Shown: positions 1-64,000, numbered from the stretch's first letter. The stretch: DNA of 64,000 nt from Thermodesulfobacteriota bacterium (GCA_035559815.1 DATMAT010000008.1:1-64000); one strand, 5' to 3'. The notes: generated from the sequence alone by a model not told the origin. Numbers and translations: made by a program.

Positions 1-35
1 AACCGCCCCTACTTTTTTGGTCTTCTTCTATCACA

Positions 36-1406
36 ATGAAAAAAATAGTTTTGGTAATTCTTATTATATCTGCTCTACTTATTCCTGGATGCTCTCAGTC
101 GAAAAGGGAGGAGACAGAGAATAAGGTTGATGATGAAAGCATCCAAAGGGAGCTAACAAACACCGATAATATAATCAAATCTTATCTGGCTCGAATAAAG
201 TTAGACCCGTATAGCTACTCTAGCTATACGAAGCTGGGTGAGGCTTACATACAGAAGGCCAGAGAGACCGGGGACACGGCCTATTATGATAAGGCTGAGG
301 AGGCGCTTAAAAAGGCTTTAGAACTTTATCCGGATAGCTACGCTACAATTGTTTTCCTGGGACAGGTAAGTTCGTCCAAGCATGACTTTCAAAGCGCACT
401 CTATTATGCGGAGAAGGCGGTAAAGCTAAAACCCGAAGACAGTTATGCCTACGGCATTCTTGGCGATGCCTATATAGAGCTTGGAGAGTACGACGAAGCG
501 GAGAGGGCGTATGAAAAGATGTTGAGCTTAAGCCCCGACTTTTATTCCTGCAGCCGCTTGTCCTATATAAAGGAATTAAGGGGCGATACGGAAGGAGCAG
601 TTCAGACGATGCAAAAGGCAATTGATTACGGCACGAAGCAAAGACTGCCTGAAGAAAATATGGCCTGGGCCCATTATATTCTGGGAGAAATGTATTTTAA
701 TCAAGGAGAATTAAAAAAAGCCGAAGAGCATTACCGAAAATCGCTCAACAAATACGAAAACTACTATTATGCACTGGCCGGTTTGGGAAAGGTAAAAGCC
801 GGACAGAAAAAGTATGAAGAGGCTATAGAGTTATACAATAAGGCAGTTGCAATAGTTCCTCTCCCCATTTTTATTTCTTCTTTGGGAGAGATATATGAGA
901 AAACCGGCAATATGAAGGAAGCGAAAAAACAATACGACCTCGTAGAATACATCGGACTTCTGAGCGAGGTCAACAAGGTGATATATAACCGGGAGCTTGC
1001 CCTTTTTTATGCCGACCGTGACGTGAAATTGGATAAGGCGCTCGATTTAGCGAGTAGAGAGTTGAAAGCGAAAAAAGATATTTACAGCTATGATACCCTG
1101 GCCTGGGTCTATTATAAAAAGAATCAATTGGAAGAAGCCCTCGATGTTTCTCAAAAATCGCTTAGTTTAGGCACTAAGGATGCAAAGCTACATTATCATG
1201 CCGGGATGATTCACTATAAGCTCGGAGAAATGGGTAAAGCCAAAGATCATCTTAGTCAGGCACTATCGATCAATCCTTATTTTCACGTAATTTATTCTGA
1301 CGTTGCGGCGAATACACTCAAGGACAATAGAAAACGAAACTTCATCTGCGAGAAGGGAGTGACGGGAGTTATGAATAAGAAGTTGAGAGTTGAGAGTTAT
1401 GAGTGA
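36..1406 (+). CDS. TPR-repeat lipoprotein
   Basis: 456-residue exported lipoprotein. The N-terminus MKKIVLVILIISALLIPGC is a lipoprotein signal with the lipobox cysteine at residue 19. The rest is at least eight tetratricopeptide repeats (for example the AYGILGDAYIELGEYDEAERAYEKML type), a scaffold for protein-protein contact in the periplasm. The TPR fold ends near residue 435; the last ~20 residues run into low-complexity DNA (repeated GAGAGTT) and overlap the next ORF, so the C-terminal tail may be accidental. The neighbour is a Ni/Co transporter, and TPR proteins beside NicO transporters are common, so an accessory role in metal uptake or export is plausible but inferred. Confidence 0.85.
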   Translation: MKKIVLVILIISALLIPGCSQSKREETENKVDDESIQRELTNTDNIIKSYLARIKLDPYSYSSYTKLGEAYIQKARETGDTAYYDKAEEALKKALELYPDSYATIVFLGQVSSSKHDFQSALYYAEKAVKLKPEDSYAYGILGDAYIELGEYDEAERAYEKMLSLSPDFYSCSRLSYIKELRGDTEGAVQTMQKAIDYGTKQRLPEENMAWAHYILGEMYFNQGELKKAEEHYRKSLNKYENYYYALAGLGKVKAGQKKYEEAIELYNKAVAIVPLPIFISSLGEIYEKTGNMKEAKKQYDLVEYIGLLSEVNKVIYNRELALFYADRDVKLDKALDLASRELKAKKDIYSYDTLAWVYYKKNQLEEALDVSQKSLSLGTKDAKLHYHAGMIHYKLGEMGKAKDHLSQALSINPYFHVIYSDVAANTLKDNRKRNFICEKGVTGVMNKKLRVESYE

Positions 1407-3774
1407 GAATAAAGAATCAAAAGTTTTAAGAGCAGGACATTCTTCATTCTTAATTCGCTGTGTTTCATATCACTTCAAGGAGCGAATTGAAGGTTATCTC
1501 CTCCCCCCTTGCGGGGGAGGATTAAGGTGGGGGGTAAGGGAGAAGGGGCGAGAAATTGCACACTTCGGCCTTAACTTTTTCATACTGTTGTTTTTAGGTC
1601 TATTTCTTTTCTATCCCCATCAGGCTTATGCCCATCCCATGGGGAACTTCAGTATCAACCACTACTCCAAAATCGAAGTTGATAAAAACGGGTTGAAACT
1701 GAGATACATAATCGACCTGGCCGAAATTCCCACTTTCCAGGAATTAGGGGAAATAGACACAAACGGAGACAAGATAACCTCACCGGAGGAGGAAAAAGCT
1801 TATCTGTCCCGCAAGGTAGAGGAATTAAAAAACGGCATCTCTCTAAAGTTAAATGAAGAGCCGATCAATCTTAAGCCCGAATCCGTCGATATGATTTTCA
1901 TCCCCGGTGCGGGCGGCCTTCCCACGATCAAGATAACTGTCGAATACAGCGGAGAGTTCGGACAAGCCGAACTATCGGAATTAAATACTGCTCGGTATGT
2001 AGATAATAACTATAGCGGCAGGACCGGTTGGAAGGAAATAATCGTCTTGGGTAAAGATGGAGTAACTATTGCCAATTCCTCCGCACCATCGAGTGACATC
2101 AGTAATGAGCTAGCCAGCTATCCGGAGGATGCCCTTTCCAGCCTGCCCCAGGATGTCCAGGCGGCTTTCTCATTTTCTCTAGAGGACGGGCAGATGGGCA
2201 TAGCTTCTACGGATAATCGAGAAGTAGATACCGGCACAGGCGTAGCAAAAACTCCAAAAGATTCCTTCGCCGAGCTTGTCACCAATAAGAAACTCACACC
2301 CCAGATAATACTTTTATCTTTAGTCATAGCATTCGGTCTTGGCGCTTTTCATGCCCTTTCTCCCGGTCATGGCAAGACTGTGGTAGCCGCATATCTTGTA
2401 GGCTCCCGTGGGACGGCGGGGCATGCGCTTCTTCTCGGCGCTGTTGTTACACTCACTCATACAATTGGAGTTTTTGCACTCGGTTTTGTTACCCTTTTTG
2501 CATCCAAATACATACTTCCTGAGAAGCTCTATCCATGGCTCGGATTTACTTCAGGTCTTATAATCTTGGTGATGGGCATGTTTTTATTCAGCAAGCGCTA
2601 CCGGGCATTATTCAGCCGGAAAGGCGCACACGTCCACGGACATCCTCATAGTCATCAACATCAACATTCGCACAGCCATGACCACGAGCATGGACATCAC
2701 CACCATGAGATTCCAGAGAGGGTAACTTGGGGAGGTCTCTTCGCCCTTGGTGTAAGCGGTGGGATAATCCCTTGCCCTGAGGCCTTGATTGTGCTTCTAA
2801 GCGCTATATCGCTACAGCGGGTTGGGTTCGGGCTTGTGCTTATTCTGGCTTTCAGCATCGGTCTTGCACTGGTATTGATGGCCATCGGTCTGATGATGGT
2901 CTATGCCAGGCGATTTATGGAAAGATTCAACGACCAGGAGAGATTGATGCGTACTCTTCCTCTTATTTCGTCCATCGTTATAAGCATTCTCGGATTTGCC
3001 ATTGCCGTTCAGTCCTTGGTAGGCGGAGAGATTTTGCAGATAAGCTTCAAGAACATTAATTTAAGTCCTACTTTAATTGCCACACTGGGTCTGGGTTTCA
3101 TTTTCGGTCTGAAGCACGCGCTCGATGCCGACCATATAGTCGCTGTGTCCACAATTGTGAGCGAGTACAAGAGCATATCTAAGTCCTCCTTAATAGGTAC
3201 GTTCTGGGGACTAGGTCACACAGCATCTCTATTGTTGGTCGGTTTGGTTGTCATTCTCCTGAGGCTCACCATTCCGGCTAAGCTGGCACTGCTTATGGAG
3301 TTCGGAGTGGCGGTGATGCTGGTTTTATTAGGGATGAATATCATCTGGAAGGTTTTTCACGGAACCAGAGTCCATGTTCATACACATGAACACCACGGGA
3401 TAACCCATAGTCATCTGCACGTTCATGAGGGTAGGAAAGAAGAGCATAAACATAATCATTTGATCAGTCTTGGCAAAAAGCCTTTCCTAGTAGGTCTCGT
3501 GCATGGTGTGGCCGGTAGCGCCGCCCTGATGCTTTTAGTGTTAGCCACCGTACCCACGCCATTGGCAGGGCTTATCTACATACTGATATTTGGTATAGGC
3601 TCTGTTGGGGGGATGCTGATAATGAGCTCGTTGATAGGGCTCCCATTTGTTTTGACTGCAAGCCGGCTTGTGCCCTTAAACGAGCGAATAAAGGCCGTAG
3701 CCGGGGTGCTGAGCGTGGCTTTCGGCATATTCTTGGGATGGGAGATCGGCATAGTCGAAGGTCTATTTCTTTAA
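1390..3774 (+). CDS. Nickel/cobalt transporter: NicO-UreH double-module fusion
   Basis: Large inner-membrane transporter, 794 residues from the TTG at 1390 (ATG alternative at 1399). After an apparent signal or anchor ending near AYAHP (residues 80-83) comes a soluble domain with an EF-hand-like loop (DTNGDKITSPEEE). It is followed by a NicO/RcnA-type membrane module with HALSPGHGK at residue ~321, then a His-rich cytosolic loop (~414-439). A second membrane module carries the NiCoT/UreH signature HALDADH at ~576, another His-rich loop (~661-691) and VHGVAGSAAL. The His clusters and HxxxDH motifs indicate Ni2+/Co2+ transport; direction is uncertain. The first ~55 residues are encoded by repeat DNA (1499-1550), so the true start is unclear; TTG at 1588 is the only in-frame start after the repeat. 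Confidence 0.85.
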   Translation: MRVMSENKESKVLRAGHSSFLIRCVSYHFKERIEGYLLPPCGGGLRWGVREKGREIAHFGLNFFILLFLGLFLFYPHQAYAHPMGNFSINHYSKIEVDKNGLKLRYIIDLAEIPTFQELGEIDTNGDKITSPEEEKAYLSRKVEELKNGISLKLNEEPINLKPESVDMIFIPGAGGLPTIKITVEYSGEFGQAELSELNTARYVDNNYSGRTGWKEIIVLGKDGVTIANSSAPSSDISNELASYPEDALSSLPQDVQAAFSFSLEDGQMGIASTDNREVDTGTGVAKTPKDSFAELVTNKKLTPQIILLSLVIAFGLGAFHALSPGHGKTVVAAYLVGSRGTAGHALLLGAVVTLTHTIGVFALGFVTLFASKYILPEKLYPWLGFTSGLIILVMGMFLFSKRYRALFSRKGAHVHGHPHSHQHQHSHSHDHEHGHHHHEIPERVTWGGLFALGVSGGIIPCPEALIVLLSAISLQRVGFGLVLILAFSIGLALVLMAIGLMMVYARRFMERFNDQERLMRTLPLISSIVISILGFAIAVQSLVGGEILQISFKNINLSPTLIATLGLGFIFGLKHALDADHIVAVSTIVSEYKSISKSSLIGTFWGLGHTASLLLVGLVVILLRLTIPAKLALLMEFGVAVMLVLLGMNIIWKVFHGTRVHVHTHEHHGITHSHLHVHEGRKEEHKHNHLISLGKKPFLVGLVHGVAGSAALMLLVLATVPTPLAGLIYILIFGIGSVGGMLIMSSLIGLPFVLTASRLVPLNERIKAVAGVLSVAFGIFLGWEIGIVEGLFL
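1496..1552. repeat. G/C-tract palindromic repeat inside transporter N-terminus
   Basis: C-rich arm CTCCTCCCCCC, short TTGC loop, then GGGGGAGGA followed by AAGGTGGGG. This is a common dispersed intergenic hairpin type. Here it lies between the usable start codons and the mature transporter and is translated as LLPPCGGGLRWG. Confidence 0.6.
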
Positions 3775-3859
3775 ACCGAAAAATCTTCTTCTCAAGATTA
3801 CAAAAAAGTTATATATTTAGAACTTCTTCATATACCATAGCTTTGAGAGAACTCTTATA

Positions 3860-4627
3860 TTGTCCACCAGGGCCAGGACTTTTCTTCTGATCAGCGTTTT
3901 AATTTGCATATCAACCTCCTTTTCTTTTGCTTTTCCGCCCTTTAGAACCGAGGACGCCGGGACCACGCCCAAGGGCGGCATAGGGATAGAATTAGGAAAT
4001 GAGTTCACTCGCCGGGATGATGGTAAACAGGACTTTATTGGACTCAACTTGATTTACGGTATTGCAAATTGGATTGAAATTGACATAAACTTTGCCCTTT
4101 TATACCTCCTGCCGGATTCCGGTGAAGATGAGACTGGCTTTGCCGATATTCTAATATTATCCAAGATTAAAATTCTGGGCGAGGGCGGAATACTCGGCCA
4201 AAGGGATTATTTCCCCGACCTTGTTTTAGAGCCGTCCGTTTTAATTCCTACCGGGAATGAAGATAAAGGCCTCGGCTCGGGTGAATTGGAACTTGGACTT
4301 CTTCTGGCTCTTGAGAAGAAACTCTGGAGATTTACCGGAAGGGCAAATATAGGTTACTTTGCGACCAATATCCCGGTCGTAGACGAAAATTTTGAAGACC
4401 GGTTTTTTTACGGATTTGAGGTTGACCTTCCCCTGTCCGAGAGACTGCTCTTGGGCCAGGAGTTGACCGGTGGATTTGGCTCGGGAGATAGAAATACTTT
4501 ATTCACCTTAACCGGTCTTGTTTTTACGGTCACTGAAAACGTAGCTTTTAACCTGGGGCTGGAGTTCGGGTTAAAGGGTGTTCAGTCAGCAGTGACCGGG
4601 CTGGCGGGAGTGACGCTCAGTTATTGA
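3860..4627 (+). CDS. Outer-membrane beta-barrel protein (transporter-like)
   Basis: 255-residue protein with a signal peptide (hydrophobic stretch to about SFSFAF), then alternating hydrophobic/polar strands such as GIGIELGNEF, IEIDINFALLYLLP and LLLGQELTGGFG. It ends with a strand finishing in tyrosine (GVTLSY), as expected of an outer-membrane barrel. The pattern resembles the family annotated as phenol-degradation MetA-pathway-like transporters. The only start is TTG at 3860, with no strong ribosome-binding site. It follows the Ni/Co transporter by 85 bases on the same strand. Substrate unknown. Confidence 0.7.
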   Translation: MSTRARTFLLISVLICISTSFSFAFPPFRTEDAGTTPKGGIGIELGNEFTRRDDGKQDFIGLNLIYGIANWIEIDINFALLYLLPDSGEDETGFADILILSKIKILGEGGILGQRDYFPDLVLEPSVLIPTGNEDKGLGSGELELGLLLALEKKLWRFTGRANIGYFATNIPVVDENFEDRFFYGFEVDLPLSERLLLGQELTGGFGSGDRNTLFTLTGLVFTVTENVAFNLGLEFGLKGVQSAVTGLAGVTLSY

Positions 4628-4639
4628 TGAACTGTATAG

Positions 4640-4990
4640 CTATATCGGCAGCCCCAGCTTCTTTCCCAAAGCAGCATAGAGTGAGTAGAATAGGATCATC
4701 ACGACGCATGATATAAGCATTGATACCCAGAAATTAATTTGGTGCCTCAATAGCCAGGGCAAGACCAAAAAGAAACACAAGGTAGGAAGAACCAGCCAGA
4801 ATATGCCGACAGATAGGTCGGCGATGCGTCCGGAGTCTTTAGTGTCTATATATAGCCATATCATAGCTAGTATTGATGTTAGTGGCAGAGCAGCCAATAG
4901 AGCAGCGAATGTCGTGTATCTTTTAGCGATTTCGGAAACCCCTACTACGATAAGTGCAGTAAGAATTATCTTAACCAATATGTATAACAT
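4640..4990 (-). CDS. DUF3147 family small membrane protein
   Basis: 116-residue integral membrane protein with four predicted helices, beginning MLYILVKIILTALIVVGVSEIAKR. It contains the DUF3147-type AALLAALPLTSILAMIWLYIDT core. The start at 4990 is chosen because CGGAGG lies seven bases upstream; the ORF could be extended by 11 codons but without a ribosome site. Function unknown. It converges on the outer-membrane barrel gene with only 12 bases between stops. Confidence 0.8.
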   Translation of the reverse strand: MLYILVKIILTALIVVGVSEIAKRYTTFAALLAALPLTSILAMIWLYIDTKDSGRIADLSVGIFWLVLPTLCFFLVLPWLLRHQINFWVSMLISCVVMILFYSLYAALGKKLGLPI

Positions 4991-5023
4991 GTTTAACCTC
5001 CGAGTGAGATAAAAAAGTTTCAC

Positions 5024-5619
5024 TTTTCGTGGTTAATGGAATAACATATTTTCATCTATACTTTAATATGTAACTTATCCAAAATAAGAGATTGGTTGTC
5101 GCTAAAAGAGGGCGGCTCAACAACGACGGTATAAAAAGAATAATCCCTTGACCTTGTGTGGGAAACCTGCCCTGTGGTGGTATTGACGAAGGGTCCATGG
5201 CTCGACTGAGTTTATCTTCAGTGCAGTCGAAAGGCTCATGGTTCGACTCCGCTCACCATGAAGGCGGATCTAAAACTCACAGCAGCACCATGCCCTTCAC
5301 CCTTAGCCCCTCGGCGTAGTTCATCTTGGGCGTAGCCGAAAGGCTCGGGATAAACTACGAAGAAGGGTAATAGGGTTATAAGCTATTTCAACAATAGGAT
5401 TAGGATGGCGCTTGCATGGCAAATATGAAGGAGTGTGACCTGACTTTAAAAAGGCGTTTTTATCTATATAAAGGCCTTGTTTTACTATTATGAACCTCCG
5501 GTTTCTAATTATTCTGGACAGCAGTGCTGTAATATAAAAATTGAAAGTGAACCGTTTTCATAAATTTTCATCTAAACTTGTAATTCCAGAATATATTAAT
5601 TAGAGTGTAGAAAATAGTC
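5024..5619. repeat. Intergenic region with dispersed imperfect palindromes
   Basis: No gene seen. Between 5195 and 5372 lie two imperfect inverted-repeat units: CATGGCTCGACTG...AAAGGCTCATGG with TTCGACTCCGCTCACCATG, and GTAGTTCATC...GGGATAAACTAC. They belong to the 'TTCGACTCCGCTCA' repeat family also found at 14864 and 45959. The remaining AT-rich part (5440-5619) must hold the promoter of the downstream gene, but no convincing boxes were identified. Confidence 0.55.
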
Positions 5620-6018
5620 ATGTATGCGAGGTACATTCCCCGATTAGTTTCTTTTGCTTTCTCGATAGCCTTTTCTATCAACTTTTTATCTTATGCAATT
5701 CAGCCTTACGTTCCGCCGTCAATAGTTGAGCACTCGGCATCTTACTCAATCCAGAGCTGTCCTTCACACTCTATTCAAAATCACTTATCCCATGTAATTA
5801 AGCACATAACCAAATCTGAGAACAATGAAGGGACAGAAAAGCACTGCTTCTGCTTTAACCGCAGGGGTATTCAAAGCGGCTCATTTGTCAGCTTTAAACC
5901 CTCTCTCAAGGCTTTGACTAATCAATATTCAGTTTATTTGTTTCCTCTAGAGGAAAGCCTTTACCAAAATGAATTTAGTAAAATCCTCTCCGTCCGTTCT
6001 CCTCCAATCCTTTCATAA
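5620..6018 (+). CDS. Small exported Cys/His-containing hypothetical protein
   Basis: 132 residues. A basic N-terminus and hydrophobic segment (VSFAFSIAFSINFLSYA) suggest a signal peptide. The mature part is rich in His and Ser (EHSASYS, CPSHSIQNHLSHVIKHI) and has an HCFCF motif near residue 93 that could bind a thiophilic metal. No family is recognised with confidence. It lies 132 bases upstream of a TonB-dependent receptor in the same direction. A periplasmic metal-binding accessory of that receptor is a reasonable inference. Confidence 0.5.
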   Translation: MYARYIPRLVSFAFSIAFSINFLSYAIQPYVPPSIVEHSASYSIQSCPSHSIQNHLSHVIKHITKSENNEGTEKHCFCFNRRGIQSGSFVSFKPSLKALTNQYSVYLFPLEESLYQNEFSKILSVRSPPILS

Positions 6019-6150
6019 GTAGTTCCTGGAATCTGCACAAGTTAAATCACTCATGGGTGTAAATCTTCTCACCACGGTTGGGTTCCTGGCGTGAGTGCGG
6101 TGATTTGCCCCTTCACTTTTGACCATCTCTTATCAAGGAGGAGAACTACT

Positions 6151-8274
6151 ATGTATGGGATACTAATCTTGGTATTAATCAGTTTTACGTTAGCACTTGC
6201 GTATGCCCAAGAGGAGCCGGAGATTTTCCGGCTTCCGCCGGTTGTCGTGGATGCGCCGCCCGTTGAGTTCGGAGAAAGACCGGACCGAGAACTCTCGGAG
6301 GAGGAGGCACGTGATGAGCTCGAACGCACGCCGGGGGGGGTAGGCTTCGTTGGTGAAGAGGCCATCGAAGAATCACGTGCTTTTAACGAGAAGGATGTCC
6401 TGGATTTCATACCGGGTGTTTTTATTAGACCTCGTTTCGGAGCAGAGGAGAGCCAGATATCCATCCGGGGCTCTGGGCTACGCAACAATTTTCACCTTCG
6501 CGGGGTGAATATACTAATAGACGGTTTTGCCATCAATAACGCCGACGGTTTCGGAGTTTTTGGGCTTCTGGAACTCCTTTCCGCAAAGCGAATCGAGGTG
6601 TACAAAGGTGCCAATGCGCTTCGTTTTGGAGCAAACACACTGGGAGGGGCAATAAATGTGGTAACTAAAACAGGCTATGACGCCGACCTGGTGGAGGCTA
6701 GGGGTGAGGCAGGCTCTTTTGGATTCCTGAAGGGCTACCTGGGGACCGGGCAGGTTTACGAACCGGTAGATTTTTATCTGGCGGGAAGCGATACCGAGTT
6801 GTTCGATAATTACCGGCAGCATAGCGAACAAGCGCGAAGGCGCATTTATTCCAACATCGGCTACCAATTACCGAATGGGACGAGGCTTCGTTTCGATTTC
6901 AATTATGTGAGGAATGATGAAGAACTGCCGGGGGCGCTTACCCTAGAAGAGTTTAAAGAGAACCCCAGACAGGCGAATCCCGATAGCGTGCTATTTGATG
7001 AACGTCACGACTACAACTATTACCGTGCCGCGTTCACCGTGTGGCACCCCTTGACGACAAATCAGGTTCTCGAATTTAATACGCAGTTTAATTTTCTGGA
7101 CTTAGACCATCCGCTGAGCTTTGCAGTGATCGATAATGATACCTATAATGTTAGCGGAGAGCTTCGCTACCTTGTGTCAGCACCCATTTCTGGACATGGC
7201 AACCGGCTGACCATAGGTCTTCAACTTGCTTATACAAATTTGGATGACCTGAATTTTGCGAATGATTTTGGCAAACGCGGTGAGAAGGTTAAAGACCAGC
7301 TTGCCAAGGCTACCAGTGTTGCTCTTTGTGCTGAAAACCAGCTTGATGTGACGGAAAACTTCACTTTAGTATTTGGCGGGCGGATGCAGTATTACGAATT
7401 CTCGGTAAACGACCATTTCTTTGCGGACGAGGATTCGCGCCCGGATGATTCGGACTCCACTGATTTCTTTTCGGTTACTCCGAGGTTTGGCTTTATTTGG
7501 AATGCAGCTCCGACCGTGCAGATTTTTGGCAACATCAGTAGCGCCTACGAGCCTCCTATTTTGATCGAGCTAACCGCACCGGGGCAGCTCGACGGAGATT
7601 TGGGTGAGCTCAAGGCACAGAAGGCCTGGCAGTTTGAGTTGGGGACCCGGGGTGAGTTGTACCAGAGGGTTGCATGGGACATATCGGTATACGATATAGA
7701 ACTCTGGGACGAGATACAGAACGTCAATATCTTGCCTTTCCCGGACGCGCCTTTCACCATCCCTCGTTTCCAAAACATCCCTCGTTCCAGACATGCCGGT
7801 ATTGAGTTCGGGTTAGACGTGGTACTGATGAAGGATTTACTGCCGCGTATCGGGCTTGGTTATACCGGCGATTCTTTGGGTATACGAAACGCCTATACGT
7901 TCTCATACTTTGTGTTTGTCAACGATCCTGAGTTTGGCGACAACGACCTTCCCGGCGCGCCTCGGCACTATATTCGGAGCGAGCTACGCTACGATAATCC
8001 GGTAGGATTGTGGATAGCACCTAATATCGAGGCGATTCCCGAGGGCTATTTTGTCAATAGCGAGAATACGGTGAAAACGGACCCATACATTTTGTTCAAT
8101 TTCGAGCTGGGATGGAAATATAAACCCTGGAATCTACTGGCCTTCTTTGAGGCGAGTAACCTTTTCGATAAAAACTATGTTTCCGCGGTGGTAGTTGATT
8201 CGGCGGATGGAAGATTCTTTGAACCAGGGGACGGACGGGCATTCTATGCCGGCCTTCAATGGGGATGGAATTAA
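6151..8274 (+). CDS. TonB-dependent outer-membrane receptor
   Basis: 707 residues from the ATG at 6151, preceded by AAGGAGG; an upstream in-frame extension to 6091 lacks such a site. Signal peptide MYGILILVLISFTLALAYAQ, then an N-terminal segment with PPVVVDAPP and the plug domain (FNEKDVLDFIPGVFIRPRFG, SQISIRGSGLR, RIEVYKGANALRFG, LGGAINVVTKTG). A ~22-strand barrel follows, ending in GLQWGWN. It imports a bound ligand using proton-motive force passed on by TonB. It is followed by a propeller lipoprotein and a TonB gene, so receptor and energiser are clustered. ExbB/ExbD are not in the window. Ligand unknown; Cys/His-rich neighbours suggest a metal chelate. Confidence 0.93.
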   Translation: MYGILILVLISFTLALAYAQEEPEIFRLPPVVVDAPPVEFGERPDRELSEEEARDELERTPGGVGFVGEEAIEESRAFNEKDVLDFIPGVFIRPRFGAEESQISIRGSGLRNNFHLRGVNILIDGFAINNADGFGVFGLLELLSAKRIEVYKGANALRFGANTLGGAINVVTKTGYDADLVEARGEAGSFGFLKGYLGTGQVYEPVDFYLAGSDTELFDNYRQHSEQARRRIYSNIGYQLPNGTRLRFDFNYVRNDEELPGALTLEEFKENPRQANPDSVLFDERHDYNYYRAAFTVWHPLTTNQVLEFNTQFNFLDLDHPLSFAVIDNDTYNVSGELRYLVSAPISGHGNRLTIGLQLAYTNLDDLNFANDFGKRGEKVKDQLAKATSVALCAENQLDVTENFTLVFGGRMQYYEFSVNDHFFADEDSRPDDSDSTDFFSVTPRFGFIWNAAPTVQIFGNISSAYEPPILIELTAPGQLDGDLGELKAQKAWQFELGTRGELYQRVAWDISVYDIELWDEIQNVNILPFPDAPFTIPRFQNIPRSRHAGIEFGLDVVLMKDLLPRIGLGYTGDSLGIRNAYTFSYFVFVNDPEFGDNDLPGAPRHYIRSELRYDNPVGLWIAPNIEAIPEGYFVNSENTVKTDPYILFNFELGWKYKPWNLLAFFEASNLFDKNYVSAVVVDSADGRFFEPGDGRAFYAGLQWGWN

Positions 8275-8346
8275 ACTGAGGAGGGAAAATTGAGTAGAAT
8301 TAGATCTAACTTGAGAATTAGTTGTGGTTTACCACGGGGATCCCAC

Positions 8347-8451
8347 TGTCATTGCGAGCGGAGCGAAGCAATCTCTTCATTTTTTCCTGGTTTAGATTGC
8401 TTCGTCGCAGAGTCTATCCTGAGTGAAATCGAAGGACTCCTCGCAATGACA
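8347..8451. repeat. 105-bp inverted-repeat element (TGTCATTGCGAG ends)
   Basis: Perfect 12-bp terminal inverted repeats TGTCATTGCGAG / CTCGCAATGACA at 8347-8358 and 8440-8451. An inner perfect 11-bp inverted repeat CGAAGCAATCT / AGATTGCTTCG lies at 8364-8374 and 8394-8404. It has the form of a MITE or REP-like dispersed element, with relatives at 24087-24234 and 44283-44552. It sits at the 5' end of the propeller lipoprotein ORF. Confidence 0.85.
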
Positions 8452-9735
8452 TATAAGTCTGTTTATGTAGGTTTTGATACTCGGCAGCTTACAGGGGGGT
8501 TCATTCGTTTGTTTTCAATCTTATTTCTCCTCGCTTCTCTGTTCTTGCTCTTCGGTTGCTCAAAAGCTTCGGAGGAGAATATTAGCTTGGGACCTCGCTA
8601 TGAAATAACCCATCCCGGCAAGGGACACGAAGTACATATCTCCGATGCTTCAGTCGCGGTCACTCCGGAAGGGAAGACCTTAATAGCCTGGATTTCACAG
8701 GATGGGGAGACTAACAATGTTTACATAACCAGTCCCGGGGAGGGGGAAGGAAAGTTTGTCCGGGTCAATCCGGATGGCACCAGTGCGGATTCTATTCACC
8801 AGGCACCGGGGATAGCAACAGGGCCTGGAGGAGAGGTTTACGTTTCATGGTCCTCGAAAAAACCAATGCCGGAAGGGGTGCTGTTTGCATCAGACCTTTA
8901 TATATCCCGGTCATCGAATGGAAGGTTGAGCATTGACCATCATTTGCGCGTTAACGAAGACCTTCCTATTTCCCACTCGTTCGAGGGGCTTGACGTCTCT
9001 CCCGATGGTACATTGTATATATCCTGGATAGACAGCCGTGAAGGCTGGAATAATCCGGCTACTTTTCTGGCACGTATTATTGATAGGGGCACTAAGATTG
9101 ATAGGACTGTAAAGCTGGACGATAGCACCTGTGTTTGCTGTCGTATAGATGTGGCTACAGGCCCCAAAAACGAGGTAGCCGTTCTCTGGAGGAAAGTGTT
9201 CCCGGAGAACATACGCGACATGGTGATGGCAGCATCTTCAGGCGGTCTAATAACCCAGCCAAGGCTCGTTCATGCCGACGGATGGAAGATTAATGCCTGC
9301 CCGCATCGGGGCGGCAGTGTAGCCATTGACCGGGAAGGGAATAAGTATGTCGTCTGGTACACCGAGGGAAACGGTGAAAAGCCAAGTCTTCTCTTCGCGG
9401 TTTCATCGGATGGTGAGAATTTCTCCCCGCCAAAGCGTTTAGACGAATCTGCCGGTTCAATTCCCGATCATCTGCGAATGGCGGTTAATAAAGATGGCCA
9501 GGCGGTTATGGTCTGGGAAGATTCAACTGCGGTTCGCCGCCGGGTTCTATTGAGATACACTACCGACCGGGGGAAGAGCTTTAGTCCCATTCGGGTGCTT
9601 TCTCAGGCGGTAAAGGCTTATGCTCCTGATATCTCAACAACAGCGGATGGCGATTTTGTGGTTTCATGGCACGAGGAGCAATTTCCGGTAACGAAGACTA
9701 TAGTCCAGCATTTCAGTCTTAAAGGTGCGGATTGA
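8446..9735 (+). CDS. Beta-propeller (sialidase/BNR-like) lipoprotein with CxCC motif
   Basis: Surface or periplasmic lipoprotein. The lipobox LFLLFGC follows a hydrophobic segment. The mature domain has repeated Asp-box-like and blade motifs (SPDGTLYISWIDSREGW, DREGNKYVVWYTEGNGE, SSDGENFSPPKRL, TTDRGKSFSPIRVL) typical of six-bladed sialidase-fold propellers. A distinctive DDSTCVCCR motif (~9121-9144) and NACPHRGG (~9295-9315) could bind a metal or form disulphides. The frame is open from a TTG at 8290, but bases 8347-8451 are a dispersed repeat. The likeliest starts are ATG 8446, itself in the repeat end, or TTG 8509 just before the signal. It lies between the TonB receptor and TonB, so it probably helps bind the receptor's ligand. 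No sialidase activity is implied. Confidence 0.75.
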   Translation: MTYKSVYVGFDTRQLTGGFIRLFSILFLLASLFLLFGCSKASEENISLGPRYEITHPGKGHEVHISDASVAVTPEGKTLIAWISQDGETNNVYITSPGEGEGKFVRVNPDGTSADSIHQAPGIATGPGGEVYVSWSSKKPMPEGVLFASDLYISRSSNGRLSIDHHLRVNEDLPISHSFEGLDVSPDGTLYISWIDSREGWNNPATFLARIIDRGTKIDRTVKLDDSTCVCCRIDVATGPKNEVAVLWRKVFPENIRDMVMAASSGGLITQPRLVHADGWKINACPHRGGSVAIDREGNKYVVWYTEGNGEKPSLLFAVSSDGENFSPPKRLDESAGSIPDHLRMAVNKDGQAVMVWEDSTAVRRRVLLRYTTDRGKSFSPIRVLSQAVKAYAPDISTTADGDFVVSWHEEQFPVTKTIVQHFSLKGAD

Positions 9736-9855
9736 GCGAAATCTAGGCGGTTGAGATTATATTAGGTTTTGTTTAGTTTATATGGAAACGAAAAGGATGG
9801 ATTATTAGGCTTGATTAATTAAGAATGCATCTACGCAGGATACGGGGTTAACTTT

Positions 9856-10569
9856 ATGTTCGGTATCAATCTCAGGAATTTCCTCATAATATCCTTAGTT
9901 TTACATATCGTTTTGTTGTCTCTAGCTTCTGCTTTTCTGGTGGAATCCATAGAGGAGTTTACAAGACCAAGTCCAATTGAGGTAGGAATCGTCGCCACCT
10001 ATACAAACCCCTCCGAAAGAACAAACTCTTTAGAGTCTTTTCCTAAAGAACTACCCAAGCCGGAGAAGAGGGTTGAAAAGCCAGTTGTTCCTATCAAGGA
10101 AAAAAGGGAAACACAGAAGAAAAAAGAAATAGCAAAGAAGGTTAACGAGCCTGTAGTCGAGCAAAGCGAAACAAATCCGACCCGAAATGGGATTTTTGAG
10201 TCGATAGAGAAGGTTGAAAACACCACCGTTACAAGTATCAGTGAGCAGGTAACGGAGTATATATCCGGTCATGATTCTCAAAAGAGTGATGAGCTTGCCT
10301 ATCCGGATTACAAGATAAACCCGAAGCCCAATTACCCGATGATAGCCAGGAGAAAAGGCTACGAGGGAGTAGTTCTACTGAAGGTTTGGGTTCTGGAAAA
10401 TGGAAGGGTGGGAAAGATTGAACTGCAAAAGTCGTCAAACTACGAGATGCTGGATAAATCGGCCATGAAGGCCGTTGAGAATTGGATATTTATACCCGGA
10501 AAGAAGAACGGAGAACCCATTTCCAGTTGGGTAACGGTTCCTGTTAAATTTCAGTTGAGTAGTGGGTGA
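9856..10569 (+). CDS. TonB family energy-transducing protein
   Basis: 237 residues. One N-terminal membrane helix (NFLIISLVLHIVLLSLASAFLV), a charged Pro/Lys-rich spacer that crosses the periplasm (PKELPKPEKRVEKPVVP), and a C-terminal TonB domain beginning YPMIARRKGYEGVVLLKVWV and ending in WVTVPVKFQL. It transfers inner-membrane energy to TonB-dependent receptors, presumably the one encoded just upstream. No clear Shine-Dalgarno precedes the ATG. It converges on the cupredoxin gene. Confidence 0.9.
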   Translation: MFGINLRNFLIISLVLHIVLLSLASAFLVESIEEFTRPSPIEVGIVATYTNPSERTNSLESFPKELPKPEKRVEKPVVPIKEKRETQKKKEIAKKVNEPVVEQSETNPTRNGIFESIEKVENTTVTSISEQVTEYISGHDSQKSDELAYPDYKINPKPNYPMIARRKGYEGVVLLKVWVLENGRVGKIELQKSSNYEMLDKSAMKAVENWIFIPGKKNGEPISSWVTVPVKFQLSSG

Positions 10570-10620
10570 TAAAATCGAGGAGCGCATGTACCTATATACA
10601 AATCATTGTCAGAGATAGTT

Positions 10621-10980
10621 TTAAGGAATCACCTTGATAGCACCGGTCATTGAATTATGCCTCTTGCAAAAGTAAGGATATTCTCCGGGTTTCTCAAATG
10701 TGAATGAATAGCTTTGTCCCTTCGTGAAAAAGCCGGAATCAAAAGCATCCCCCGGTTTATCCGGCGTGCCGTTTGTAACGCTGTGCTCTATTGCATCTCC
10801 ATTTGTCCAAACCACAGTAGTGCCAACTTCGACTTGCAGCGTCTTTGGTTTATAGGTAAAAAGTTTTATGTCCACATTGGTAGTATTAGATTGTTTGGTA
10901 TCTCCGGTAAAGGCTGAAAGGTTGGTTAAATTGTTTGTGAGTATTACAGCCATGAGTAAAACTAGCATGAGATTCTTCAT
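10621..10980 (-). CDS. Exported cupredoxin (plastocyanin/amicyanin-like)
   Basis: 119-residue blue-copper domain with a signal peptide (to about residue 23). The type 1 copper ligands are visible: His66 in AIEHSVTN, Cys105 in PYFC, His108 and Met111 in CKRHNSM (C-x2-H-x2-M spacing). It is probably a periplasmic electron carrier or copper carrier. It lies downstream of, and in the same direction as, the duplicated-domain lipoprotein gene, with a strong hairpin between them. Together with the multicopper oxidase at 24.5 kb it points to copper-dependent redox chemistry in the periplasm. Confidence 0.9.
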   Translation of the reverse strand: MKNLMLVLLMAVILTNNLTNLSAFTGDTKQSNTTNVDIKLFTYKPKTLQVEVGTTVVWTNGDAIEHSVTNGTPDKPGDAFDSGFFTKGQSYSFTFEKPGEYPYFCKRHNSMTGAIKVIP

Positions 10981-10995
10981 TCGTTAGCCCTCACA

Positions 10996-11036
10996 CAGGA
11001 AGTAACAGGCTTTAAAGATTTGCCTGTTACTTCCTG
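10996..11036. promoter_or_regulatory. Perfect 15-bp hairpin between lipoprotein and cupredoxin genes
   Basis: Arms CAGGAAGTAACAGGC (10996-11010) and GCCTGTTACTTCCTG (11022-11036) with an 11-base loop. On the minus strand it lies after the lipoprotein stop and about 15 bases before the cupredoxin start. It is not followed by a T-tract in that direction, so an mRNA stabiliser, processing site or translational control element is more likely than a terminator. In the plus direction a TTTTTT tract follows after seven bases, but no plus-strand gene would use it. Confidence 0.6.
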
Positions 11037-11059
11037 GAGCGAATTTTTTAGGCAACAAT

Positions 11060-12283
11060 TTACTTCATAGCAAAGTTATTGGGGAACTGTTTGACTATGG
11101 TTTCGGCCAGCGGGTCGCCGATCATCTGCATGTGGCTGGCTGCCGTCCTTAAGTCAGAATAGGCTTTGGCTTGATCTCCTCCAGCTTGAGCGTCGATCAC
11201 CGTTTTGAGAGTTAGAACGTGTGTTTTTACCAGGTCAGCCACTACATCTGTGGGTAGGGCGGGGCTTGCAGAGTTTAAGAATGCACCAAAATCCTGGGTG
11301 TACTGTACCAAATCGGCAACTGCTTTCTCCTGCTTTGCCTGGTCTTTCGTTGCTACACCAGTGGTATAATCGACGACAAAGCCGATGTGCTTACGCCACA
11401 GCGGAAGAAACGCTTCACCGGCCTCTGCCCCATAAACTGAGCCAATTGCCTTGGCTACGTCAACGGAATTGGCGTCAAGGGCTGCCGCTGCTGCCTCAAA
11501 TTCGGCTTGCCTACCGCCTAATGCCGCCCCGGTGGCTGATGCGGCTAAGAAAACGTGCTCACGGAGGAGGAGATTCAAATTAGAACGGAGTGTGGCGGCG
11601 GAAGAGTCGGTCGATCCAGGGAACTTGTCCGGGAACTGCTTGGCGATAGCCCCGGCATGGGCATCAGCAATCATGGGCATGTGGGCCGCCGCTGTGCGAA
11701 GAGAAGTGTATGCTTTCCCATAATCGCCGGCCGCCTGTGCGTCAATGACCTCCTTCAGGGTTAGGATGTGTCCCTTGACCAACTCAGCCACGACATCCAC
11801 CGGGAGCGAAGGGCTGGCCGAGTTTATGAAAGCGGCGAAATCCTGGCTGTACTGTATGAGGTTGGCAACAGCTTGGTCCTGTTTGGCTTTGTCATTTGTG
11901 GCTACCCCGGTGGTATAGTCGACAACAAACCCTATGTGCTTTCTCCATAACGGTAGAAATGCCTCACCGGCCTCAGGTCCATATACCGAGCCGTTCGCAT
12001 TGGCCAGGTCAATCGAGTTGCCGTCAAGGGCTGCCGCTGCCGCCTCAAACTCTGCCTGGCGCCCGCCAAGCGCCGCTCCGGTAGCGTCAGCGGCCAGGAA
12101 TACATGCTCCTGGAGTAGGCCGTTAAGTTTGGTGCGGAGCGCTGCCGCAGGGGTAGCGGACGTAGCTTCCACTGATTCCTTGGTCATCTCCTTATTGGTA
12201 GCGGATGCACATCCGATTAGCGTAACGAGCATCAGCGTTAAGGCCATCGAGACCGCTTTAAGCTTTGTTGAGAGAATGTACAT
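11060..12283 (-). CDS. Lipoprotein with duplicated ~165-residue His-conserved domain
   Basis: 407 residues from the ATG at 12283, preceded by AGGAGG (an upstream extension to 12364 has no such site). Lipobox LVTLIGC. The mature protein is two highly similar tandem domains, each starting LRTKLNGLLQEHVFLAA / LRSNLNLLLREHVFLAA and containing AALGGRQAEFEAAAAALD, YGxEAGEAFLPLWRKHIGFV and an AxHM segment. Four His are conserved in both copies (REH/QEH, RKHIG, GH/TH before LTLK, AAHM/ASHM). The segments look helical, so a four-helix-bundle-like fold that binds a metal or cofactor is possible. The family is not recognised. It lies upstream of the cupredoxin gene. Confidence 0.75.
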   Translation of the reverse strand: MYILSTKLKAVSMALTLMLVTLIGCASATNKEMTKESVEATSATPAAALRTKLNGLLQEHVFLAADATGAALGGRQAEFEAAAAALDGNSIDLANANGSVYGPEAGEAFLPLWRKHIGFVVDYTTGVATNDKAKQDQAVANLIQYSQDFAAFINSASPSLPVDVVAELVKGHILTLKEVIDAQAAGDYGKAYTSLRTAAAHMPMIADAHAGAIAKQFPDKFPGSTDSSAATLRSNLNLLLREHVFLAASATGAALGGRQAEFEAAAAALDANSVDVAKAIGSVYGAEAGEAFLPLWRKHIGFVVDYTTGVATKDQAKQEKAVADLVQYTQDFGAFLNSASPALPTDVVADLVKTHVLTLKTVIDAQAGGDQAKAYSDLRTAASHMQMIGDPLAETIVKQFPNNFAMK

Positions 12284-12498
12284 GTCATCTCCTCCTATAA
12301 TTAAATTTCTTTTCCTATATATACGGTTATATAGTTGTGTTTGGATTAATTGATGGGGCAGCAATTAAATTGGAAAGGGAAATAATTCCAGGCAGTGGTA
12401 TCTCAAATATCGGATTTGTAGTATATTTCTATCTGCGGTTGACTAAATTACTTTTTGAATCACGGAATTAAATTTAAGTAGGCAGGGATTAAACCCAA

Positions 12499-14736
12499 TT
12501 GACCTTCGTAGAAATGTTCTTTTCAAATAGAGTGCTCATATCGCTATTCATAATAGTTTTCGTATCGTTCATACTGCTTTTTTTTCCGCTTGTGGGAACT
12601 CTAGGGTTTGAATTCTCTATAGTGATTGCTTTCATCGCCGCATTTATTTCGGTTTTTATTTCCGCCGAATATATAAACCTAGACCTTAGCAAAAGATTCG
12701 CTAAGGAGAGAAGGTTCTCAGACCTGGCGTCCTCTATCTTCATAATTAATTTCATACTGATTGCCCTCCCTTTTTGTATCGCGTCCATAAGCTCTATCGT
12801 CAGGAAAGACTGTTATATAAAGGAGGGAATAATCTTCTATGTCTTGATACCGGTCGTTACCGTTTTCTTTTCCACCTCGTTGGGTCTTTTTCTGGGAATA
12901 GTATTCCCCAGAAGAGGATTTTTTCTGGGGGCTATTATACTGATCGGCACGATTTGCTACTCGCTCTGGCAACTCTACGTTAATCCGCCCATTTTTTTCT
13001 ATAATGCGGTGGTCGGTTTTTTCCCGGGCCCGCTCTATGACCAGGCAATACCGATAACCCCTACACTGGTGATATACCGGTTAAGCGTCGTTTGCTGGGG
13101 CATACTTTTCTTGCTATTGTTGAAACTCATACGAGGTTTAAGGTTCGGTGCGGTGAGGTGGGGAAGCATCTTTGGCCTTTTATTTATTGTTCTGCTCCTG
13201 GCCGTTTTTCATGTAAAAAGGGAGGAACTGGGAGTGAGCTACACCCGGGATTACATTACCCGGAACTTCCTGAAGGGTTCCCTTGAAACCGAGCATTTTG
13301 TGATTTATTACGTCCCCGGCACGCCGGAAGCCAAGCAAATAGACCTGATTGCTGGCGACCATGAATGGCGCTACAACCAACTGAAGCATTTTCTTGATAT
13401 CAAATCAGAGGAGAAGATTCAGTCCTACATCTACCCGAATGAGCAGATGAGGAAAAGACTAATCGGGGCCGGGGAAACAACCATCGCCAACCCGATTCAC
13501 AGGGAAATACACCTGGTTTACGATTCATTCCCAAACCCGGTGCTTAAACACGAGCTCACCCACGTCATGTCGTCCGAGTTTGGCATGAGGGTTTTAAGGA
13601 TAAGTCCCAAGGTCGGTCTCTTGGAGGGACTGGCCGTTGCCGCTGATTGGGGTGTTGCTAACGGGCTTACTCCTCATCAATGGTCGGAGTCGATGTTTAA
13701 AGCCGGTACTGCACCGGATGTTAGGGATATGGTGGGGTTTGGTTTCTGGTATGCCCCGCCCAAGAAAAGTTACACCCTGATGGGCTCGTTTTGCCGCTAC
13801 CTGATCGATACCTATGGAATTGAAAAATTTAAGACCGTTTATAGAACCGGAGATTTTTCGGTTTATGGAAAGAGCCTTGATGAACTGATCTCCGAATGGA
13901 AGGCCTTTCTCAGCACCGTTCCCATTCCGGAGAATGCACCCATCCTGGCCGAGTACAGGTTCAGCGAGCCCAGTATTTTCAAGGCCACTTGTCCCAGGAA
14001 GGTAGCTGCTTTGAAAGAGGCCGGCTTCAGGGCGCTAAACGGGGGCAATTTGTACGAGGCTAAGAATTACTTCATCCAGGCCTTGAATTATAGCGGTAAG
14101 GACCCTGTGCTTATAGACAGCCTGGCCTATGTTTATTACTATGACCAGGACTACGATAAGCTTCTTGATATAGTCGAAGGAGCAGACTCCGTTCCGGCAG
14201 TGGATAAGAATATCCTGGAGAACCTTCGCGGAAACGCATTATGGCAGTCGGGTAAGGCAGGGCAGGCAGAGTCCGTTTTCCGTTCACTTCTAGAAAAAAC
14301 ACTACCCGATGATATAAAAAGGGAGCTGGAAATAAAGCTTAGCTCCATATCGGCTGGAGGGGAAATTGAGGAGAAGATGCGTAAGTACTTCGGCACCAGG
14401 GACAAGCTTACGCAAGTAGTCGTGCTTCAGGAAATCATAAGAGATTTTCCCTCTTACGCCCCTGCCTATTACCTTCTCGGAAGAATATTCTATGCGGATA
14501 AAAACTATTGGATGGCGGTACCCTTCCTTACCGAGGCCGATTTGCTCCTCCTTCCATCGATCAACCTGCAACAGGAGAACTCCCGTATTCTCGGCGTATC
14601 ACTTTTTGCGGTAGGCGATTATGCTGGTGCGATGTACCGATTTTATCGTATAGTGGAAACAAACCAGGACGGTGCATTAAAGGACTTTGCCCTCGATTTT
14701 ATGGAAAGATGCCGGTGGGCGGAAGGCAGGAAGTAA
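12499..14736 (+). CDS. Membrane-anchored HExxH (gluzincin-type) peptidase with C-terminal TPRs
   Basis: 745 residues from TTG 12499 (ATG 12514 is an alternative). Residues ~1-240 form about eight to ten membrane helices. A peptidase-like domain follows with H351-E-L-T-H355 and a downstream Glu376 in LLEGLAVAAD, the H-E-x-x-H...E pattern of zinc gluzincins. Residues ~500-740 are TPR-like helical repeats (ALKEAGFRALNGGNLYEAKN and others). The domain order suggests a protease tethered in the inner membrane with a periplasmic or cytoplasmic TPR arm. Substrate unknown. It is divergent from the lipoprotein gene. Confidence 0.75.
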   Translation: MTFVEMFFSNRVLISLFIIVFVSFILLFFPLVGTLGFEFSIVIAFIAAFISVFISAEYINLDLSKRFAKERRFSDLASSIFIINFILIALPFCIASISSIVRKDCYIKEGIIFYVLIPVVTVFFSTSLGLFLGIVFPRRGFFLGAIILIGTICYSLWQLYVNPPIFFYNAVVGFFPGPLYDQAIPITPTLVIYRLSVVCWGILFLLLLKLIRGLRFGAVRWGSIFGLLFIVLLLAVFHVKREELGVSYTRDYITRNFLKGSLETEHFVIYYVPGTPEAKQIDLIAGDHEWRYNQLKHFLDIKSEEKIQSYIYPNEQMRKRLIGAGETTIANPIHREIHLVYDSFPNPVLKHELTHVMSSEFGMRVLRISPKVGLLEGLAVAADWGVANGLTPHQWSESMFKAGTAPDVRDMVGFGFWYAPPKKSYTLMGSFCRYLIDTYGIEKFKTVYRTGDFSVYGKSLDELISEWKAFLSTVPIPENAPILAEYRFSEPSIFKATCPRKVAALKEAGFRALNGGNLYEAKNYFIQALNYSGKDPVLIDSLAYVYYYDQDYDKLLDIVEGADSVPAVDKNILENLRGNALWQSGKAGQAESVFRSLLEKTLPDDIKRELEIKLSSISAGGEIEEKMRKYFGTRDKLTQVVVLQEIIRDFPSYAPAYYLLGRIFYADKNYWMAVPFLTEADLLLLPSINLQQENSRILGVSLFAVGDYAGAMYRFYRIVETNQDGALKDFALDFMERCRWAEGRK

Positions 14737-15130
14737 AAGCAACTCTTTCTGAGTTATGCATTCCTTCCAATACAACTCTAGTATATCTCAGACTTGTCCG
14801 AGGTATAAGGGATTGGTTCGTCTAAACTAAATAAGTATGGAAGGATGATTTAAAGAAAGAGGAGTTCGTCCTTCGACTCCGCTCAGGACGAACGGGTTTT
14901 TCACTCCTTATTCCTTCAGTGGAATTTGCACCGAATTCATCGAACGTACTCAGAGCAGACTCTGAGCAGTGTCGAGAGATGCTGAGGTGGTTCAATTTTA
15001 GTTAGATTAGAATACCTACTGATTATTTCTTCAGGAGGTTATTTCCCATAGTTTGTATTGCTTCGATAAAATCTGGTGACAGTTTTTTGTGGACCGGTAC
15101 ATGCTGACACCTAAATCAAGATAAAATCTG
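14737..15130. repeat. Intergenic region with TTCGACTCCGCTCA repeats
   Basis: No gene seen. At 14864-14893 there is an inverted repeat with GTTCGTCCT / AGGACGAAC arms around TCGACTCCGCTC. A degenerate second unit follows at about 14937-14990 (ATCGAACGTACTCAG...CTGAGCAGTGTCGAGAG). The rest is AT-rich and leads into the lspA promoter. Confidence 0.6.
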
Positions 15131-15158
15131 TTGAAGTAATCTCTTTGTCCGATATAAT
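15131..15158 (+). promoter_or_regulatory. Putative promoter of lspA
   Basis: TTGAAG, 16 bases, then TATAAT at 15153-15158. The lspA ATG is at 15167, so a transcript starting about seven bases after the -10 box would begin at or just before the start codon (leaderless). Only a weak GTGGA precedes the ATG. Confidence 0.55.
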
Positions 15159-15166
15159 CTAGTGGA

Positions 15167-15652
15167 ATGAATAAATATAAAGTCGTCATTTTTGTTTCAT
15201 TATTCATTGTGATAGCAGACCAGATAACCAAGTGGGCGATAAGAGCGAATCTGTCCCTCTTAGAGAGGGTACCGGTGCTGCCATTCCTGGATATAACCCA
15301 TATCCGGAACAAAGGGGCGGCTTTCGGAATTTTTAATGACCTGCCCGAGAATTTGAGGATGCCCCTTTTTGTCCTGGTGCTGGTTCTTGCAGTCATAGTA
15401 ATTTTTGTTTTTCTTAACAAAACCGATCCTAGAGATAGGATTCTGATTTATTCTCTATCTCTTATCCTGGGCGGGGCTATAGGGAATTCCATCGATAGAT
15501 TCAGGCTGGGATACGTCACCGACTTCATAGATTTTCATTGGTTTGGTGATACCCGGTATCACTGGCCTCCTTTTAATGTCGCCGATTCGGCAATCACTAT
15601 CGGCGTAATCTTAATCCTATTCGATGCTTTCTTCCTGAAGAGAGGTAGATAA
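15167..15652 (+). CDS. lspA: Lipoprotein signal peptidase (signal peptidase II)
   Basis: 161-residue inner-membrane aspartyl peptidase that cuts the signal peptide of diacylglyceryl-prolipoproteins. Four membrane helices and the conserved blocks are visible: IADQITKW, NKGAAFGIF, GGAIGNSIDRFRLGYVTDFIDFHW and FNVADSAITIG, with the catalytic Asp pair in N-x-x-D-R and VADS. Length is typical. The riboflavin synthase gene starts two bases after its stop, so the two are co-transcribed. The many lipoproteins in this window would be its substrates. Confidence 0.96.
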   Translation: MNKYKVVIFVSLFIVIADQITKWAIRANLSLLERVPVLPFLDITHIRNKGAAFGIFNDLPENLRMPLFVLVLVLAVIVIFVFLNKTDPRDRILIYSLSLILGGAIGNSIDRFRLGYVTDFIDFHWFGDTRYHWPPFNVADSAITIGVILILFDAFFLKRGR

Positions 15653-15654
15653 TT

Positions 15655-16287
15655 ATGTTCACCGGTATAGTTGAGGACGTGGGTAAGGTTAGAGATATAA
15701 AGAGCCGCGCTAAAGAGGTTCTTTTTACCATCGAGGTAAAAAATATTGACGCGAAGGAAATAAAGCTCGGAGAGAGTATCGCTGTAAACGGCACTTGCCT
15801 GACCGTGACTTCCGTCCGGAAAAACACGTTCACCGTCGAAGCTTCGCAAGAGACCTTGGCCAGGACTAACCTTTCCAAGCTGAAGGTCGGGAGCCAGGTA
15901 AACCTGGAACGCTCCCTTAAGTTAGGGGATAGGCTGGGCGGGCATATCGTCAACGGGCATATAGATGGGGTAGGAAAGATAGAATCCACGGCGAATAGGG
16001 GAAAATCAATCGAGGTATGGTTTTCTATCCCGGAAGGGCTTTCTAGATACGTAGTGGAGAAAGGCTCGGTAGCCGTTGACGGCGTTAGTCTTACGGTAAA
16101 CGAAGTGAATGGAAACAGGTTTTCAGTGAATATAATTCCGTACACACAGGAGGCTACGATATTCTCGCACATGAAAAAAGGGCAGATGGTTAACATAGAA
16201 TGCGATATAATCGGGAAATATGTGGAGAAGCTCGTGACGGGTGGGGGCGGAAAGAGAGATATCAGGGAGTTAATCGAGAAGTTGTAG
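15655..16287 (+). CDS. ribE: Riboflavin synthase, alpha subunit
   Basis: 210 residues. Dismutates two 6,7-dimethyl-8-ribityllumazine molecules to riboflavin plus a pyrimidinedione. Starts with the hallmark MFTGIVEDVGKV and has the two lumazine-binding repeats (first GESIAVNGTCLTV, second GSVAVDGVSLTVNEV), plus GGHIVNGHIDGVG. Normal length. It directly follows lspA with a two-base gap. No FMN riboswitch was seen upstream; other rib genes are not in the window. Confidence 0.96.
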   Translation: MFTGIVEDVGKVRDIKSRAKEVLFTIEVKNIDAKEIKLGESIAVNGTCLTVTSVRKNTFTVEASQETLARTNLSKLKVGSQVNLERSLKLGDRLGGHIVNGHIDGVGKIESTANRGKSIEVWFSIPEGLSRYVVEKGSVAVDGVSLTVNEVNGNRFSVNIIPYTQEATIFSHMKKGQMVNIECDIIGKYVEKLVTGGGGKRDIRELIEKL

Positions 16288-16429
16288 TAGTTAGTCATGA
16301 CCAGGTTGACTAAACCGGTTTCGGGTTTCAAGTTTCCGAGTTTCGGGTATAAACAAACACGAAACGCAAAACTCGGAACTAGAAGCCTGGCGATTATTCA
16401 TATTTATCAGTGATCTGATATTTGAAATC

Positions 16430-16954
16430 GTGAATAAGAACAGAAACTTAAATAACATCTACCTCATCGGCTTCATGGGCGCTGGAAAAACGAGTGTAGG
16501 GAGAATACTGGCTAAAAGTCTCAGGATGGGTTTTGTGGATATTGACGATAGGATAGAGAAAGAGCTGGGTATGACTATTTCTCAAATATTCTCAAAGTGG
16601 GGAGAGGACTATTTCAGGGATGCCGAGACAAAAATGCTTAGAGTTGTCTCCGGAAATGGAGCGCAGGTAATCGCCACAGGCGGGGGTATAGTTCTTCGGG
16701 ATGAGAATTGGGATACCATGAGGGAGAACGGAGTTACAGTTTACTTGAAGGCGTCGGCAGAGGCTCTCTGGAACAGAATTAAGCACAACACTACACGTCC
16801 GCTCCTTCAAGTAGAAGACCCGTTTAAGAAAGCGGTTGAGATTCTTTCTGGGAGGATTCCTTTATACGAAAGAGCAGATTTGGTCATAGATACGGAGAAT
16901 CTTACTCCACATGAAGTGGCTTTAGAGATAACCGCAAAATTGGAAAATTTTTGA
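16430..16954 (+). CDS. aroK: Shikimate kinase
   Basis: 174 residues, GTG start. Phosphorylates shikimate in chorismate biosynthesis. P-loop GFMGAGKTSVG near the N-terminus, the substrate-binding DIDDRIEKELGMTISQIF and FRDAETKML, ATGGGIVLRDENW, and the lid RPLLQV. Length is typical. It stands 142 bases after ribE and may form part of the same transcription unit, though the gap has its own AT-rich region. Confidence 0.94.
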   Translation: MNKNRNLNNIYLIGFMGAGKTSVGRILAKSLRMGFVDIDDRIEKELGMTISQIFSKWGEDYFRDAETKMLRVVSGNGAQVIATGGGIVLRDENWDTMRENGVTVYLKASAEALWNRIKHNTTRPLLQVEDPFKKAVEILSGRIPLYERADLVIDTENLTPHEVALEITAKLENF

Positions 16955-16997
16955 TTTTCGGAATTAGGGTTTAACTACAGTTAAATGGAGGATTAAT

Positions 16998-17723
16998 ATG
17001 ACAAAAATTAATGAAATCGCCCCTGATCTTTATCGAATCTCTATATACGTCCCTGAGTATGACCTTCAGTTCAATCACTTTCTGGTGAAAGATGACGAAC
17101 CCCTCTTATTTCATACTGGCTTAAAGGCTATGTTTCCTCAGTTAAGGGAAGCAGTGTCAACCATAATTAAACCGTCAGAGATTAAGTGGATTGGTTTCAG
17201 CCATTTTGAATCGGACGAGTGCGGGGCTTTGAATCATTGGCTCGAGGTAGCTCCTTCCGCCCAGGCGGTATGTAGTGTGGTTGGGGCGTTGGTTAGCGTC
17301 AATGACTTTGCGATAAGGCCGGCGAAGGGTATGGCAGACGGCGAGATGCTTGCTACCGGTAAGTACCGTTTTCGGTTCTGCTCGACTGTTCATCTTCCAC
17401 ATGGTTGGGATGCCGGGGTGATGCTTGAGGAGAAAAATAAGACCCTGCTGTGTTCTGATCTTTTTACCCATTTCGGGGAAGTGGAACCATTAACTGATTC
17501 GGATGTGGTGGGGAGAGCACAAAAGTCGCTGCTTGAAATGCAGGCCAGCCCTTTTGCCTATTATATGCCATATACACCTCAAACACATAAGATTCTTAGT
17601 AGGCTAGCTCAACTCGAGCCGAAAACGTTGGCAACGATGCACGGTTCTAGCTTCACTGGGAACTGCAAGCAAGCGTTACTCGACCTAGATGTAGTCATAA
17701 AAGAAACCCTTGGTGAACCTTAA
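16998..17723 (+). CDS. Diiron ODP-type metallo-beta-lactamase-fold protein
   Basis: 241 residues, strong GGAGG site before the ATG. This is the oxygen-binding diiron variant of the metallo-beta-lactamase fold seen in flavodiiron proteins, without the flavodoxin domain. Iron ligands are in the expected order: H69-x-E71-x-D73, His132 or His135 (VHLPHGWD), D154 (LLCSDLF) and H215 (ATMHGSSF). A role in O2 or NO reduction or sensing is inferred from the family. No rubredoxin or flavodoxin partner is adjacent. Confidence 0.85.
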
Positions 17724-17783
17724 AGACTTGGATTAAATTGCTAGGATTTTTAACTCTTCATTTAGTTAAAAAGGAGGGTTAAG

Positions 17784-19421
17784 ATGAGACATATGATTTT
17801 AGCCGTTACCTTTTTATTGATTTCAGGCTCAGCTATGTGCCAGGAGCACCATTCTACCGATCAAACTAACAAAGCCGAGTTGATATACGGCATGGGAGAC
17901 CATCATCATCCGGTCTCGACTACAAACCCGGATGCTCAGCGTTTTTTTGACCAGGGACTCACTTTGATTTATGCGTTTAATCATGATGAGGCGGTGCGCT
18001 CTTTTAAACGCGCTGCCGAGCTTGACCCCAATTTAGCTATGGCCTATTGGGGAATAGCCCTGGCGCTCGGGGCTAATATCAATCTTCCGGCAGACCCGGA
18101 ACGGGAGAAGGCGGCGTATGAGGCTATTCAAAAGGCCATCCAGTTGTCTACGAATGCGCCTGACCAGGAAAAAGCCTATATCAATGCGCTGGCAAAAAGA
18201 TACTCAAACGACCCGGAAGCGGATTTGAATAAATTAGCTTTGGACTACAAGAACGCGATGGGGGAATTATCTAAGAACTATCCTGATGACCTGGATGCGG
18301 CCACGCTCTATGCCGAGAGTATGATGAATCTACGCCCTTGGCAATTATGGAATAAAGACGGAACCCCGGCCGAGGGCACGGAAGAAATCATTTTAGTGCT
18401 AGAATCGGTTCTCGATAGAAATCCTGACCACATAGGCGCCAATCACTATTACATTCATGCTGTCGAAGCCTCATCGACGCCGGGTAGGGCACTTCCAAGT
18501 GCGGAGAGGCTTAAAACACTGGCACCGTCGGCAGGCCATCTGGTGCACATGCCTGCTCATATCTACATGCGTACCGGCGATTATAAATCTGCCGTTCAAG
18601 CCAACCTGGAGGGGGCGGAGGCCGACCGTGACTACATCAAGAACGGCGGGGTGAAGGGCATATATCCGCTCATGTACTACAGCCATAACCTTCACTTCCT
18701 ATCGGTGGCCCATGCTATGCAAGGCCGGTATCTGGATGCGAAGAGGGCGGCAGACCAGCTTGGGGAACACGTCGGTCCTCACGTCAAGGAAATGCCCATG
18801 CTTGAATTTTTCATGCCCACCTCCACTCTCATCATGGTTCGTTTCGGACGATGGGACGACATCTTAGCGTCGCCAAAGCCGGATTCGGGTATGCTCATCA
18901 CCACGGCCATGTGGCATTTCGCCCGGGGCATGGCCTATGCGGCAGCGGACAAAGTTAATGAAGCGGAGAATGAACGAACTCAATTTGCATCCGTAGCGAA
19001 GGCAGTGCCTGGAGATGCAACCTGGGACCTCAATAGTGCTAGCAGCGTACTGAATATCGCCGGAATGGTTCTTGATGCCAGAATAGCGCTAGCCCGGGGA
19101 GATAAAAAATCGGCAATCGAAATTTTGAGAAAGGCAGCGGAGGCGGAAGACGCTCTCAATTACGCCGAGCCTCCCGGCTGGTATATACCGGTGAGGGAAT
19201 CGCTCGGCGCCGTCCTTCTACTGAATGGTGATTATGCAGAGGCGGAAGGGGTTTTTCGTGCCGACTTGGAACGTAATCCGAGAAGCGGCCGCTCGCTATT
19301 CGGCCTGTCCGAGAGTTTAAAGGCCCAGGGAAAGGGATACTCCTCTCAACTGGTACAGAAGGAATTCGAAACCGCTTGGAAGAATGCGGACGGCCCACTC
19401 AAGGTTGAAGACCTGATTTGA
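17784..19421 (+). CDS. Exported TPR protein with His-rich N-terminus
   Basis: 545 residues, AAGGAGG site, signal peptide ending near SAMCQ. A His-rich start (CQEHHSTDQ, GMGDHHHPVS) is followed by TPR units (AQRFFDQGLTLIYAFNHDEAVRSFKRAAELDP, NLAMAYWGIALALGANIN) and conserved HYYIHAVE, HMPAHIYMRTGDY and SHNLHFLSVAHAMQGRY blocks. It is a paralogue of the minus-strand gene at 27172-28911, which has the same blocks. Function unknown; the conserved His suggest something more specific than a plain scaffold. Confidence 0.82.
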   Translation: MRHMILAVTFLLISGSAMCQEHHSTDQTNKAELIYGMGDHHHPVSTTNPDAQRFFDQGLTLIYAFNHDEAVRSFKRAAELDPNLAMAYWGIALALGANINLPADPEREKAAYEAIQKAIQLSTNAPDQEKAYINALAKRYSNDPEADLNKLALDYKNAMGELSKNYPDDLDAATLYAESMMNLRPWQLWNKDGTPAEGTEEIILVLESVLDRNPDHIGANHYYIHAVEASSTPGRALPSAERLKTLAPSAGHLVHMPAHIYMRTGDYKSAVQANLEGAEADRDYIKNGGVKGIYPLMYYSHNLHFLSVAHAMQGRYLDAKRAADQLGEHVGPHVKEMPMLEFFMPTSTLIMVRFGRWDDILASPKPDSGMLITTAMWHFARGMAYAAADKVNEAENERTQFASVAKAVPGDATWDLNSASSVLNIAGMVLDARIALARGDKKSAIEILRKAAEAEDALNYAEPPGWYIPVRESLGAVLLLNGDYAEAEGVFRADLERNPRSGRSLFGLSESLKAQGKGYSSQLVQKEFETAWKNADGPLKVEDLI

Positions 19422-19508
19422 AGTCAGGATAAATTAAAGATGACAAATAAAATAAAGGTGGGTTATTAAGTTGGTCATATTAAAGGCTACAATTATGATT
19501 GAGGAGAA

Positions 19509-20375
19509 GTGAACTTGGCTCTTGAATTAGTTCCTGCGGAACCTAAGCACATAAATGAAATAGGAAGAATATGTTTTGAGGCATTCAAGTCCATTCATGA
19601 TAAGCATGTTTTTCCGAGGGATTTTCCGGATGTCGAATTGGCCATTAAGGTGGTAGGTATGCTTGTCGAACGTAAGGATTTTTATGGGGTTGTTGCACTC
19701 CTGGAGGGAAAGCCGGTGGGCTCAAACTTTTCATCTTTGATGGACGAGGTGTCTGGCATAGGCCCGATCACCGTGGACCCAGCTTGCCAGACACGGGGTA
19801 TCGGAAGGGCTTTAATGGAGGGTGTGGTGAATTATGCGAAGCGGAATAACATAGAAAAAATTAGATTACTCCAGGACTCATTCAACATGGCATCGCTTTC
19901 CTTATATACCTCACTCGGTTTTGATGTGAAAGAGACGGTAGTCCTGATGGAAGCAGTACCTGCATCGAAGGCTGATCAGACAGTGCGCTCAATCACGGAG
20001 AATGACCTGGCCGTCATCGAAGGGTTATCCAGACGAATTTACAAGGTCAGCCGAATAAACGAGGTTGCCTCAGCGTTTGTTTATGGTTTCCCTGCGTTTT
20101 TAAGGGAGCGTGACGGGCGTGTGACCGGTTATTTGTTGCCTGGCTTTTTTGGTCATGGAGTTGCAGAGACCGAGGAGGATGCCCTTGCGCTCATCGGAGA
20201 GTCGGCCCGTCGAATTCCGCCTGAGTTTGCCCGCTTTTTCTGCCCACTCCGTCAGGAAAAGTTTTTCCGTACTGCTCTGAGGAATGGATGTAGGGCGATA
20301 AAGGTTATGAACCTGATGGCGGTAGGGCCGTACGAGCCTCCTCAAGATGTCTGGATGCCTTCCATTCTTTACTAG
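19509..20375 (+). CDS. GNAT-family N-acetyltransferase
   Basis: 288 residues with a GTG start at 19509; a TTG at 19515 has better spacing from GAGGAG. The N-terminal half is a GNAT domain with the acetyl-CoA motif ITVDPACQTRGIGRALM and NMASLSLYTSLGFDV. The C-terminal half (residues ~155-288) looks like a second, degenerate GNAT-like domain (RSITENDLAVIEGLSRRIY...). Substrate unknown. The downstream cupin gene follows after 17 bases, so they are probably co-transcribed. Confidence 0.85.
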   Translation: MNLALELVPAEPKHINEIGRICFEAFKSIHDKHVFPRDFPDVELAIKVVGMLVERKDFYGVVALLEGKPVGSNFSSLMDEVSGIGPITVDPACQTRGIGRALMEGVVNYAKRNNIEKIRLLQDSFNMASLSLYTSLGFDVKETVVLMEAVPASKADQTVRSITENDLAVIEGLSRRIYKVSRINEVASAFVYGFPAFLRERDGRVTGYLLPGFFGHGVAETEEDALALIGESARRIPPEFARFFCPLRQEKFFRTALRNGCRAIKVMNLMAVGPYEPPQDVWMPSILY

Positions 20376-20392
20376 ATGAAAAGGAGGCTGGG

Positions 20393-20905
20393 ATGAGTTC
20401 GATTAATAATAATGGTGGGATTAGAAACGACAAGAAAATTGCGTTGAGACCGGGCGAAGGGAAATCGTACTGGTTGCTTGGCGACCTTTATACGTTCAAA
20501 CTGACCGGGGATGATACTGGAGGGGCATTCGCTTTGGTCGAGAATACGGTGCAACCTCAGAACGGACCACCGCCGCATATACATCATCGAGAAGATGAAA
20601 CCTTTTATGTGTTGGAGGGGGAGTTTTCGTTCTTGCATGGCGATACTACATTTAGTGCTGGCCCCGAGTCGTTTATCTACATTCCTAAAGGCACGCTTCA
20701 TACATACAAGAATGTAGGCAGGGATATCGGCAGATTGGTATTTCTTTTAACACCAGCCGGGTTTGAGAAATTCTTCGAGGAAGTCGGCGCGCCGGCGGAA
20801 GACAAAACAACTCCTCCTCCATTCGACCCGGCTACTGTGGAGAAGCTCTTAAAACTGGCCCCCAAATACCATCTCGAAGTCAAACTGCCCCCATCTGGAG
20901 ATTAG
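20393..20905 (+). CDS. Cupin-domain protein (quercetinase-like)
   Basis: 170 residues, strong AAAAGGAGG site. Single cupin barrel with motif 1 PPPHIHHREDETFYVLEGEF (metal ligands H-x-H-x(n)-E) and motif 2 ending in GTLHTYKNVG. Similar proteins are called quercetin 2,3-dioxygenase-like, but the substrate cannot be assigned from sequence. It probably shares a transcript with the GNAT gene. Confidence 0.85.
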   Translation: MSSINNNGGIRNDKKIALRPGEGKSYWLLGDLYTFKLTGDDTGGAFALVENTVQPQNGPPPHIHHREDETFYVLEGEFSFLHGDTTFSAGPESFIYIPKGTLHTYKNVGRDIGRLVFLLTPAGFEKFFEEVGAPAEDKTTPPPFDPATVEKLLKLAPKYHLEVKLPPSGD

Positions 20906-20977
20906 GCTCTCGATTGAGGTGGTGATTCTTTCATAACAATAGAGAATGCATAGACCTACAACGGATTGTTAAGTCAG

Positions 20978-21607
20978 CTAAGAAATACGCCATGATAATA
21001 TCATCAGCCCCTCATCCGGGTCGCCCAGGATTAAGGAACGGCCGGTGTGATGTTCTTGGGCGACGATAGCGCAGGTGATAGCGTCAAGCTCGTGGCAACT
21101 GATCTTCCTTCTTTTGATATCCCCTTCCAGCCGGAATTTTTTCAAACCCTTTTTTAAACCGGCAGGGTCCTTTTGCCGGGGAATTCCCCAAATGTCTTGA
21201 GCCCCTCCGGGATAGGTTTCGACAACCGGAATCCTTTCTCTGGCAAGCCAGTCCCAAATTTTCGTTCCTCTAATCGTAAGCGTCCGCATCGGACCTAAGC
21301 TCAGTGCAAAGATTGGGATACCCAAGCGGCGCACTGCCCTATCGCATTCTCGAAGATGACCGTTACCTCGGCAGGAGCAATCGTCCTTGAGGCAACAGCG
21401 CCCTCGAGGAAGGGTTAAAGGAGCATCTATTGCTACCAAGGACGGTCTGAAATTAACAATCTCCTCCAGGATTTCTGAATCCTAAAAAAGTAGTTTCGTA
21501 TGAACTAGATTGTTACTAAGCGTACAAAATCCGGATGGGCGGTGATTAACCGCGGCCAGGTCGAGTCCTACATAACGAGTGGACATTTCACGGCGAGATT
21601 TTTTCAA
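20978..21607 (-). pseudogene. DUF429 (predicted RNase H-fold nuclease) interrupted by one in-frame TAG
   Basis: The C-terminal 153 codons (20978-21439) match DUF429 (AIDAPLTLPRGR, CDRAVRRLGIP, ETYPGGAQDIWG, HELDAITCAIVA). Reading the same frame upstream continues the family's N-terminus: TTG at 21607 after AAAGGTGA, then MKKSRREMSTRYVGLDLAAV and RPSGFC. A single TAG at 21482-21484 breaks it at codon 42. Both sides are in one frame, so this is a point nonsense change, not an indel. It may be a recent pseudogene, a sequencing error or a readthrough site. The DUF429 fold is predicted to be nuclease-like; function unproven. Confidence 0.75.
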
Positions 21608-22036
21608 TAATTCACCTTTGTTTACGCAAAATATGAATAAAATATCTGGAATCGAAACCGTGCTTATGAATACTTACGAGATTAATATACAATATTTATA
21701 GTCAGAATTTGAGATTTCGGGCAATGTCAGCATAAGTTAAATCTGGAAGTAACTTTCAACGCTGTCATTCTGAGCGAAGCGAAGAATCTAATTTTTAGAT
21801 GCTTCACTTCGTTCAGCATGACAAGATAGGCGGTTCGCTGAGCTTACTCCTTCCCCGATTTAATCGGGGATCAGCTCAGGACAGGCCTTGTTTAAGAAAG
21901 ACTCAGAGTGACCTTAGTAAAAGTGAAATCATTCTATCAGATACAACTTGCTAAGGCGGTGTCCGTTTGATTAAATCCTGGCTATTACAATATTTATGAA
22001 TGAGGAGACAGCAACTATGGATATGGGAGATAAATA
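21608..22036. repeat. Intergenic region with TGTCATTCTGAG inverted repeat
   Basis: At 21763-21823 an inverted-repeat unit starts TGTCATTCTGAGCGAAGCG and ends CGTTCAGCATGACA, with inner AGAATCTAA / TTTTTAGAT arms. A second imperfect unit at 21834-21890 contains CCCCGATTTAATCGGGG. These are variants of the TGTCATTGCGAG family. No gene seen; the Shine-Dalgarno GGGAG for the next gene is at the end. Confidence 0.6.
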
Positions 22037-24001
<1,965 letters not shown>

Positions 24002-24531
24002 GAAGAGGGTACATGTTTGGCATAGGTTTCTGGTAAGCCTATTCATTAACTTGAGAATTCCCGGTGGCTTGCCCAGGGGTTTCCGCTGTCATTGCGAGGA
24101 GTCCTTCGGTAGACTCAGGATAAACTCCTCGACGGAGCAATCCAATTAGATTCTTCGCTTCCTCAGAATGACAACTTGTGTCAGATTGCTTCGCTGATTT
24201 TACACTGAACAGAGCGAATGTGCTCGCAATGACATGTTAGAGTACTTGCGTATGTATTGATACACTGCGGCTTGGAGATTGTCTGATGATTATCTATAGT
24301 ATCATGAAATTGAATATCCAAACTGTTCCATATACCGCGGGGCAGTTCATTTTTGTAGCGTAACAGCTCTATCCTTATTTCTCTATGTACAAGTAAAGAC
24401 TCTTTCGTGTTGGAAGATATACCCTGTATGAATGCTTTCCTCAAGAAGCCTGTAAAAAAAATAAATAGAGCGAGAAAAGAAGCTTTGTGAAAGCTACTTT
24501 AGATGATACAAATAATCGAGGAGAACTTGAT
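24002..24531. repeat. Intergenic region with 148-bp TGTCATTGCGAG element
   Basis: TGTCATTGCGAG at 24087-24098 and CTCGCAATGACA at 24223-24234 bound an element with inner GAGTCCTTCGG and AGATTGCTTCG units. It is the second full copy of the family seen at 8347. The rest, to the multicopper oxidase start, contains no supported gene. Confidence 0.75.
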
Positions 24532-26025
24532 ATGAAGAGTGATGAGTATAAAAGCGACAATAAACCTACATCTGGTAACGGCCTCTCCCGTCGTAATTTC
24601 TTACGACTTAGCGGATTGGGAATAGTTGCGGTAGAGGGTATGAATGTGCCGGGTATGCCCGCATTAGCAAAAGCGGATAAGACGGTTCCCGCCGTTCCCG
24701 GGACAGGCTCCCTGCCTGTTAATTTGCCCTATAGGGAGTATCAATTTGAGATTACGAAAAAGGAGGTAAATCCCGACGGTACCCCGGTCACTGCGCTCAC
24801 CATAAACGGTCAAATACCCGGGCCGGAGATTCGAGTAACCGAGGGGGATTTATTGCGCTTCGTCGTAAAGAACGGGCTTGAAGACCAGCCGGTTACGATA
24901 CATAGCCATGGCTTGATATTGCCGAGCAGTATGGACGGCGTGCCGAAAATTTCCCAGCGTCCGGTCTATCCCGGGGAAGAGTTCGTATATCAATACCTGG
25001 TGCGTCAAACCGGCACTTATTGGTATCACTCCCGTTATCAGTTGCAAGAGCAAATAGGCTTATTCGGCCCGCTTATCATTGAACCACGTAGAGAACCCAT
25101 GTCCTACGACCAGGAATACGTAATCATGATAAACGACTGGCTTCATTCCGACCCCTATCAGATCGTCCCCAATCTGCGCAAGCAAAGCATGAAGCCTATG
25201 GCCGGCGAGATGGAGATGGAAAAACCGGACCTGGCCGATGTTAATTATCCTAGCTTTCTCATGAATGGACATGGAATAAATAATCCGTCGGAATTTAAGG
25301 CTAAACCAGGTGATTTAATTCGGTTTCGCATCATCAACGCCTGTGCCTCCTCCTATTTCTACTTCATGGTGGACGACCATGAGCTCTCCGTGACGCACGT
25401 AAGCGGCCAGCCGGTTAATCCCGTTCCTGTAGATAATATTTTGGTTGCCAGCGGGGAACGATACGATGTGCTGGTAAGATTGAGGAGTTCAGGGGCATTC
25501 GGCATACGCGGTGTGGCGCAGGATGGCTCTCTACAAGCCTTGGGAATATTAAGAACTAAGGGCGCAAAAAGCCAGGTATCAAAAGAGATTCCTAAAATTA
25601 CCGGACGGGGATTAAATATTGATGATTTAGTCTCACCAGTATCCACTTTACCTCCGGAGGCTCCCAATCGTGTATATAACCTCACCCTTGATGGGAATAT
25701 GCCGAAATATGTATGGATGATGGGAAATCAGGTGTATCCGAAAGCGGATCCGCTGATAGTGAAGTCGGGCGAGCGGGTACGTGTGGAACTTACCAATACC
25801 ACGTCCATGTATCATCCCATGCATTTGCACGGGCATTTCTTCCGAGTAATGGGATTAAAAGCAGGGGAAACCCATGCGCCCCTCTTGGATACGGTCAGTG
25901 TGCCACCCTTAAAGAAGATAGCGTTTGAATTTTTTACCGATAACCCGGGGAGATGGTTTTTTCATTGCCACAATCTTTACCATCTGGAAACCGGGATGGC
26001 CCGGGAAATTCACTACAAGGTGTGA
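24532..26025 (+). CDS. Tat-exported multicopper oxidase with one copper ligand replaced
   Basis: 498 residues from the ATG at 24532, which follows GAGGAG (an in-frame extension to 24487 lacks this). Twin-arginine signal LSRRNFLRLSG. Three cupredoxin domains. Copper motifs: H124-S-H126-G, then Y-W-Y-H166-S-R168 where HSH is expected, then H428-P-M-H431-L-H433-G-H, and H478-C479-H480 with H484 and M489. Seven of the eight trinuclear-centre His and all type 1 ligands are present; the eighth position is Arg168. The LQEQ following it matches CopA-like copper-resistance oxidases. It oxidises Cu+ or organic substrates with O2 if the centre still assembles. It stands alone. Confidence 0.9.
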   Translation: MKSDEYKSDNKPTSGNGLSRRNFLRLSGLGIVAVEGMNVPGMPALAKADKTVPAVPGTGSLPVNLPYREYQFEITKKEVNPDGTPVTALTINGQIPGPEIRVTEGDLLRFVVKNGLEDQPVTIHSHGLILPSSMDGVPKISQRPVYPGEEFVYQYLVRQTGTYWYHSRYQLQEQIGLFGPLIIEPRREPMSYDQEYVIMINDWLHSDPYQIVPNLRKQSMKPMAGEMEMEKPDLADVNYPSFLMNGHGINNPSEFKAKPGDLIRFRIINACASSYFYFMVDDHELSVTHVSGQPVNPVPVDNILVASGERYDVLVRLRSSGAFGIRGVAQDGSLQALGILRTKGAKSQVSKEIPKITGRGLNIDDLVSPVSTLPPEAPNRVYNLTLDGNMPKYVWMMGNQVYPKADPLIVKSGERVRVELTNTTSMYHPMHLHGHFFRVMGLKAGETHAPLLDTVSVPPLKKIAFEFFTDNPGRWFFHCHNLYHLETGMAREIHYKV

Positions 26026-26346
26026 GGCGTTATAACAATTGTTCTTTACATGGGTAGGTAAGCGGAAGTTAAGCATAAATACATCATTTTCGTTTGAATG
26101 ACTGGTTATAAGTGACTAGGCCGAAAGGTTACCGGCAAAAGTTTGGGTCAAAAACAAAGTGAAGGGATAAACAATTGTAGAAAGTCACCCGCACAACTTT
26201 TTCACAGATGACCGGGTTGAATTATAGACTGTCAATTTCCAAGCTTAGTCATCGTCAGGGATTTCTTATAGAAAGCGACATTAATTAGCGAATCCTATTT
26301 CACTTTGGATGGGGATTTTTTCAGTATGTTAAATAGAGGATGATCA
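26026..26346. other. 321-base gap with no recognised feature
   Basis: AT-rich spacer between the multicopper oxidase and DUF488 genes. No inverted repeat of the families seen elsewhere and no convincing promoter boxes. A Shine-Dalgarno-like AGAGGATG precedes the next start. Confidence 0.5.
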
Positions 26347-26802
26347 ATGAGTAACGAAGTAAATAACCAAATCCACACTATCGGCCACTCAAACCGCAGT
26401 CTCGAAGATTTGATTAGAGTTCTAAAATACTACGACATTAAAGTCCTTGCGGATGTGAGGCGGTTTCCTACTTCCCGGCATAATCCGCAGTTTAAAAAAG
26501 ACGTTCTTGAGAACAAACTACCGGAAAGTGGAATTGAATACGCCTGGATTGAGAATCTGGGAGGGTTCAGGAAAGGCGGGTACGTGGAATATACGGAAAC
26601 GAAGGAATTCAGGGATGAGTTGGAGAAATTAATCGAGATTGCAAAACAAAAGAGGACGGCAGTGATGTGCGCCGAGCTTCTGTGGTTTAGGTGCCACCGT
26701 AACTTTATTGCCACTGCCCTTACCAGGCTGGGCTGGGAGGTAATTCATATTTACGACGAGAAGAAATTAGATAAGCACAAGTTTGTGGATAGCCTGTTTT
26801 GA
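26347..26802 (+). CDS. DUF488 family protein
   Basis: 151 residues. Conserved DUF488 blocks: IHTIGHSNRSLEDLIRVLKYYDIKVLADVRRFPTSR, FKKDVLENKL, YAWIENLGGFR and AVMCAELLWFRCHRNFIATAL. The Cys/Glu/His cluster C-A-E-x(4)-R-C-H-R is typical. Function is not established for the family. Start supported by AGAGGATGATCA. Confidence 0.88.
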   Translation: MSNEVNNQIHTIGHSNRSLEDLIRVLKYYDIKVLADVRRFPTSRHNPQFKKDVLENKLPESGIEYAWIENLGGFRKGGYVEYTETKEFRDELEKLIEIAKQKRTAVMCAELLWFRCHRNFIATALTRLGWEVIHIYDEKKLDKHKFVDSLF

Positions 26803-27171
26803 TTAGCGGATCGCAGTGCCCAGACATCGGTAACCGTGAGATCAACCGGGTGTCCTCTGCACATGTCATCCCCGTCCCCCGATTAACCGGAGGATCAATC
26901 GGGGATCTATCACTTAAAAAACTGGATTCCCGTTTTCACGGGAATGACAGATCGGGGGATTCCCGTTCCCCAATTGAGGTCGAGGGCAAGTTAAGTGGGA
27001 ATGACAAATTACCGGATACTTACCAAAGCTTATATGACCGAATGTTCCCCGATCAAGGTATTCATGGACACGCTTTATCGGGCATGTATTCTGTAGAGAC
27101 GCAACATTTTGCGTCTCTACATTATTTGATCCCCCTTCCGGAGGAAATGTCAATTCAAACTACAACAAAGC
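26803..27171. repeat. Repeat-dense intergenic region
   Basis: Contains an ATTCCCG/CGGGAAT hairpin unit (26915-26950: TTAAAAAACTGGATTCCCG...CGGGAATGACAG). It also holds CCCGATTAACCGG...AATCGGGG segments and, at 27093-27120, a 28-bp palindrome with arms GTAGAGACGCAA(C) and TTGCGTCTCTAC. The ORF that can be drawn here on the plus strand is a translation of repeats. Confidence 0.7.
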
Positions 27172-28911
27172 CTAATAACCACCTTTCGCCTGCTGGGCTA
27201 TGAATGCCTTAGCTTCTTTGACCTGCGGCCTATCGCTGTCCGACTCTCCGGTCAACGCCAAAAGCTTCGCATAATACAACCCCGCCTTCTGATTGTTACC
27301 GGAAACTTTGGCCGCTTTGGCCGACCCATAGGTGCTTCGGAAACGGTTTGGCGAGAGCTTTAATGTGCCTTCATACGCCGCCAGCGCCTCATTAGGCTTG
27401 CCTAATTCCATATACATATCTCCGAGCAGTTCTCTGGCCGGCAATACTGCTCCCGGTGTTACCGGGTGTTTGTCGGTAGAGTCTTCCAGGTCGGCGGCAG
27501 ACTGCATCAGCTTGAGTGCCTCATCTTTCTTCCCTTCGGCATAAGCGGTCCATGCCGCTAGTGCCAGGCGTTGTATTTCAATCTGGGTTGTCCAATACTC
27601 GTCTTTGGAGTTTAATGCTGCTTGTTTGAGTTCTTCTAAACTCTTTAATGCTTTTTGTGCGGAGGCGGGGTCGCCGTTTCTTGCCGCGCCTATTCCACGG
27701 GCAAAATAGATAATCGCTTCTGCCGCCGGGTACCGCTCCCAGGGAAACGAAGCAGGGACTCTCACTTCAAGAGTAGAAGCGCTTGTCCAGTCCCCTTGTT
27801 CGAGCGGATACCGCGCAGGGATGGCAGCAAGGGCGTAGGCGCTTATGAAGTTATCCTGATAGTTCTCGTTCGCCAGCACCTCTTTTACCAGTTTCTCCGC
27901 CTCCTTATCCTTTCCCTCCTGCATGTATGAGTACATCACGTAGTCCATGGCGTGTAAATAATGTATAGAGATGGAGCCGTTTACCGGCTGTTTCAAAGCC
28001 GCATCTGCAGACCGAAGGTTCCAGGAGGCCGTCTCCGGCCAGTATCCGAGCCTTACAAAGATGTGAGAAGGCATATGTAGGGCATGAGGGACTTCCGGGG
28101 CAATCTTGTCATAGCTCCGGGCCGCCTCGACCCCGCGGTTGGCCAGTGGCGGAACGTCGTATGCGTGAATGGTGTAATGAATCGCTCCGGGGTGGGTGGG
28201 CTCCTTCTTATAAATTACTTCCAAAATTTCTCCGGCCTTTTTCTGGTGGGAGAATGTCTTGTCGGTTTTGGATGCTGTTGCCAGGTGGGAGAGCGCGTAT
28301 AAAGCGGCAGCGTCGATATCGTCTGGGTAGGACTCGTAAACCTTTTTCATTCCGGCCTCGAAGGCGACAAGCCGTGTTTTATAATCAAGCTTATCCGAGT
28401 CCTTGTAGAATGCCTCGACCGCATCAATATAGGCCTGCTCGCGTTCGGTCTTAGGCTTAAACGCCTTTGCTTTTTCTACAGCAGCCGAACCCTTGGTCAG
28501 ATCTTCGGCGCTGGGCTGTCCGGGCCAAAGTGGATGGAAAATGGTCATGGCGATGCCCCAGTAGGCCATGGCACAGTTGGGGTCGGCTTCCGAAGCGGAT
28601 ACGAATTCCTTCTCTGCCTGCTCGTACATCATGTGATGGAGCAACGCTAATCCACGGTTGAACTTGTGCCGAGCCTGTTCATTACAGGAGACCGAAAAAT
28701 CAACCTTGCCCAGGCCCTCCGTGGAGATAGTCCCGGAGTAGCTATGCTCGTGTTCTTCTGCATCAGCCAGTTGGGTTTGCGTAGCCGCTACATCCTGGTG
28801 CTGAGCTTGGGCTATGCCCGGTTGTGAATTAAATTCTATAAGGATTGATAACAAAATTATTAAAGTAAGATGAAATATGTTATTGGCAAATAATTTATTA
28901 TATTTTCTCAT
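27172..28911 (-). CDS. Exported TPR protein, paralogue of the 17.8-kb gene
   Basis: 579 residues with an N-terminal hydrophobic signal (IFHLTLIILLSILIEF). A His-rich stretch (AEEHEHSYSG) leads into VSCNEQARHKFNRGLALLHHMMYEQAEKEF, followed by TPR units. Shared blocks with the 17784-19421 protein include NCAMAYWGIAMTIFHP, HYTIHAYD, HMPSHIFVRLGYW and HYLHAMDYVMYSYMQEGKD. C-terminal TPRs (MYMELGKPNEALAAYEGTLKLSPNR). Function unknown; the two paralogues flank the multicopper oxidase at a distance of about 5 and 1 kb. Confidence 0.82.
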   Translation of the reverse strand: MRKYNKLFANNIFHLTLIILLSILIEFNSQPGIAQAQHQDVAATQTQLADAEEHEHSYSGTISTEGLGKVDFSVSCNEQARHKFNRGLALLHHMMYEQAEKEFVSASEADPNCAMAYWGIAMTIFHPLWPGQPSAEDLTKGSAAVEKAKAFKPKTEREQAYIDAVEAFYKDSDKLDYKTRLVAFEAGMKKVYESYPDDIDAAALYALSHLATASKTDKTFSHQKKAGEILEVIYKKEPTHPGAIHYTIHAYDVPPLANRGVEAARSYDKIAPEVPHALHMPSHIFVRLGYWPETASWNLRSADAALKQPVNGSISIHYLHAMDYVMYSYMQEGKDKEAEKLVKEVLANENYQDNFISAYALAAIPARYPLEQGDWTSASTLEVRVPASFPWERYPAAEAIIYFARGIGAARNGDPASAQKALKSLEELKQAALNSKDEYWTTQIEIQRLALAAWTAYAEGKKDEALKLMQSAADLEDSTDKHPVTPGAVLPARELLGDMYMELGKPNEALAAYEGTLKLSPNRFRSTYGSAKAAKVSGNNQKAGLYYAKLLALTGESDSDRPQVKEAKAFIAQQAKGGY

Positions 28912-29052
28912 GGCTCCCTCCCTCTCTAAGTTATTTTAGCGATGGTATAAATAGCCAATCTTGTAGCTTACATTTTATCTCACACCACTTACTGTTAATG
29001 ACCAGTTTATCATTAATGAAGGGGTTAGTTCAAGGTCAGATGAAACACACCG

Positions 29053-30144
29053 TCAATTCACTCTAAAATGATTTCTGTGAATTTCCCTGGACACCACTAT
29101 AGCGATGGTGAGGACGGTTAACGGTATGACGAATAAAGCCATTATGTTATTGAAGACGGGCAGAGAATCATGCTCGGAGGCATCGAGGATTAAATAGAGA
29201 GTGTATGCTACGTAATAACCCAGGAAAACAAACCCTTCCCACCTTGCAATCAGATTACCGGTGAAGAAAATAGGCAGGCAGGCTATAGCCACCGCAATCA
29301 TCACCGGCAAATCAAAACCCATAATAGAAGGGGTGACGGAAAGGCCGTTGGGAGCGACGATGGAGCTTAATCCTAGTACGAATAGAATGTTAAAGATGTT
29401 GCTTCCTACGACGTTTCCCACGGCAATATCGCGCTCTCCGCGTATGCTGGCCATTATGGAAGTGGCCACCTCGGGTAGCGATGTGCCGGCGGCGATGATG
29501 GTAAGCCCGATAATCAGTTGGCTTACTCCCATGGCCCCGGCAATGGTAATTGCACTATCCACCAGAAAGCGGGAACCAAACACCAGCATTACCAGCCCGA
29601 CTATTATGAGACCGAGGTTAACCGGCAAGTTGCCAATTCCCGTAGATTTACTTTCGCCCGTTTGTTCATTTTCCTCATTATTCGCCGCTTTATTATCCTG
29701 GTAGCTCTTCTTGATGATAAATATGGTATATGCCACCCCAATTCCGACGAGTAAGAGGCCTTCGATCCGACCGATATTGCCGTCATAACCCATGATCACC
29801 ATTAGGAAAGAGACTCCAATCATCAGCGGCACGTCCAGGCGTACCAGTTGTTGTGAGACCAGGAGGGGCACGATGATGGCCGAAGCGCCGAGTATGAATA
29901 AAACGTTAAATATATTGCTTCCTACTACATTGCCCAGTGCAATGTCCGGTTTCCCGGTCACTGCCGAAAAGATGCTGATGGCTAATTCGGGCGAGCTTGT
30001 GCCGAAAGCAACGACGGTAAGCCCTATCACCAGAGGAGATATACCGACAGCCGACGCCAACCGTGAAGCTCCCCTCACCAGGGCCTCCGCTCCAACGATG
30101 AGAAGCACCAGGCCGGCGATGAAAAATACCAGTGTAACAATCAT
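29053..30144 (-). CDS. Calcium/sodium antiporter (CaCA superfamily, YrbG-like)
   Basis: 363-residue inner-membrane exchanger with ten or so helices. Two inverted alpha-repeats are plain: GTSSPELAISIFSAVTGKPD...GNVVGSNIFNVLFILG and GTSLPEVATSIMASIRGERD...GNVVGSNIFNILFVLG. A charged loop (NNEENEQTGESKS) separates the halves. It exchanges Ca2+ (or another cation) for Na+ or H+. It lies 40 bases downstream of nuoN on the same strand. Confidence 0.93.
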   Translation of the reverse strand: MIVTLVFFIAGLVLLIVGAEALVRGASRLASAVGISPLVIGLTVVAFGTSSPELAISIFSAVTGKPDIALGNVVGSNIFNVLFILGASAIIVPLLVSQQLVRLDVPLMIGVSFLMVIMGYDGNIGRIEGLLLVGIGVAYTIFIIKKSYQDNKAANNEENEQTGESKSTGIGNLPVNLGLIIVGLVMLVFGSRFLVDSAITIAGAMGVSQLIIGLTIIAAGTSLPEVATSIMASIRGERDIAVGNVVGSNIFNILFVLGLSSIVAPNGLSVTPSIMGFDLPVMIAVAIACLPIFFTGNLIARWEGFVFLGYYVAYTLYLILDASEHDSLPVFNNIMALFVIPLTVLTIAIVVSREIHRNHFRVN

Positions 30145-30184
30145 TATCCTTTAATTTCTCCCTTTATCTTCTGAAGCTTGTGAC

Positions 30185-31648
30185 CTATTTTGCCAAGAAT
30201 GCCGGAAGGAAATCACCCGCAGCCTTAATGGCCAGGTCCCACGAATAGAAGGGAACGATTCCCAATATTAGTGTCCCCAATGTGAGGATGGTAAGGGCAA
30301 CGGCTGAAACTGGCTTGAAAGAAGGAAATTCCACTTTTTCATCCCTCATATACGCATAGACTAAAACCCTCAGATAGTAGTAAGCAGATATGACGCTGTT
30401 TAATATACCGATTATGGCCAGCCAGTAGAACTCTGCCTTCACCGCCGAGAGGAATACTCTATATTTTGCGAAGAATCCAACGGTGGGTGGAATACCGGCC
30501 AGGGAGAACATGAATACGCCCAGAGCTAAGGCGGTGAGCGGCTTTCTCTGCCAAAGACCGGACACATCGTCAAACGTCTCACACTCCTTCCCCTCTTTTG
30601 CTAGATAGGCCAGGACTCCGAACGCTCCCAGGTTCATGAAGGTGTATGCAAAAAGGTAATAGAACACACTGCTTAAGCCCAGTTCTTTTCCTCCATAGGC
30701 GGACACTACTCCTATAAGAGCATATCCGGCGTGAGCGATGCTTGAATAGGCCAGCATACGTTTTATGCTGGTCTGAACAACGGCGGCCAGGTTCCCTATG
30801 GTCATGGTGAAGAGAGAAACGACCCATAGAACCTGCGTCCAGTTGGTTTCTAATCCGGAGAATCCCTCGAATAGAACCCTTATCAGGATGGCGAATGCCG
30901 CTGCTTTAACCCCTACGGACATAAATCCGGTTACGGTAACCGGGGCTCCCTCGTAGATGTCCGGGACCCATTGGTGAAGGGGAAACGCGCCAATCTTGAA
31001 AATAAACCCGGCTAGGATGAGCGCAGTACCGGCTATGTATAGCGGGTTATTTATATCAAACCGGGATGCTATCTGGTCCAGAAATATCGTTCCCGATGCC
31101 CCGTAGACCAGGGCTATTCCGTAGAGCAGTATGGCCGAAGAGAACCCTCCCAGGACGAGATACTTTATTCCGGACTCGGCCGAGCGTACCGATGCCCGGT
31201 TAAAACCGGAGAGCACGTAAACGGAGACGGACATTATTTCAAAGCCCAGGAACAAAGTCATGAACTCCCGGGCGGAGCTAAGTATCATCATGCCGGAGGT
31301 GGAAAATAGTATCAGGGCATAGTATTCACTAGACCTTAAGTTCATGTTTTCTACGTAATCTTTGGATAGAACAGTAGCCAGGAAGGCGCCGATTAGAAAA
31401 ATGAGGTTAAAGTAAGCGGCGAAACTGTCTAAAGAGAGAGCGCCGGCGAAGGCGCTTTCAGATTGGTCGAACCTGTTCAGGTTTAGAATAAAGCCAACTG
31501 CCAGCCCGAGGAGCGCTATCCAGAAAAGCTGCCTCTTTCCTTCCCCTTTAATTAGAGGATCAACCACTATCAAGATAATGCCCGCGAGTATCAATGAAAT
31601 TTCCGGGGATATAAGAAGAGTGCTTTTAAAAACTTCAGTTAAATCCAT
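30185..31648 (-). CDS. nuoN: NADH-quinone oxidoreductase subunit N
   Basis: 487-residue proton-pumping antiporter-like subunit of respiratory complex I, with about 14 helices. The conserved core is LGFEIMSVSVYVLSGFNR, SGIKYLVLGGFSSAILLYG, FKIGAFPLHQWVPDIYEGAPVTVTGFMSVGVKAAAFA and MLAYSSIAHAGYALIG; the Lys and Glu channel residues are in place. It normally ends a nuoA-N operon, but the upstream neighbour here is higA, so nuoN is isolated from its partners within this window. Confidence 0.95.
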   Translation of the reverse strand: MDLTEVFKSTLLISPEISLILAGIILIVVDPLIKGEGKRQLFWIALLGLAVGFILNLNRFDQSESAFAGALSLDSFAAYFNLIFLIGAFLATVLSKDYVENMNLRSSEYYALILFSTSGMMILSSAREFMTLFLGFEIMSVSVYVLSGFNRASVRSAESGIKYLVLGGFSSAILLYGIALVYGASGTIFLDQIASRFDINNPLYIAGTALILAGFIFKIGAFPLHQWVPDIYEGAPVTVTGFMSVGVKAAAFAILIRVLFEGFSGLETNWTQVLWVVSLFTMTIGNLAAVVQTSIKRMLAYSSIAHAGYALIGVVSAYGGKELGLSSVFYYLFAYTFMNLGAFGVLAYLAKEGKECETFDDVSGLWQRKPLTALALGVFMFSLAGIPPTVGFFAKYRVFLSAVKAEFYWLAIIGILNSVISAYYYLRVLVYAYMRDEKVEFPSFKPVSAVALTILTLGTLILGIVPFYSWDLAIKAAGDFLPAFLAK

Positions 31649-31847
31649 GTAGTTTTGACCTTAGTTTACTGGTGGTTTGGGGCGATTATTTTGAGATTAG
31701 GTAGTATGGGTAAGGGTGGATATGTTGTCAAGTTTGGTTCCGCCCGATGTAGGAACACGCAGCGGCGTGTTCAAACTTTACATAGAGGATTATGTACCAA
31801 AGTTAGCCTAGTACTTGATGTCTTTTTTCACATGGTCTGGAAAATGC

Positions 31848-32138
31848 CTAAGCCCGGGCTTCATAGCGTTTTACTTTTATTTTACCGGCCGTCTTTCTGG
31901 CTTGGGCAATATCAAATGATGTCTGCATCCTTAGCAGAGTATCCATCTTAAGGCCAAAGGCCTTTTCGAGGCGAAGGGCCATTTCTGGCGACAGGGATGC
32001 CTTACCATTTAACAGATGGGACAAGGCTGGTCTGGTCACCCCGAGAACCTGAGAGGCGCTTGTAATGGTCAGGCCTAAAGGTTCTATAACCTCTTCTTTC
32101 AGAAAAATGCCTGGATGCGGCGGATCATACATACGCAT
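31848..32138 (-). CDS. higA: HigA-type antitoxin (XRE helix-turn-helix)
   Basis: 96 residues. Helix-turn-helix of the HigA/VapI class: HPGIFLKEEVIEPLGLTITSASQVLGVTRPALSHLLNGKASLSPEMALRLEKAF. Preceded by TAGGAGG. In intact loci higB lies just upstream; here only a vestige remains (32150-32215), so the antitoxin appears to be an orphan. Confidence 0.88.
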   Translation of the reverse strand: MRMYDPPHPGIFLKEEVIEPLGLTITSASQVLGVTRPALSHLLNGKASLSPEMALRLEKAFGLKMDTLLRMQTSFDIAQARKTAGKIKVKRYEARA

Positions 32139-32149
32139 TGTTTTACCTC

Positions 32150-32215
32150 CTAATGGTAATCATCAAAATCCAGATCATAAATTTCGTTTTCTTCAGGGTC
32201 GTAATGGAAACGCAA
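32150..32215 (-). pseudogene. Vestigial higB toxin C-terminus
   Basis: A 21-codon open stretch ending in TAG 11 bases before higA reads LRFHYDPEENEIYDLDFDDYH. It resembles the HigB C-terminus (F-x-W...x-D-V-E-I-x-DYH). A TGA lies immediately upstream in frame, and the rest of the toxin is replaced by the end of the SDR gene. Assigned from motif and position only. Confidence 0.5.
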
Positions 32216-32942
32216 TCAGGCTGCCGCCGTCGACGGCGATTATCTCACCGGTAATGTAATCGGATTCAACCAAGAATATCACCGCCTTGGCCACATCCTC
32301 CGGAGACCCCACTCTCTTTAGAAGGGTGCTATCAATAGCCCGTTTCTTTTCTCTATCGAGGTAGTATGCAGGAAGAAGCACCGGCCCCGGTGCGACGGCA
32401 TTAACCTGGACATTGGGTGCGAGCGCCTTTGCCATGGTCTTAGTAAGCATTATTACTCCGGCCTTGGAGACACAATAAGGGATATAGTCCTTCCATCCCC
32501 TTATTCCGCCGGCGGAGTCGGCGATGTTGATTATCTTTCCGGAGCTCTGTTTGTTCATGGTTATGGCTACTCGCTGAGAGCAGAGAAAAACGCTCTTCAG
32601 GTTTACGTCCATGAATAAGTCCCAGTCCTCTTCCGGGATTTCCAGAAACGGGGTGTGAAAGAAAATACCGGCGTTATTCACCAGGATGTCGATACGCCCG
32701 AACCGGTTTAGAGCTTTATCCACCAACTTATATACTTCAGGCTTTTTAGAGACATCCGCCTTTACGGCGATAGCCTCTCTTCCCATTTTGCGGATTAACT
32801 TCACAACCTCTTTGGCTTCTTCTGCCGAGTGGTTGTAATTGACGACTAGATTGGCGCCTTTCTCGGCCAGGCCGAGGGAAATGGCCCTACCAACACGTCT
32901 GGCCCCGCCGGTGACCAGTGCGACTTTGTCTTTGATGTCCAT
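32193..32942 (-). CDS. Short-chain dehydrogenase/reductase (pteridine-reductase-like)
   Basis: 249 residues, NAD(P)-dependent. Cofactor motif TGGARRVGRAI; the TGxxxRxG form favours NADPH and pteridine-reductase-like members. Also VNYNHSAEEA, LVNNAG, catalytic Ser in IADSAGG, YCVSK (Tyr/Lys) and the C-terminal VDGGS. The substrate cannot be fixed. Its 3' end overlaps the higB vestige, marking a recombination junction. Confidence 0.9.
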   Translation of the reverse strand: MDIKDKVALVTGGARRVGRAISLGLAEKGANLVVNYNHSAEEAKEVVKLIRKMGREAIAVKADVSKKPEVYKLVDKALNRFGRIDILVNNAGIFFHTPFLEIPEEDWDLFMDVNLKSVFLCSQRVAITMNKQSSGKIINIADSAGGIRGWKDYIPYCVSKAGVIMLTKTMAKALAPNVQVNAVAPGPVLLPAYYLDREKKRAIDSTLLKRVGSPEDVAKAVIFLVESDYITGEIIAVDGGSLIAFPLRP

Positions 32943-33169
32943 GAGGAAATTAGGTTAACACGAGTTTAAGCAGTACACATGATGAATTAAAACAATTATT
33001 CCACGCCTGTCTCATACCTATACCCGGTTAAACGGGAGATCAATCGGGGGTTCACTACTCTCTGCCATGCCCGAATGTTCCCCGCTTACATGGGGACAGG
33101 TTTCGCTAATGACATATTGTGACCGGTCATCAAAATTTTACAGATGGTATGGCTCAATTTGAATTGCCG
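32943..33169. repeat. Short intergenic repeat remnants
   Basis: Contains CCCGGTTAAACGGG, GATCAATCGGGGG and CCCGAATGTTCCCCGC units. These are the same words as the repeats at 26.86-27.06 kb and 40.45-40.57 kb. No gene seen. Confidence 0.45.
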
Positions 33170-33655
33170 TTACTGCAGAGTGTACTTCAACTTGTCAATT
33201 GTTTCTTTAGCCGCGGGATAGTCGGGATATATATCCAAAGCCTTTTGGAATTCTTCGAGCGCCTTCTTCACCATACCCTTAATTAGATAAACACGGCCTA
33301 GATTAAAATGGGGATAGTGCCTAGGTTCATAACGTTTAGCCAGAGTGGCCCTTTCCAGCCAGGGAATGGCCTCATCATAATATCCAAGCTCGATTAAATA
33401 CGCTCCTATATCGTTATAAGGATTTCCAAAATCGGGGTCTGTATCTATGGCCTTTTTGCATTCGGCTATAGCTTCTCGAAGCTTCCCCTGAAAACTGTAT
33501 GTCCACCCTAGAAAGGTGTACGCCTCGGCTGTCGGATAGGCCTCTATCGATCTTTTATAGAACTCAATGGCCAGGTCTAATTGACCGTTCATTTGATACT
33601 GGTAAGCCTGTTGAAAAAGCTCTATTGCCTTTGTTAAAGGGTCTTTTTCGGACAT
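33170..33655 (-). CDS. Small soluble TPR protein
   Basis: 161 residues, no signal peptide, about four TPRs (AYQYQMNGQLDLAIEFYKRSIEAYPTAEAYTFLGWTYSFQGKLREAIAECKKAIDTDPDFGNPYNDIGAYLIELGYYDEAIPWLERA). Cytoplasmic protein-protein interaction module. Neighbours give no clue to the partner. Confidence 0.82.
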   Translation of the reverse strand: MSEKDPLTKAIELFQQAYQYQMNGQLDLAIEFYKRSIEAYPTAEAYTFLGWTYSFQGKLREAIAECKKAIDTDPDFGNPYNDIGAYLIELGYYDEAIPWLERATLAKRYEPRHYPHFNLGRVYLIKGMVKKALEEFQKALDIYPDYPAAKETIDKLKYTLQ

Positions 33656-33782
33656 TCCGCTTATATCCCTCCACTTTTTTCATTCTAGCACTCAGGGTAA
33701 TTTGAGTCAATGTGAAAGCTTAATGTATCGAACGCACACCTGTGCTGAGCACTGTTGAAGCATGTGCGTTCCCTACATCTTA

Positions 33783-34949
33783 TTATTTCATGCTGTCGGG
33801 GTCAGGGGGGGTGGGAAGGCCGATGTATCCCCATGCTACCAGAAAGACCAGGCTGATGACTAGGGGAAGCTTATGGTTGTAATCGTAAAGCGCCCCGGCG
33901 AGCATCCCTCCTACGGCCGAGCCCAGGAAGCTGGCTAAGTTGTATAGACCGGTGGCGGAGCCTCGGTTCTCCGGCGTCACCCGCTGGGTTAAAAAGGCGG
34001 GGAGCAGGGATTGGAAAAGGGTGTGCCCCAGGAAGAAAATGCTCCCGGTTGCGTAAAGCATCCATTTTTGTATTCCTCCGGCCAGATAGACAAGAAAGCT
34101 CGATATCATGAAAAACCATCCAGCCCAGGTCGGCAGTCTCAGCTTTCCCTGTCTCTCGGCATGTCGGACATACGGAAAGACGATCAAAGCGCTCGGTATC
34201 AAAATCAGGAGGTACACCTTCCAAAGCTCTCCTTCATCGAAACCGCGAAGGGTCCAGCTCAAGGGGTAGATGAAGAAGAACATGTTCAAGCAGAAAGAGA
34301 CTACGAAGGAGGAAAGATAAAGCTTCTTAACTTCGACACGATTCATCAATCCCCAAAATCGGAATTCCTCCCGTTTGGAGTTGTCCGACTTGATTTCAGG
34401 AAAAAAGAGTACGGTAACCAGCATGGTAAATATGCTCAGTCCCGCAAGTATGTAGAAAAGGCTGCTGAAGCCGAAGTGCGCCGCCAGGAATGGGCCGCCC
34501 AAAAGACCTACCACAAATGAAACTCCTATAGCTATGCCGCTTATAGTGAACGCCTGGGCCCTCACTTGGGGGCGGGTTAAGTCGCCCAGGGCGGCCATGG
34601 CCACCGCGCCTACTGCACCGCATCCCTGGAGGAAACGGGCAAAGATCAGTTGGGTTATGTTGTCGGCTATTCCACAGATGATGCTTCCAAATGCCAGGAG
34701 GAAGAGACCGACGAGAATGACGGGTTTTCTCCCGAAACGGTCGCTGGCCCAGCCGAACGGGATTTGGAGTATGCTCTGGGCTAGGGCGTATATGCCGAAC
34801 GCTATTCCGGCAAGGGTCAGGGTTGCTCCGGGGTATTTTATGGCATATGTGCTGAAAATGGGGAGTATTAGAAATATTCCTAAAAGGCGGAGGGCGATGA
34901 TCAGGCTGGTTATGGTGACTGCTTCTCTTTCTTGGCGGGTTAGTCTCAT
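33783..34949 (-). CDS. Major facilitator superfamily transporter
   Basis: 388 residues, 12 predicted helices. MFS loop signature GWASDRFGRKPVILVGLFLLAFGS between helices 2 and 3, and a TRPQVRAQAF/G motif C-like GIAIGVSFVVGLLGGPFLAA segment as in drug and sugar antiporters of the YajR type, but without the C-terminal YAM domain. Substrate unknown. Confidence 0.88.
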   Translation of the reverse strand: MRLTRQEREAVTITSLIIALRLLGIFLILPIFSTYAIKYPGATLTLAGIAFGIYALAQSILQIPFGWASDRFGRKPVILVGLFLLAFGSIICGIADNITQLIFARFLQGCGAVGAVAMAALGDLTRPQVRAQAFTISGIAIGVSFVVGLLGGPFLAAHFGFSSLFYILAGLSIFTMLVTVLFFPEIKSDNSKREEFRFWGLMNRVEVKKLYLSSFVVSFCLNMFFFIYPLSWTLRGFDEGELWKVYLLILIPSALIVFPYVRHAERQGKLRLPTWAGWFFMISSFLVYLAGGIQKWMLYATGSIFFLGHTLFQSLLPAFLTQRVTPENRGSATGLYNLASFLGSAVGGMLAGALYDYNHKLPLVISLVFLVAWGYIGLPTPPDPDSMK

Positions 34950-35094
34950 TTATCGATATGACTATGTGACGGCTATGAATATGAGCCTGTTAATTTACCA
35001 CAGTCGGGTTTTAGTTAAAGTAAGTATCTTGATAAACGGGGCAGTTTAAGCCAAAAATCGTGAATTTTCGGATGGTTATAGAGACTTAAAATTA

Positions 35095-35124
35095 TTGACA
35101 CCCATTCTGCCAAATTGATATAAT
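35095..35124 (+). promoter_or_regulatory. Near-consensus sigma70-type promoter
   Basis: TTGACA at 35095-35100, 18 bases, TATAAT at 35119-35124. It faces the caspase-like remnant, whose frame opens immediately after a TGA inside the -35 box. It may be the old promoter of the decayed gene or a fortuitous fusion point. Confidence 0.65.
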
Positions 35125-35176
35125 CAGACTTGGTACAGGCGTTGAGGATCGACCTGCAGATAAAATACACTTTGCC

Positions 35177-35668
35177 TTGTTTACCTATCACTTTCGACTT
35201 CAGTCTCAGAACACTAATATCAATAGACTCGTCTCAACCTCGCTTCGCCCGGAAACTGTCAAGGCGATTATAGACCAAAGCGATTGTGAGAAATTAGTCT
35301 TCATAATCGATAGCTGTTATAGCGGGGCAGTAGGACAATCCCCTCGAAGCCCGGATATAGTCACTAAATCTCTTGAACAGATTTCCGGGCGGGGAGCAAC
35401 AATAATTTCAGCCACAGGCGCCTTAGAGGAGGCGATAGAACGTGATGACCTGGAGCATGGGATTTTTACCCACTACCTGGTCAAAGGCTTGGAGGATGGA
35501 GAAATTGACTATGACAAGGACGGTTATATATCTGTAGATGAACTATACGACTATGTTAAAAAGAACGTGGGAAATGAGACCAAAGATAAGCAGGTCCCTA
35601 CAAAAAAGGGAGAGGGTAAGGTTAATATCGCCAGAAGTATTAAGGTGGTAAAAGAGAGGGAAACCTAA
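35177..35668 (+). pseudogene. Caspase-like (peptidase C14) fragment lacking its N-terminal half
   Basis: The frame is open from about 35098; the only candidate start is TTG 35177. LVFIIDSCYSGAVG is the catalytic-cysteine motif of caspase-fold peptidases, followed by ATIISATGALEEAIE, GIFTHYLVKGLEDGEIDYDKDGYISVDELYDYV and the PTKKGEG region. The catalytic-His block (HG motif) that should precede it by ~45 residues is absent. The domain is therefore truncated and probably inactive. Followed by a TPR fragment, as in caspase-TPR proteins. Confidence 0.65.
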
Positions 35669-35695
35669 GGGACCTAAGGTAGAAACTTTGAGTGA

Positions 35696-35926
35696 AAGGG
35701 GAGAAAATGTTCAGCCGGTGATGACCGGGCTATTGAGGAGTATAAACAAGCATTAGAACTGGGCTTAACTAATGACCCGGTCGTCCACCATAATCTATAT
35801 CTGGCATACTACGCCAAGGGGATGATTAAGGAAGCAGAGGTTAAACTTCTTGACGCCCTGAAGTTGGACCCAGATAACCAAACTTATCTCGCCGAGCTGG
35901 AAGGACTAAAGGTTCGGAAGTCTTAA
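35696..35926 (+). pseudogene. TPR gene fragment
   Basis: Open frame without a start codon between a TGA at 35693 and TAA at 35924. It reads CSAGDDRAIEEYKQALELGL, then DPVVHHNLYLAYYAKGMIKEAEVKLLDALKLDPDN and so on, two clear TPRs. It follows the caspase fragment and probably derives from the same or a neighbouring decayed gene. Confidence 0.6.
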
Positions 35927-35941
35927 GATTTTCTTCTAATT

Positions 35942-36124
35942 TTAGGAGCCCTTTCCTTCTAAGTGTTGGATGAGCTTTCTCAGGAACTCTTCCTTCCTCT
36001 TAAGCTCCTCCCGAAAAGTCATGTTCTCCGTTCCGGCGATTTCCATTCGGAGGTCTCCGAGGTTTTCCGTAAGGATCTCACTCAGCATTCCCGCTTCCTC
36101 AGGTGTTAGATCAATTTGGGCCAT
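35942..36124 (-). CDS. Small conserved hypothetical protein
   Basis: 60 residues from the ATG at 36124 (GTG 36133 is an alternative). MAQIDLTPEEAGMLSEILTE, then NLGDLRMEIAGTEN...FREELKRKEEFLRKLI. This pattern (LRMEIA-x-T-x(n)-F-R-x-x-LK-x-KE) recurs in small soluble helical proteins of many bacteria with no assigned function. Confidence 0.65.
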   Translation of the reverse strand: MAQIDLTPEEAGMLSEILTENLGDLRMEIAGTENMTFREELKRKEEFLRKLIQHLEGKGS

Positions 36125-36133
36125 AGTTTTCAC

Positions 36134-36781
36134 CGCAACTGCTAAGCTATTCTAACTGACTTATACCTGTTAGATAAAACCTTATATGCTGCTGGGAACA
36201 CGTGCATAATTTATTGCAGATTCAAAGGTAGAAAACTTTTAGCTCTACAAATCGTTGCGGCCCAAAGGTCGCCACCATTTGTCATTCCCGCGGAAGCGGG
36301 AATCCACTGCCAGATTGTGGGCACTTGAGTTCTCACTTGATTTGGGACGTAGTGTAAATCGGTCCTAAATTTATGAGATGTAGGGAACGCATATATGCGT
36401 TCCTTACAAATGATAGTAAAACTTGCAATCGATCAATGTCGTCTATCATCAACTCGACCTTTTTCATTACGTTGGCTGCCTTATCTGTACACCCGAAGGA
36501 AGGTCGCCACCTCTTTGTCATTCCCGCGCAAGCGTGTCCTCGCGTAGGCGGGGACGGGAATCCAGTTTTTTGGTTATAGATCCCGATTAGCCCCGGGTTA
36601 AAGCGGAGTACGAGAATAACTGTGAAATAACCCTCTCCCCGCACAAGCATTCTTGTAGGGAACGCAGCTCCTTCGACGGAGTTTACACTGCGAGGCCGAA
36701 GTGCTCAGGACGGGTCTGCGTTCCTTGCACTAAAAAGAAACAGGAAAACCGAACTGCTATAGCATCAGATTTATCCACGGC
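36134..36781. repeat. Repeat cluster: CATTCCCG hairpins and GTAG palindromes
   Basis: Contains TGTCATTCCCGCGGAAGCGGGAATCC (36278-36306, in two halves of a hairpin) and a larger variant at 36517-36575 ending GGGAATCCAGTTTTTTGG. A 28-bp imperfect palindrome lies at 36380-36407 (arms GTAGGGAACGCATA / TATGCGTTCCTTAC). At 36656-36728 a GTAGGGAACGCAG / CTGCGTTCC unit is split by a TTCGAC...CTCAGGACG repeat. ORFs drawn here on either strand are repeat translations. Confidence 0.7.
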
Positions 36782-37363
36782 CTATGGCTCAACCTTCGTC
36801 CCCAGTACTTTCAAAAACTTCGCCAGCCACTCTGGGTGTGCGGGCCAGGCCGGCGCTGTAACCAGGTTGCCGTCAACGTGCGCCTTATCTACCGGGATAT
36901 TAACGTATTCTCCCCCTGCCCGTTTTACATCAGGACCAACTGCCGGATAGCAGGAGCAAGTTCTTCCCTCTACTACACCTGCTGCTACTAAGACCTGTGC
37001 CGCATGGCAAATCGCCGCAATGGGCTTATTGGCCTTGGCAAAGTGCCGAACGATATCGAGAACCTTTTCGTTCAGACGAATGTATTCCGGCGCACGCCCA
37101 CCGGGGATTACCAGAGCGTCATAATCTTCGGGTTTTATCTCGTTGAATGTAGCATTGAGGGCGAAGTTATGTCCGGGTTTTTCGCTATAGGTCTGGTCGC
37201 CCTCAAAGTCATGAACGGCAGTCCTGACTTTGTCCCCGGCTTTCTTATCTGGACAAGCTGCGTGGACGGTATGCCCCACCATCAATAGCGCCTGAAAAGG
37301 CACCATCACTTCATAGTCTTCCACATAGTCGCCAACTAACATCAAAATTTTCTTTGCCGCCAT
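36782..37363 (-). CDS. DJ-1/PfpI family protein
   Basis: 193 residues. Class I glutamine-amidotransferase-like fold of the PfpI/DJ-1 group. Nucleophile elbow [11 protein letters not shown] (Cys within AICHA), acidic residue in [13 protein letters not shown] and the conserved [12 protein letters not shown]. Related proteins act as proteases, glyoxalases or deglycases; which applies here is unknown. Preceded by AAGGAGG. A diverged copy of its first 29 codons lies at 37800-37886. Confidence 0.9.
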
Positions 37364-37477
37364 GTTTGGGTACCTCCTTATTGTTGTTTTATGTTTTGGA
37401 AATAATGCTTAACGGTCTCGTAATCGCCGAGCCAAGAAATCTTGGTGAGGAACGAAGTGGAGCCCACTGGCATAGAA

Positions 37478-37768
37478 TTATTTACTGGTACCCTTGTCGA
37501 GTTCCTGTTTTAACTCGCTCAGAATTTCTTCTTCTATCCGAATTCTCTCTTCAATGATTCTCTTTAGCCAGGTTTGGTAACCCTTGAATTTGTGAATCTT
37601 GGCTAAGTACTTGGCCTTTCTGACCATCTCCGGAGAAAGGCGGATTGAGGTTGCGCTGGCAGGCTTGACGAATATGGGATCTTCCCACTTGGTGAGATCA
37701 TCGGCTTCCCTCGTGACTATCTCGTCAATCTTTTTTTCAGAGAGTTTTTTCTTCTTCATATCGGCCAT
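37478..37768 (-). CDS. CopG/ribbon-helix-helix-type antitoxin
   Basis: 96 residues. Charged N-terminus, then VKPASATSIRLSPEMVRKAKYLAKIHKFKGYQTWLKRIIEERI, the RHH core of BrnA/CopG-like antitoxins. A toxin gene (usually BrnT-like) would be expected directly upstream but is absent. Instead the region upstream is the truncated DJ-1 copy, so the gene looks inserted between a DJ-1 gene and a duplicate of its 5' end. Confidence 0.72.
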   Translation of the reverse strand: MADMKKKKLSEKKIDEIVTREADDLTKWEDPIFVKPASATSIRLSPEMVRKAKYLAKIHKFKGYQTWLKRIIEERIRIEEEILSELKQELDKGTSK

Positions 37769-37799
37769 CCCGTGATAATACTATCTTAGCTGAGGGTAG

Positions 37800-37886
37800 C
37801 ACGATCAGCAGCGTCTGGAAAGGCACCATCACTTCATAGTCTTCCACGTAGTCACCGACTAACACTAATATTTTCTTTGGTGCCAT
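37800..37886 (-). pseudogene. Truncated second copy of the DJ-1/PfpI gene start
   Basis: ATG at 37886 begins [20 protein letters not shown] then VPFQTLLIV, matching the first 29 residues of the DJ-1 gene at 36782-37363 ([20 protein letters not shown]...). Synonymous differences are numerous, so it is an old duplicate, not an assembly echo. Similarity stops abruptly at 37800 and the frame runs into the upstream region of the CopG antitoxin. Confidence 0.8.
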
Positions 37887-38035
37887 GTTTGATTACATCC
37901 TTTGTTTTATTTTTTACGAATTGCGTATAACGTTACAACATAACCGATATTAGTTATAGGCAAGTGTCCCCAAAGACAAGGCTTAGCAGAAGTAGTTACG
38001 CTGTTCTATCTCCTTGTTATATAAATTTGCAATCT

Positions 38036-38623
38036 CTAATTCTTTTCAAACCTATCAAGTAGGTTCTTAATATCTTGAACTGATAAACAACAAAAAGAAA
38101 TAAGCTTTTCAATCAAATCTAGCAACTCCTTCTGACTTAATACGGGAACTCCACCAGGACCGTGACCATGCTTTAGTTTCCCACCCGGTTTGGAACGAGC
38201 ATCTTTGTAGTAGTTAAAATGTATTCCAGTTATATCTCCGTTTTCCTCATCAGATATTAAGTAAACGTAAGGAGAGTAGGTCTGGTATGGGGTTGTTATC
38301 CTAATGACTCCTTTAATCCATCGTTCAAAAACTTTATCTTTTTCCTGGAGATTACTTTTACGATAAATATAGGCATCAGAGATTCCACATTTAGAGCACT
38401 TTAATCTCCCTCTTGTGTCGGTATGGTTATCAATCAAATCAACAATATCGTTTGCCCAAGTTCTTTCTTGGCAATTTTGGTTTCTACATTTAATCCAAAT
38501 ATCTTTATCCTCTTTACAAATAGCTAATAGTTCATTCACATTTGTATTAGAGATATACTTCCAATTTAAAGGGAAGCCTGGAAGGCAGTGTAGGCATTGG
38601 AAATTTTCCACAACTTTCATCAC
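38036..38623 (-). CDS. Zinc-ribbon-containing hypothetical protein
   Basis: 195 residues, low-GC coding relative to its surroundings. Three Cys pairs: CLHC (near residue 10), CRNQNC (~47) and CSKC (~77), with ERTWANDIVDLIDNH between them. The C-terminal part has GKLKHGHGPGG and a helical tail. The ERTW...LIDNH...CxxC block resembles the small protein at 39683-39895. Its start overlaps the end of the DUF2283 gene, so the three minus-strand genes 39161-38036 form one operon. No family recognised. Confidence 0.6.
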   Translation of the reverse strand: MMKVVENFQCLHCLPGFPLNWKYISNTNVNELLAICKEDKDIWIKCRNQNCQERTWANDIVDLIDNHTDTRGRLKCSKCGISDAYIYRKSNLQEKDKVFERWIKGVIRITTPYQTYSPYVYLISDEENGDITGIHFNYYKDARSKPGGKLKHGHGPGGVPVLSQKELLDLIEKLISFCCLSVQDIKNLLDRFEKN

Positions 38624-38862
38624 ACCTTTCCCACTTTCCTCTTACTCGCATTAAGCACAGTAATCCCGACAACTTTTCCTTTCTCATACCTGATTATCAC
38701 ATCATCATCCGTGATTTGGGAATCATCTGCGTGACTAGGTTTTTTAAAGTTAATGTATAAAACATCAACATCTTCGTCGTATGTGGTCCAAATTCTTGAA
38801 TAGGGAATCTTGAGTAAGCCTGGTACGAGAGTCAATATTTCTTTTACTTCTGTTGCTCCCAT
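38620..38862 (-). CDS. DUF2283 family protein (antitoxin-like)
   Basis: 80 residues. The core KIPYSRIWTTYDEDVDVLYINFKKPSHADDSQITDDDVIIRYEKGKVVGITVLNASKR matches DUF2283. Such proteins often follow a small toxin-like ORF and are thought to be antitoxins. Overlaps the upstream gene by 19 bases, implying translational coupling. Confidence 0.82.
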   Translation of the reverse strand: MGATEVKEILTLVPGLLKIPYSRIWTTYDEDVDVLYINFKKPSHADDSQITDDDVIIRYEKGKVVGITVLNASKRKVGKV

Positions 38863-39161
38863 ATCTTTTGTCTCCTTTCAAGCTGTCTTTTCCGTCTCGT
38901 TAAAAAGGCGGTAATCACAAATCCATCTTCCCTGCTTATTTCCTTATATACTACCACAATGTACTTACCTTTTTCTATTTTTCTGACTGCTATATGCTCA
39001 CCCATTTTACCCTCATAAATTGCCTCTGGTTCTTCCACCGTTTCAAGAACTTCAAAGTAATATCCGGCCATCTCTGAGTGTTCTTCCGTAATGTGGAACC
39101 ATCTCTCTTTTGTTAACCTAATTAAAACCTTATTTTTTGACCTGACTGAATCCATGCTCAC
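38844..39161 (-). CDS. Small toxin-like protein paired with DUF2283
   Basis: 105 residues, mixed alpha/beta: VLIRLTKERWFHITEEHSEM, then VLETVEEPEAIYEGKMGEHIAVRKIEKGKYIVVVYKEISREDGFVITAFLTRRK. This arrangement (HITE-H near the N-terminus, then YIVVVYKE and FVITAFLT strands) is found in RelE/BECR-like putative nucleases encoded before DUF2283. Toxin activity is inferred from the pairing, not shown. Start codon choice (39161 or Met3) is minor. Confidence 0.6.
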   Translation of the reverse strand: MSMDSVRSKNKVLIRLTKERWFHITEEHSEMAGYYFEVLETVEEPEAIYEGKMGEHIAVRKIEKGKYIVVVYKEISREDGFVITAFLTRRKRQLERRQKIWEQQK

Positions 39162-39236
39162 ACATCTTTTTCAATGTCTTTCTGATAGGGGTAGTGTACT
39201 TGATTACCTTATTGGCTTTCAAGATAAATGTCAGAT

Positions 39237-39356
39237 TGCCGCAATTCACCGCCTGTGCTGTCTTGAATATAGTGAATTCAAGAGAACTCTTACAAAATAT
39301 CGAGACAGATTTCTTTGATAGGGAACTTAAAAACCTTATCAAAAGCGGTTCACTCT
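39237..39356 (+). pseudogene. Fragment copied from the 5' part of the VWA gene
   Basis: In one frame this reads LPQFTACAVLNIVNSRELLQ, NIETDFFDR and ELKNLIKSGS. It is clearly related to residues ~24-72 of the VWA protein at 46042-47673 (LPSTTYATLNLVDSRKLSQN, IETDSFDR, ELKNLIESGS), with a deletion of about 11 codons. Similarity also covers the DNA just upstream. It is a decayed duplicate about 7 kb from its source. Confidence 0.7.
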
Positions 39357-39369
39357 TCTGCTCCATTCC

Positions 39370-39552
39370 TTGTCATGTCATCCGAATAAAAGTACATATG
39401 GCCCTAGAGGAGTATGGTTTGAAGGTGGTGGTAAGCAGATAGACCGTGAAGGAGCTATTAAGTTAGCCACTATGTTACTATCTGTTGCTGTAATGGGGAG
39501 TGATAAACAGGTAATTGAAATCTTGGAAAGACAAAATGAGGATACGGAGTGA
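39370..39552 (+). CDS. Short hypothetical ORF, possibly a gene remnant
   Basis: 60 codons. HPNKSTYGPRGVWFEGGGKQ, IDREGAIKLATMLLSVAVMG and SDKQVIEILERQ look like genuine protein sequence ending in a helical tail, but there is no ribosome site. The 5' side joins directly to the VWA fragment, so it may be the C-terminus of a lost gene. No family recognised. Confidence 0.35.
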   Translation: MSCHPNKSTYGPRGVWFEGGGKQIDREGAIKLATMLLSVAVMGSDKQVIEILERQNEDTE

Positions 39553-39589
39553 CTATAAGTTAGCTAAAAATATACTTAATGACAAGATA

Positions 39590-39638
39590 GGCATAGCTCT
39601 CTTGAATTGCTTGATGGGAGAGCTATGCCCCGTATAAT
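39590..39638 (+). promoter_or_regulatory. Promoter with overlapping inverted repeat (possible operator)
   Basis: TTGATG at 39611-39616, 16 bases, TATAAT at 39633-39638. A perfect 12-bp inverted repeat GGCATAGCTCTC / GAGAGCTATGCC (39590-39601 and 39618-39629) encloses the -35 box and fills the spacer. It could be a repressor-binding site for the ORF at 39683 or another dispersed palindrome. Confidence 0.45.
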
Positions 39639-39682
39639 ATGAAGAATATTTGGATGGTTCGGCTGTGGTGTTGTTATAAAAA

Positions 39683-39895
39683 ATGGGTTCTTTAGGTGGT
39701 AAGGTTGAAGGTGAGACAGTGCTTTTTGTTTTTGAGTGTGATAATTGTCACATGCTGTGCGAGAGACGTACTTGGGGTGCTGGTTTATCTGAAATAATAA
39801 ATCATCGGTCTTATCTATGTTGCTTGTGTGACCAATATTATGGATATGGTCTATGTAAATTGTGTAAATATAGAAGGGAACGCCCTAAAGAATAA
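39683..39895 (+). CDS. Small zinc-ribbon hypothetical protein
   Basis: 70 residues, nine Cys: ECDNCHMLCERRTW, CCLCD and CKLCKYRR. CERRTWGAGLSEIINH followed by a CxxC resembles ERTWANDIVDLIDNH plus CSKC in the protein at 38036-38623. It has no good Shine-Dalgarno, but a promoter-like sequence ends 44 bases upstream. Could be a truncated relative; function unknown. Confidence 0.4.
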   Translation: MGSLGGKVEGETVLFVFECDNCHMLCERRTWGAGLSEIINHRSYLCCLCDQYYGYGLCKLCKYRRERPKE

Positions 39896-39958
39896 CATGA
39901 CATGTCCTGAACTACAAAAGCGTTTACAGTAGGTCTTTCGGTTAGCGTTTTTTCTATT

Positions 39959-40300
39959 CTACTCCATCACCTCCCTGAGTTCAACGGGATTTTCAAAGAC
40001 ATACTGCTGATATAGGCTGAGTCCATCGGTGAAAGTTTCATAGGGAGTCCTTCCCCGACAGTACCTTCCCTGATTCGTACGCTCCTTGTTATAATAATCC
40101 ATAAACGCACCAAGGTCACTCTGAATCTCCTCAAGAGTCCGGTAAAGCTTCTTTCGGAACGATACCTGGTAGAACTTATTCTCTATGGTCTGGTTGAGCC
40201 TCTCCACAGCTCCGTTGGTCTTCGTATGCTCTATGTCGTTGAGGTGAAGATACAACTCATACGGATGTGCTCTGCCCTACCACAGTACTCATGTTAGTGT
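39959..40300 (-). mobile_element. IS481-like transposase remnant with internal deletion
   Basis: The 98-residue frame (39959-40255) is the C-terminal end of a DDE integrase-core transposase: KTNGAVERLNQTIENKFYQV, LEEIQSDLGAFMDYYNKERTNQGRYCRGRTPYETF. Upstream codons to about 40282 add HPYELYLHLNDIEHT, joined to KTNG with the intervening residues missing. Just before that, AAAAAGGAG and an ATG encode only MSTVVGQSTSV then stop. The catalytic Asp residues are gone, so the element is dead. Terminal repeats were not identified. Confidence 0.75.
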
Positions 40301-40825
40301 CTCCTTTTTAGACCACTTTATTCTTTTTCATTGTGTCTACTTTTTTATTCTTTCTTTATTCTCACTTTATTCAACACTCAAAAAACTTTTTATTTTCAAT
40401 AGGATCGAGAGTAATAAAGTCTTTATTCCTTTTTTTAATAGGAAGAATAAAGCGGTTAAACCGGGGGATCAATCGGGCATCCGTGCTTTTTGTCATCCCC
40501 GAACGTTCCCCGCTAAAGCTTGTATCCGAAAGTATTAATCGGATAACATGCGGGGACAAGCTTAATCCGGGATCCATCTTTTGAAAAACTGGATTCCCGC
40601 TTACGCGGGAATGACAGCATTTCGTAGCTTGTTCAAAGTCGTTAACCTATCGAGTGCATAATATAAGTTGCTTAGATTGCGTCTTACCCTTTCTAACAAA
40701 TTCAAAACTGATCAGTCTTTCTTGCCGCTCAAGAATCACTTTGATAGCAAATTTCAGGCCTCTGAGTTATAATGATTATATTAATTTCACGGGTAAAGTA
40801 CCAATACAAAAGAGAGAAACGTAAA
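40301..40825. repeat. Repeat-rich intergenic region
   Basis: AT-rich start (40301-40440), then CCGGGGGATCAATCGGGCA and GTCATCCCCGAACG units. GCGGGGACAAGCTTAATCCGGGATCC follows, then the hairpin GAAAAACTGGATTCCCGC / GCGGGAATGACAG (40583-40617). These are the same words as at 26.9, 33.0 and 55.6 kb. No gene supported. Confidence 0.65.
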
Positions 40826-41095
40826 ATGGCGAAGCGTATATCAGCAATGGATTTAAGGAAACGCCTTGGGCAGATAATGAATGAGGTTTCGTTGCAAGAC
40901 GACGAGTATGTTATCGAAAGGGATGGGAAGCCGATGGCTGCAATAGTTCCTATCTGGAAGCTTAAGCAGATCGAAGAAAGGAAAAAGGCTTTCTGGAATA
41001 AAGTTGAAGAGTTTCGTGAAGAAGGGAAAAAGGTAAGAAAGAACGAGATTGAATCAGCGATAGCTAAGGCTGTAAAATCAGTAAAGAGCAAATAA
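40826..41095 (+). CDS. Phd/YefM-type antitoxin
   Basis: 89 residues from the ATG at 40826. MAKRISAMDLRKRLGQIMNE, VSLQDDEYVIERDGKPMAAIVPIWKLKQIEE is the DNA-binding N-terminal half of Phd/YefM antitoxins. The Lys/Glu-rich tail would wrap the toxin. The PIN toxin starts three bases after its stop. The operon is presumably autorepressed. Confidence 0.85.
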   Translation: MAKRISAMDLRKRLGQIMNEVSLQDDEYVIERDGKPMAAIVPIWKLKQIEERKKAFWNKVEEFREEGKKVRKNEIESAIAKAVKSVKSK

Positions 41096-41098
41096 CCT

Positions 41099-41533
41099 TT
41101 GTTCAGGGTGGTTCTCGATGCCAATCAGTTCGTGAGCGCTATACTCCATCCGGATGGACTTCCCGCCAAGGCACTCAACGCATGGCGTGAGGGTCTTTTT
41201 GAACTGGTAATATCGCCATCCATCATAAGTGAGATTAGGCGTGTGCTTAACTATCCGAAACTCTACAAAATCCATAAAAAGAACCCCAAAGAAATTGACC
41301 TCTTCTTAGAAGATTTTGAAATACTCGCTTTTCTTGTACCAGGGAAACTTCCCCTATCTGTCGTGGCGAATGATCCTTCAGATGATAAATACCTTATCGC
41401 GGCACTGGAGGGAGGCGCAAGTTTTCTTGTAACTGGTGACTCTGACCTTCTTCACATTCGGGATTATAAAGGTATAAAGATAATTACACCTAGGAAATTC
41501 TTAGAAGAACTAAAAGCACAAGAAAAAAGATAG
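41099..41533 (+). CDS. PIN-domain ribonuclease toxin
   Basis: 144 residues, TTG start immediately after the antitoxin. PIN fold acidic residues: VLDANQFVSAIL (Asp7), Glu in SPSIISEIRRVL, and DPSDDKYLIAALEGGASFLVTGDSDLL near the C-terminus. It is a predicted Mg2+-dependent RNase held in check by the upstream Phd-like protein. All acidic residues are present, so the pair appears intact. Confidence 0.88.
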   Translation: MFRVVLDANQFVSAILHPDGLPAKALNAWREGLFELVISPSIISEIRRVLNYPKLYKIHKKNPKEIDLFLEDFEILAFLVPGKLPLSVVANDPSDDKYLIAALEGGASFLVTGDSDLLHIRDYKGIKIITPRKFLEELKAQEKR

Positions 41534-41539
41534 CGGGAT

Positions 41540-42583
41540 TCAAACAAGCCTCTCTCCGCTGGATTTATCAAAGAAGTGGAGCTTTTCTAAAGGGATTTTG
41601 AAGAAGACTCTTGTTCCGGGGTTCATCTTTTCTTCGGCAAGCAATATGCCCTTCATTGTTTTCTCCTTCCACAGAAAATCTACCCAAGTGTCACTACCGG
41701 TCGGCTCTAAAAGGAGCACTTTTCCCTCAAGTGTTGTCTCATCACCCTTAGCACTAACAGCCACATCGGATGGCCTTATCCCGACGATAATCTGTCTATT
41801 CTCGAACTGCTCAAGGACAGGTTTAAAAATGGTTATGTCTTTTAACAGCGAGCCGTCGATCATATTCATCGGCGGACTCCCGATAAACCAGGCGACGAAC
41901 AGGTTTGCCGGTTTTGCGTATACCTCCATAGGGTGGCCGCATTGTTGAATCTTTCCCTGGTAGAGCACGGCGATCCGGTCTGAGAGTACCATCGCCTCTT
42001 CCTGGTCGTGGGTAACATATACGGTTGTTATCTGTAGTTCTTGATGGAGCCTCTTTAACTCCGCCCTTGTCTCTATCCTCAGCCTTGCATCCAGATTAGA
42101 CAGGGGCTCGTCCATCAAAAATACTCGGGGCTTTCTGATGAGAGCACGGCCCAGAGCCACCCGTTGTCTTTGTCCGCCGGATAGCTCTCGTGGCTTTCTT
42201 CTTAAAAGGGGTTTCAAATCCAGGATTGCGGCCACGCGATTGATCTCTTCGTCTATTTTTTCCTTGGGCAATTTTTTCACACGCAAAGGGAAAGAGATGT
42301 TTTCATATACGGTCATGTGGGGATAGAGGGCGTAGCTCTGGAAAACCATGGCCACGTCCCGCTCGCCCGGGGACAGGTTGTTGATGGGGACCCCGTCAAA
42401 ATGTATGATACCGCTGCTTACCTCCTCAAGCCCGGCAATCATGTTCATTATGGTTGACTTCCCACAACCGCTCGGCCCGACGAAGGTAAAGAATTCCCTA
42501 TCCTCGATGGTTAAGTCGAGGTTCTTCACCACCAGTACATCCTTGAATCTTTTCTCGACTCCTTGAAACCTTATCTCTGCCAA
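41540..42583 (-). CDS. Sugar ABC transporter ATP-binding protein (MalK/UgpC-type)
   Basis: 347 residues. Walker A GPSGCGKST, signature LSGGQRQRVALGRAL, Walker B VFLMDEPLSNLDA, switch His in VYVTHD. The C-terminal ~110 residues form the TOBE/OB regulatory domain of carbohydrate importers (IVGIRPSDV). Energises the two permeases encoded just upstream. Last gene of the four-gene transporter operon. Confidence 0.94.
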   Translation of the reverse strand: MAEIRFQGVEKRFKDVLVVKNLDLTIEDREFFTFVGPSGCGKSTIMNMIAGLEEVSSGIIHFDGVPINNLSPGERDVAMVFQSYALYPHMTVYENISFPLRVKKLPKEKIDEEINRVAAILDLKPLLRRKPRELSGGQRQRVALGRALIRKPRVFLMDEPLSNLDARLRIETRAELKRLHQELQITTVYVTHDQEEAMVLSDRIAVLYQGKIQQCGHPMEVYAKPANLFVAWFIGSPPMNMIDGSLLKDITIFKPVLEQFENRQIIVGIRPSDVAVSAKGDETTLEGKVLLLEPTGSDTWVDFLWKEKTMKGILLAEEKMNPGTRVFFKIPLEKLHFFDKSSGERLV

Positions 42584-42587
42584 GGTT

Positions 42588-43400
42588 CTATCCTTTGATT
42601 GCCCCTGCAGTTAATCCTTCGATAATCCTCCTCTGGAATGCAAAGGCCAGTATGATGATAGGCATGGTCACCACGATGGAGGCTGCCGCAATCTCGCCCC
42701 AGGGTATTTCATGAAGCCCCGGAAAAAGCGCGATCCCGACCGGTATTGTCCTCGAATCGATAGTCGAGGTGAAGGTCAGGGCAAAGAGAAACTCATTCCA
42801 GGAAAAAATGAACACCAATATAGCGGTGGCAAAAAGCCCCGGTGTGGATAAAGGCAAAATGATCTTGTAAAAAGATTGAAAGGGTGTACAGCCATCCACC
42901 CTCGATGCCAGGTAGATTTCATGGGGAATGTCTCTGAAAAAGCTGGTCAGCACCCAGATGGTCAGGGGAAGGGAAAAGGTTGTGTAGGTGATGATCAGCG
43001 CAAATAGCGTATCCCTCAGTTTCAAGGCTCCAATGATGATGTATAGAGGGCTTACCGTGGCAATAGGGGGAAACATGGAGGCGGATAGAACAAAAGCTAG
43101 AATGAGCCCTTTCCCTTTTACATTCAGCTTTGCCAGGGCAAATGCCGCCAGCGAGCCGACGACAACCGAGAGGATAGTGGTAGAGGTTGCCACTATAAAG
43201 CTATTTGCCATGATTCTGAGAAATGGATGACCCGTAAAAATGGAGATGTAATTCACACTGGTCGGGTCATGCGGAAGGATAGGCGGTAATCTGGTTAGTT
43301 CTACTTCCGGCTTTAGAGATGTAATCAACTGCCAGAAAGACGGACCGAGGCAATAAAGGACAACAATAATCACAAGAACATAAAAGCCCAACCGTCTCAT
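42588..43400 (-). CDS. Sugar ABC transporter permease (MalG-type)
   Basis: 270 residues, six helices. The EAA loop ASRVDGCTPFQSFYKIILPLSTPGL contacts the ATPase. N-terminal LKPEVELTRLPPILPHDPTSVNY is typical of MalG-family subunits. Overlaps the upstream permease by four bases (ATGA-type coupling). Confidence 0.93.
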   Translation of the reverse strand: MRRLGFYVLVIIVVLYCLGPSFWQLITSLKPEVELTRLPPILPHDPTSVNYISIFTGHPFLRIMANSFIVATSTTILSVVVGSLAAFALAKLNVKGKGLILAFVLSASMFPPIATVSPLYIIIGALKLRDTLFALIITYTTFSLPLTIWVLTSFFRDIPHEIYLASRVDGCTPFQSFYKIILPLSTPGLFATAILVFIFSWNEFLFALTFTSTIDSRTIPVGIALFPGLHEIPWGEIAAASIVVTMPIIILAFAFQRRIIEGLTAGAIKG

Positions 43401-44245
43401 TCCGTCCCCCTTTTTAAAAGTTTTACATAAAAGGTGGTAGTTATGGCCACGGAGAGAAATATCGTTACTGCGAGCGCGGAGCCATATCCAAACTGTAATG
43501 TCTGAAAGAGTGTCTTGTAGGCATATATGGATAAGGTCTCGGTCGTATTCCCAGGGCCTCCCCCGGTGAGTACATAAATAACGTCAAAGACCCTGAAGGC
43601 ATCCAGTGTCCTAAAGATGAGCACGATAAGGATCATCGGCATAAGAAGGGGAAGGGTTATGCGTCTGAAGATATACCAATTCGAGGCGCCGTCAACCCGG
43701 GCTGCCCGGTATAAATCAACCGGTATAGTCTGAAGCCTGGCCATGAGAAGAAGGACAACAAACGGGGTCGTTTTCCATACATCCACAAAAACCGCGGCAT
43801 TTAACGCCCAGAACGGGCTTCCCAGCCAGTTGATGTTGACTCCCAGCAGGTGATTCAAAATGCCGAAGTCCGGGTTATACATCCACCCCCACATCTTGGC
43901 GGAAACCACGGTGGGGATGACCCACGGGACTAAGATGATGGAGCGCATGATACCCTTCCCCTTAAACCCTCTATTCAAAAGCATGGCTATGGCCAGGCCG
44001 AGTATGAGTTCCAGGAAGACCGAGACGGCGGTGAAATAAACGGTGTTGTAAAGGGCGTTCCAGAACCGGTCATCCCTGAGCAGAAAGCCGTAGTTCTCCA
44101 GCCCGATGAACTTCGAAATATCGAAGATGAGCAGGCGGCGGTGAAGGCTCAACCAGAAAACGTAGAAAAGGGGATAGAGCGTTACCACGGCTAGAATAAG
44201 CAGTGTAGGAGCCAAAAAAAGATAGGGTTTTCCTTTAGTAGTCAT
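43397..44245 (-). CDS. Sugar ABC transporter permease (MalF-type)
   Basis: 282 residues, six helices. N-terminal YLFLAPTLLILAVVTLYPLFYVFWLSL and EAA loop AARVDGASNWYIFRRITLPLLMPM. Pairs with the MalG-type subunit. Separated from the binding-protein gene by 346 bases of repeats, so the operon is physically split by a repeat insertion. Confidence 0.93.
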   Translation of the reverse strand: MTTKGKPYLFLAPTLLILAVVTLYPLFYVFWLSLHRRLLIFDISKFIGLENYGFLLRDDRFWNALYNTVYFTAVSVFLELILGLAIAMLLNRGFKGKGIMRSIILVPWVIPTVVSAKMWGWMYNPDFGILNHLLGVNINWLGSPFWALNAAVFVDVWKTTPFVVLLLMARLQTIPVDLYRAARVDGASNWYIFRRITLPLLMPMILIVLIFRTLDAFRVFDVIYVLTGGGPGNTTETLSIYAYKTLFQTLQFGYGSALAVTIFLSVAITTTFYVKLLKRGTE

Positions 44246-44591
44246 TACACCAATTAGAGTATTTATTGTGCAAGAATAAAGATGTCATTGCGAGCACATT
44301 CGCCTAGCCTGCACTGAGGGAATCGAAGTGCTCAGTGTAAACTCCGCAAAGCAATCTGATAAAAGGTGTTATTTCTCCAAATCTAAGATTTCTCCCCTTC
44401 GACTGTGCTCAGGGTCGAAATGACAGAGCCCTCTTTGCACTTCCGATACTACAAAACCGCTTTTGTCATTCCGAACGAACGTGAGGAATCTAATTAGATT
44501 GCTTCGTCGTGGAATTTATCCTGGGCCCGCCGAAGGGCTCCTCGCAATGACAGTCCTTATCCGATACAGTATATAATCAACAGAATCGTTA
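44246..44591. repeat. 270-bp TGTCATTGCGAG element within the sugar ABC operon
   Basis: TGTCATTGCGAG at 44283-44294 and CTCGCAATGACA at 44541-44552 bound a composite. Nested inside are CTTCGACTGTGCTCAGG...GAAATGACAG and GTCATTCCGAACGAACGTGAGG units. This is the third copy of the family, here enlarged by other repeats inserted within it. Confidence 0.75.
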
Positions 44592-45875
44592 TCACTCCTC
44601 TGCACTTAAGATAAATTCAATCTGATTCCTTGCAGATTTTAACGCTTCTTCCGGCTTCTTGACCCTCGATAGTACGGCGCTGAACTCAGGCTGCATGACC
44701 TGGGATATCATCATATAGAATGGAGTGACGGGTCTTGGCCTGGCCTGCTCAAACACGACATAAAGGCTTGCGGTAAAAGGTTGAGCTCGGATCAGGTCCT
44801 TGTCGTTATACAGCTTCTTTAGCGTGGGCTTATAGCCGACGGTCAAAGAAAGGGTCTTTTGGACCTCGTAGGACGTTAAGAACCTGATGAACCTTTCGGC
44901 TTTTTCCGGATGTCTAGAATATTTATTGATACCCAACTGCCATCCGCCCAAGGTTGGCACAGATTGATGGCCGGGAAAACTGGGCAGAGCGGAAACACCG
45001 ACCTTGCCCTTTATCGGTGAACCATCCCTTTCGAAAAGATTCCAGGCATAGGGCCAGTTTCGCATGAAGACCGCTTTTCCCTTGCCGAAGATGTGCCTTG
45101 CGGAGTCTTCAATAGTGGTCGTGACTAGCTCGGGAGTGACACCATAGTGGTAAATGAGGTCTCTCATTAGCGTGAGTGCCTGCTGGTTTTCCGGGCTGTC
45201 GATGGCAACGTTACCGTTCTTGATAATGTCCCCGCCGTTACCCCAGATATACTCTAGGACATTGCATACCAGGCCTTCGTACTGTTTTCCCTGCCAGATA
45301 AAGCCGTAGAGCCCGGGCTCATTCCGGGTAATCTCGGAGGCGATTTGTATAAGCTCATACCAGGTCTTTGGCGGGGAAAAGCCATGCTTATCGAGCAAAT
45401 CCTTTCTATAATAGAGAACACCGGCATCTATGTACCATGGTATAGCATAGACGCTGTTATTATAGGTCGATACCCTCATCGGGCCCTGGAAAAATTCATC
45501 CCTTTGCCCCGGGGGCAGGATATGGCTTATGTCTCTCAGCCATCCGGCCTTGGCAAACTCCTGTACCCAGATAACATCCAGGGCAAAGACGTCAAAATCC
45601 GATGATTTTCCTTGAAGGTTGATCACATAGAACTGGTGTTGTTCGCCTGTTTCCGCTGGCAGGGTTTCATCCTTTACCCGGATATCTGGATTCTCCTCTT
45701 CAAACCTTTTGATCAAGTTTTTGATTGGCTCGAGGTCTCCAAGCACCCTTCCGTATTTGAAAACGATGGTGGTCTTCTCTTTTCCATCCGGCTGGGGCTC
45801 CTGTGTGCAACCTTGAAGCACAAGAATTGTACACAACAAAAAATATGGAATTATGTTCTTTACCGGGCTAAACAT
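44592..45875 (-). CDS. Sugar ABC transporter substrate-binding lipoprotein
   Basis: 427 residues. Lipobox LVLQGC. Family 1 extracellular solute-binding fold: IKNLIKRFEEENPDIRV, FALDVIWVQEFAKAGWL, AIPWYIDAGVLYYRKDLLDKHGFSPPKTWYEL and KAVFMRNWPYAW. These features resemble disaccharide (trehalose/maltose-type) binding proteins. Captures the sugar in the periplasm for the downstream MalF/MalG/ATPase complex. A trehalose link to treZ/treY at 57-64 kb is only suggestive. Confidence 0.9.
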   Translation of the reverse strand: MFSPVKNIIPYFLLCTILVLQGCTQEPQPDGKEKTTIVFKYGRVLGDLEPIKNLIKRFEEENPDIRVKDETLPAETGEQHQFYVINLQGKSSDFDVFALDVIWVQEFAKAGWLRDISHILPPGQRDEFFQGPMRVSTYNNSVYAIPWYIDAGVLYYRKDLLDKHGFSPPKTWYELIQIASEITRNEPGLYGFIWQGKQYEGLVCNVLEYIWGNGGDIIKNGNVAIDSPENQQALTLMRDLIYHYGVTPELVTTTIEDSARHIFGKGKAVFMRNWPYAWNLFERDGSPIKGKVGVSALPSFPGHQSVPTLGGWQLGINKYSRHPEKAERFIRFLTSYEVQKTLSLTVGYKPTLKKLYNDKDLIRAQPFTASLYVVFEQARPRPVTPFYMMISQVMQPEFSAVLSRVKKPEEALKSARNQIEFILSAEE

Positions 45876-45958
45876 AGCTTCGCAAACTCGTAAAAAAATA
45901 TCTTCCTAATATCGATTGTATATGAAGAGGGCGCATATTTGAAATAGGCTTATGACTG

Positions 45959-46020
45959 GCCGTTCGTGGTGAGCCTGTCGAACCATGAACGGCCTGTCGT
46001 GAGCACTGACGAACGGCTTA
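45959..46020. repeat. TTCGTGGTGAGC repeat unit
   Basis: GCCGTTCGTGGTGAGCCTGT...AACCATGAACGGC (45959-45993) followed by a second GTGAGCACTGACGAACGGC half. It belongs to the CGACTCCGCTCA/GTGAGC repeat family of 5.2 and 14.9 kb. Lies immediately upstream of the VWA ORF. Confidence 0.6.
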
Positions 46021-46041
46021 CTTCGGGAATGCCATGTTTAA

Positions 46042-47673
46042 ATGCCGTTCGCCCTGGGCCCCAAGTGCGTGCCTATTCTCTATTCACCTTCAATCCATTC
46101 AAAATTGCTACCCTCTACGACCTATGCTACCCTAAATTTAGTGGATTCAAGGAAACTCTCCCAAAATATCGAGACCGATTCCTTTGACCGGGCTCTTTTC
46201 GAGGAACTGGTAGCCTCTTCCGAAGAACTTAAAAACCTTATCGAAAGCGGTTCTCATCTCCTGCCCAATTTCCGCTCCTTTGTCCTCGACCTTTTTGCCA
46301 GCTTCTTCAAGTACAACGTCTTACTTCATCCGGAGGACGAGGTGAAAAGGGGCGTGTTGATTGGAAGAAAACTCATCGAGAAAGCCGTTGCCAGCGAGGG
46401 TTATAAGGAATTAAGGGAAGAAACTATACTCGACGGTTTCAAGTCCGCGATTGCCACCCTGACCCTGGGTAAAGAGGTTATTAGATGGGTAAAATCCGAG
46501 GAGGGACCTTCACAGAGTTCTCTCGTTAAAGAGTGGGAGCTGGACAAAGCGGAGGAGGATTATGAAGAGTTAAAGGAGGAGGCTAAAACCTGGGAGGATG
46601 TTGAGAAGGAAAATCCCCTCGATAAGTCAGCGGATAAATCATTTAAAGAAGGAAAGAAAAAGGCTCAACTGGAATTGCGAAAGCAGGAGGGTGAGCTAAA
46701 GGAGCTTCAGGAGGAGCAAAAGAAGAGACTGGAAAATATGGAGATGAAACTCCAGAAACTTACTAAGTCGGCGTTACAGCAGGCTTCGGAAGGTGTAGAC
46801 GAAGCAGAAAGCGAGCTTATGGAATGGGGAGCCTCGATGGGAATACCTCAGGAGAAAACAGCCGGAGAAAAACTTGACCTGGCCGCCAAGTTGCTCAAGA
46901 ACGAAAAATTGAGAAAGCTCTCTCTCATGGTCGGGAGCCTCAAAGAAGAGATGTTGACATCCAGGAGAAAGCTCTGGTCGAAAAGGGGAACAGAGGTTTA
47001 TGACATTGCCATCGGAGACGACATAGGAAGGGTCATTCCCAGCGAGCTTTCTTTCTTGAAACACCGGGTTTTAAGAAGGGATTTTATGAGAAGGTTTCTT
47101 GAAGAGAAGCTCCTTCAGTACTACCTCAGGGAAGAAAGGGGAAGAGGCCCGCTCATCGTCTGTATCGACGGCAGCTCCTCTATGGACGGAAACAAAGAGG
47201 TGTGGTCGAAAGGTGTTTGTTTAACCTTACTGGATATTGCAAAAAGGCAGAGAAGAAAGTTCGTCGTAATTGTGTTTTCTTCAAAAGGCTCGCCTCTCAA
47301 GATTTTCGGCTCCGACGTCAAGGAGGGTTGGGGAATGAAAGAGAATGACATCATCGAGCTAGCCGATTACTTCCCCGGCGGGGGGACGGACTTTGAAGAC
47401 CCGCTGGATAAAGCCCTGGAGTTCCTCAATCAGTCAAAATTCAAGAGGGGCGACATCGTTTTCATAACCGACGGTGAATGTGATGTAAGAGGTGATTGGT
47501 TGGAGACGTTTCTCGGAGAAAAGAAAAGGCTCGACTTTCAAGTGCTTTCGATCCTCATAGACCTGACCGGCCGGGAGTCGCAAGAGTCTCTCAAGAAATT
47601 CAGCGATAAAATAACCGCGATATCGAAGCTAACTTCTAAAGATGCCCGGGATATTTTCTTAAGCTTGGCCTAA
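46042..47673 (+). CDS. VWA-domain protein (ViaA/CoxE-like)
   Basis: Up to 543 residues; the true start is uncertain (ATG 46042, TTG 46105 or GTG 46141), none with a clear ribosome site. The N-terminal and middle parts are helical and highly charged, with a coiled-coil stretch (KKKAQLELRKQEGELKELQE). The C-terminal von Willebrand A domain has the MIDAS motif DGSSSMDG, the second Thr in FPGGGTDFEDPL and ITDGECD. Architecture resembles ViaA, which partners a MoxR-type AAA+ ATPase (RavA), but no such ATPase is in the window. A decayed copy of its 5' part lies at 39237-39356. Confidence 0.82.
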   Translation: MPFALGPKCVPILYSPSIHSKLLPSTTYATLNLVDSRKLSQNIETDSFDRALFEELVASSEELKNLIESGSHLLPNFRSFVLDLFASFFKYNVLLHPEDEVKRGVLIGRKLIEKAVASEGYKELREETILDGFKSAIATLTLGKEVIRWVKSEEGPSQSSLVKEWELDKAEEDYEELKEEAKTWEDVEKENPLDKSADKSFKEGKKKAQLELRKQEGELKELQEEQKKRLENMEMKLQKLTKSALQQASEGVDEAESELMEWGASMGIPQEKTAGEKLDLAAKLLKNEKLRKLSLMVGSLKEEMLTSRRKLWSKRGTEVYDIAIGDDIGRVIPSELSFLKHRVLRRDFMRRFLEEKLLQYYLREERGRGPLIVCIDGSSSMDGNKEVWSKGVCLTLLDIAKRQRRKFVVIVFSSKGSPLKIFGSDVKEGWGMKENDIIELADYFPGGGTDFEDPLDKALEFLNQSKFKRGDIVFITDGECDVRGDWLETFLGEKKRLDFQVLSILIDLTGRESQESLKKFSDKITAISKLTSKDARDIFLSLA

Positions 47674-47679
47674 GAATTC

Positions 47680-47708
47680 TTGACCTCGTAATTAAAAAGA
47701 GTTATAAA
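47680..47708 (+). promoter_or_regulatory. Promoter of alr (predicted leaderless)
   Basis: TTGACC at 47680-47685, 17 bases, TATAAA at 47703-47708. The alr ATG is at 47719, ten bases after the -10 box, with no purine-rich ribosome site between (ATTAAAATCA). Confidence 0.65.
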
Positions 47709-47718
47709 ATTAAAATCA

Positions 47719-48807
47719 ATGAGACCCACCTGGGCAGAAATAGATATCGATGCCTTAAAGTCCAATTTTCTCCAAGTTAAAAGAATAGTGGGCGAGAATG
47801 TCGGGGTTATGTCCATCGTAAAGGCCGATGCCTACGGGCACGGGTCGGTTGAGGTCAGCTTGGCTTTAATTGAATCCGGCTCCGATATGCTCGGGGTGGC
47901 GACGGTGGAAGAGGCCGTTGAGCTAAGAGAGTCCGGCATAAAGTCTCCCATTATTTTACTCGGTGGGGTTCAGCCCTATGAAGCAGAACGGGTGGTCAAA
48001 TACGATTTAACCCCCTCCTTGTTCTCCATTCCCACAGCAAGAGCCATAGATGAATACGCTTATAAAGTAGGGAAGAGGGTGAAGTATCATCTTAAGGTGG
48101 ATACCGGGATGAGCAGGCTCGGCGCCGGGGTTGAGGAAATTCCTCATTTCCTGAGCGAGCTTAGGGGCTTGAACAACCTGGAGATGGAAGGTGTGTTCAC
48201 CCACTTTGCCAATGCGGATAAGGAGGTCGGGGATTTTACGCTAAAACAGATTGCAGTTTTCAGGAATATGCTTTCATTCATCATCCAAGCGGGTTTTTGC
48301 CCGAAATATACGCACTTGGCCAATAGCGCCGGAATCCAAGCTTATCCCCAATCCCACATGAATCTGGTCCGTCCGGGAATAATGCTATACGGTTCCGGGA
48401 AGATAAGCGATTGCGAACTTAAGCCGGCTATGAGGCTTAAAACACAAATAATTCAACTGAAGAGTGTTCCGGCGGGAACCCCGGTTAGCTACGGGGGCAC
48501 TTTCGTGACGGCGAGGCCTGCTGTCATAGCCACACTCCCCGTAGGGTATGCCGATGGGTACATGAGGAGGCTTTCCAATCGGGCCAGGGTTTCAATCAAT
48601 GGCTTCACTGCCCCGGTTGTGGGTACGGTGTGCATGGATTTAATAATGGTTGATGTTACCGAGGTTCCGGGGGTAGAGGTTGGGGGCGATGTAGTTCTAT
48701 TTGGAGATGAAAGGGTTTCGGTCGAAGACGTTGCCAAATGGGCAGATACCATCTCCTACGAGGTCCTCTCCATAACCGGAAAGAGAGTACCTCGTGTTTA
48801 TGTCTGA
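47719..48807 (+). CDS. alr: Alanine racemase
   Basis: 362 residues. PLP enzyme making D-alanine for peptidoglycan. The PLP-lysine motif is VKADAYGHGSVEV. Other blocks are VDTGMSRLGA, HLANSAG, NLVRPGIMLYG, the catalytic Tyr region PVSYGGTF, and VGTVCMDLIMVDVT. Normal length. Confidence 0.96.
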   Translation: MRPTWAEIDIDALKSNFLQVKRIVGENVGVMSIVKADAYGHGSVEVSLALIESGSDMLGVATVEEAVELRESGIKSPIILLGGVQPYEAERVVKYDLTPSLFSIPTARAIDEYAYKVGKRVKYHLKVDTGMSRLGAGVEEIPHFLSELRGLNNLEMEGVFTHFANADKEVGDFTLKQIAVFRNMLSFIIQAGFCPKYTHLANSAGIQAYPQSHMNLVRPGIMLYGSGKISDCELKPAMRLKTQIIQLKSVPAGTPVSYGGTFVTARPAVIATLPVGYADGYMRRLSNRARVSINGFTAPVVGTVCMDLIMVDVTEVPGVEVGGDVVLFGDERVSVEDVAKWADTISYEVLSITGKRVPRVYV

Positions 48808-48812
48808 TGAAT

Positions 48813-48837
48813 AGAGGCCAGTCAGTTGCCTCTTTCT
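48813..48837 (+). terminator. Weak candidate terminator after alr
   Basis: AGAGGC / GCCTCT six-bp stem with a nine-base loop, followed by TTCT, starting five bases after the alr stop. Short stem and poor U-tract, so low confidence. Confidence 0.3.
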
Positions 48838-48883
48838 AAATATTTCCTGGCTTTTTGCACATCCAGAGTTAGGGAAAGATGAC

Positions 48884-50383
48884 ATGCTCAAGACCTCTCC
48901 AATATCTATTGGTTTTTTTCTAATCACCGTCTTCTTTTTTTTGCTCTATAGCCCGGCTATTTCATCCGGAAGAGATGATTTTAGTCTTGGGCCGCTTTTG
49001 AATATTGAAGAAGACGAGTCTCAGGAATCACAAGAAGTAGACCTCCTCGGCCCTTTCATAACCTCAAAAAGGGACAAGGACAGCTCTGAATTCGGCTTAC
49101 GCCCGCTTTTCTATCTTCTTAGAGACAGCGAAAAGGATTCCACCGAGTTTGATTTTCTTTATCCGGTTGCAACCTACGATAGAAGGGAGGGGGACTGGGA
49201 TTTTCAATTTCTCCTCTATTTACTCTCGTATGAATCCGAGAAAAAGCCGAGCGGTTTCCGGGAGACTGAATTTACCCTCTTCCCCCTTATCTTCAGCAAG
49301 AGGGCAGAGGATAGGGATAAGAGCTACTTTGCTCTCTTCCCCATCTATGGAGGGTTAAAGGATAAGTTTGGCCGGGATGAGATTAACTTTTTTCTATTTC
49401 CACTCTTTTTACAAACTAAGAAGGGAGAATTCACCAATAACAGTTTCCTCTGGCCCATATTCGGCTATTACACCGGAGGAGGTCAAGAGGGCTTCAGGCT
49501 CTGGCCCCTTTTTGGATACAGAAAAAGAGAAGGAACGCTTGATGAGAAATTTGCACTCTGGCCTATTTACGTATCGAAAAGGTGGGAGTTCTTTGGAGAG
49601 GAAAGAAGGTCGTTCATGATCTTTCCCTTTTACTCTACCCTGGAGTCCCCGGAGAGAACACAGAGCACTTATCTGTGGCCCCTGTTTAACCGCCTGGTGG
49701 ACGGGGAAAAGGAGATTGAGAGATGGGATACCCCCTGGCCCCTCATCAATTTCACCAGGGGGAAGAAAACCGGGAATAGGGTTTTCCCATTTTATGCCAG
49801 CGAGGAAGACAAGAATAGTGAGGAAGGATTCTTTCTCTGGCCGCTCTACCGATACAGTAACCTGACCCTTGAAGACCACGTGAGAAAGAGAAAGACATTT
49901 CTCCTCTTTCTCTACTCGGATATAAAGGAAGAGCCGACTATGGATGGCGGAAGGGAGGGAAGAAGAATAGATTTCTGGCCGTTATTCAGCTACAAGAGAG
50001 ACGAGAAAGGAAACCGTAGTTTTCACTTCCTTTCACTCCTCGAGCCTTTTTTCTCCAACAACAAGGGCATCGAAAGAAACTATGCTCCGTTATGGAGACT
50101 ATTCGAATGGAATAAATACGAGGACGGCAGGAGCGTTTCATCTTTTCTGTGGAATACTTATAGGATGGAAAAGAGTAAGGATATGACCAAGGTTGACCTG
50201 CGGCCGATAATTCCCATCTTCTCTTATGTAGACTCGGAGGAGAAGTCAAAATTTTATTTTTTAGGCGGTCTTTTCGGCTATAAATCAGACCAACGAAAAA
50301 AAACATTCAAACTATTTTTCATTCCCATTAATATTTCTAAAGATGAGGTGAAAGAAGAGGAGGGAGGATTAAAAAATGAATAG
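48884..50383 (+). CDS. 'LWPLF/LFPLF'-repeat protein, first gene of the Mla operon
   Basis: 499 residues with a signal peptide or anchor (SIGFFLITVFFFLLYSPAISS). The body is about 15 repeats of roughly 25-30 residues, each with an aromatic-Pro core (LGPLL, LRPLFY, LFPLIF, LFPIYG, LFPLFL, LWPIFGY, LWPLFGY, LWPIYV, LWPLFN and so on), separated by charged loops. This looks like a repeated beta-strand or beta-hairpin structure, barrel- or solenoid-like, in the envelope. The stop overlaps the mlaE start by eight bases, so it is translationally coupled to the lipid transporter. A plausible outer-membrane or periplasmic partner; no family function known. Confidence 0.75.
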   Translation: MLKTSPISIGFFLITVFFFLLYSPAISSGRDDFSLGPLLNIEEDESQESQEVDLLGPFITSKRDKDSSEFGLRPLFYLLRDSEKDSTEFDFLYPVATYDRREGDWDFQFLLYLLSYESEKKPSGFRETEFTLFPLIFSKRAEDRDKSYFALFPIYGGLKDKFGRDEINFFLFPLFLQTKKGEFTNNSFLWPIFGYYTGGGQEGFRLWPLFGYRKREGTLDEKFALWPIYVSKRWEFFGEERRSFMIFPFYSTLESPERTQSTYLWPLFNRLVDGEKEIERWDTPWPLINFTRGKKTGNRVFPFYASEEDKNSEEGFFLWPLYRYSNLTLEDHVRKRKTFLLFLYSDIKEEPTMDGGREGRRIDFWPLFSYKRDEKGNRSFHFLSLLEPFFSNNKGIERNYAPLWRLFEWNKYEDGRSVSSFLWNTYRMEKSKDMTKVDLRPIIPIFSYVDSEEKSKFYFLGGLFGYKSDQRKKTFKLFFIPINISKDEVKEEEGGLKNE

Positions 50384-51143
50384 CGTGAACGCATTTTTTC
50401 AAACAACCGGGGAGATCCTTGGGCTTCTAGTAGAGAGCATATACTGGTGCAAGACCGCTATCCGCAATCGAGATAAGGTGTTCAGACAGATGGTGGAAAT
50501 CGGGAATAATACCTTGCCCGTAGCCGCTCTTATTTCGCTATTCATTGGAGGCGTGCTGGCGTTACAATCAGGTCCACAGCTTGCGCAGTTTGGAATCGAG
50601 GAGAATATAGGAGGGATTGTCGGACTCTCTATGGTGAAAGAACTCGGCCCGGTCATGGCATCTATACTCGTCGCCGGACGGGTGGGCTCGGCTATGACTG
50701 CGGAGATAGGCTCAATGAGCGTTTATGAAGAGATAGATGCCCTCAAAACCATGGATATAAACCCGGTAAGGTTTCTGGTCATGCCCAGGTTTCTGGCCAG
50801 CTTCATCGCGCTTCCCTTTCTGGTGATTTACATGGACGTGATAGGATGGTTTGGCGGTGCGGTGGTCTCGTCGGTTAATCCGGATATCCACGTTAGTATG
50901 AGCGTCTATTTTAGGAACCTTTCCGAGCTGGTGGAATTCTCGGACGTGCTCAATGGGTTAGTCAAGGCAATGGTTTTCGGGGTCATAATCTCCATTGTAT
51001 GCTGCTATGTCGGCCTTAAAACAAAGGGAGGGCCTAGAGAGATCGGAACGTCGGTGACAAAAGCGGTAGTATTGTCCTTTATCCTGATTTTGATCTTTGA
51101 TTATTACATCACCAGGCTTTTAATACTACTCAATTTAGATTAG
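50376..51143 (+). CDS. mlaE: MlaE-family lipid ABC transporter permease
   Basis: 255 residues, five to six helices, MlaE/YrbE family. TLPVAALISLFIGGVLALQSGPQLAQFG, VKELGPVMASILVAGRVGSAMTAEIGSMSVYEEIDALKTM and the C-terminal VVLSFILILIFDYYIT. Forms the inner-membrane part of the complex that moves phospholipids between inner and outer membranes. Followed by mlaF after 14 bases. Confidence 0.94.
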   Translation: MNSVNAFFQTTGEILGLLVESIYWCKTAIRNRDKVFRQMVEIGNNTLPVAALISLFIGGVLALQSGPQLAQFGIEENIGGIVGLSMVKELGPVMASILVAGRVGSAMTAEIGSMSVYEEIDALKTMDINPVRFLVMPRFLASFIALPFLVIYMDVIGWFGGAVVSSVNPDIHVSMSVYFRNLSELVEFSDVLNGLVKAMVFGVIISIVCCYVGLKTKGGPREIGTSVTKAVVLSFILILIFDYYITRLLILLNLD

Positions 51144-51157
51144 ACTTTATTCGAATA

Positions 51158-51988
51158 ATGCAAGTAAACACTGAGAATAAAAATCCTAAAGAAGAAAAAT
51201 CTCCGGATACTTTATTTCACCACAACTTAGAAAGTAAACCGGTATCGGTAAAGGTAATAAAACTAAATAAGTCCTTTGGAGACAATCATGTCCTTAGAGA
51301 TTTAAGCCTGGAGATTAAACCGGGTGAAACGCTGGTTATCCTGGGGAAGAGCGGGTCGGGAAAAAGCGTTCTCTTGCGCCATATAATTGGGCTGGAAAAA
51401 CCTGATTCCGGAACGATTTTTATAAACGGAGAGAATATAAACGAGTCAAATTTCAAGAAGAAGCACCGGCTGGCTATGGTATTTCAATCCTCGGCCCTTT
51501 TTAACTCACTTTCGGTCAGGGAAAATGTGGCGCTCTATCTAAAGGAACACGGAGTAGTGAAGGATGAAGACGAGATTACCAGGATAGTAAAAGGTGTACT
51601 TTCCATAGTGGGGCTCGATGAGAAAGAAAATATAATGCCCTCACAGTTAAGCGGCGGGATGAAAAAGAGGGTAGCCATAGCGCGGGCCTTGGCTATGAGT
51701 CCGGAGCTGATTCTTTTTGATGAGCCGACCGCTGAGCTCGACCCAATGATGACTCGAACCATAGGCGATGTAATACTTAATCTAAGAAAATACGTCGAAG
51801 TTACCCAAATAGTGGTCACGCACGATGTTGACCTGGCTTATTACATCGCCGATAGAATAGCGGTGCTGAGCGAAGGAAAGATAGTGGAGACGGGCACTCC
51901 AGAAGATATCAGGAACAGCACCAACCCGGTGGTAAAGGGTTTTATCGACACCCATTTCGAAATGGCAGAAGGAGGTAGAGACAGATGA
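51158..51988 (+). CDS. mlaF: MlaF-family lipid ABC transporter ATPase
   Basis: 276 residues. A ~30-residue charged N-terminal extension, then Walker A LGKSGSGKSVLLR, signature QLSGGMKKRVAIARAL, Walker B LILFDEPTAELDP and switch VVTHDVD. Energises MlaE. Overlaps mlaD by four bases (ATGA). Confidence 0.94.
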   Translation: MQVNTENKNPKEEKSPDTLFHHNLESKPVSVKVIKLNKSFGDNHVLRDLSLEIKPGETLVILGKSGSGKSVLLRHIIGLEKPDSGTIFINGENINESNFKKKHRLAMVFQSSALFNSLSVRENVALYLKEHGVVKDEDEITRIVKGVLSIVGLDEKENIMPSQLSGGMKKRVAIARALAMSPELILFDEPTAELDPMMTRTIGDVILNLRKYVEVTQIVVTHDVDLAYYIADRIAVLSEGKIVETGTPEDIRNSTNPVVKGFIDTHFEMAEGGRDR

Positions 51989-52968
51989 GGACAGAGTTTA
52001 AGGTGGGACTCTTTTTTATCGTGGGCTTATTGATACTACTCGCCGTTTTTGAGTTCATAGGGGAGATCCCGTTCCTGAGGAAGGAATATTCTCTCCGGGC
52101 CTATTTCAAATCTATAGACGAGCTTAAAGAGGGAAATCCGGTAAAGTTTTCCGGTGTTGAAGTAGGGAAGGTCTCTAAGATAAAGATAGGGGATGAGAAG
52201 ATAGAGGTAACTTTCAATGTCAAGAAGGATGTCCCGGTCAAAAAGGACTCGGTTGCCAGCATAAGGCTTACCAGCCTCCTGGGAACAAGTTACATAAACC
52301 TTACCTTCGGCTCTCCGGAAAGCCCTCTTGCCCCTCCGGGAAGCGTGCTTGCCAGCGAAGAACCCGCGGATATAAACGAGATACTGGCCAAAGTACAGTC
52401 CTCTGTGACCTCGATAGAGGCGGCATTCGGTGCATTGGGCGATAATAAAGAAAGAATAAGCAGCATATTGAATGGTCTGGATTCGGTCCTGGGTTCGGCG
52501 GCACGGGGCGAGGGAACTATAGGGAAATTATTGAAAGATGATTCCCTTTATTACGAGGCGAAGGGGGCTCTTTCCAGCATTAATGATGTTGCCGTCTCCA
52601 TAAAAGAGGGAAGAGGCACCCTGGGAAAACTGGTAACGGATGAATCCCTTTATAACGAGACTAAAACAACCATGCAAAACCTGGGTCAACTTGCCAGTAA
52701 GCTGAATAAAGCCGAAGGGACGTTCGGGAAGCTGCTAAACGATGATACCCTTTACGTTCAGGTGTCCGAGGCGGCGACCAACCTTAATTCTATACTGAAG
52801 AAGGTAAACAACGGAGAAGGCACGCTGGGCAAGCTGGTGAGTGACGACTCTCTTTATTTCGACAGTAAGAATGCGGTAAAAAAGCTGGAAAAGTCGGTGG
52901 AAATACAAGAAGACCTAGCACCTCTGAGTACGCTAGGTGCGGCATTCGGAATATTAACCATCTTTTAG
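51985..52968 (+). CDS. mlaD: MlaD-family MCE protein
   Basis: 327 residues. One N-terminal membrane helix (VGLFFIVGLLILLAVFEFIG), an MCE domain (YFKSIDELKEGNPVKFSGVEVGKV, RLTSLLGTSYINLTFG), then an unusual C-terminal tail. The tail has four copies of a G-x-G-T-x-G-K-L-x-x-D-x-S-L-Y unit spaced about 45 residues apart (GEGTIGKLLKDDSLY, GRGTLGKLVTDESLY, AEGTFGKLLNDDTLY, GEGTLGKLVSDDSLY). MCE hexamers form the lipid-carrying ring on MlaFE. The repeat tail is seen in other MCE proteins and may extend the channel. Abuts the ParB-like gene with no gap. Confidence 0.93.
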   Translation: MRTEFKVGLFFIVGLLILLAVFEFIGEIPFLRKEYSLRAYFKSIDELKEGNPVKFSGVEVGKVSKIKIGDEKIEVTFNVKKDVPVKKDSVASIRLTSLLGTSYINLTFGSPESPLAPPGSVLASEEPADINEILAKVQSSVTSIEAAFGALGDNKERISSILNGLDSVLGSAARGEGTIGKLLKDDSLYYEAKGALSSINDVAVSIKEGRGTLGKLVTDESLYNETKTTMQNLGQLASKLNKAEGTFGKLLNDDTLYVQVSEAATNLNSILKKVNNGEGTLGKLVSDDSLYFDSKNAVKKLEKSVEIQEDLAPLSTLGAAFGILTIF

Positions 52969-53934
52969 ATGAAATTTGAGTATGTACCTTTAGCCTTAGT
53001 AGACTTCCAAAACCACTCGTTCTTCGTAGGTCCGGAAAGGGATATCGGCTCACTCGAGGATTCCATCAAAGAGGTCGGACTTATAAACCCTCCGGTTTTG
53101 AGGAGGACGGGGGATAAATATCAAATAATCTCTGGTCGAAGAAGACTCGAAGCCTGTAAAGAGCTTGGATTTAGCCGGGTTTTCTCGAAGACTTATGAGA
53201 CTCACGAAATCTCCGATGAGGACTGCCTGAAGCTGGTATTATACGACAATCAAGAAAGGATAGGTGAATTAGAGAAGGCTGAGCTTCTCCTCAAGTTCAG
53301 GGATATCTGCGGCCTGGATGAAATGGAGCTTACCAAAAGGGTGCTTCCGTATCTGGGGATACCTCCTGCCCGGAGGAGTATTGAAAAATATGTACGCTTG
53401 GGCAAACTGGAGCATGAAATTAAGGACGGCATTTACTCTCAGCGAATTACCCTAGAACAAGCTTTGATATTGAGCGAAACAGCGGGTGCTAATCGAATGG
53501 AGATATTCAGAAGGGTGCTTCTAAGGATGAGGCTCAATACCAATGAAACTCGCGATGTAGTCAAAGAAATTCAGGAGGTGGCATCGAGGGATAAGAGAGG
53601 TGTGGGAAAAATAATAGATGAAATAGAGTCGAAGTGTGGGGGAGGAGAATTAAAAAATGCCTTTAGACGTGAACTCAAGCTGATGCGATATCCGGTGCTG
53701 ACCCAGGCCGAGGAGGAGTTTCGAGACTGCTTAATGGGTCTTGACCTGCCCAAGGAGGTAAATGTTTTCCACGCTCCCTTTTTTGAGGGAAATCACCTTG
53801 AGTTCAGGATTAGAGTGGAGAGCGTAGAGAAATTATCTAGAGTCCTTTCTTATCTTTCTTCAGCACTGGCAAAGGGAGAGATAGATAGGTTGTTGACTAT
53901 TGTAAGAGAAGGTAGCCCTGGCAAGACGGCGTGA
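52969..53934 (+). CDS. ParB-like nuclease-domain protein at the end of the Mla operon
   Basis: 321 residues. N-terminal ParB/Srx-like domain: IGSLEDSIKEVGLINPPVLRR, YQIISGRRRLEACKELG (box II). A helix-turn-helix-like middle follows (ITLEQALILSETAGANRMEIFRRVL) with a C-terminal domain unlike chromosomal ParB. Its ATG follows the mlaD stop directly, so it is part of the lipid transport operon. No parA is adjacent. Could be a transcription factor or a CTP-binding regulator; role unknown. Confidence 0.82.
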   Translation: MKFEYVPLALVDFQNHSFFVGPERDIGSLEDSIKEVGLINPPVLRRTGDKYQIISGRRRLEACKELGFSRVFSKTYETHEISDEDCLKLVLYDNQERIGELEKAELLLKFRDICGLDEMELTKRVLPYLGIPPARRSIEKYVRLGKLEHEIKDGIYSQRITLEQALILSETAGANRMEIFRRVLLRMRLNTNETRDVVKEIQEVASRDKRGVGKIIDEIESKCGGGELKNAFRRELKLMRYPVLTQAEEEFRDCLMGLDLPKEVNVFHAPFFEGNHLEFRIRVESVEKLSRVLSYLSSALAKGEIDRLLTIVREGSPGKTA

Positions 53935-53984
53935 GTTAAAAGTTCCTGGCCAGTATCATTTAAATCTTTACTCTTTACTTTAAG

Positions 53985-54302
53985 TTATCTTCTTCCGATG
54001 CTCCTTAAGTATTCATCGAGGTCATAGGGTGGCTGCCAGTTTTCATCTACATAGACTATCAATTCTTGCCCCGGATAGATTCGGTTCTGGTTGTTAATTA
54101 CATCTGAATTCCATACATAGATTTTGCCCCATTCTCTGGCATTGAGAAGATAATAGCCCGCCAGGAGATGCAGTTCCTCCCCTTTGCCTACTTTGTGCAC
54201 GATTATACGTTTGCCGGTTTCGGGCGCCATCTCCGCTCTAGAGTAAGGCGAAACGAACACTAAAAGCGAGAGTATAAACAGGGTTATTTTTAGAAGCCTC
54301 AT
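53985..54302 (-). CDS. Exported LysM-domain protein
   Basis: 105 residues from the ATG at 54302 (GGGAGG upstream; Met at 54320 is less likely). Signal peptide MRLLKITLFILSLLVFVSPYSRA, then a single LysM domain (HKVGKGEELHLLAGYYLLNAREWGKIYVWNSDVINNQNRIYPGQELIVY). Binds glycan strands such as peptidoglycan. Converges on the ParB-like gene. Confidence 0.85.
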   Translation of the reverse strand: MRLLKITLFILSLLVFVSPYSRAEMAPETGKRIIVHKVGKGEELHLLAGYYLLNAREWGKIYVWNSDVINNQNRIYPGQELIVYVDENWQPPYDLDEYLRSIGRR

Positions 54303-54417
54303 CGGATTGATTCCTCCCATCCTCTTTTTAGAATGTCCTTAATTTTACTCCCTTTTTAGACATTGGTAAATCGCCTGTTGATAGGAGTTGATTTTTCCAT
54401 ATTGATAGTGAAAATAG

Positions 54418-54444
54418 TTGAAAATCTAAGAAAGCTTGTATAGG
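54418..54444 (+). promoter_or_regulatory. Possible promoter of dtd
   Basis: TTGAAA at 54418-54423, 15 bases, TATAGG at 54439-54444; the dtd ATG is eight bases further on without a Shine-Dalgarno. The spacing is short, so confidence is low. Confidence 0.35.
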
Positions 54445-54452
54445 ACAATTAA

Positions 54453-54902
54453 ATGAGAGCCGTTGTTCAAAGGGTCAAGGAAGCGAGGGTAAATGTAGAT
54501 GGCCAGGAAGTAGGAAGGATCGGAAAGGGGCTAGCTATTCTTATCGGCATAGCTAAAGATGATGGGGAAGTGGATGTAGAGTATTTAGTGGATAAAGTAT
54601 CTGGGCTCAGAATCTTCGAAGACGAAGAGGGCAAGATGAATCTCTCGGTCATAGATGTTAAGGGGGAGATATTGGTTGTTTCTCAGTTTACCCTCTACGG
54701 CGACTGCAGAAAGGGAAGGCGCCCTTCATTCGACCAGGCAGCCCGGCCGGAGGTAGCTGAAAAACTATACAATCTCTTTGTGGAAAGGATTAGGGAAAGA
54801 GGCATAAGGGTTGAGGTCGGCAGGTTCCGTGCTCTTATGGATGTTCATCTCATCAACTGGGGACCGGTCACTATTTTGCTAGATAGTGGAAAGTTGTTCT
54901 AG
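54453..54902 (+). CDS. dtd: D-aminoacyl-tRNA deacylase
   Basis: 149 residues. Hydrolyses D-aminoacyl-tRNA (and Gly-tRNAAla) to prevent mis-incorporation. Hallmarks: [13 protein letters not shown] at the N-terminus, the chiral-proofreading loop [18 protein letters not shown] and the Gly-Pro motif [11 protein letters not shown]. Normal length; ends just before the smpB region. Confidence 0.96.
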
Positions 54903-55048
54903 CCACAGATGACACAGAGATTATAAGGAAAGATTTGAGTCCAAAAAGGGTGAAAGGACGTTCGTCCCTACTCATCCACAGTTTCCTCTATTATTATTAC
55001 CACCATTTGTCTTGGTAAACTTCGATATCTTCCTACGGGCTGGTCGAG

Positions 55049-55077
55049 TTGATTTTGTAGATTTCGATTATTATATT
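55049..55077 (+). promoter_or_regulatory. Promoter of smpB (predicted leaderless)
   Basis: TTGATT at 55049-55054, 17 bases, TATATT at 55072-55077; ATG at 55084. The boxes lie inside the open frame upstream of Met 55084, supporting 55084 rather than 55012 as the start. Confidence 0.5.
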
Positions 55078-55083
55078 AGAGAA

Positions 55084-55536
55084 ATGGAGAAGATAGTCTG
55101 TCAAAACCCGAAAGCGCATCGGGATTTTTTTCTGGAAGAGAAATACGAAGCTGGGTTAGAACTAAAGGGTTCCGAGGTTAAGTCCCTTCGTGAGGGAAAG
55201 GCCAGCGTCAAGGAAAGCTTTGCTTTGATCGAAGACGGTGAGGTGTTTCTGGTAAACAGCTACATTGCACCTTATGAGGGCGCAAACCAGTTTAACCACG
55301 ACCCAAATAGGAGCAGGAAGCTTCTTCTCCACCGACGGGAGATTAACCGATTGATCGGGAGGACACAGATAAAGGGTTATACCTTAATTCCGGTTAAGAT
55401 TTATTTCAAAAACGGACGAGCTAAGGTTGAGCTTGCTCTGGCTAAAGGGAAAAAGGCTTATGACAGGCGGGAGGATATAAAACGCCGCGAGGCCCAGAGG
55501 GAGATGGACAAGGCGTTTAAAAAGGCCCGTAATTGA
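55084..55536 (+). CDS. smpB: SsrA-binding protein
   Basis: 150 residues. Binds tmRNA and delivers it to stalled ribosomes. Conserved blocks: [101 protein letters not shown]. The longer frame from 55012 adds 24 residues foreign to the family. The tmRNA gene follows 311 bases downstream on the same strand. Confidence 0.95.
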
Positions 55537-55847
55537 TATACGCGTTTGATATATTAATCGGGTATAATATTGAACGCCTTACTCGAATATTACAAGAGGT
55601 TGTCATTCCCACGGAGCTTCTCCTCGTGTACACGGGGAGTGGGAATCCAGTTTTTCAAAAAATGGATCCCCGATTAAGCTTTACCCCTGCCTGCTTTTAG
55701 CGGGGAACCTTCGGGGATGACAACGGTAATTTTTGAGTAGAAGGACAGGATGAGAATATTATACTTAATGCAATTTATAAGTTAGTCTTATGTGGTAAAG
55801 CTAAGACAAATTATTAAAATCAAAAATGTTTTAATCTTTGACAATTC
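55537..55847. repeat. Repeat-containing gap between smpB and ssrA
   Basis: An element at 55601-55722 begins TGTCATTCCCACGGAG, passes through GTGGGAATCCAGTTTTTCAA and ends GCGGGGAACC...GGGGATGACA. It is an enlarged member of the CATTCCCG hairpin family. The AT-rich 55770-55847 must contain the ssrA promoter. Confidence 0.65.
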
Positions 55848-56202
55848 GGGGGCGATCGGCTTCGACGAGGAATGGGATAGCCTAAGCGGCATGTCGAGTT
55901 TCTGCTAACTCGAAAAACTGGCAGAGCACATATAAGTGCCGAAACAAACTACGCACTCGCTGCTTAATTAAAGCAGTGACGTCTCGGAAAACCTTGCCCG
56001 TTGGGTTTTCATGGGGCGTGAGCAAGACGGGATAGTCCGCAAATGATGCTTGGGGCATATGCGGATGAAACCAGCACTCAAGCTGGCGTTGAAAAGCCTG
56101 CCCATGGGATTTTTCAGCGTGAGAACTAAACATGGGATAAACATGTAGATGCTGGGTGACGCCCTTTTTCGGACCTGGGTTCGATTCCCAGCGCCTCCAC
56201 CA
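55848..56202 (+). ncRNA. ssrA: Transfer-messenger RNA (tmRNA)
   Basis: 5' end GGGGGCGATCGGCTTCGAC and 3' end GACCTGGGTTCGATTCCCAG, CGCCTCCACCA. GGGGGCG pairs with CGCCTCC to form the acceptor stem (one G-U), and the T-arm is canonical. The tag-coding stretch is at about 55938-55967: GCC GAA ACA AAC TAC GCA CTC GCT GCT TAA, giving AETNYALAA, the usual YALAA degradation signal. The exact resume codon could be an upstream GCA. Rescues stalled ribosomes with SmpB. About 355 nt, normal length. Confidence 0.95.
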
Positions 56203-56816
56203 GAAATACTAAATTTATTCAATCTTTATCAACTACCACTACTGTCCAAGATAATCAGAAATCAAAAAATTTATCTCTTCGGCTATCTGCACAGGGTTCG
56301 AACATGGCTCAGAACCTATCTTGAGTACAACGAAGGAATGAGCGGATGAATGCATCCGCTAAAAATGCTTTAAGAAACAAGAAAACCGTTCATTCTGAGC
56401 GTAGTCAAAGAATGAACTCCTCCTGTTTACAGAGTTTATTACTTCACCTTGGGTCATCCGGCACATTCGATACACTCAGTACAAACTTAACTAAAGGACT
56501 CAAAACAGGTGATGACACTTAGTTCAAGATTATTTCACCGAGTTCACACTGAATGAAACCGAAGGGCTCCCTCAGAGTAAGACTGGGGTGTTATGGCAAG
56601 CCATCTTCTTTTGGCTGCGATGAAATGTCTTACCTAGGATAAGTTTGCGACCGGAAATAAGATCAAAATAAATTTGAATCTGCTATTTATGGTAGAATTG
56701 GAATAGAGCATTAGACTATTCCAAAGAAGCTTAAAATATTTTCAAGAAGAATGCGGTCTTAATAGAACTACAAAACCAGTTTTGACCCGAAACTAATCAA
56801 AGCCGAGCTAAAGAAG
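56203..56816. repeat. Intergenic region with degenerate repeats
   Basis: A small hairpin AGCGGATG / CATCCGCT lies at about 56340-56359. TTCATTCTGAGCGTAGTCAAAGAATGAAC (in two parts) near 56388-56416 and further ACTCAG...GAAGGGCTCC pieces to about 56590 are relics of the TGTCATTCTGAG family. The final 200 bases are AT-rich with no recognised gene. Confidence 0.5.
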
Positions 56817-58718
56817 ATGAAGATCGGTGCTAATTATTTGGGAAATGGAAAGTGCGAGTTTATTGTCTGGGCCCCTTTTCTGAAGAATGTAGAACTAAAG
56901 ATAGCATCCTCTGCGGACGCTAGAGGGACATTATCTTCGGGTTATATCCCCATGAAGAAAGGTGAGTCAGGATATTGGCGAGTTATAGCCGGGGACGTAT
57001 TCCCGGGAACGCTCTACCTCTACAGGCTCGATGGAGAGAAGGAGAGGCCGGATCCGGCATCTCATTCTCAACCAAGAGGGGTTCATCAGCCTTCTCAGGT
57101 TGTCGAACACGGGCACTTTGCCTGGGAAGACGGGCTTTGGAATGGGTTGGATATTTCCCAGATGATAATGTACGAGTTACATGTAGGGACCTTTACGATG
57201 GAAGGAACGTTTGATGCAATAATCCCCAGGCTCGATGAATTCAGGGAATTGGGTATTAACGCTATAGAGATTATGCCTGTGGCCCAGTTTCCGGGAGAGA
57301 GAAACTGGGGCTATGACGGAGTGTATATTTACGCCGTCCATAATTCTTACGGCGGGCCCGACGGACTGAAAAGGTTGGTTAACGAATGCCACAAAAAGGA
57401 AATCGCAGTGGTGCTCGATGTGGTTTACAACCATCTAGGCCCGGAGGGAAATTATCTCTGGGATTTCGGACCGTATTTTACCGACAAATATAAAACCCCC
57501 TGGGGCAGCGCCGTAAACTTCGACAGTGCCTACAGCGATGAGGTCAGAAATTTTTTCATAGAGAACGCTCTATATTGGTTTAAAAACTATCACATCGATG
57601 CCCTGCGTCTGGATGCGATTCATGCTATATTCGACATGAGTGCTAAACATTTCCTGGAAGAGCTGGCGGACAGGGTTGAGGAATTTTCCGAAAGGGAGGG
57701 AAGGAAATTTTATCTTATAGCCGAGAGCAATTTGAACGATGCCAGAGTTGTAAGGCCGAGAGAAATTGGAGGATATGGAATCGATTCTCAGTGGTGTGAT
57801 GACCTTCATCACTCTCTTCACACCCTGCTCACCGGGGAGGATGAGGGTTACTATATAGATTTTGGCCAGGTGGACCACCTGGTAAAGTCCTTGAAAGAAG
57901 GGTTTGTATATTCCGGCCAATTTTCTGCGTTCAGAAAACGGAGGCACGGAAATTCTTCCAAAGATAGACCGGGCCAGCAATTCGTCGTTTTCTCCCAGAA
58001 CCATGACCAGATAGGCAATCGTATGCTAGGAGAAAGGCTTTCCAGGCTGGTGCCGTTTGAGGGATTAAAGCTAGCCGCGGCCGTAATTATTCTCTCTCCC
58101 TATGTCCCGCTCCTGTTCATGGGGGAAGAGTACGGAGAGGAAGCCCCTTTTCTCTATTTTGTGAGCCACTCCGACCCCGACCTCATCGAAGCGGTGAGAA
58201 AGGGCAGAAGGGAGGAATTCATAGAATTTAATTGGCGGGGAGAGCCGCCGGACCCTCAATGCGAGAAGACCTTCCTTAAATCAAGGATAAACTGGGAAAG
58301 AAGGAAGGAGGGAAGACATAAAGTCCTTCTCGATTTTTATAAGCAGTTGATAGCGCTCAGGAAGAGGATTCCGGCATTAAGATCTCTCAGTAAAGAAAAC
58401 CTCGATGCCTGGGGTTTAGAGAAGGAGAGGGTGGTAATCATGCGACGGTGGGAAAAGGGGGGAGAAGGCCAGGTTTTGGCTGTTTTCAACCTGAACAAAT
58501 CCGACCTAAATCTCAAGCCTTTTTTCCCCGAGGGTGCATGGAAAAAGGTGCTGGACTCATCCGAACAAACATGGAGCGGTTCTGGAACCCTCCTTCCGGA
58601 GAAAATAAACTCGATGAGCAATGATGAGACCTCTCGCTTTAATATGGGAGCTCGGTCGAACGATGAAATTATCATAAGAGGGTTAAGCATGGCTCTTTAT
58701 CAGAGAGAGGAAATTTAG
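56817..58718 (+). CDS. treZ: Malto-oligosyltrehalose trehalohydrolase
   Basis: 633 residues, GH13. Releases trehalose from the maltooligosyl-trehalose made by TreY. N-terminal CBM48-like domain (CEFIVWAPFLKNVELKI), then the TIM barrel: YELHVGTFTMEGTFDAII, GYDGVYIYAVHNSYGGPDGLKRLV, nucleophile Asp266 in LRLDAIHAIFD, acid/base Glu303 in LIAESN, and transition-state Asp397 in SQNHDQIGNR. First gene of the trehalose cluster that continues to treY. Confidence 0.95.
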   Translation: MKIGANYLGNGKCEFIVWAPFLKNVELKIASSADARGTLSSGYIPMKKGESGYWRVIAGDVFPGTLYLYRLDGEKERPDPASHSQPRGVHQPSQVVEHGHFAWEDGLWNGLDISQMIMYELHVGTFTMEGTFDAIIPRLDEFRELGINAIEIMPVAQFPGERNWGYDGVYIYAVHNSYGGPDGLKRLVNECHKKEIAVVLDVVYNHLGPEGNYLWDFGPYFTDKYKTPWGSAVNFDSAYSDEVRNFFIENALYWFKNYHIDALRLDAIHAIFDMSAKHFLEELADRVEEFSEREGRKFYLIAESNLNDARVVRPREIGGYGIDSQWCDDLHHSLHTLLTGEDEGYYIDFGQVDHLVKSLKEGFVYSGQFSAFRKRRHGNSSKDRPGQQFVVFSQNHDQIGNRMLGERLSRLVPFEGLKLAAAVIILSPYVPLLFMGEEYGEEAPFLYFVSHSDPDLIEAVRKGRREEFIEFNWRGEPPDPQCEKTFLKSRINWERRKEGRHKVLLDFYKQLIALRKRIPALRSLSKENLDAWGLEKERVVIMRRWEKGGEGQVLAVFNLNKSDLNLKPFFPEGAWKKVLDSSEQTWSGSGTLLPEKINSMSNDETSRFNMGARSNDEIIIRGLSMALYQREEI

Positions 58719-59144
58719 AGAGTTGGACAGGGGTATAATCAACCATTCTACCTGAGTTTGAGAATGGCTTTGTTAAAGATTTATGTAGTTTTTCTCGGGG
58801 GGTTGGTATAGCTCAGAATTTATATTTGTGCAAATCTACACAGCCTTAGCATGTATTTTTACACAGTTTAGTAACCCCATTAATGAGTTCAATATAAAAT
58901 CGCTAGTTATCACAATTAGTTAAACTGCTAGAGCCTTGAGTATGACTTTATCCCAACCACCATTATTATTTGTAATCCTCTATAATTATTTGAATTCCCA
59001 CGTTGAATTTCAGTATTATTTATCTTCTCCTCAAAACCTTTCTATATTGAACCCATCGTAAATATTAAGGATTAAGAATACTAACGCTTCTGGCATAGAA
59101 ATTGCGGTTAGATAGTTAGTATAAATTTATGTGGAGGTGAGACC
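58719..59144. other. 426-base gap with no recognised gene
   Basis: AT-rich, no family of palindromes as elsewhere. GTGGAGGTGAG just before 59145 is the ribosome site of the next gene. Confidence 0.45.
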
Positions 59145-59510
59145 ATGCGACAAACGATGTTGCTATCTACTTTTCTGATGCTAGCCCCCTTTATGCTCAC
59201 CGCCGGTTGTATATCATCGACTAAAGAAGTTGTGGAGAAACCGGTACCTGGACCAACCGTCGTGGAGAAGGAGGTAATAGTGAAGGACCAACCACCTATA
59301 GTCCCTACGCCTCGAGTGGAAATCCGCGGTGTGCCACCATCACCGGACTATGTTTGGGCCCCGGGTTACTGGGATTGGAATGGACGTGAATGGGTGTGGA
59401 TAAGTGGGAAGTGGACTCAGCTTCCCTACCCCAACGCAGTATGGGTGCCCGGTCATTGGGAATGGAATGGGCACGAATGGATATGGGTCTCTGGTTACTG
59501 GAGGCAGTGA
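59145..59510 (+). CDS. YXWGXW-type repeat lipoprotein
   Basis: 121 residues. Lipobox MLTAGC; a Pro/Val/Lys-rich linker (VVEKPVPGPTVVEKEVIV); then two Trp-rich units (YVWAPGYWDWNGREWVWISGKW and VWVPGHWEWNGHEWIWVSGYW) of the YXWGXW family. Surface or periplasmic lipoprotein of unknown role. GGAGGTGAG precedes the ATG. Sits between treZ and the GH57 gene. Confidence 0.88.
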   Translation: MRQTMLLSTFLMLAPFMLTAGCISSTKEVVEKPVPGPTVVEKEVIVKDQPPIVPTPRVEIRGVPPSPDYVWAPGYWDWNGREWVWISGKWTQLPYPNAVWVPGHWEWNGHEWIWVSGYWRQ

Positions 59511-59813
59511 ATTAAGGCAGGCTAGTGCTCATTGAATTAGTCTCCTACCAACATGACCTATTTATTATGGAAGGGGTGTATTATCTGAGTGTTTATTCCC
59601 CGCGACATAAAAACTACTTCTAATCCTAATATCAGTTTATATGATGCGCATAAAGGGTAACGAGCTAAGTATACTGTTTGGACTTTCCAAACTAGGCGGG
59701 ATTATTTTTCTTTGCTAAAGTTGTGAGAATACGTTTAGGATTTAAACCATCTCCCCCAATTTCTGAGAAATCTCTTTCACTCTTCCCTTCGATTCTTGTG
59801 TATAATAGGAAAT
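59511..59813. promoter_or_regulatory. Gap before the GH57 gene with a TATAAT box
   Basis: No gene or repeat seen in 59511-59795. A TATAAT at 59801-59806 lies eight bases before the GH57 ATG; no good -35 hexamer is present at the usual spacing. AGGA follows the box, so both a leadered and a leaderless start remain possible. Confidence 0.4.
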
Positions 59814-62240
59814 ATGAATAAATACATCTGCATTCATGGGCACTTCTACCAGCCGCCAAGGGAAAACCCATGGCTTGAGGAGATCGAGCAACAGGACTCG
59901 GCATATCCATACCACGATTGGAATGAAAGAATTACTGCGGAGTGCTATGCCCCGAATGCAGTCTCACGCATACTCGACCCGCAGGGAAAGATACTGGGAA
60001 TAGTGAATAACTACTCCAAGATCAGTTTTAACTTCGGGCCAACCCTTCTAGATTGGATAAAAGAAAAATCCCCTGACGTCCATCAAAGGATTCTGGAGGC
60101 AGACCAGGAAAGCCAGAAGAACTTCTCCGGACACGGCTCTGCCCTGGCTCAGGCTTACAACCATATGATCATGCCCCTGGCAAACAGTCGAGACAAATAC
60201 ACGCAGGTTTTATGGGGAATCAAGAACTTTGAACATCATTTCGGACGAACCCCGGAGGGAATGTGGCTTCCGGAGACCGCGGTAGACCTGGAAACATTGG
60301 AGATCATGGCCCAGCGTGGGATTAGGTTTACCATTCTTTCTCCATTTCAGGCAAGCCGGGTGCGTAGGATAGGCGCCCGGGCCTGGCGGGATGTCAGCGG
60401 CGGACGTATAGACCCTAAGGTGGCTTATGAACTGCGCCTCCCTTCCGGCAGGAAGATAAGTGTTTTTTTCTATGACGGTTTTATCTCCCGTGCCGTTGCC
60501 TTCGAGGGCTTACTAAGTAACGGTGAAAATTTTGCCCGCCGTCTTAAAAACGGGTTTTCTGCATCGGATGATGTGCCCCAGCTCGTGCATATTGCTACAG
60601 ACGGGGAGACCTACGGTCATCATCATAGGTTTGGGGATATGGCTCTTGCCTATGCACTCCACCATATAGAACATAACAACCTTGCCCGGCTCACTAATTA
60701 CGGTGAGTATTTGGAAAAACATCCTCCGGCCAATCAGGTAGAGATATTCGAGAATAGCTCCTGGAGTTGTGCACACGGCATTGAAAGGTGGCGAAGCAAC
60801 TGCGGGTGTAATTCGGGAGGGCATCCGGCATGGAACCAAAATTGGCGGGCCCCGCTGAGGACAGCCCTTGATTGGTTACGTGACACACTGGCCCCTGCTT
60901 ATCAGGAAAAAGTAGGAGAGTACCTGAAGGACCCTTGGAAGGCTAGAGATGACTATTTAGACGTAATACTTGATCGTTCTACGGATAGTGTTGAACGATT
61001 TCTTAATCAACACTCTATACGCAGGCTCAGTCAGACTGAGAAGATAACCGTACTGAAACTCCTCGAGCTTCAGCGTCATGCCATGCTCATGTACACCAGT
61101 TGCGGCTGGTTTTTTGATGAGCTCTCCGGGATTGAAACGGTTCAGGTCATTCAGTATGCAGGGCGTGTGGTTCAACTGGCCGAGGAGTTATTTGGTAACG
61201 GTACCGAGTCTGGTTTTCTGGAGTTACTGGAGAAGGCCAAGAGCAATATCCCGGAGCATGGCGACGGCCGTCTGGTCTATGAAAAGTTCGTAAAGCCGGC
61301 TGTGGTCGACTGGGAGAAGTTAGCCGCCCACTATGCAGTGAGTTCCTTGTTCGAGGAGTATACGGAGAGGGCAAAGATATATTGTTATAGAGTGGAACGC
61401 GAGGACTTCCAGGTGTTTGAGGCCGGAAAGTCAAAACTGGCATTTGGCCGGGTCAATATGACCTCTGAAATAACCTTTGAATCAGCGATGCTGACGTTTG
61501 GTATCTTGCACTTCGGGGATCATAACCTAAATGGAGGAGCTCGGAAGTTTCTCGGTGAGGAAATCTACAGCTCTACCATCGAGGAATTGAGTAATGCTTT
61601 CAAGATCGGAGACTTCAGCGAGGTCATACGACTCCTGGACAAACACTTTGGGGAATCTACATACTCGATCAGGTCTCTCTTCCGGGATGAACAGCGTAAG
61701 GTGTTAAACCTACTGCTGGAATCTACATTATCCGAGGCAGAGGCAGTATATCGTCAGCTCTACGAGCGCAACGCCCTGATGATGCGTTTTATTACCAGCC
61801 TGGGTATCCCTCCGCCTAAAGCATTTTACGCCGCTGCCGAGTTCGTCTTGAATAGTAATCTAAGACGGGCGTTCGAGAACCTAGATGTTGACATTGAACG
61901 GGTCGAAACTCTGCTAACCGAGGCCAAGTTAGAAGGAATAGCACTCGATGTACAAACCCTGGAGTACGCTCTACGAAAGAATATCGAGCGGATGACCGAA
62001 CGGTTGCTGGCCAGTCCGGACGACACCTCTCATCTCCGGAAGCTCGACGCGGTCCTGGGCCTCACCCGTTCTCTGCCATTTGGGATTAATCTGTGGAGGC
62101 CACAGAATATCTATTATGAAATACTGGAGAGGGTCTATCCCCGGTTTCAAAGCCTGGCTGAGCAAGGCGACGAGGGTGCCAGGGAGTGGGTTAACCATTT
62201 TAGGTCTCTTGGGGATAAGCTCTCTATACGGGTTGCCTGA
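59814..62240 (+). CDS. GH57-type glycoside hydrolase with DUF3536 domain
   Basis: 808 residues from ATG 59814. GH57 (beta/alpha)7 barrel: YICIHGHFYQPPRENPWLE at the start, nucleophile Glu154 in GMWLPETAVDLETL, acid/base Asp263 in IATDGETYGHHH and CAHGIERWRSNCGC. The C-terminal half is the DUF3536 helical domain. Family members act on alpha-glucans (amylase, 4-alpha-glucanotransferase or branching activity). Its stop overlaps the treY start by one base (TGATG), so it probably prepares or trims maltodextrin for TreY/TreZ. Confidence 0.9.
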   Translation: MNKYICIHGHFYQPPRENPWLEEIEQQDSAYPYHDWNERITAECYAPNAVSRILDPQGKILGIVNNYSKISFNFGPTLLDWIKEKSPDVHQRILEADQESQKNFSGHGSALAQAYNHMIMPLANSRDKYTQVLWGIKNFEHHFGRTPEGMWLPETAVDLETLEIMAQRGIRFTILSPFQASRVRRIGARAWRDVSGGRIDPKVAYELRLPSGRKISVFFYDGFISRAVAFEGLLSNGENFARRLKNGFSASDDVPQLVHIATDGETYGHHHRFGDMALAYALHHIEHNNLARLTNYGEYLEKHPPANQVEIFENSSWSCAHGIERWRSNCGCNSGGHPAWNQNWRAPLRTALDWLRDTLAPAYQEKVGEYLKDPWKARDDYLDVILDRSTDSVERFLNQHSIRRLSQTEKITVLKLLELQRHAMLMYTSCGWFFDELSGIETVQVIQYAGRVVQLAEELFGNGTESGFLELLEKAKSNIPEHGDGRLVYEKFVKPAVVDWEKLAAHYAVSSLFEEYTERAKIYCYRVEREDFQVFEAGKSKLAFGRVNMTSEITFESAMLTFGILHFGDHNLNGGARKFLGEEIYSSTIEELSNAFKIGDFSEVIRLLDKHFGESTYSIRSLFRDEQRKVLNLLLESTLSEAEAVYRQLYERNALMMRFITSLGIPPPKAFYAAAEFVLNSNLRRAFENLDVDIERVETLLTEAKLEGIALDVQTLEYALRKNIERMTERLLASPDDTSHLRKLDAVLGLTRSLPFGINLWRPQNIYYEILERVYPRFQSLAEQGDEGAREWVNHFRSLGDKLSIRVA

Positions 62241-64000
62241 TGTCCACCCTAAAAATACCAGCCGCTACCTACAGACTGCAGTTTAATCCATCTTTCGGGT
62301 TTAAACAAGGAAACCGGGTTGTGGAATATCTTTCTGAGCTTGGAATCTCTTATATTTATGCCTCTCCCATCTTCAAGCCAAAGAAGGGAAGTGATCACGG
62401 CTACGACGTGGTCGACCAAAATGAGTTTAACCCGGAGCTAGGCACTCCAGAGAACCTGGAAGAACTATTAACGAACTGTCAAAACCACGGTATCGGATGG
62501 CTCCAGGATATAGTGCCAAATCATATGGCCTACGACGGGGAAAATCGTGTACTGATGGATGTCCTGGAGAACGGCCAGAGCTCCAAATACTTTGATTTCT
62601 TCGACATAGAATGGAATCACCCCTACGAAACGCTCAAAGGAAAGGTCATCGCTCCGTTCCTGGGAAGACTTTACGGAGAGTCCCTGGAGGACGGTGAAAT
62701 CACCTTAAAGTACGATAGGGATGGTTTCACCGTCAACTACTACGACCTAAAGTTTCCTCTGAAAATAGAGTCCTACATAAGTGTTGTCTCTTACCGGTTG
62801 GGTAATCTCAAGAAGAGGGTGGGAGACGACAGCCCCGATTTCATAAATTTTCTGGGCATTCTTTATTCGCTAAAAAATCTGCCGGCCTCGAGGGAAGACG
62901 TTAATGACCGGTACGACCAGATAATGTTTGTGAAGAGAATGCTTTGGGAGCTCTATAACAGGAACGAGGAAATAAAGAGCTTCATAGATGAGAATATCAA
63001 GATTTTTAACGGCGAAGTGGGGAATCCAGAGAGTTTTAACCTTTTTCATACCCTGCTCTCGGAGCAGAACTTTCGGTTGTGTTTCTGGAAGGTGGCCACC
63101 GAGGAGATAAACTACCGGAGGTTCTTTAACATAAACCAGCTCATATCGTTGAGGATAGAGGATATGGGTGTTTTCAATCAGACCCATTCTCTGATTTTTA
63201 GAATGGCTAGAGAGGGTAAATTCAACGGGGTACGGATAGACCATATAGATGGACTATATGACCCGACTGGTTACCTCCAAAGGCTCAAGGAGAATATCGG
63301 AGATGTTTATACGGTTGTGGAAAAGATTCTCCACCCGGAGGAAGAGCTCCCCGAATTCTGGCCGGTGGAGGGAACAACCGGTTATGACTTCCTGAATTAT
63401 GTGAATGGAATTTTTTGTGACGGTAATAATGAAAACGCATTCACTCGCCTGTACACAGAATTTACCGGGTTAACCAATCCCTTTGAAGACTTGGTGGCAG
63501 AGAAAAAAAGGTTAATCATGGGTAAGCATATGGCCGGGGATATAGACAACCTGGCGCATCTTATGAAAAGGATTTCCAGTAAGCACAGGCACGGATACGA
63601 TATCACCCTTTATGGTCTCAGAAGGGCGCTGGTAGAGGTAATGGCGCATTTCCCGGTTTATCGTACATATATCAGTGAGGACCATTTTAGCGAAAAGGAT
63701 AGAGCTTACATAAAAGAAGCGGTGAAAAAGGCTCTTGCCGCCAACCCAGTGCTTTACAACGAGCTTGATTTTATAGAGCAGTTTCTGCTGGTCAAGCCGG
63801 GAGAGTACTTAAGCGAAGATGAAAAAAAGGAATGTTTAGATTTTATCTCTCGGTTCCAGCAGTTTACCGGTCCTCTAATGGCAAAGGGCTTTGAGGACAC
63901 TACCCTTTATGTATATAACCGGCTTATCTCTTTGAACGAGGTTGGCGGGGATCCCAAGAAATTCGGGATTTCGTCGGATGAGTTTCACCGTTTTAATTTG
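62240..64000 (+). CDS. treY: Malto-oligosyltrehalose synthase, 3' end beyond the window
   Basis: 587 codons visible, frame open to the end. GH13 enzyme that turns the reducing-end alpha-1,4 bond of maltodextrins into the alpha,alpha-1,1 bond of trehalose. Motifs: ATYRLQFNPSFGF, SYIYASPIFKPKKGSDHGYDVVD, LQDIVPNHMAYDGEN, GVRIDHIDGLYDP with the nucleophile Asp334, VVEKIL (acid/base Glu), and EGTTGYDFLN. Expected length about 900 residues or more, so the C-terminal third is missing from view. Translationally coupled to the GH57 gene. Confidence 0.95.
   Translation, partial: MSTLKIPAATYRLQFNPSFGFKQGNRVVEYLSELGISYIYASPIFKPKKGSDHGYDVVDQNEFNPELGTPENLEELLTNCQNHGIGWLQDIVPNHMAYDGENRVLMDVLENGQSSKYFDFFDIEWNHPYETLKGKVIAPFLGRLYGESLEDGEITLKYDRDGFTVNYYDLKFPLKIESYISVVSYRLGNLKKRVGDDSPDFINFLGILYSLKNLPASREDVNDRYDQIMFVKRMLWELYNRNEEIKSFIDENIKIFNGEVGNPESFNLFHTLLSEQNFRLCFWKVATEEINYRRFFNINQLISLRIEDMGVFNQTHSLIFRMAREGKFNGVRIDHIDGLYDPTGYLQRLKENIGDVYTVVEKILHPEEELPEFWPVEGTTGYDFLNYVNGIFCDGNNENAFTRLYTEFTGLTNPFEDLVAEKKRLIMGKHMAGDIDNLAHLMKRISSKHRHGYDITLYGLRRALVEVMAHFPVYRTYISEDHFSEKDRAYIKEAVKKALAANPVLYNELDFIEQFLLVKPGEYLSEDEKKECLDFISRFQQFTGPLMAKGFEDTTLYVYNRLISLNEVGGDPKKFGISSDEFHRFNL

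Follow-up and report, generated by a model that had tools for sequence, protein, structure and literature searches.

How does the MlaEFD core of a lipid transporter reach the outer membrane? Comparative work describes MlaEFD as the ancestral core and MlaABC as late additions that are rare outside Proteobacteria; in many phyla, long MlaDs carry barrels that extend to the outer membrane, but PVC and FCB bacteria lack such barrels (PMC10665443). An exported partner of an MCE protein has a precedent in the lipoprotein PqiC (PMC10897342, PMC12436622). Here we analysed a stretch of 64,000 nucleotides (the window) from a Candidatus Dadabacteria genome of 3.97 Mb in 79 contigs, which carries on contig C8 an operon in which mlaEFD is preceded by an exported 'LWPLF' repeat protein, named REP in the following. 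Our main finding concerns REP itself, an undescribed, cross-phylum, exported partner that appears to mark a distinct MlaEFD subtype. The ParB-like protein encoded at the end of the operon is the lesser lead: a ParB paralogue, linked to a lipid operon, that probably binds CTP and is poor at hydrolysing it.

The sequence-only reading had described five tightly coupled genes at 48884-53934, and the open reading frames lie at exactly these positions, all on the forward strand. The gene for REP (499 residues; 48884..50383), identified by its frame, its repeats and its homologues, overlaps mlaE (50376..51143) by 8 bases; after a gap of 14 bases follows mlaF (51158..51988), which overlaps mlaD (51985..52968) by 4 bases, and mlaD abuts exactly on the ParB-like gene (52969..53934). 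Judging from its domains, the cluster is predicted to be an MlaEFD-type MCE ABC transporter, with lipid transport as the likely function: MlaE matches PF02405 (1.1e-78) and TIGR00056 (241.9 bits, cut-off 212), MlaF, encoded next to the permease gene, matches ABC_tran (PF00005, 1.9e-36), and MlaD, which has the hydrophobic N-terminus of a membrane-anchored protein, matches PF02470 over residues 34-109 (1.4e-20), with TIGR00996 below its cut-off. Alanine racemase (alr, 47719..48807, +, assigned by Pfam) lies directly 5' of rep in every Dadabacteria locus with enough contig, and also in the record L111; though a conserved upstream neighbour, it is not necessarily part of the transporter system. 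Further out, a VWA-domain protein upstream of alr (46042-47673) is kept in the window's family and in one other, and a small exported LysM-like protein (53985-54320, minus strand), convergent with the operon, is kept in some relatives and was not seen in others.

As had been noted from the sequence, mlaB and mlaC are missing from the operon. The accompanying statement that new genes stand in their place was too loose, however: given the rarity of MlaABC outside Proteobacteria (PMC10665443), mlaB and mlaC were probably never there. MlaC (PF05494) and MlaA (PF04333) were each found in none of the 21 Dadabacteria genomes searched, the window genome included, with E. coli and Caulobacter as positive controls, so that none of these 21 genomes encodes the MlaA and MlaC of a canonical Mla system. 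The LptD domain (PF04453) was detected in the same two controls and in none of 58 Dadabacteria genomes; LPS export in this group may be missing or very divergent. With no LptD domain found in the 58 genomes, the transported lipid may not concern LPS asymmetry, and both the lipid and the purpose of its transport may be other than in the Mla system of E. coli.

What kind of protein is REP? Its N-terminus is signal-peptide-like (approximately residues 1-27, 48884..48964, +, with a helix at 6-21 in the predicted model) and a hydrophobic leader recurs in nearly all homologues, marking REP as an exported protein. Nearly all Dadabacteria copies have simple signal peptides, and they carry no outer-membrane marker. 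In 22 of 36 Planctomycetota copies a lipobox stands just before the conserved domain, and REP is probably a lipoprotein in most members of this phylum; a lipobox alone does not tell which membrane is meant. The repeat region spans residues ~53-370 (49040..49993, +), where 15 proline-anchored repeats of about 19 residues fit the single logo F-x-L-[WF]-P-[LFI]-[FY]-x-Y-[KR]-[KR], with the core L-[WF]-P-[LFI]-[FY]; hydrophobic positions surround the proline, and the others are charged. Eleven of the anchor prolines (residues 57, 74, 94, 134, 153, 173, 191, 208, 227, 248, 266, 286, 302, 320 and 366) are invariant or nearly so across phyla. REP contains 12 [WF]P[LIFVHM] motifs, where 1.2 are expected and 2,000 shuffles gave at most 6, spaced by 16-21 residues apart from a single interval of 46. 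The exported protein of about 15 aromatic-proline repeats that the sequence-only reading had proposed is thus borne out, and a random or low-complexity repeat is ruled out by the shuffles together with the cross-phylum conservation.

We found no described family to which REP could be assigned: Pfam and NCBIfam gave nothing above cut-off, the PDB no sequence match, and the literature on the REP motif, Dadabacteria envelopes and PVC MCE operons only one directly relevant report (PMC10665443). A single one of 30 REP homologues matched NF047486, the NCBIfam family of the Leptospira LA_1737 C-terminus, weakly (E 0.005), making a link to spirochaete proteins possible. No REP was found on plasmids. 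Very long WP-repeat proteins, with open frames of ~1,000-1,700 residues, occur in Planctomycetota (L178; G084:C318, G094:C76, G146:C702); the one such locus that was read, L178, does not adjoin mlaEFD.

The case for REP as a transporter component is built on its genomic context. Among 58 Dadabacteria genomes 39 contain REP, and mlaE follows directly 3' in all 36 loci on contigs long enough to tell. The remaining 19 genomes include 14 from one genus with a single MlaE; in G011, the one genome examined, this MlaE is of a different type and adjoins a small gene of lipoprotein-like character. Families f5 and f8, whose genomes are small, have no MlaE other than the REP-linked one. The nearest named relatives by REP are MAGs labelled Deltaproteobacteria bacterium (NC_groundwater_453) and Candidatus Dadabacteria (e.g. 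CSP1-2). A pattern scan of GTDB contigs extended the range to records from Planctomycetota, Verrucomicrobia, Kiritimatiellae, Lentisphaerae, Poribacteria and Sumerlaeota, with REP nearly always directly 5' of mlaE-mlaF-mlaD; as exceptions, mlaF stands in front in Poribacteria and the Sumerlaeota record lacks an adjacent mlaE. In even samples of 119 Planctomycetota and 96 Verrucomicrobiota genomes, strong REP matches were obtained in 57 and 43, respectively, with mlaE directly 3' on the same strand in 53 (29 by coordinates, 24 by reading the loci) and 39 cases; taken together, 92 of these 100 PVC matches adjoin mlaE and 8 do not. The sequence-only reading had named the absence of its proposed partners from nearly all related mla operons as the outcome that would speak against them; the linkage in 36/36 and 92/100 loci is the reverse of this for REP, and the repeat protein stands as a partner of mlaEFD. 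Distances between REP proteins correlate with those between their MlaE (r 0.83) and MlaD (r 0.85) neighbours as closely as MlaE and MlaD distances do with each other (r 0.85), which indicates co-inheritance, not contact. We therefore regard REP as very probably a dedicated component of the transporter, bearing in mind that the linkage is synteny and no proof of contact.

Two features of the neighbouring proteins follow the distribution of REP. In a FastTree phylogeny of 103 MlaE proteins, 77 REP-linked and 26 unlinked, 76 of the 77 linked proteins fall on one side of a branch with a support of 0.9 and none of the 26 unlinked ones does, so that the REP-linked MlaE proteins, among them that of the window, form a clade of their own. 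The second feature is found in MlaD. In the window this protein has 327 residues, with a single MCE domain and an elongated helical region of GTLGKL-type repeats, which run on to a 17-residue hydrophobic tail, LAPLSTLGAAFGILTIF (52915..52965, +), and would leave little room for a barrel domain. The tail is conserved in REP-linked MlaDs, typically as ..(R/Q)E..AP(I/V/L).(T/S)(F/L)......F, and a simple rule detects it in 65 of 77 linked and 0 of 21 unlinked proteins (Fisher p = 3e-13, a value that overstates independence, as the unlinked set, mostly paralogues from the same genomes, is small and hand-picked and the sequences are related). The partner MlaD thus appears as an elongated protein, set apart from paralogous MlaDs by its conserved hydrophobic tail. 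The best reading of the cluster is a distinct MlaEFD (MCE) subtype, marked by REP, the MlaE clade and the MlaD tail, of which REP is the first gene in Dadabacteria and PVC bacteria, as far as gene content and sequence can tell.

Other MCE systems exist beside this subtype. A second MCE operon of the window genome (L144:4604-8202) encodes a long MlaE (387 residues), MlaF, MlaD and a lipoprotein with a weak likeness to ABC_trans_aux (PF03886); this operon resembles Mpc/Pqi-type systems. A third type of MlaE in Dadabacteria (L143:6186-7571, L145:5428-6803, L146:4576-5941) adjoins a lipoprotein-like gene of ~200 residues, with neither mlaF nor mlaD adjacent, and is the only MlaE in the one examined genome of genus g11.

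What can be discerned from the predicted structure of REP? Modelling of REP alone, which had been proposed as a check, gave a many-stranded fold (AlphaFold2, single chain, 31 homologues; pLDDT 85, pTM 0.66) with 45 strands of 4-8, mostly 5-6, residues and W/F-P-L turns between them. REP is accordingly predicted to be sheet-like and elongated: 15 tight L-W/F-P turns would connect about 45 short strands and, owing to these turns, one edge would present an aromatic-aliphatic stripe and the remainder would be charged. At the usual strand spacing in a sheet of 0.48 nm the ribbon would be ~20 nm long if all strands stack in one sheet, near the width of the periplasm; this value is arithmetic, not a measurement. 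A Foldseek search with the model returned nothing in PDB or BFVD that matched over the whole chain (query TM <=0.21). Among the weak matches are other sheets of many short strands, such as OspA, TCP10, teneurin and MORN proteins, but for MORN, OspA and TCP10/G-box sheets the likeness is one of analogy only, with a query TM of at most ~0.2 and no sequence similarity.

The model bears directly on whether REP could be an integral outer-membrane beta-barrel, serving as the outer-membrane port of an MlaEFD pump. Membrane-spanning strands of such barrels comprise ~9 or more residues, more than the 4-8 predicted for REP, and a predicted strand architecture dominated by strands of 5-6 residues, with a proline turn every ~19, is unlike that of a transmembrane barrel. 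The charge of the mature protein (~32% of its residues) and the lipoboxes of 22/36 Planctomycetota copies argue in the same direction, and no outer-membrane barrel is among the 50 PDB matches listed for the model. While REP is exported, aromatic-rich and, as predicted, all-beta with many strands, and while MlaD barrels or an MlaA-porin fill that place in other phyla (PMC10665443), a barrel therefore seems very unlikely, and it was dropped as the main reading over the short strands, the proline turns and the lipoboxes.

We lean, by a modest degree of confidence, towards REP being an outer-membrane-side dock or bridge of this MCE/Mla subtype; a bridging or outer-membrane role, as the sequence-only reading had envisaged, is plausible. 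REP would reside in the periplasm on the outer-membrane side, lipid-anchored in most Planctomycetota, and would take up or pass on lipids at the MlaD tube's tip, where the tail of MlaD would act as the docking or membrane-touching end. It would so do the job done elsewhere by MlaA and MlaC, or by a C-terminal barrel of MlaD. Alternatively, REP could act on the side of the inner membrane and have no part to play at the outer one, either by forming a periplasmic sleeve or scaffold around the MlaD hexamer or by collecting substrate. The end-to-end overlap of REP and mlaE in the window would fit such an arrangement, as would the Dadabacteria copies with their simple signal peptides and their lack of an outer-membrane marker. 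However, the feature of MlaD that covaries with REP is its far C-terminal tip, not the MCE ring, and the predicted ribbon is long, making a purely inner-membrane placement rather unlikely. A bolder version of the dock or bridge is that REP represents a new class of trans-periplasmic lipid conduit, employed in PVC bacteria and Dadabacteria instead of MlaA-MlaC or an MlaD barrel: in a long beta ribbon of a single layer, 15 L-W-P-L-F turns stacked on one another would form a hydrophobic track from the MlaD tip to the outer membrane. We put this forward tentatively, as an idea that is doubtful at present. Whichever form it takes, REP is a specific candidate for closing the gap between the MlaEFD core and the outer membrane of PVC bacteria, a candidacy resting on synteny in several phyla, the matching MlaE clade and the matching MlaD tail.

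The last gene of the operon encodes what is, by all indications, a genuine ParB paralogue: it has a ParB_N domain over the cut-off (PF02195, 5.5e-8), an HTH_ParB match just below it (PF17762, 2.3e-4, 21.7 bits against 22.6) and a C-terminal region, and its top PDB matches are Noc and ParB. The canonical hydrolysis motifs are altered. The position of GERR is taken by GRRR (53134..53145, +; G[WYF]KR in relatives) and that of ENLQR by DNQER (53245..53259, +), where DN or EN with the R is kept in most relatives. The binding residues G56, R59 and N94, matching G77, R80 and the ENLQR asparagine of ParB, are invariant, whereas the E78 position of ParB is aromatic in 11 of 12 sequences, with arginine in the window, and an aspartate or a glutamate occupies that of E111. 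The substitutions E78Q and E111Q in ParB of B. subtilis eliminate hydrolysis but still allow closure of the N-gate and entrapment of DNA; PadC, which has phenylalanine in place of E78, binds CTP and does not hydrolyse it (PMC8494293). In this light, the invariant binding residues and the change at E78 make CTP binding plausible and hydrolysis doubtful; the ParB-like protein probably still binds CTP and hydrolyses it poorly. PadC (Myxococcus) and Noc (Bacillus), both ParB-family CTP proteins, share with it the ParB_N fold, and PadC also the aromatic residue found in 11/12 relatives; unlike them, the ParB-like protein retains an HTH-like region along with a DN/EN-x-x-R motif, and its gene lies in an mla operon with no ParA partner seen there.

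Is this gene a working part of the transporter? As a core feature of the operon, the ParB-like gene is not supported by its distribution: of the 58 Dadabacteria genomes 13 have it, in each case immediately 3' of mlaD and mostly 0-4 bases apart, and it lies beside mla in no PVC locus seen. Many relatives, including whole families, have an intact mlaD without it and no copy elsewhere at E<=1e-15, and a degenerate-pattern search of the genome collection for ParB relatives returned nothing. We class the gene as a lineage-specific accessory rather than as part of the core. A clamp switched by CTP, linking the organisation of chromosome or membrane to lipid transport, would suit the strict position behind mlaD in 13/13 Dadabacteria matches, as well as the invariant G56, R59 and N94 and the PadC-like aromatic residue in 11/12 sequences (PMC8494293), but is hard to reconcile with the many intact mlaD genes that lack it, with the missing PVC cases and with the absence of a shared palindrome near ParB-bearing operons; we consider it improbable. 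The operon contains no ParA, and the canonical ParA-ParB pair of the genome is encoded separately, on contig C11. No parS within 3 mismatches was found in the window, a weak negative, as none was found near the canonical parAB either. Somewhat favoured is a mere autoregulator of the operon, or a hitch-hiking paralogue, without bearing on transport, with which the patchy distribution in Dadabacteria and the HTH-like region agree. KorB is an example of a ParB-family protein that acts as a repressor, and 8qa8 and 8qa9 are among the fold matches. Against this, the tight coupling over deep divergence (29-57% identity) points beyond chance linkage, and no conserved operator-like palindrome emerged, none common to the ParB-bearing operons exceeding shuffled controls. 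Its most likely role would be an accessory cytoplasmic one, as a regulator or a DNA/membrane tether, coupled to the expression of the operon.

How, then, does the transporter compare with its described relatives? With the six-component Mla system of E. coli it has the MlaE permease, the MlaF ATPase and the MCE protein MlaD in common; MlaA and MlaC, however, are absent from the tested genomes and mlaB from the operon, and REP is without E. coli counterpart. PqiABC and the Brucella Mpc system (PMC10897342, PMC12436622) have in PqiC an exported MCE partner, as REP may be, but REP gives no match to ABC_trans_aux (PF03886), is ~2.5 times longer and is built of repeats. In the three-component MlaEFD of the Veillonella parvula type (PMC10665443), mlaE, mlaF and a long mlaD form one operon without mlaA, mlaB and mlaC, as they do here; while MlaD of that type has a barrel domain, MlaD of the present operon ends in a short hydrophobic tail and probably has no such domain, and mlaE follows the gene of a separate, exported repeat protein.
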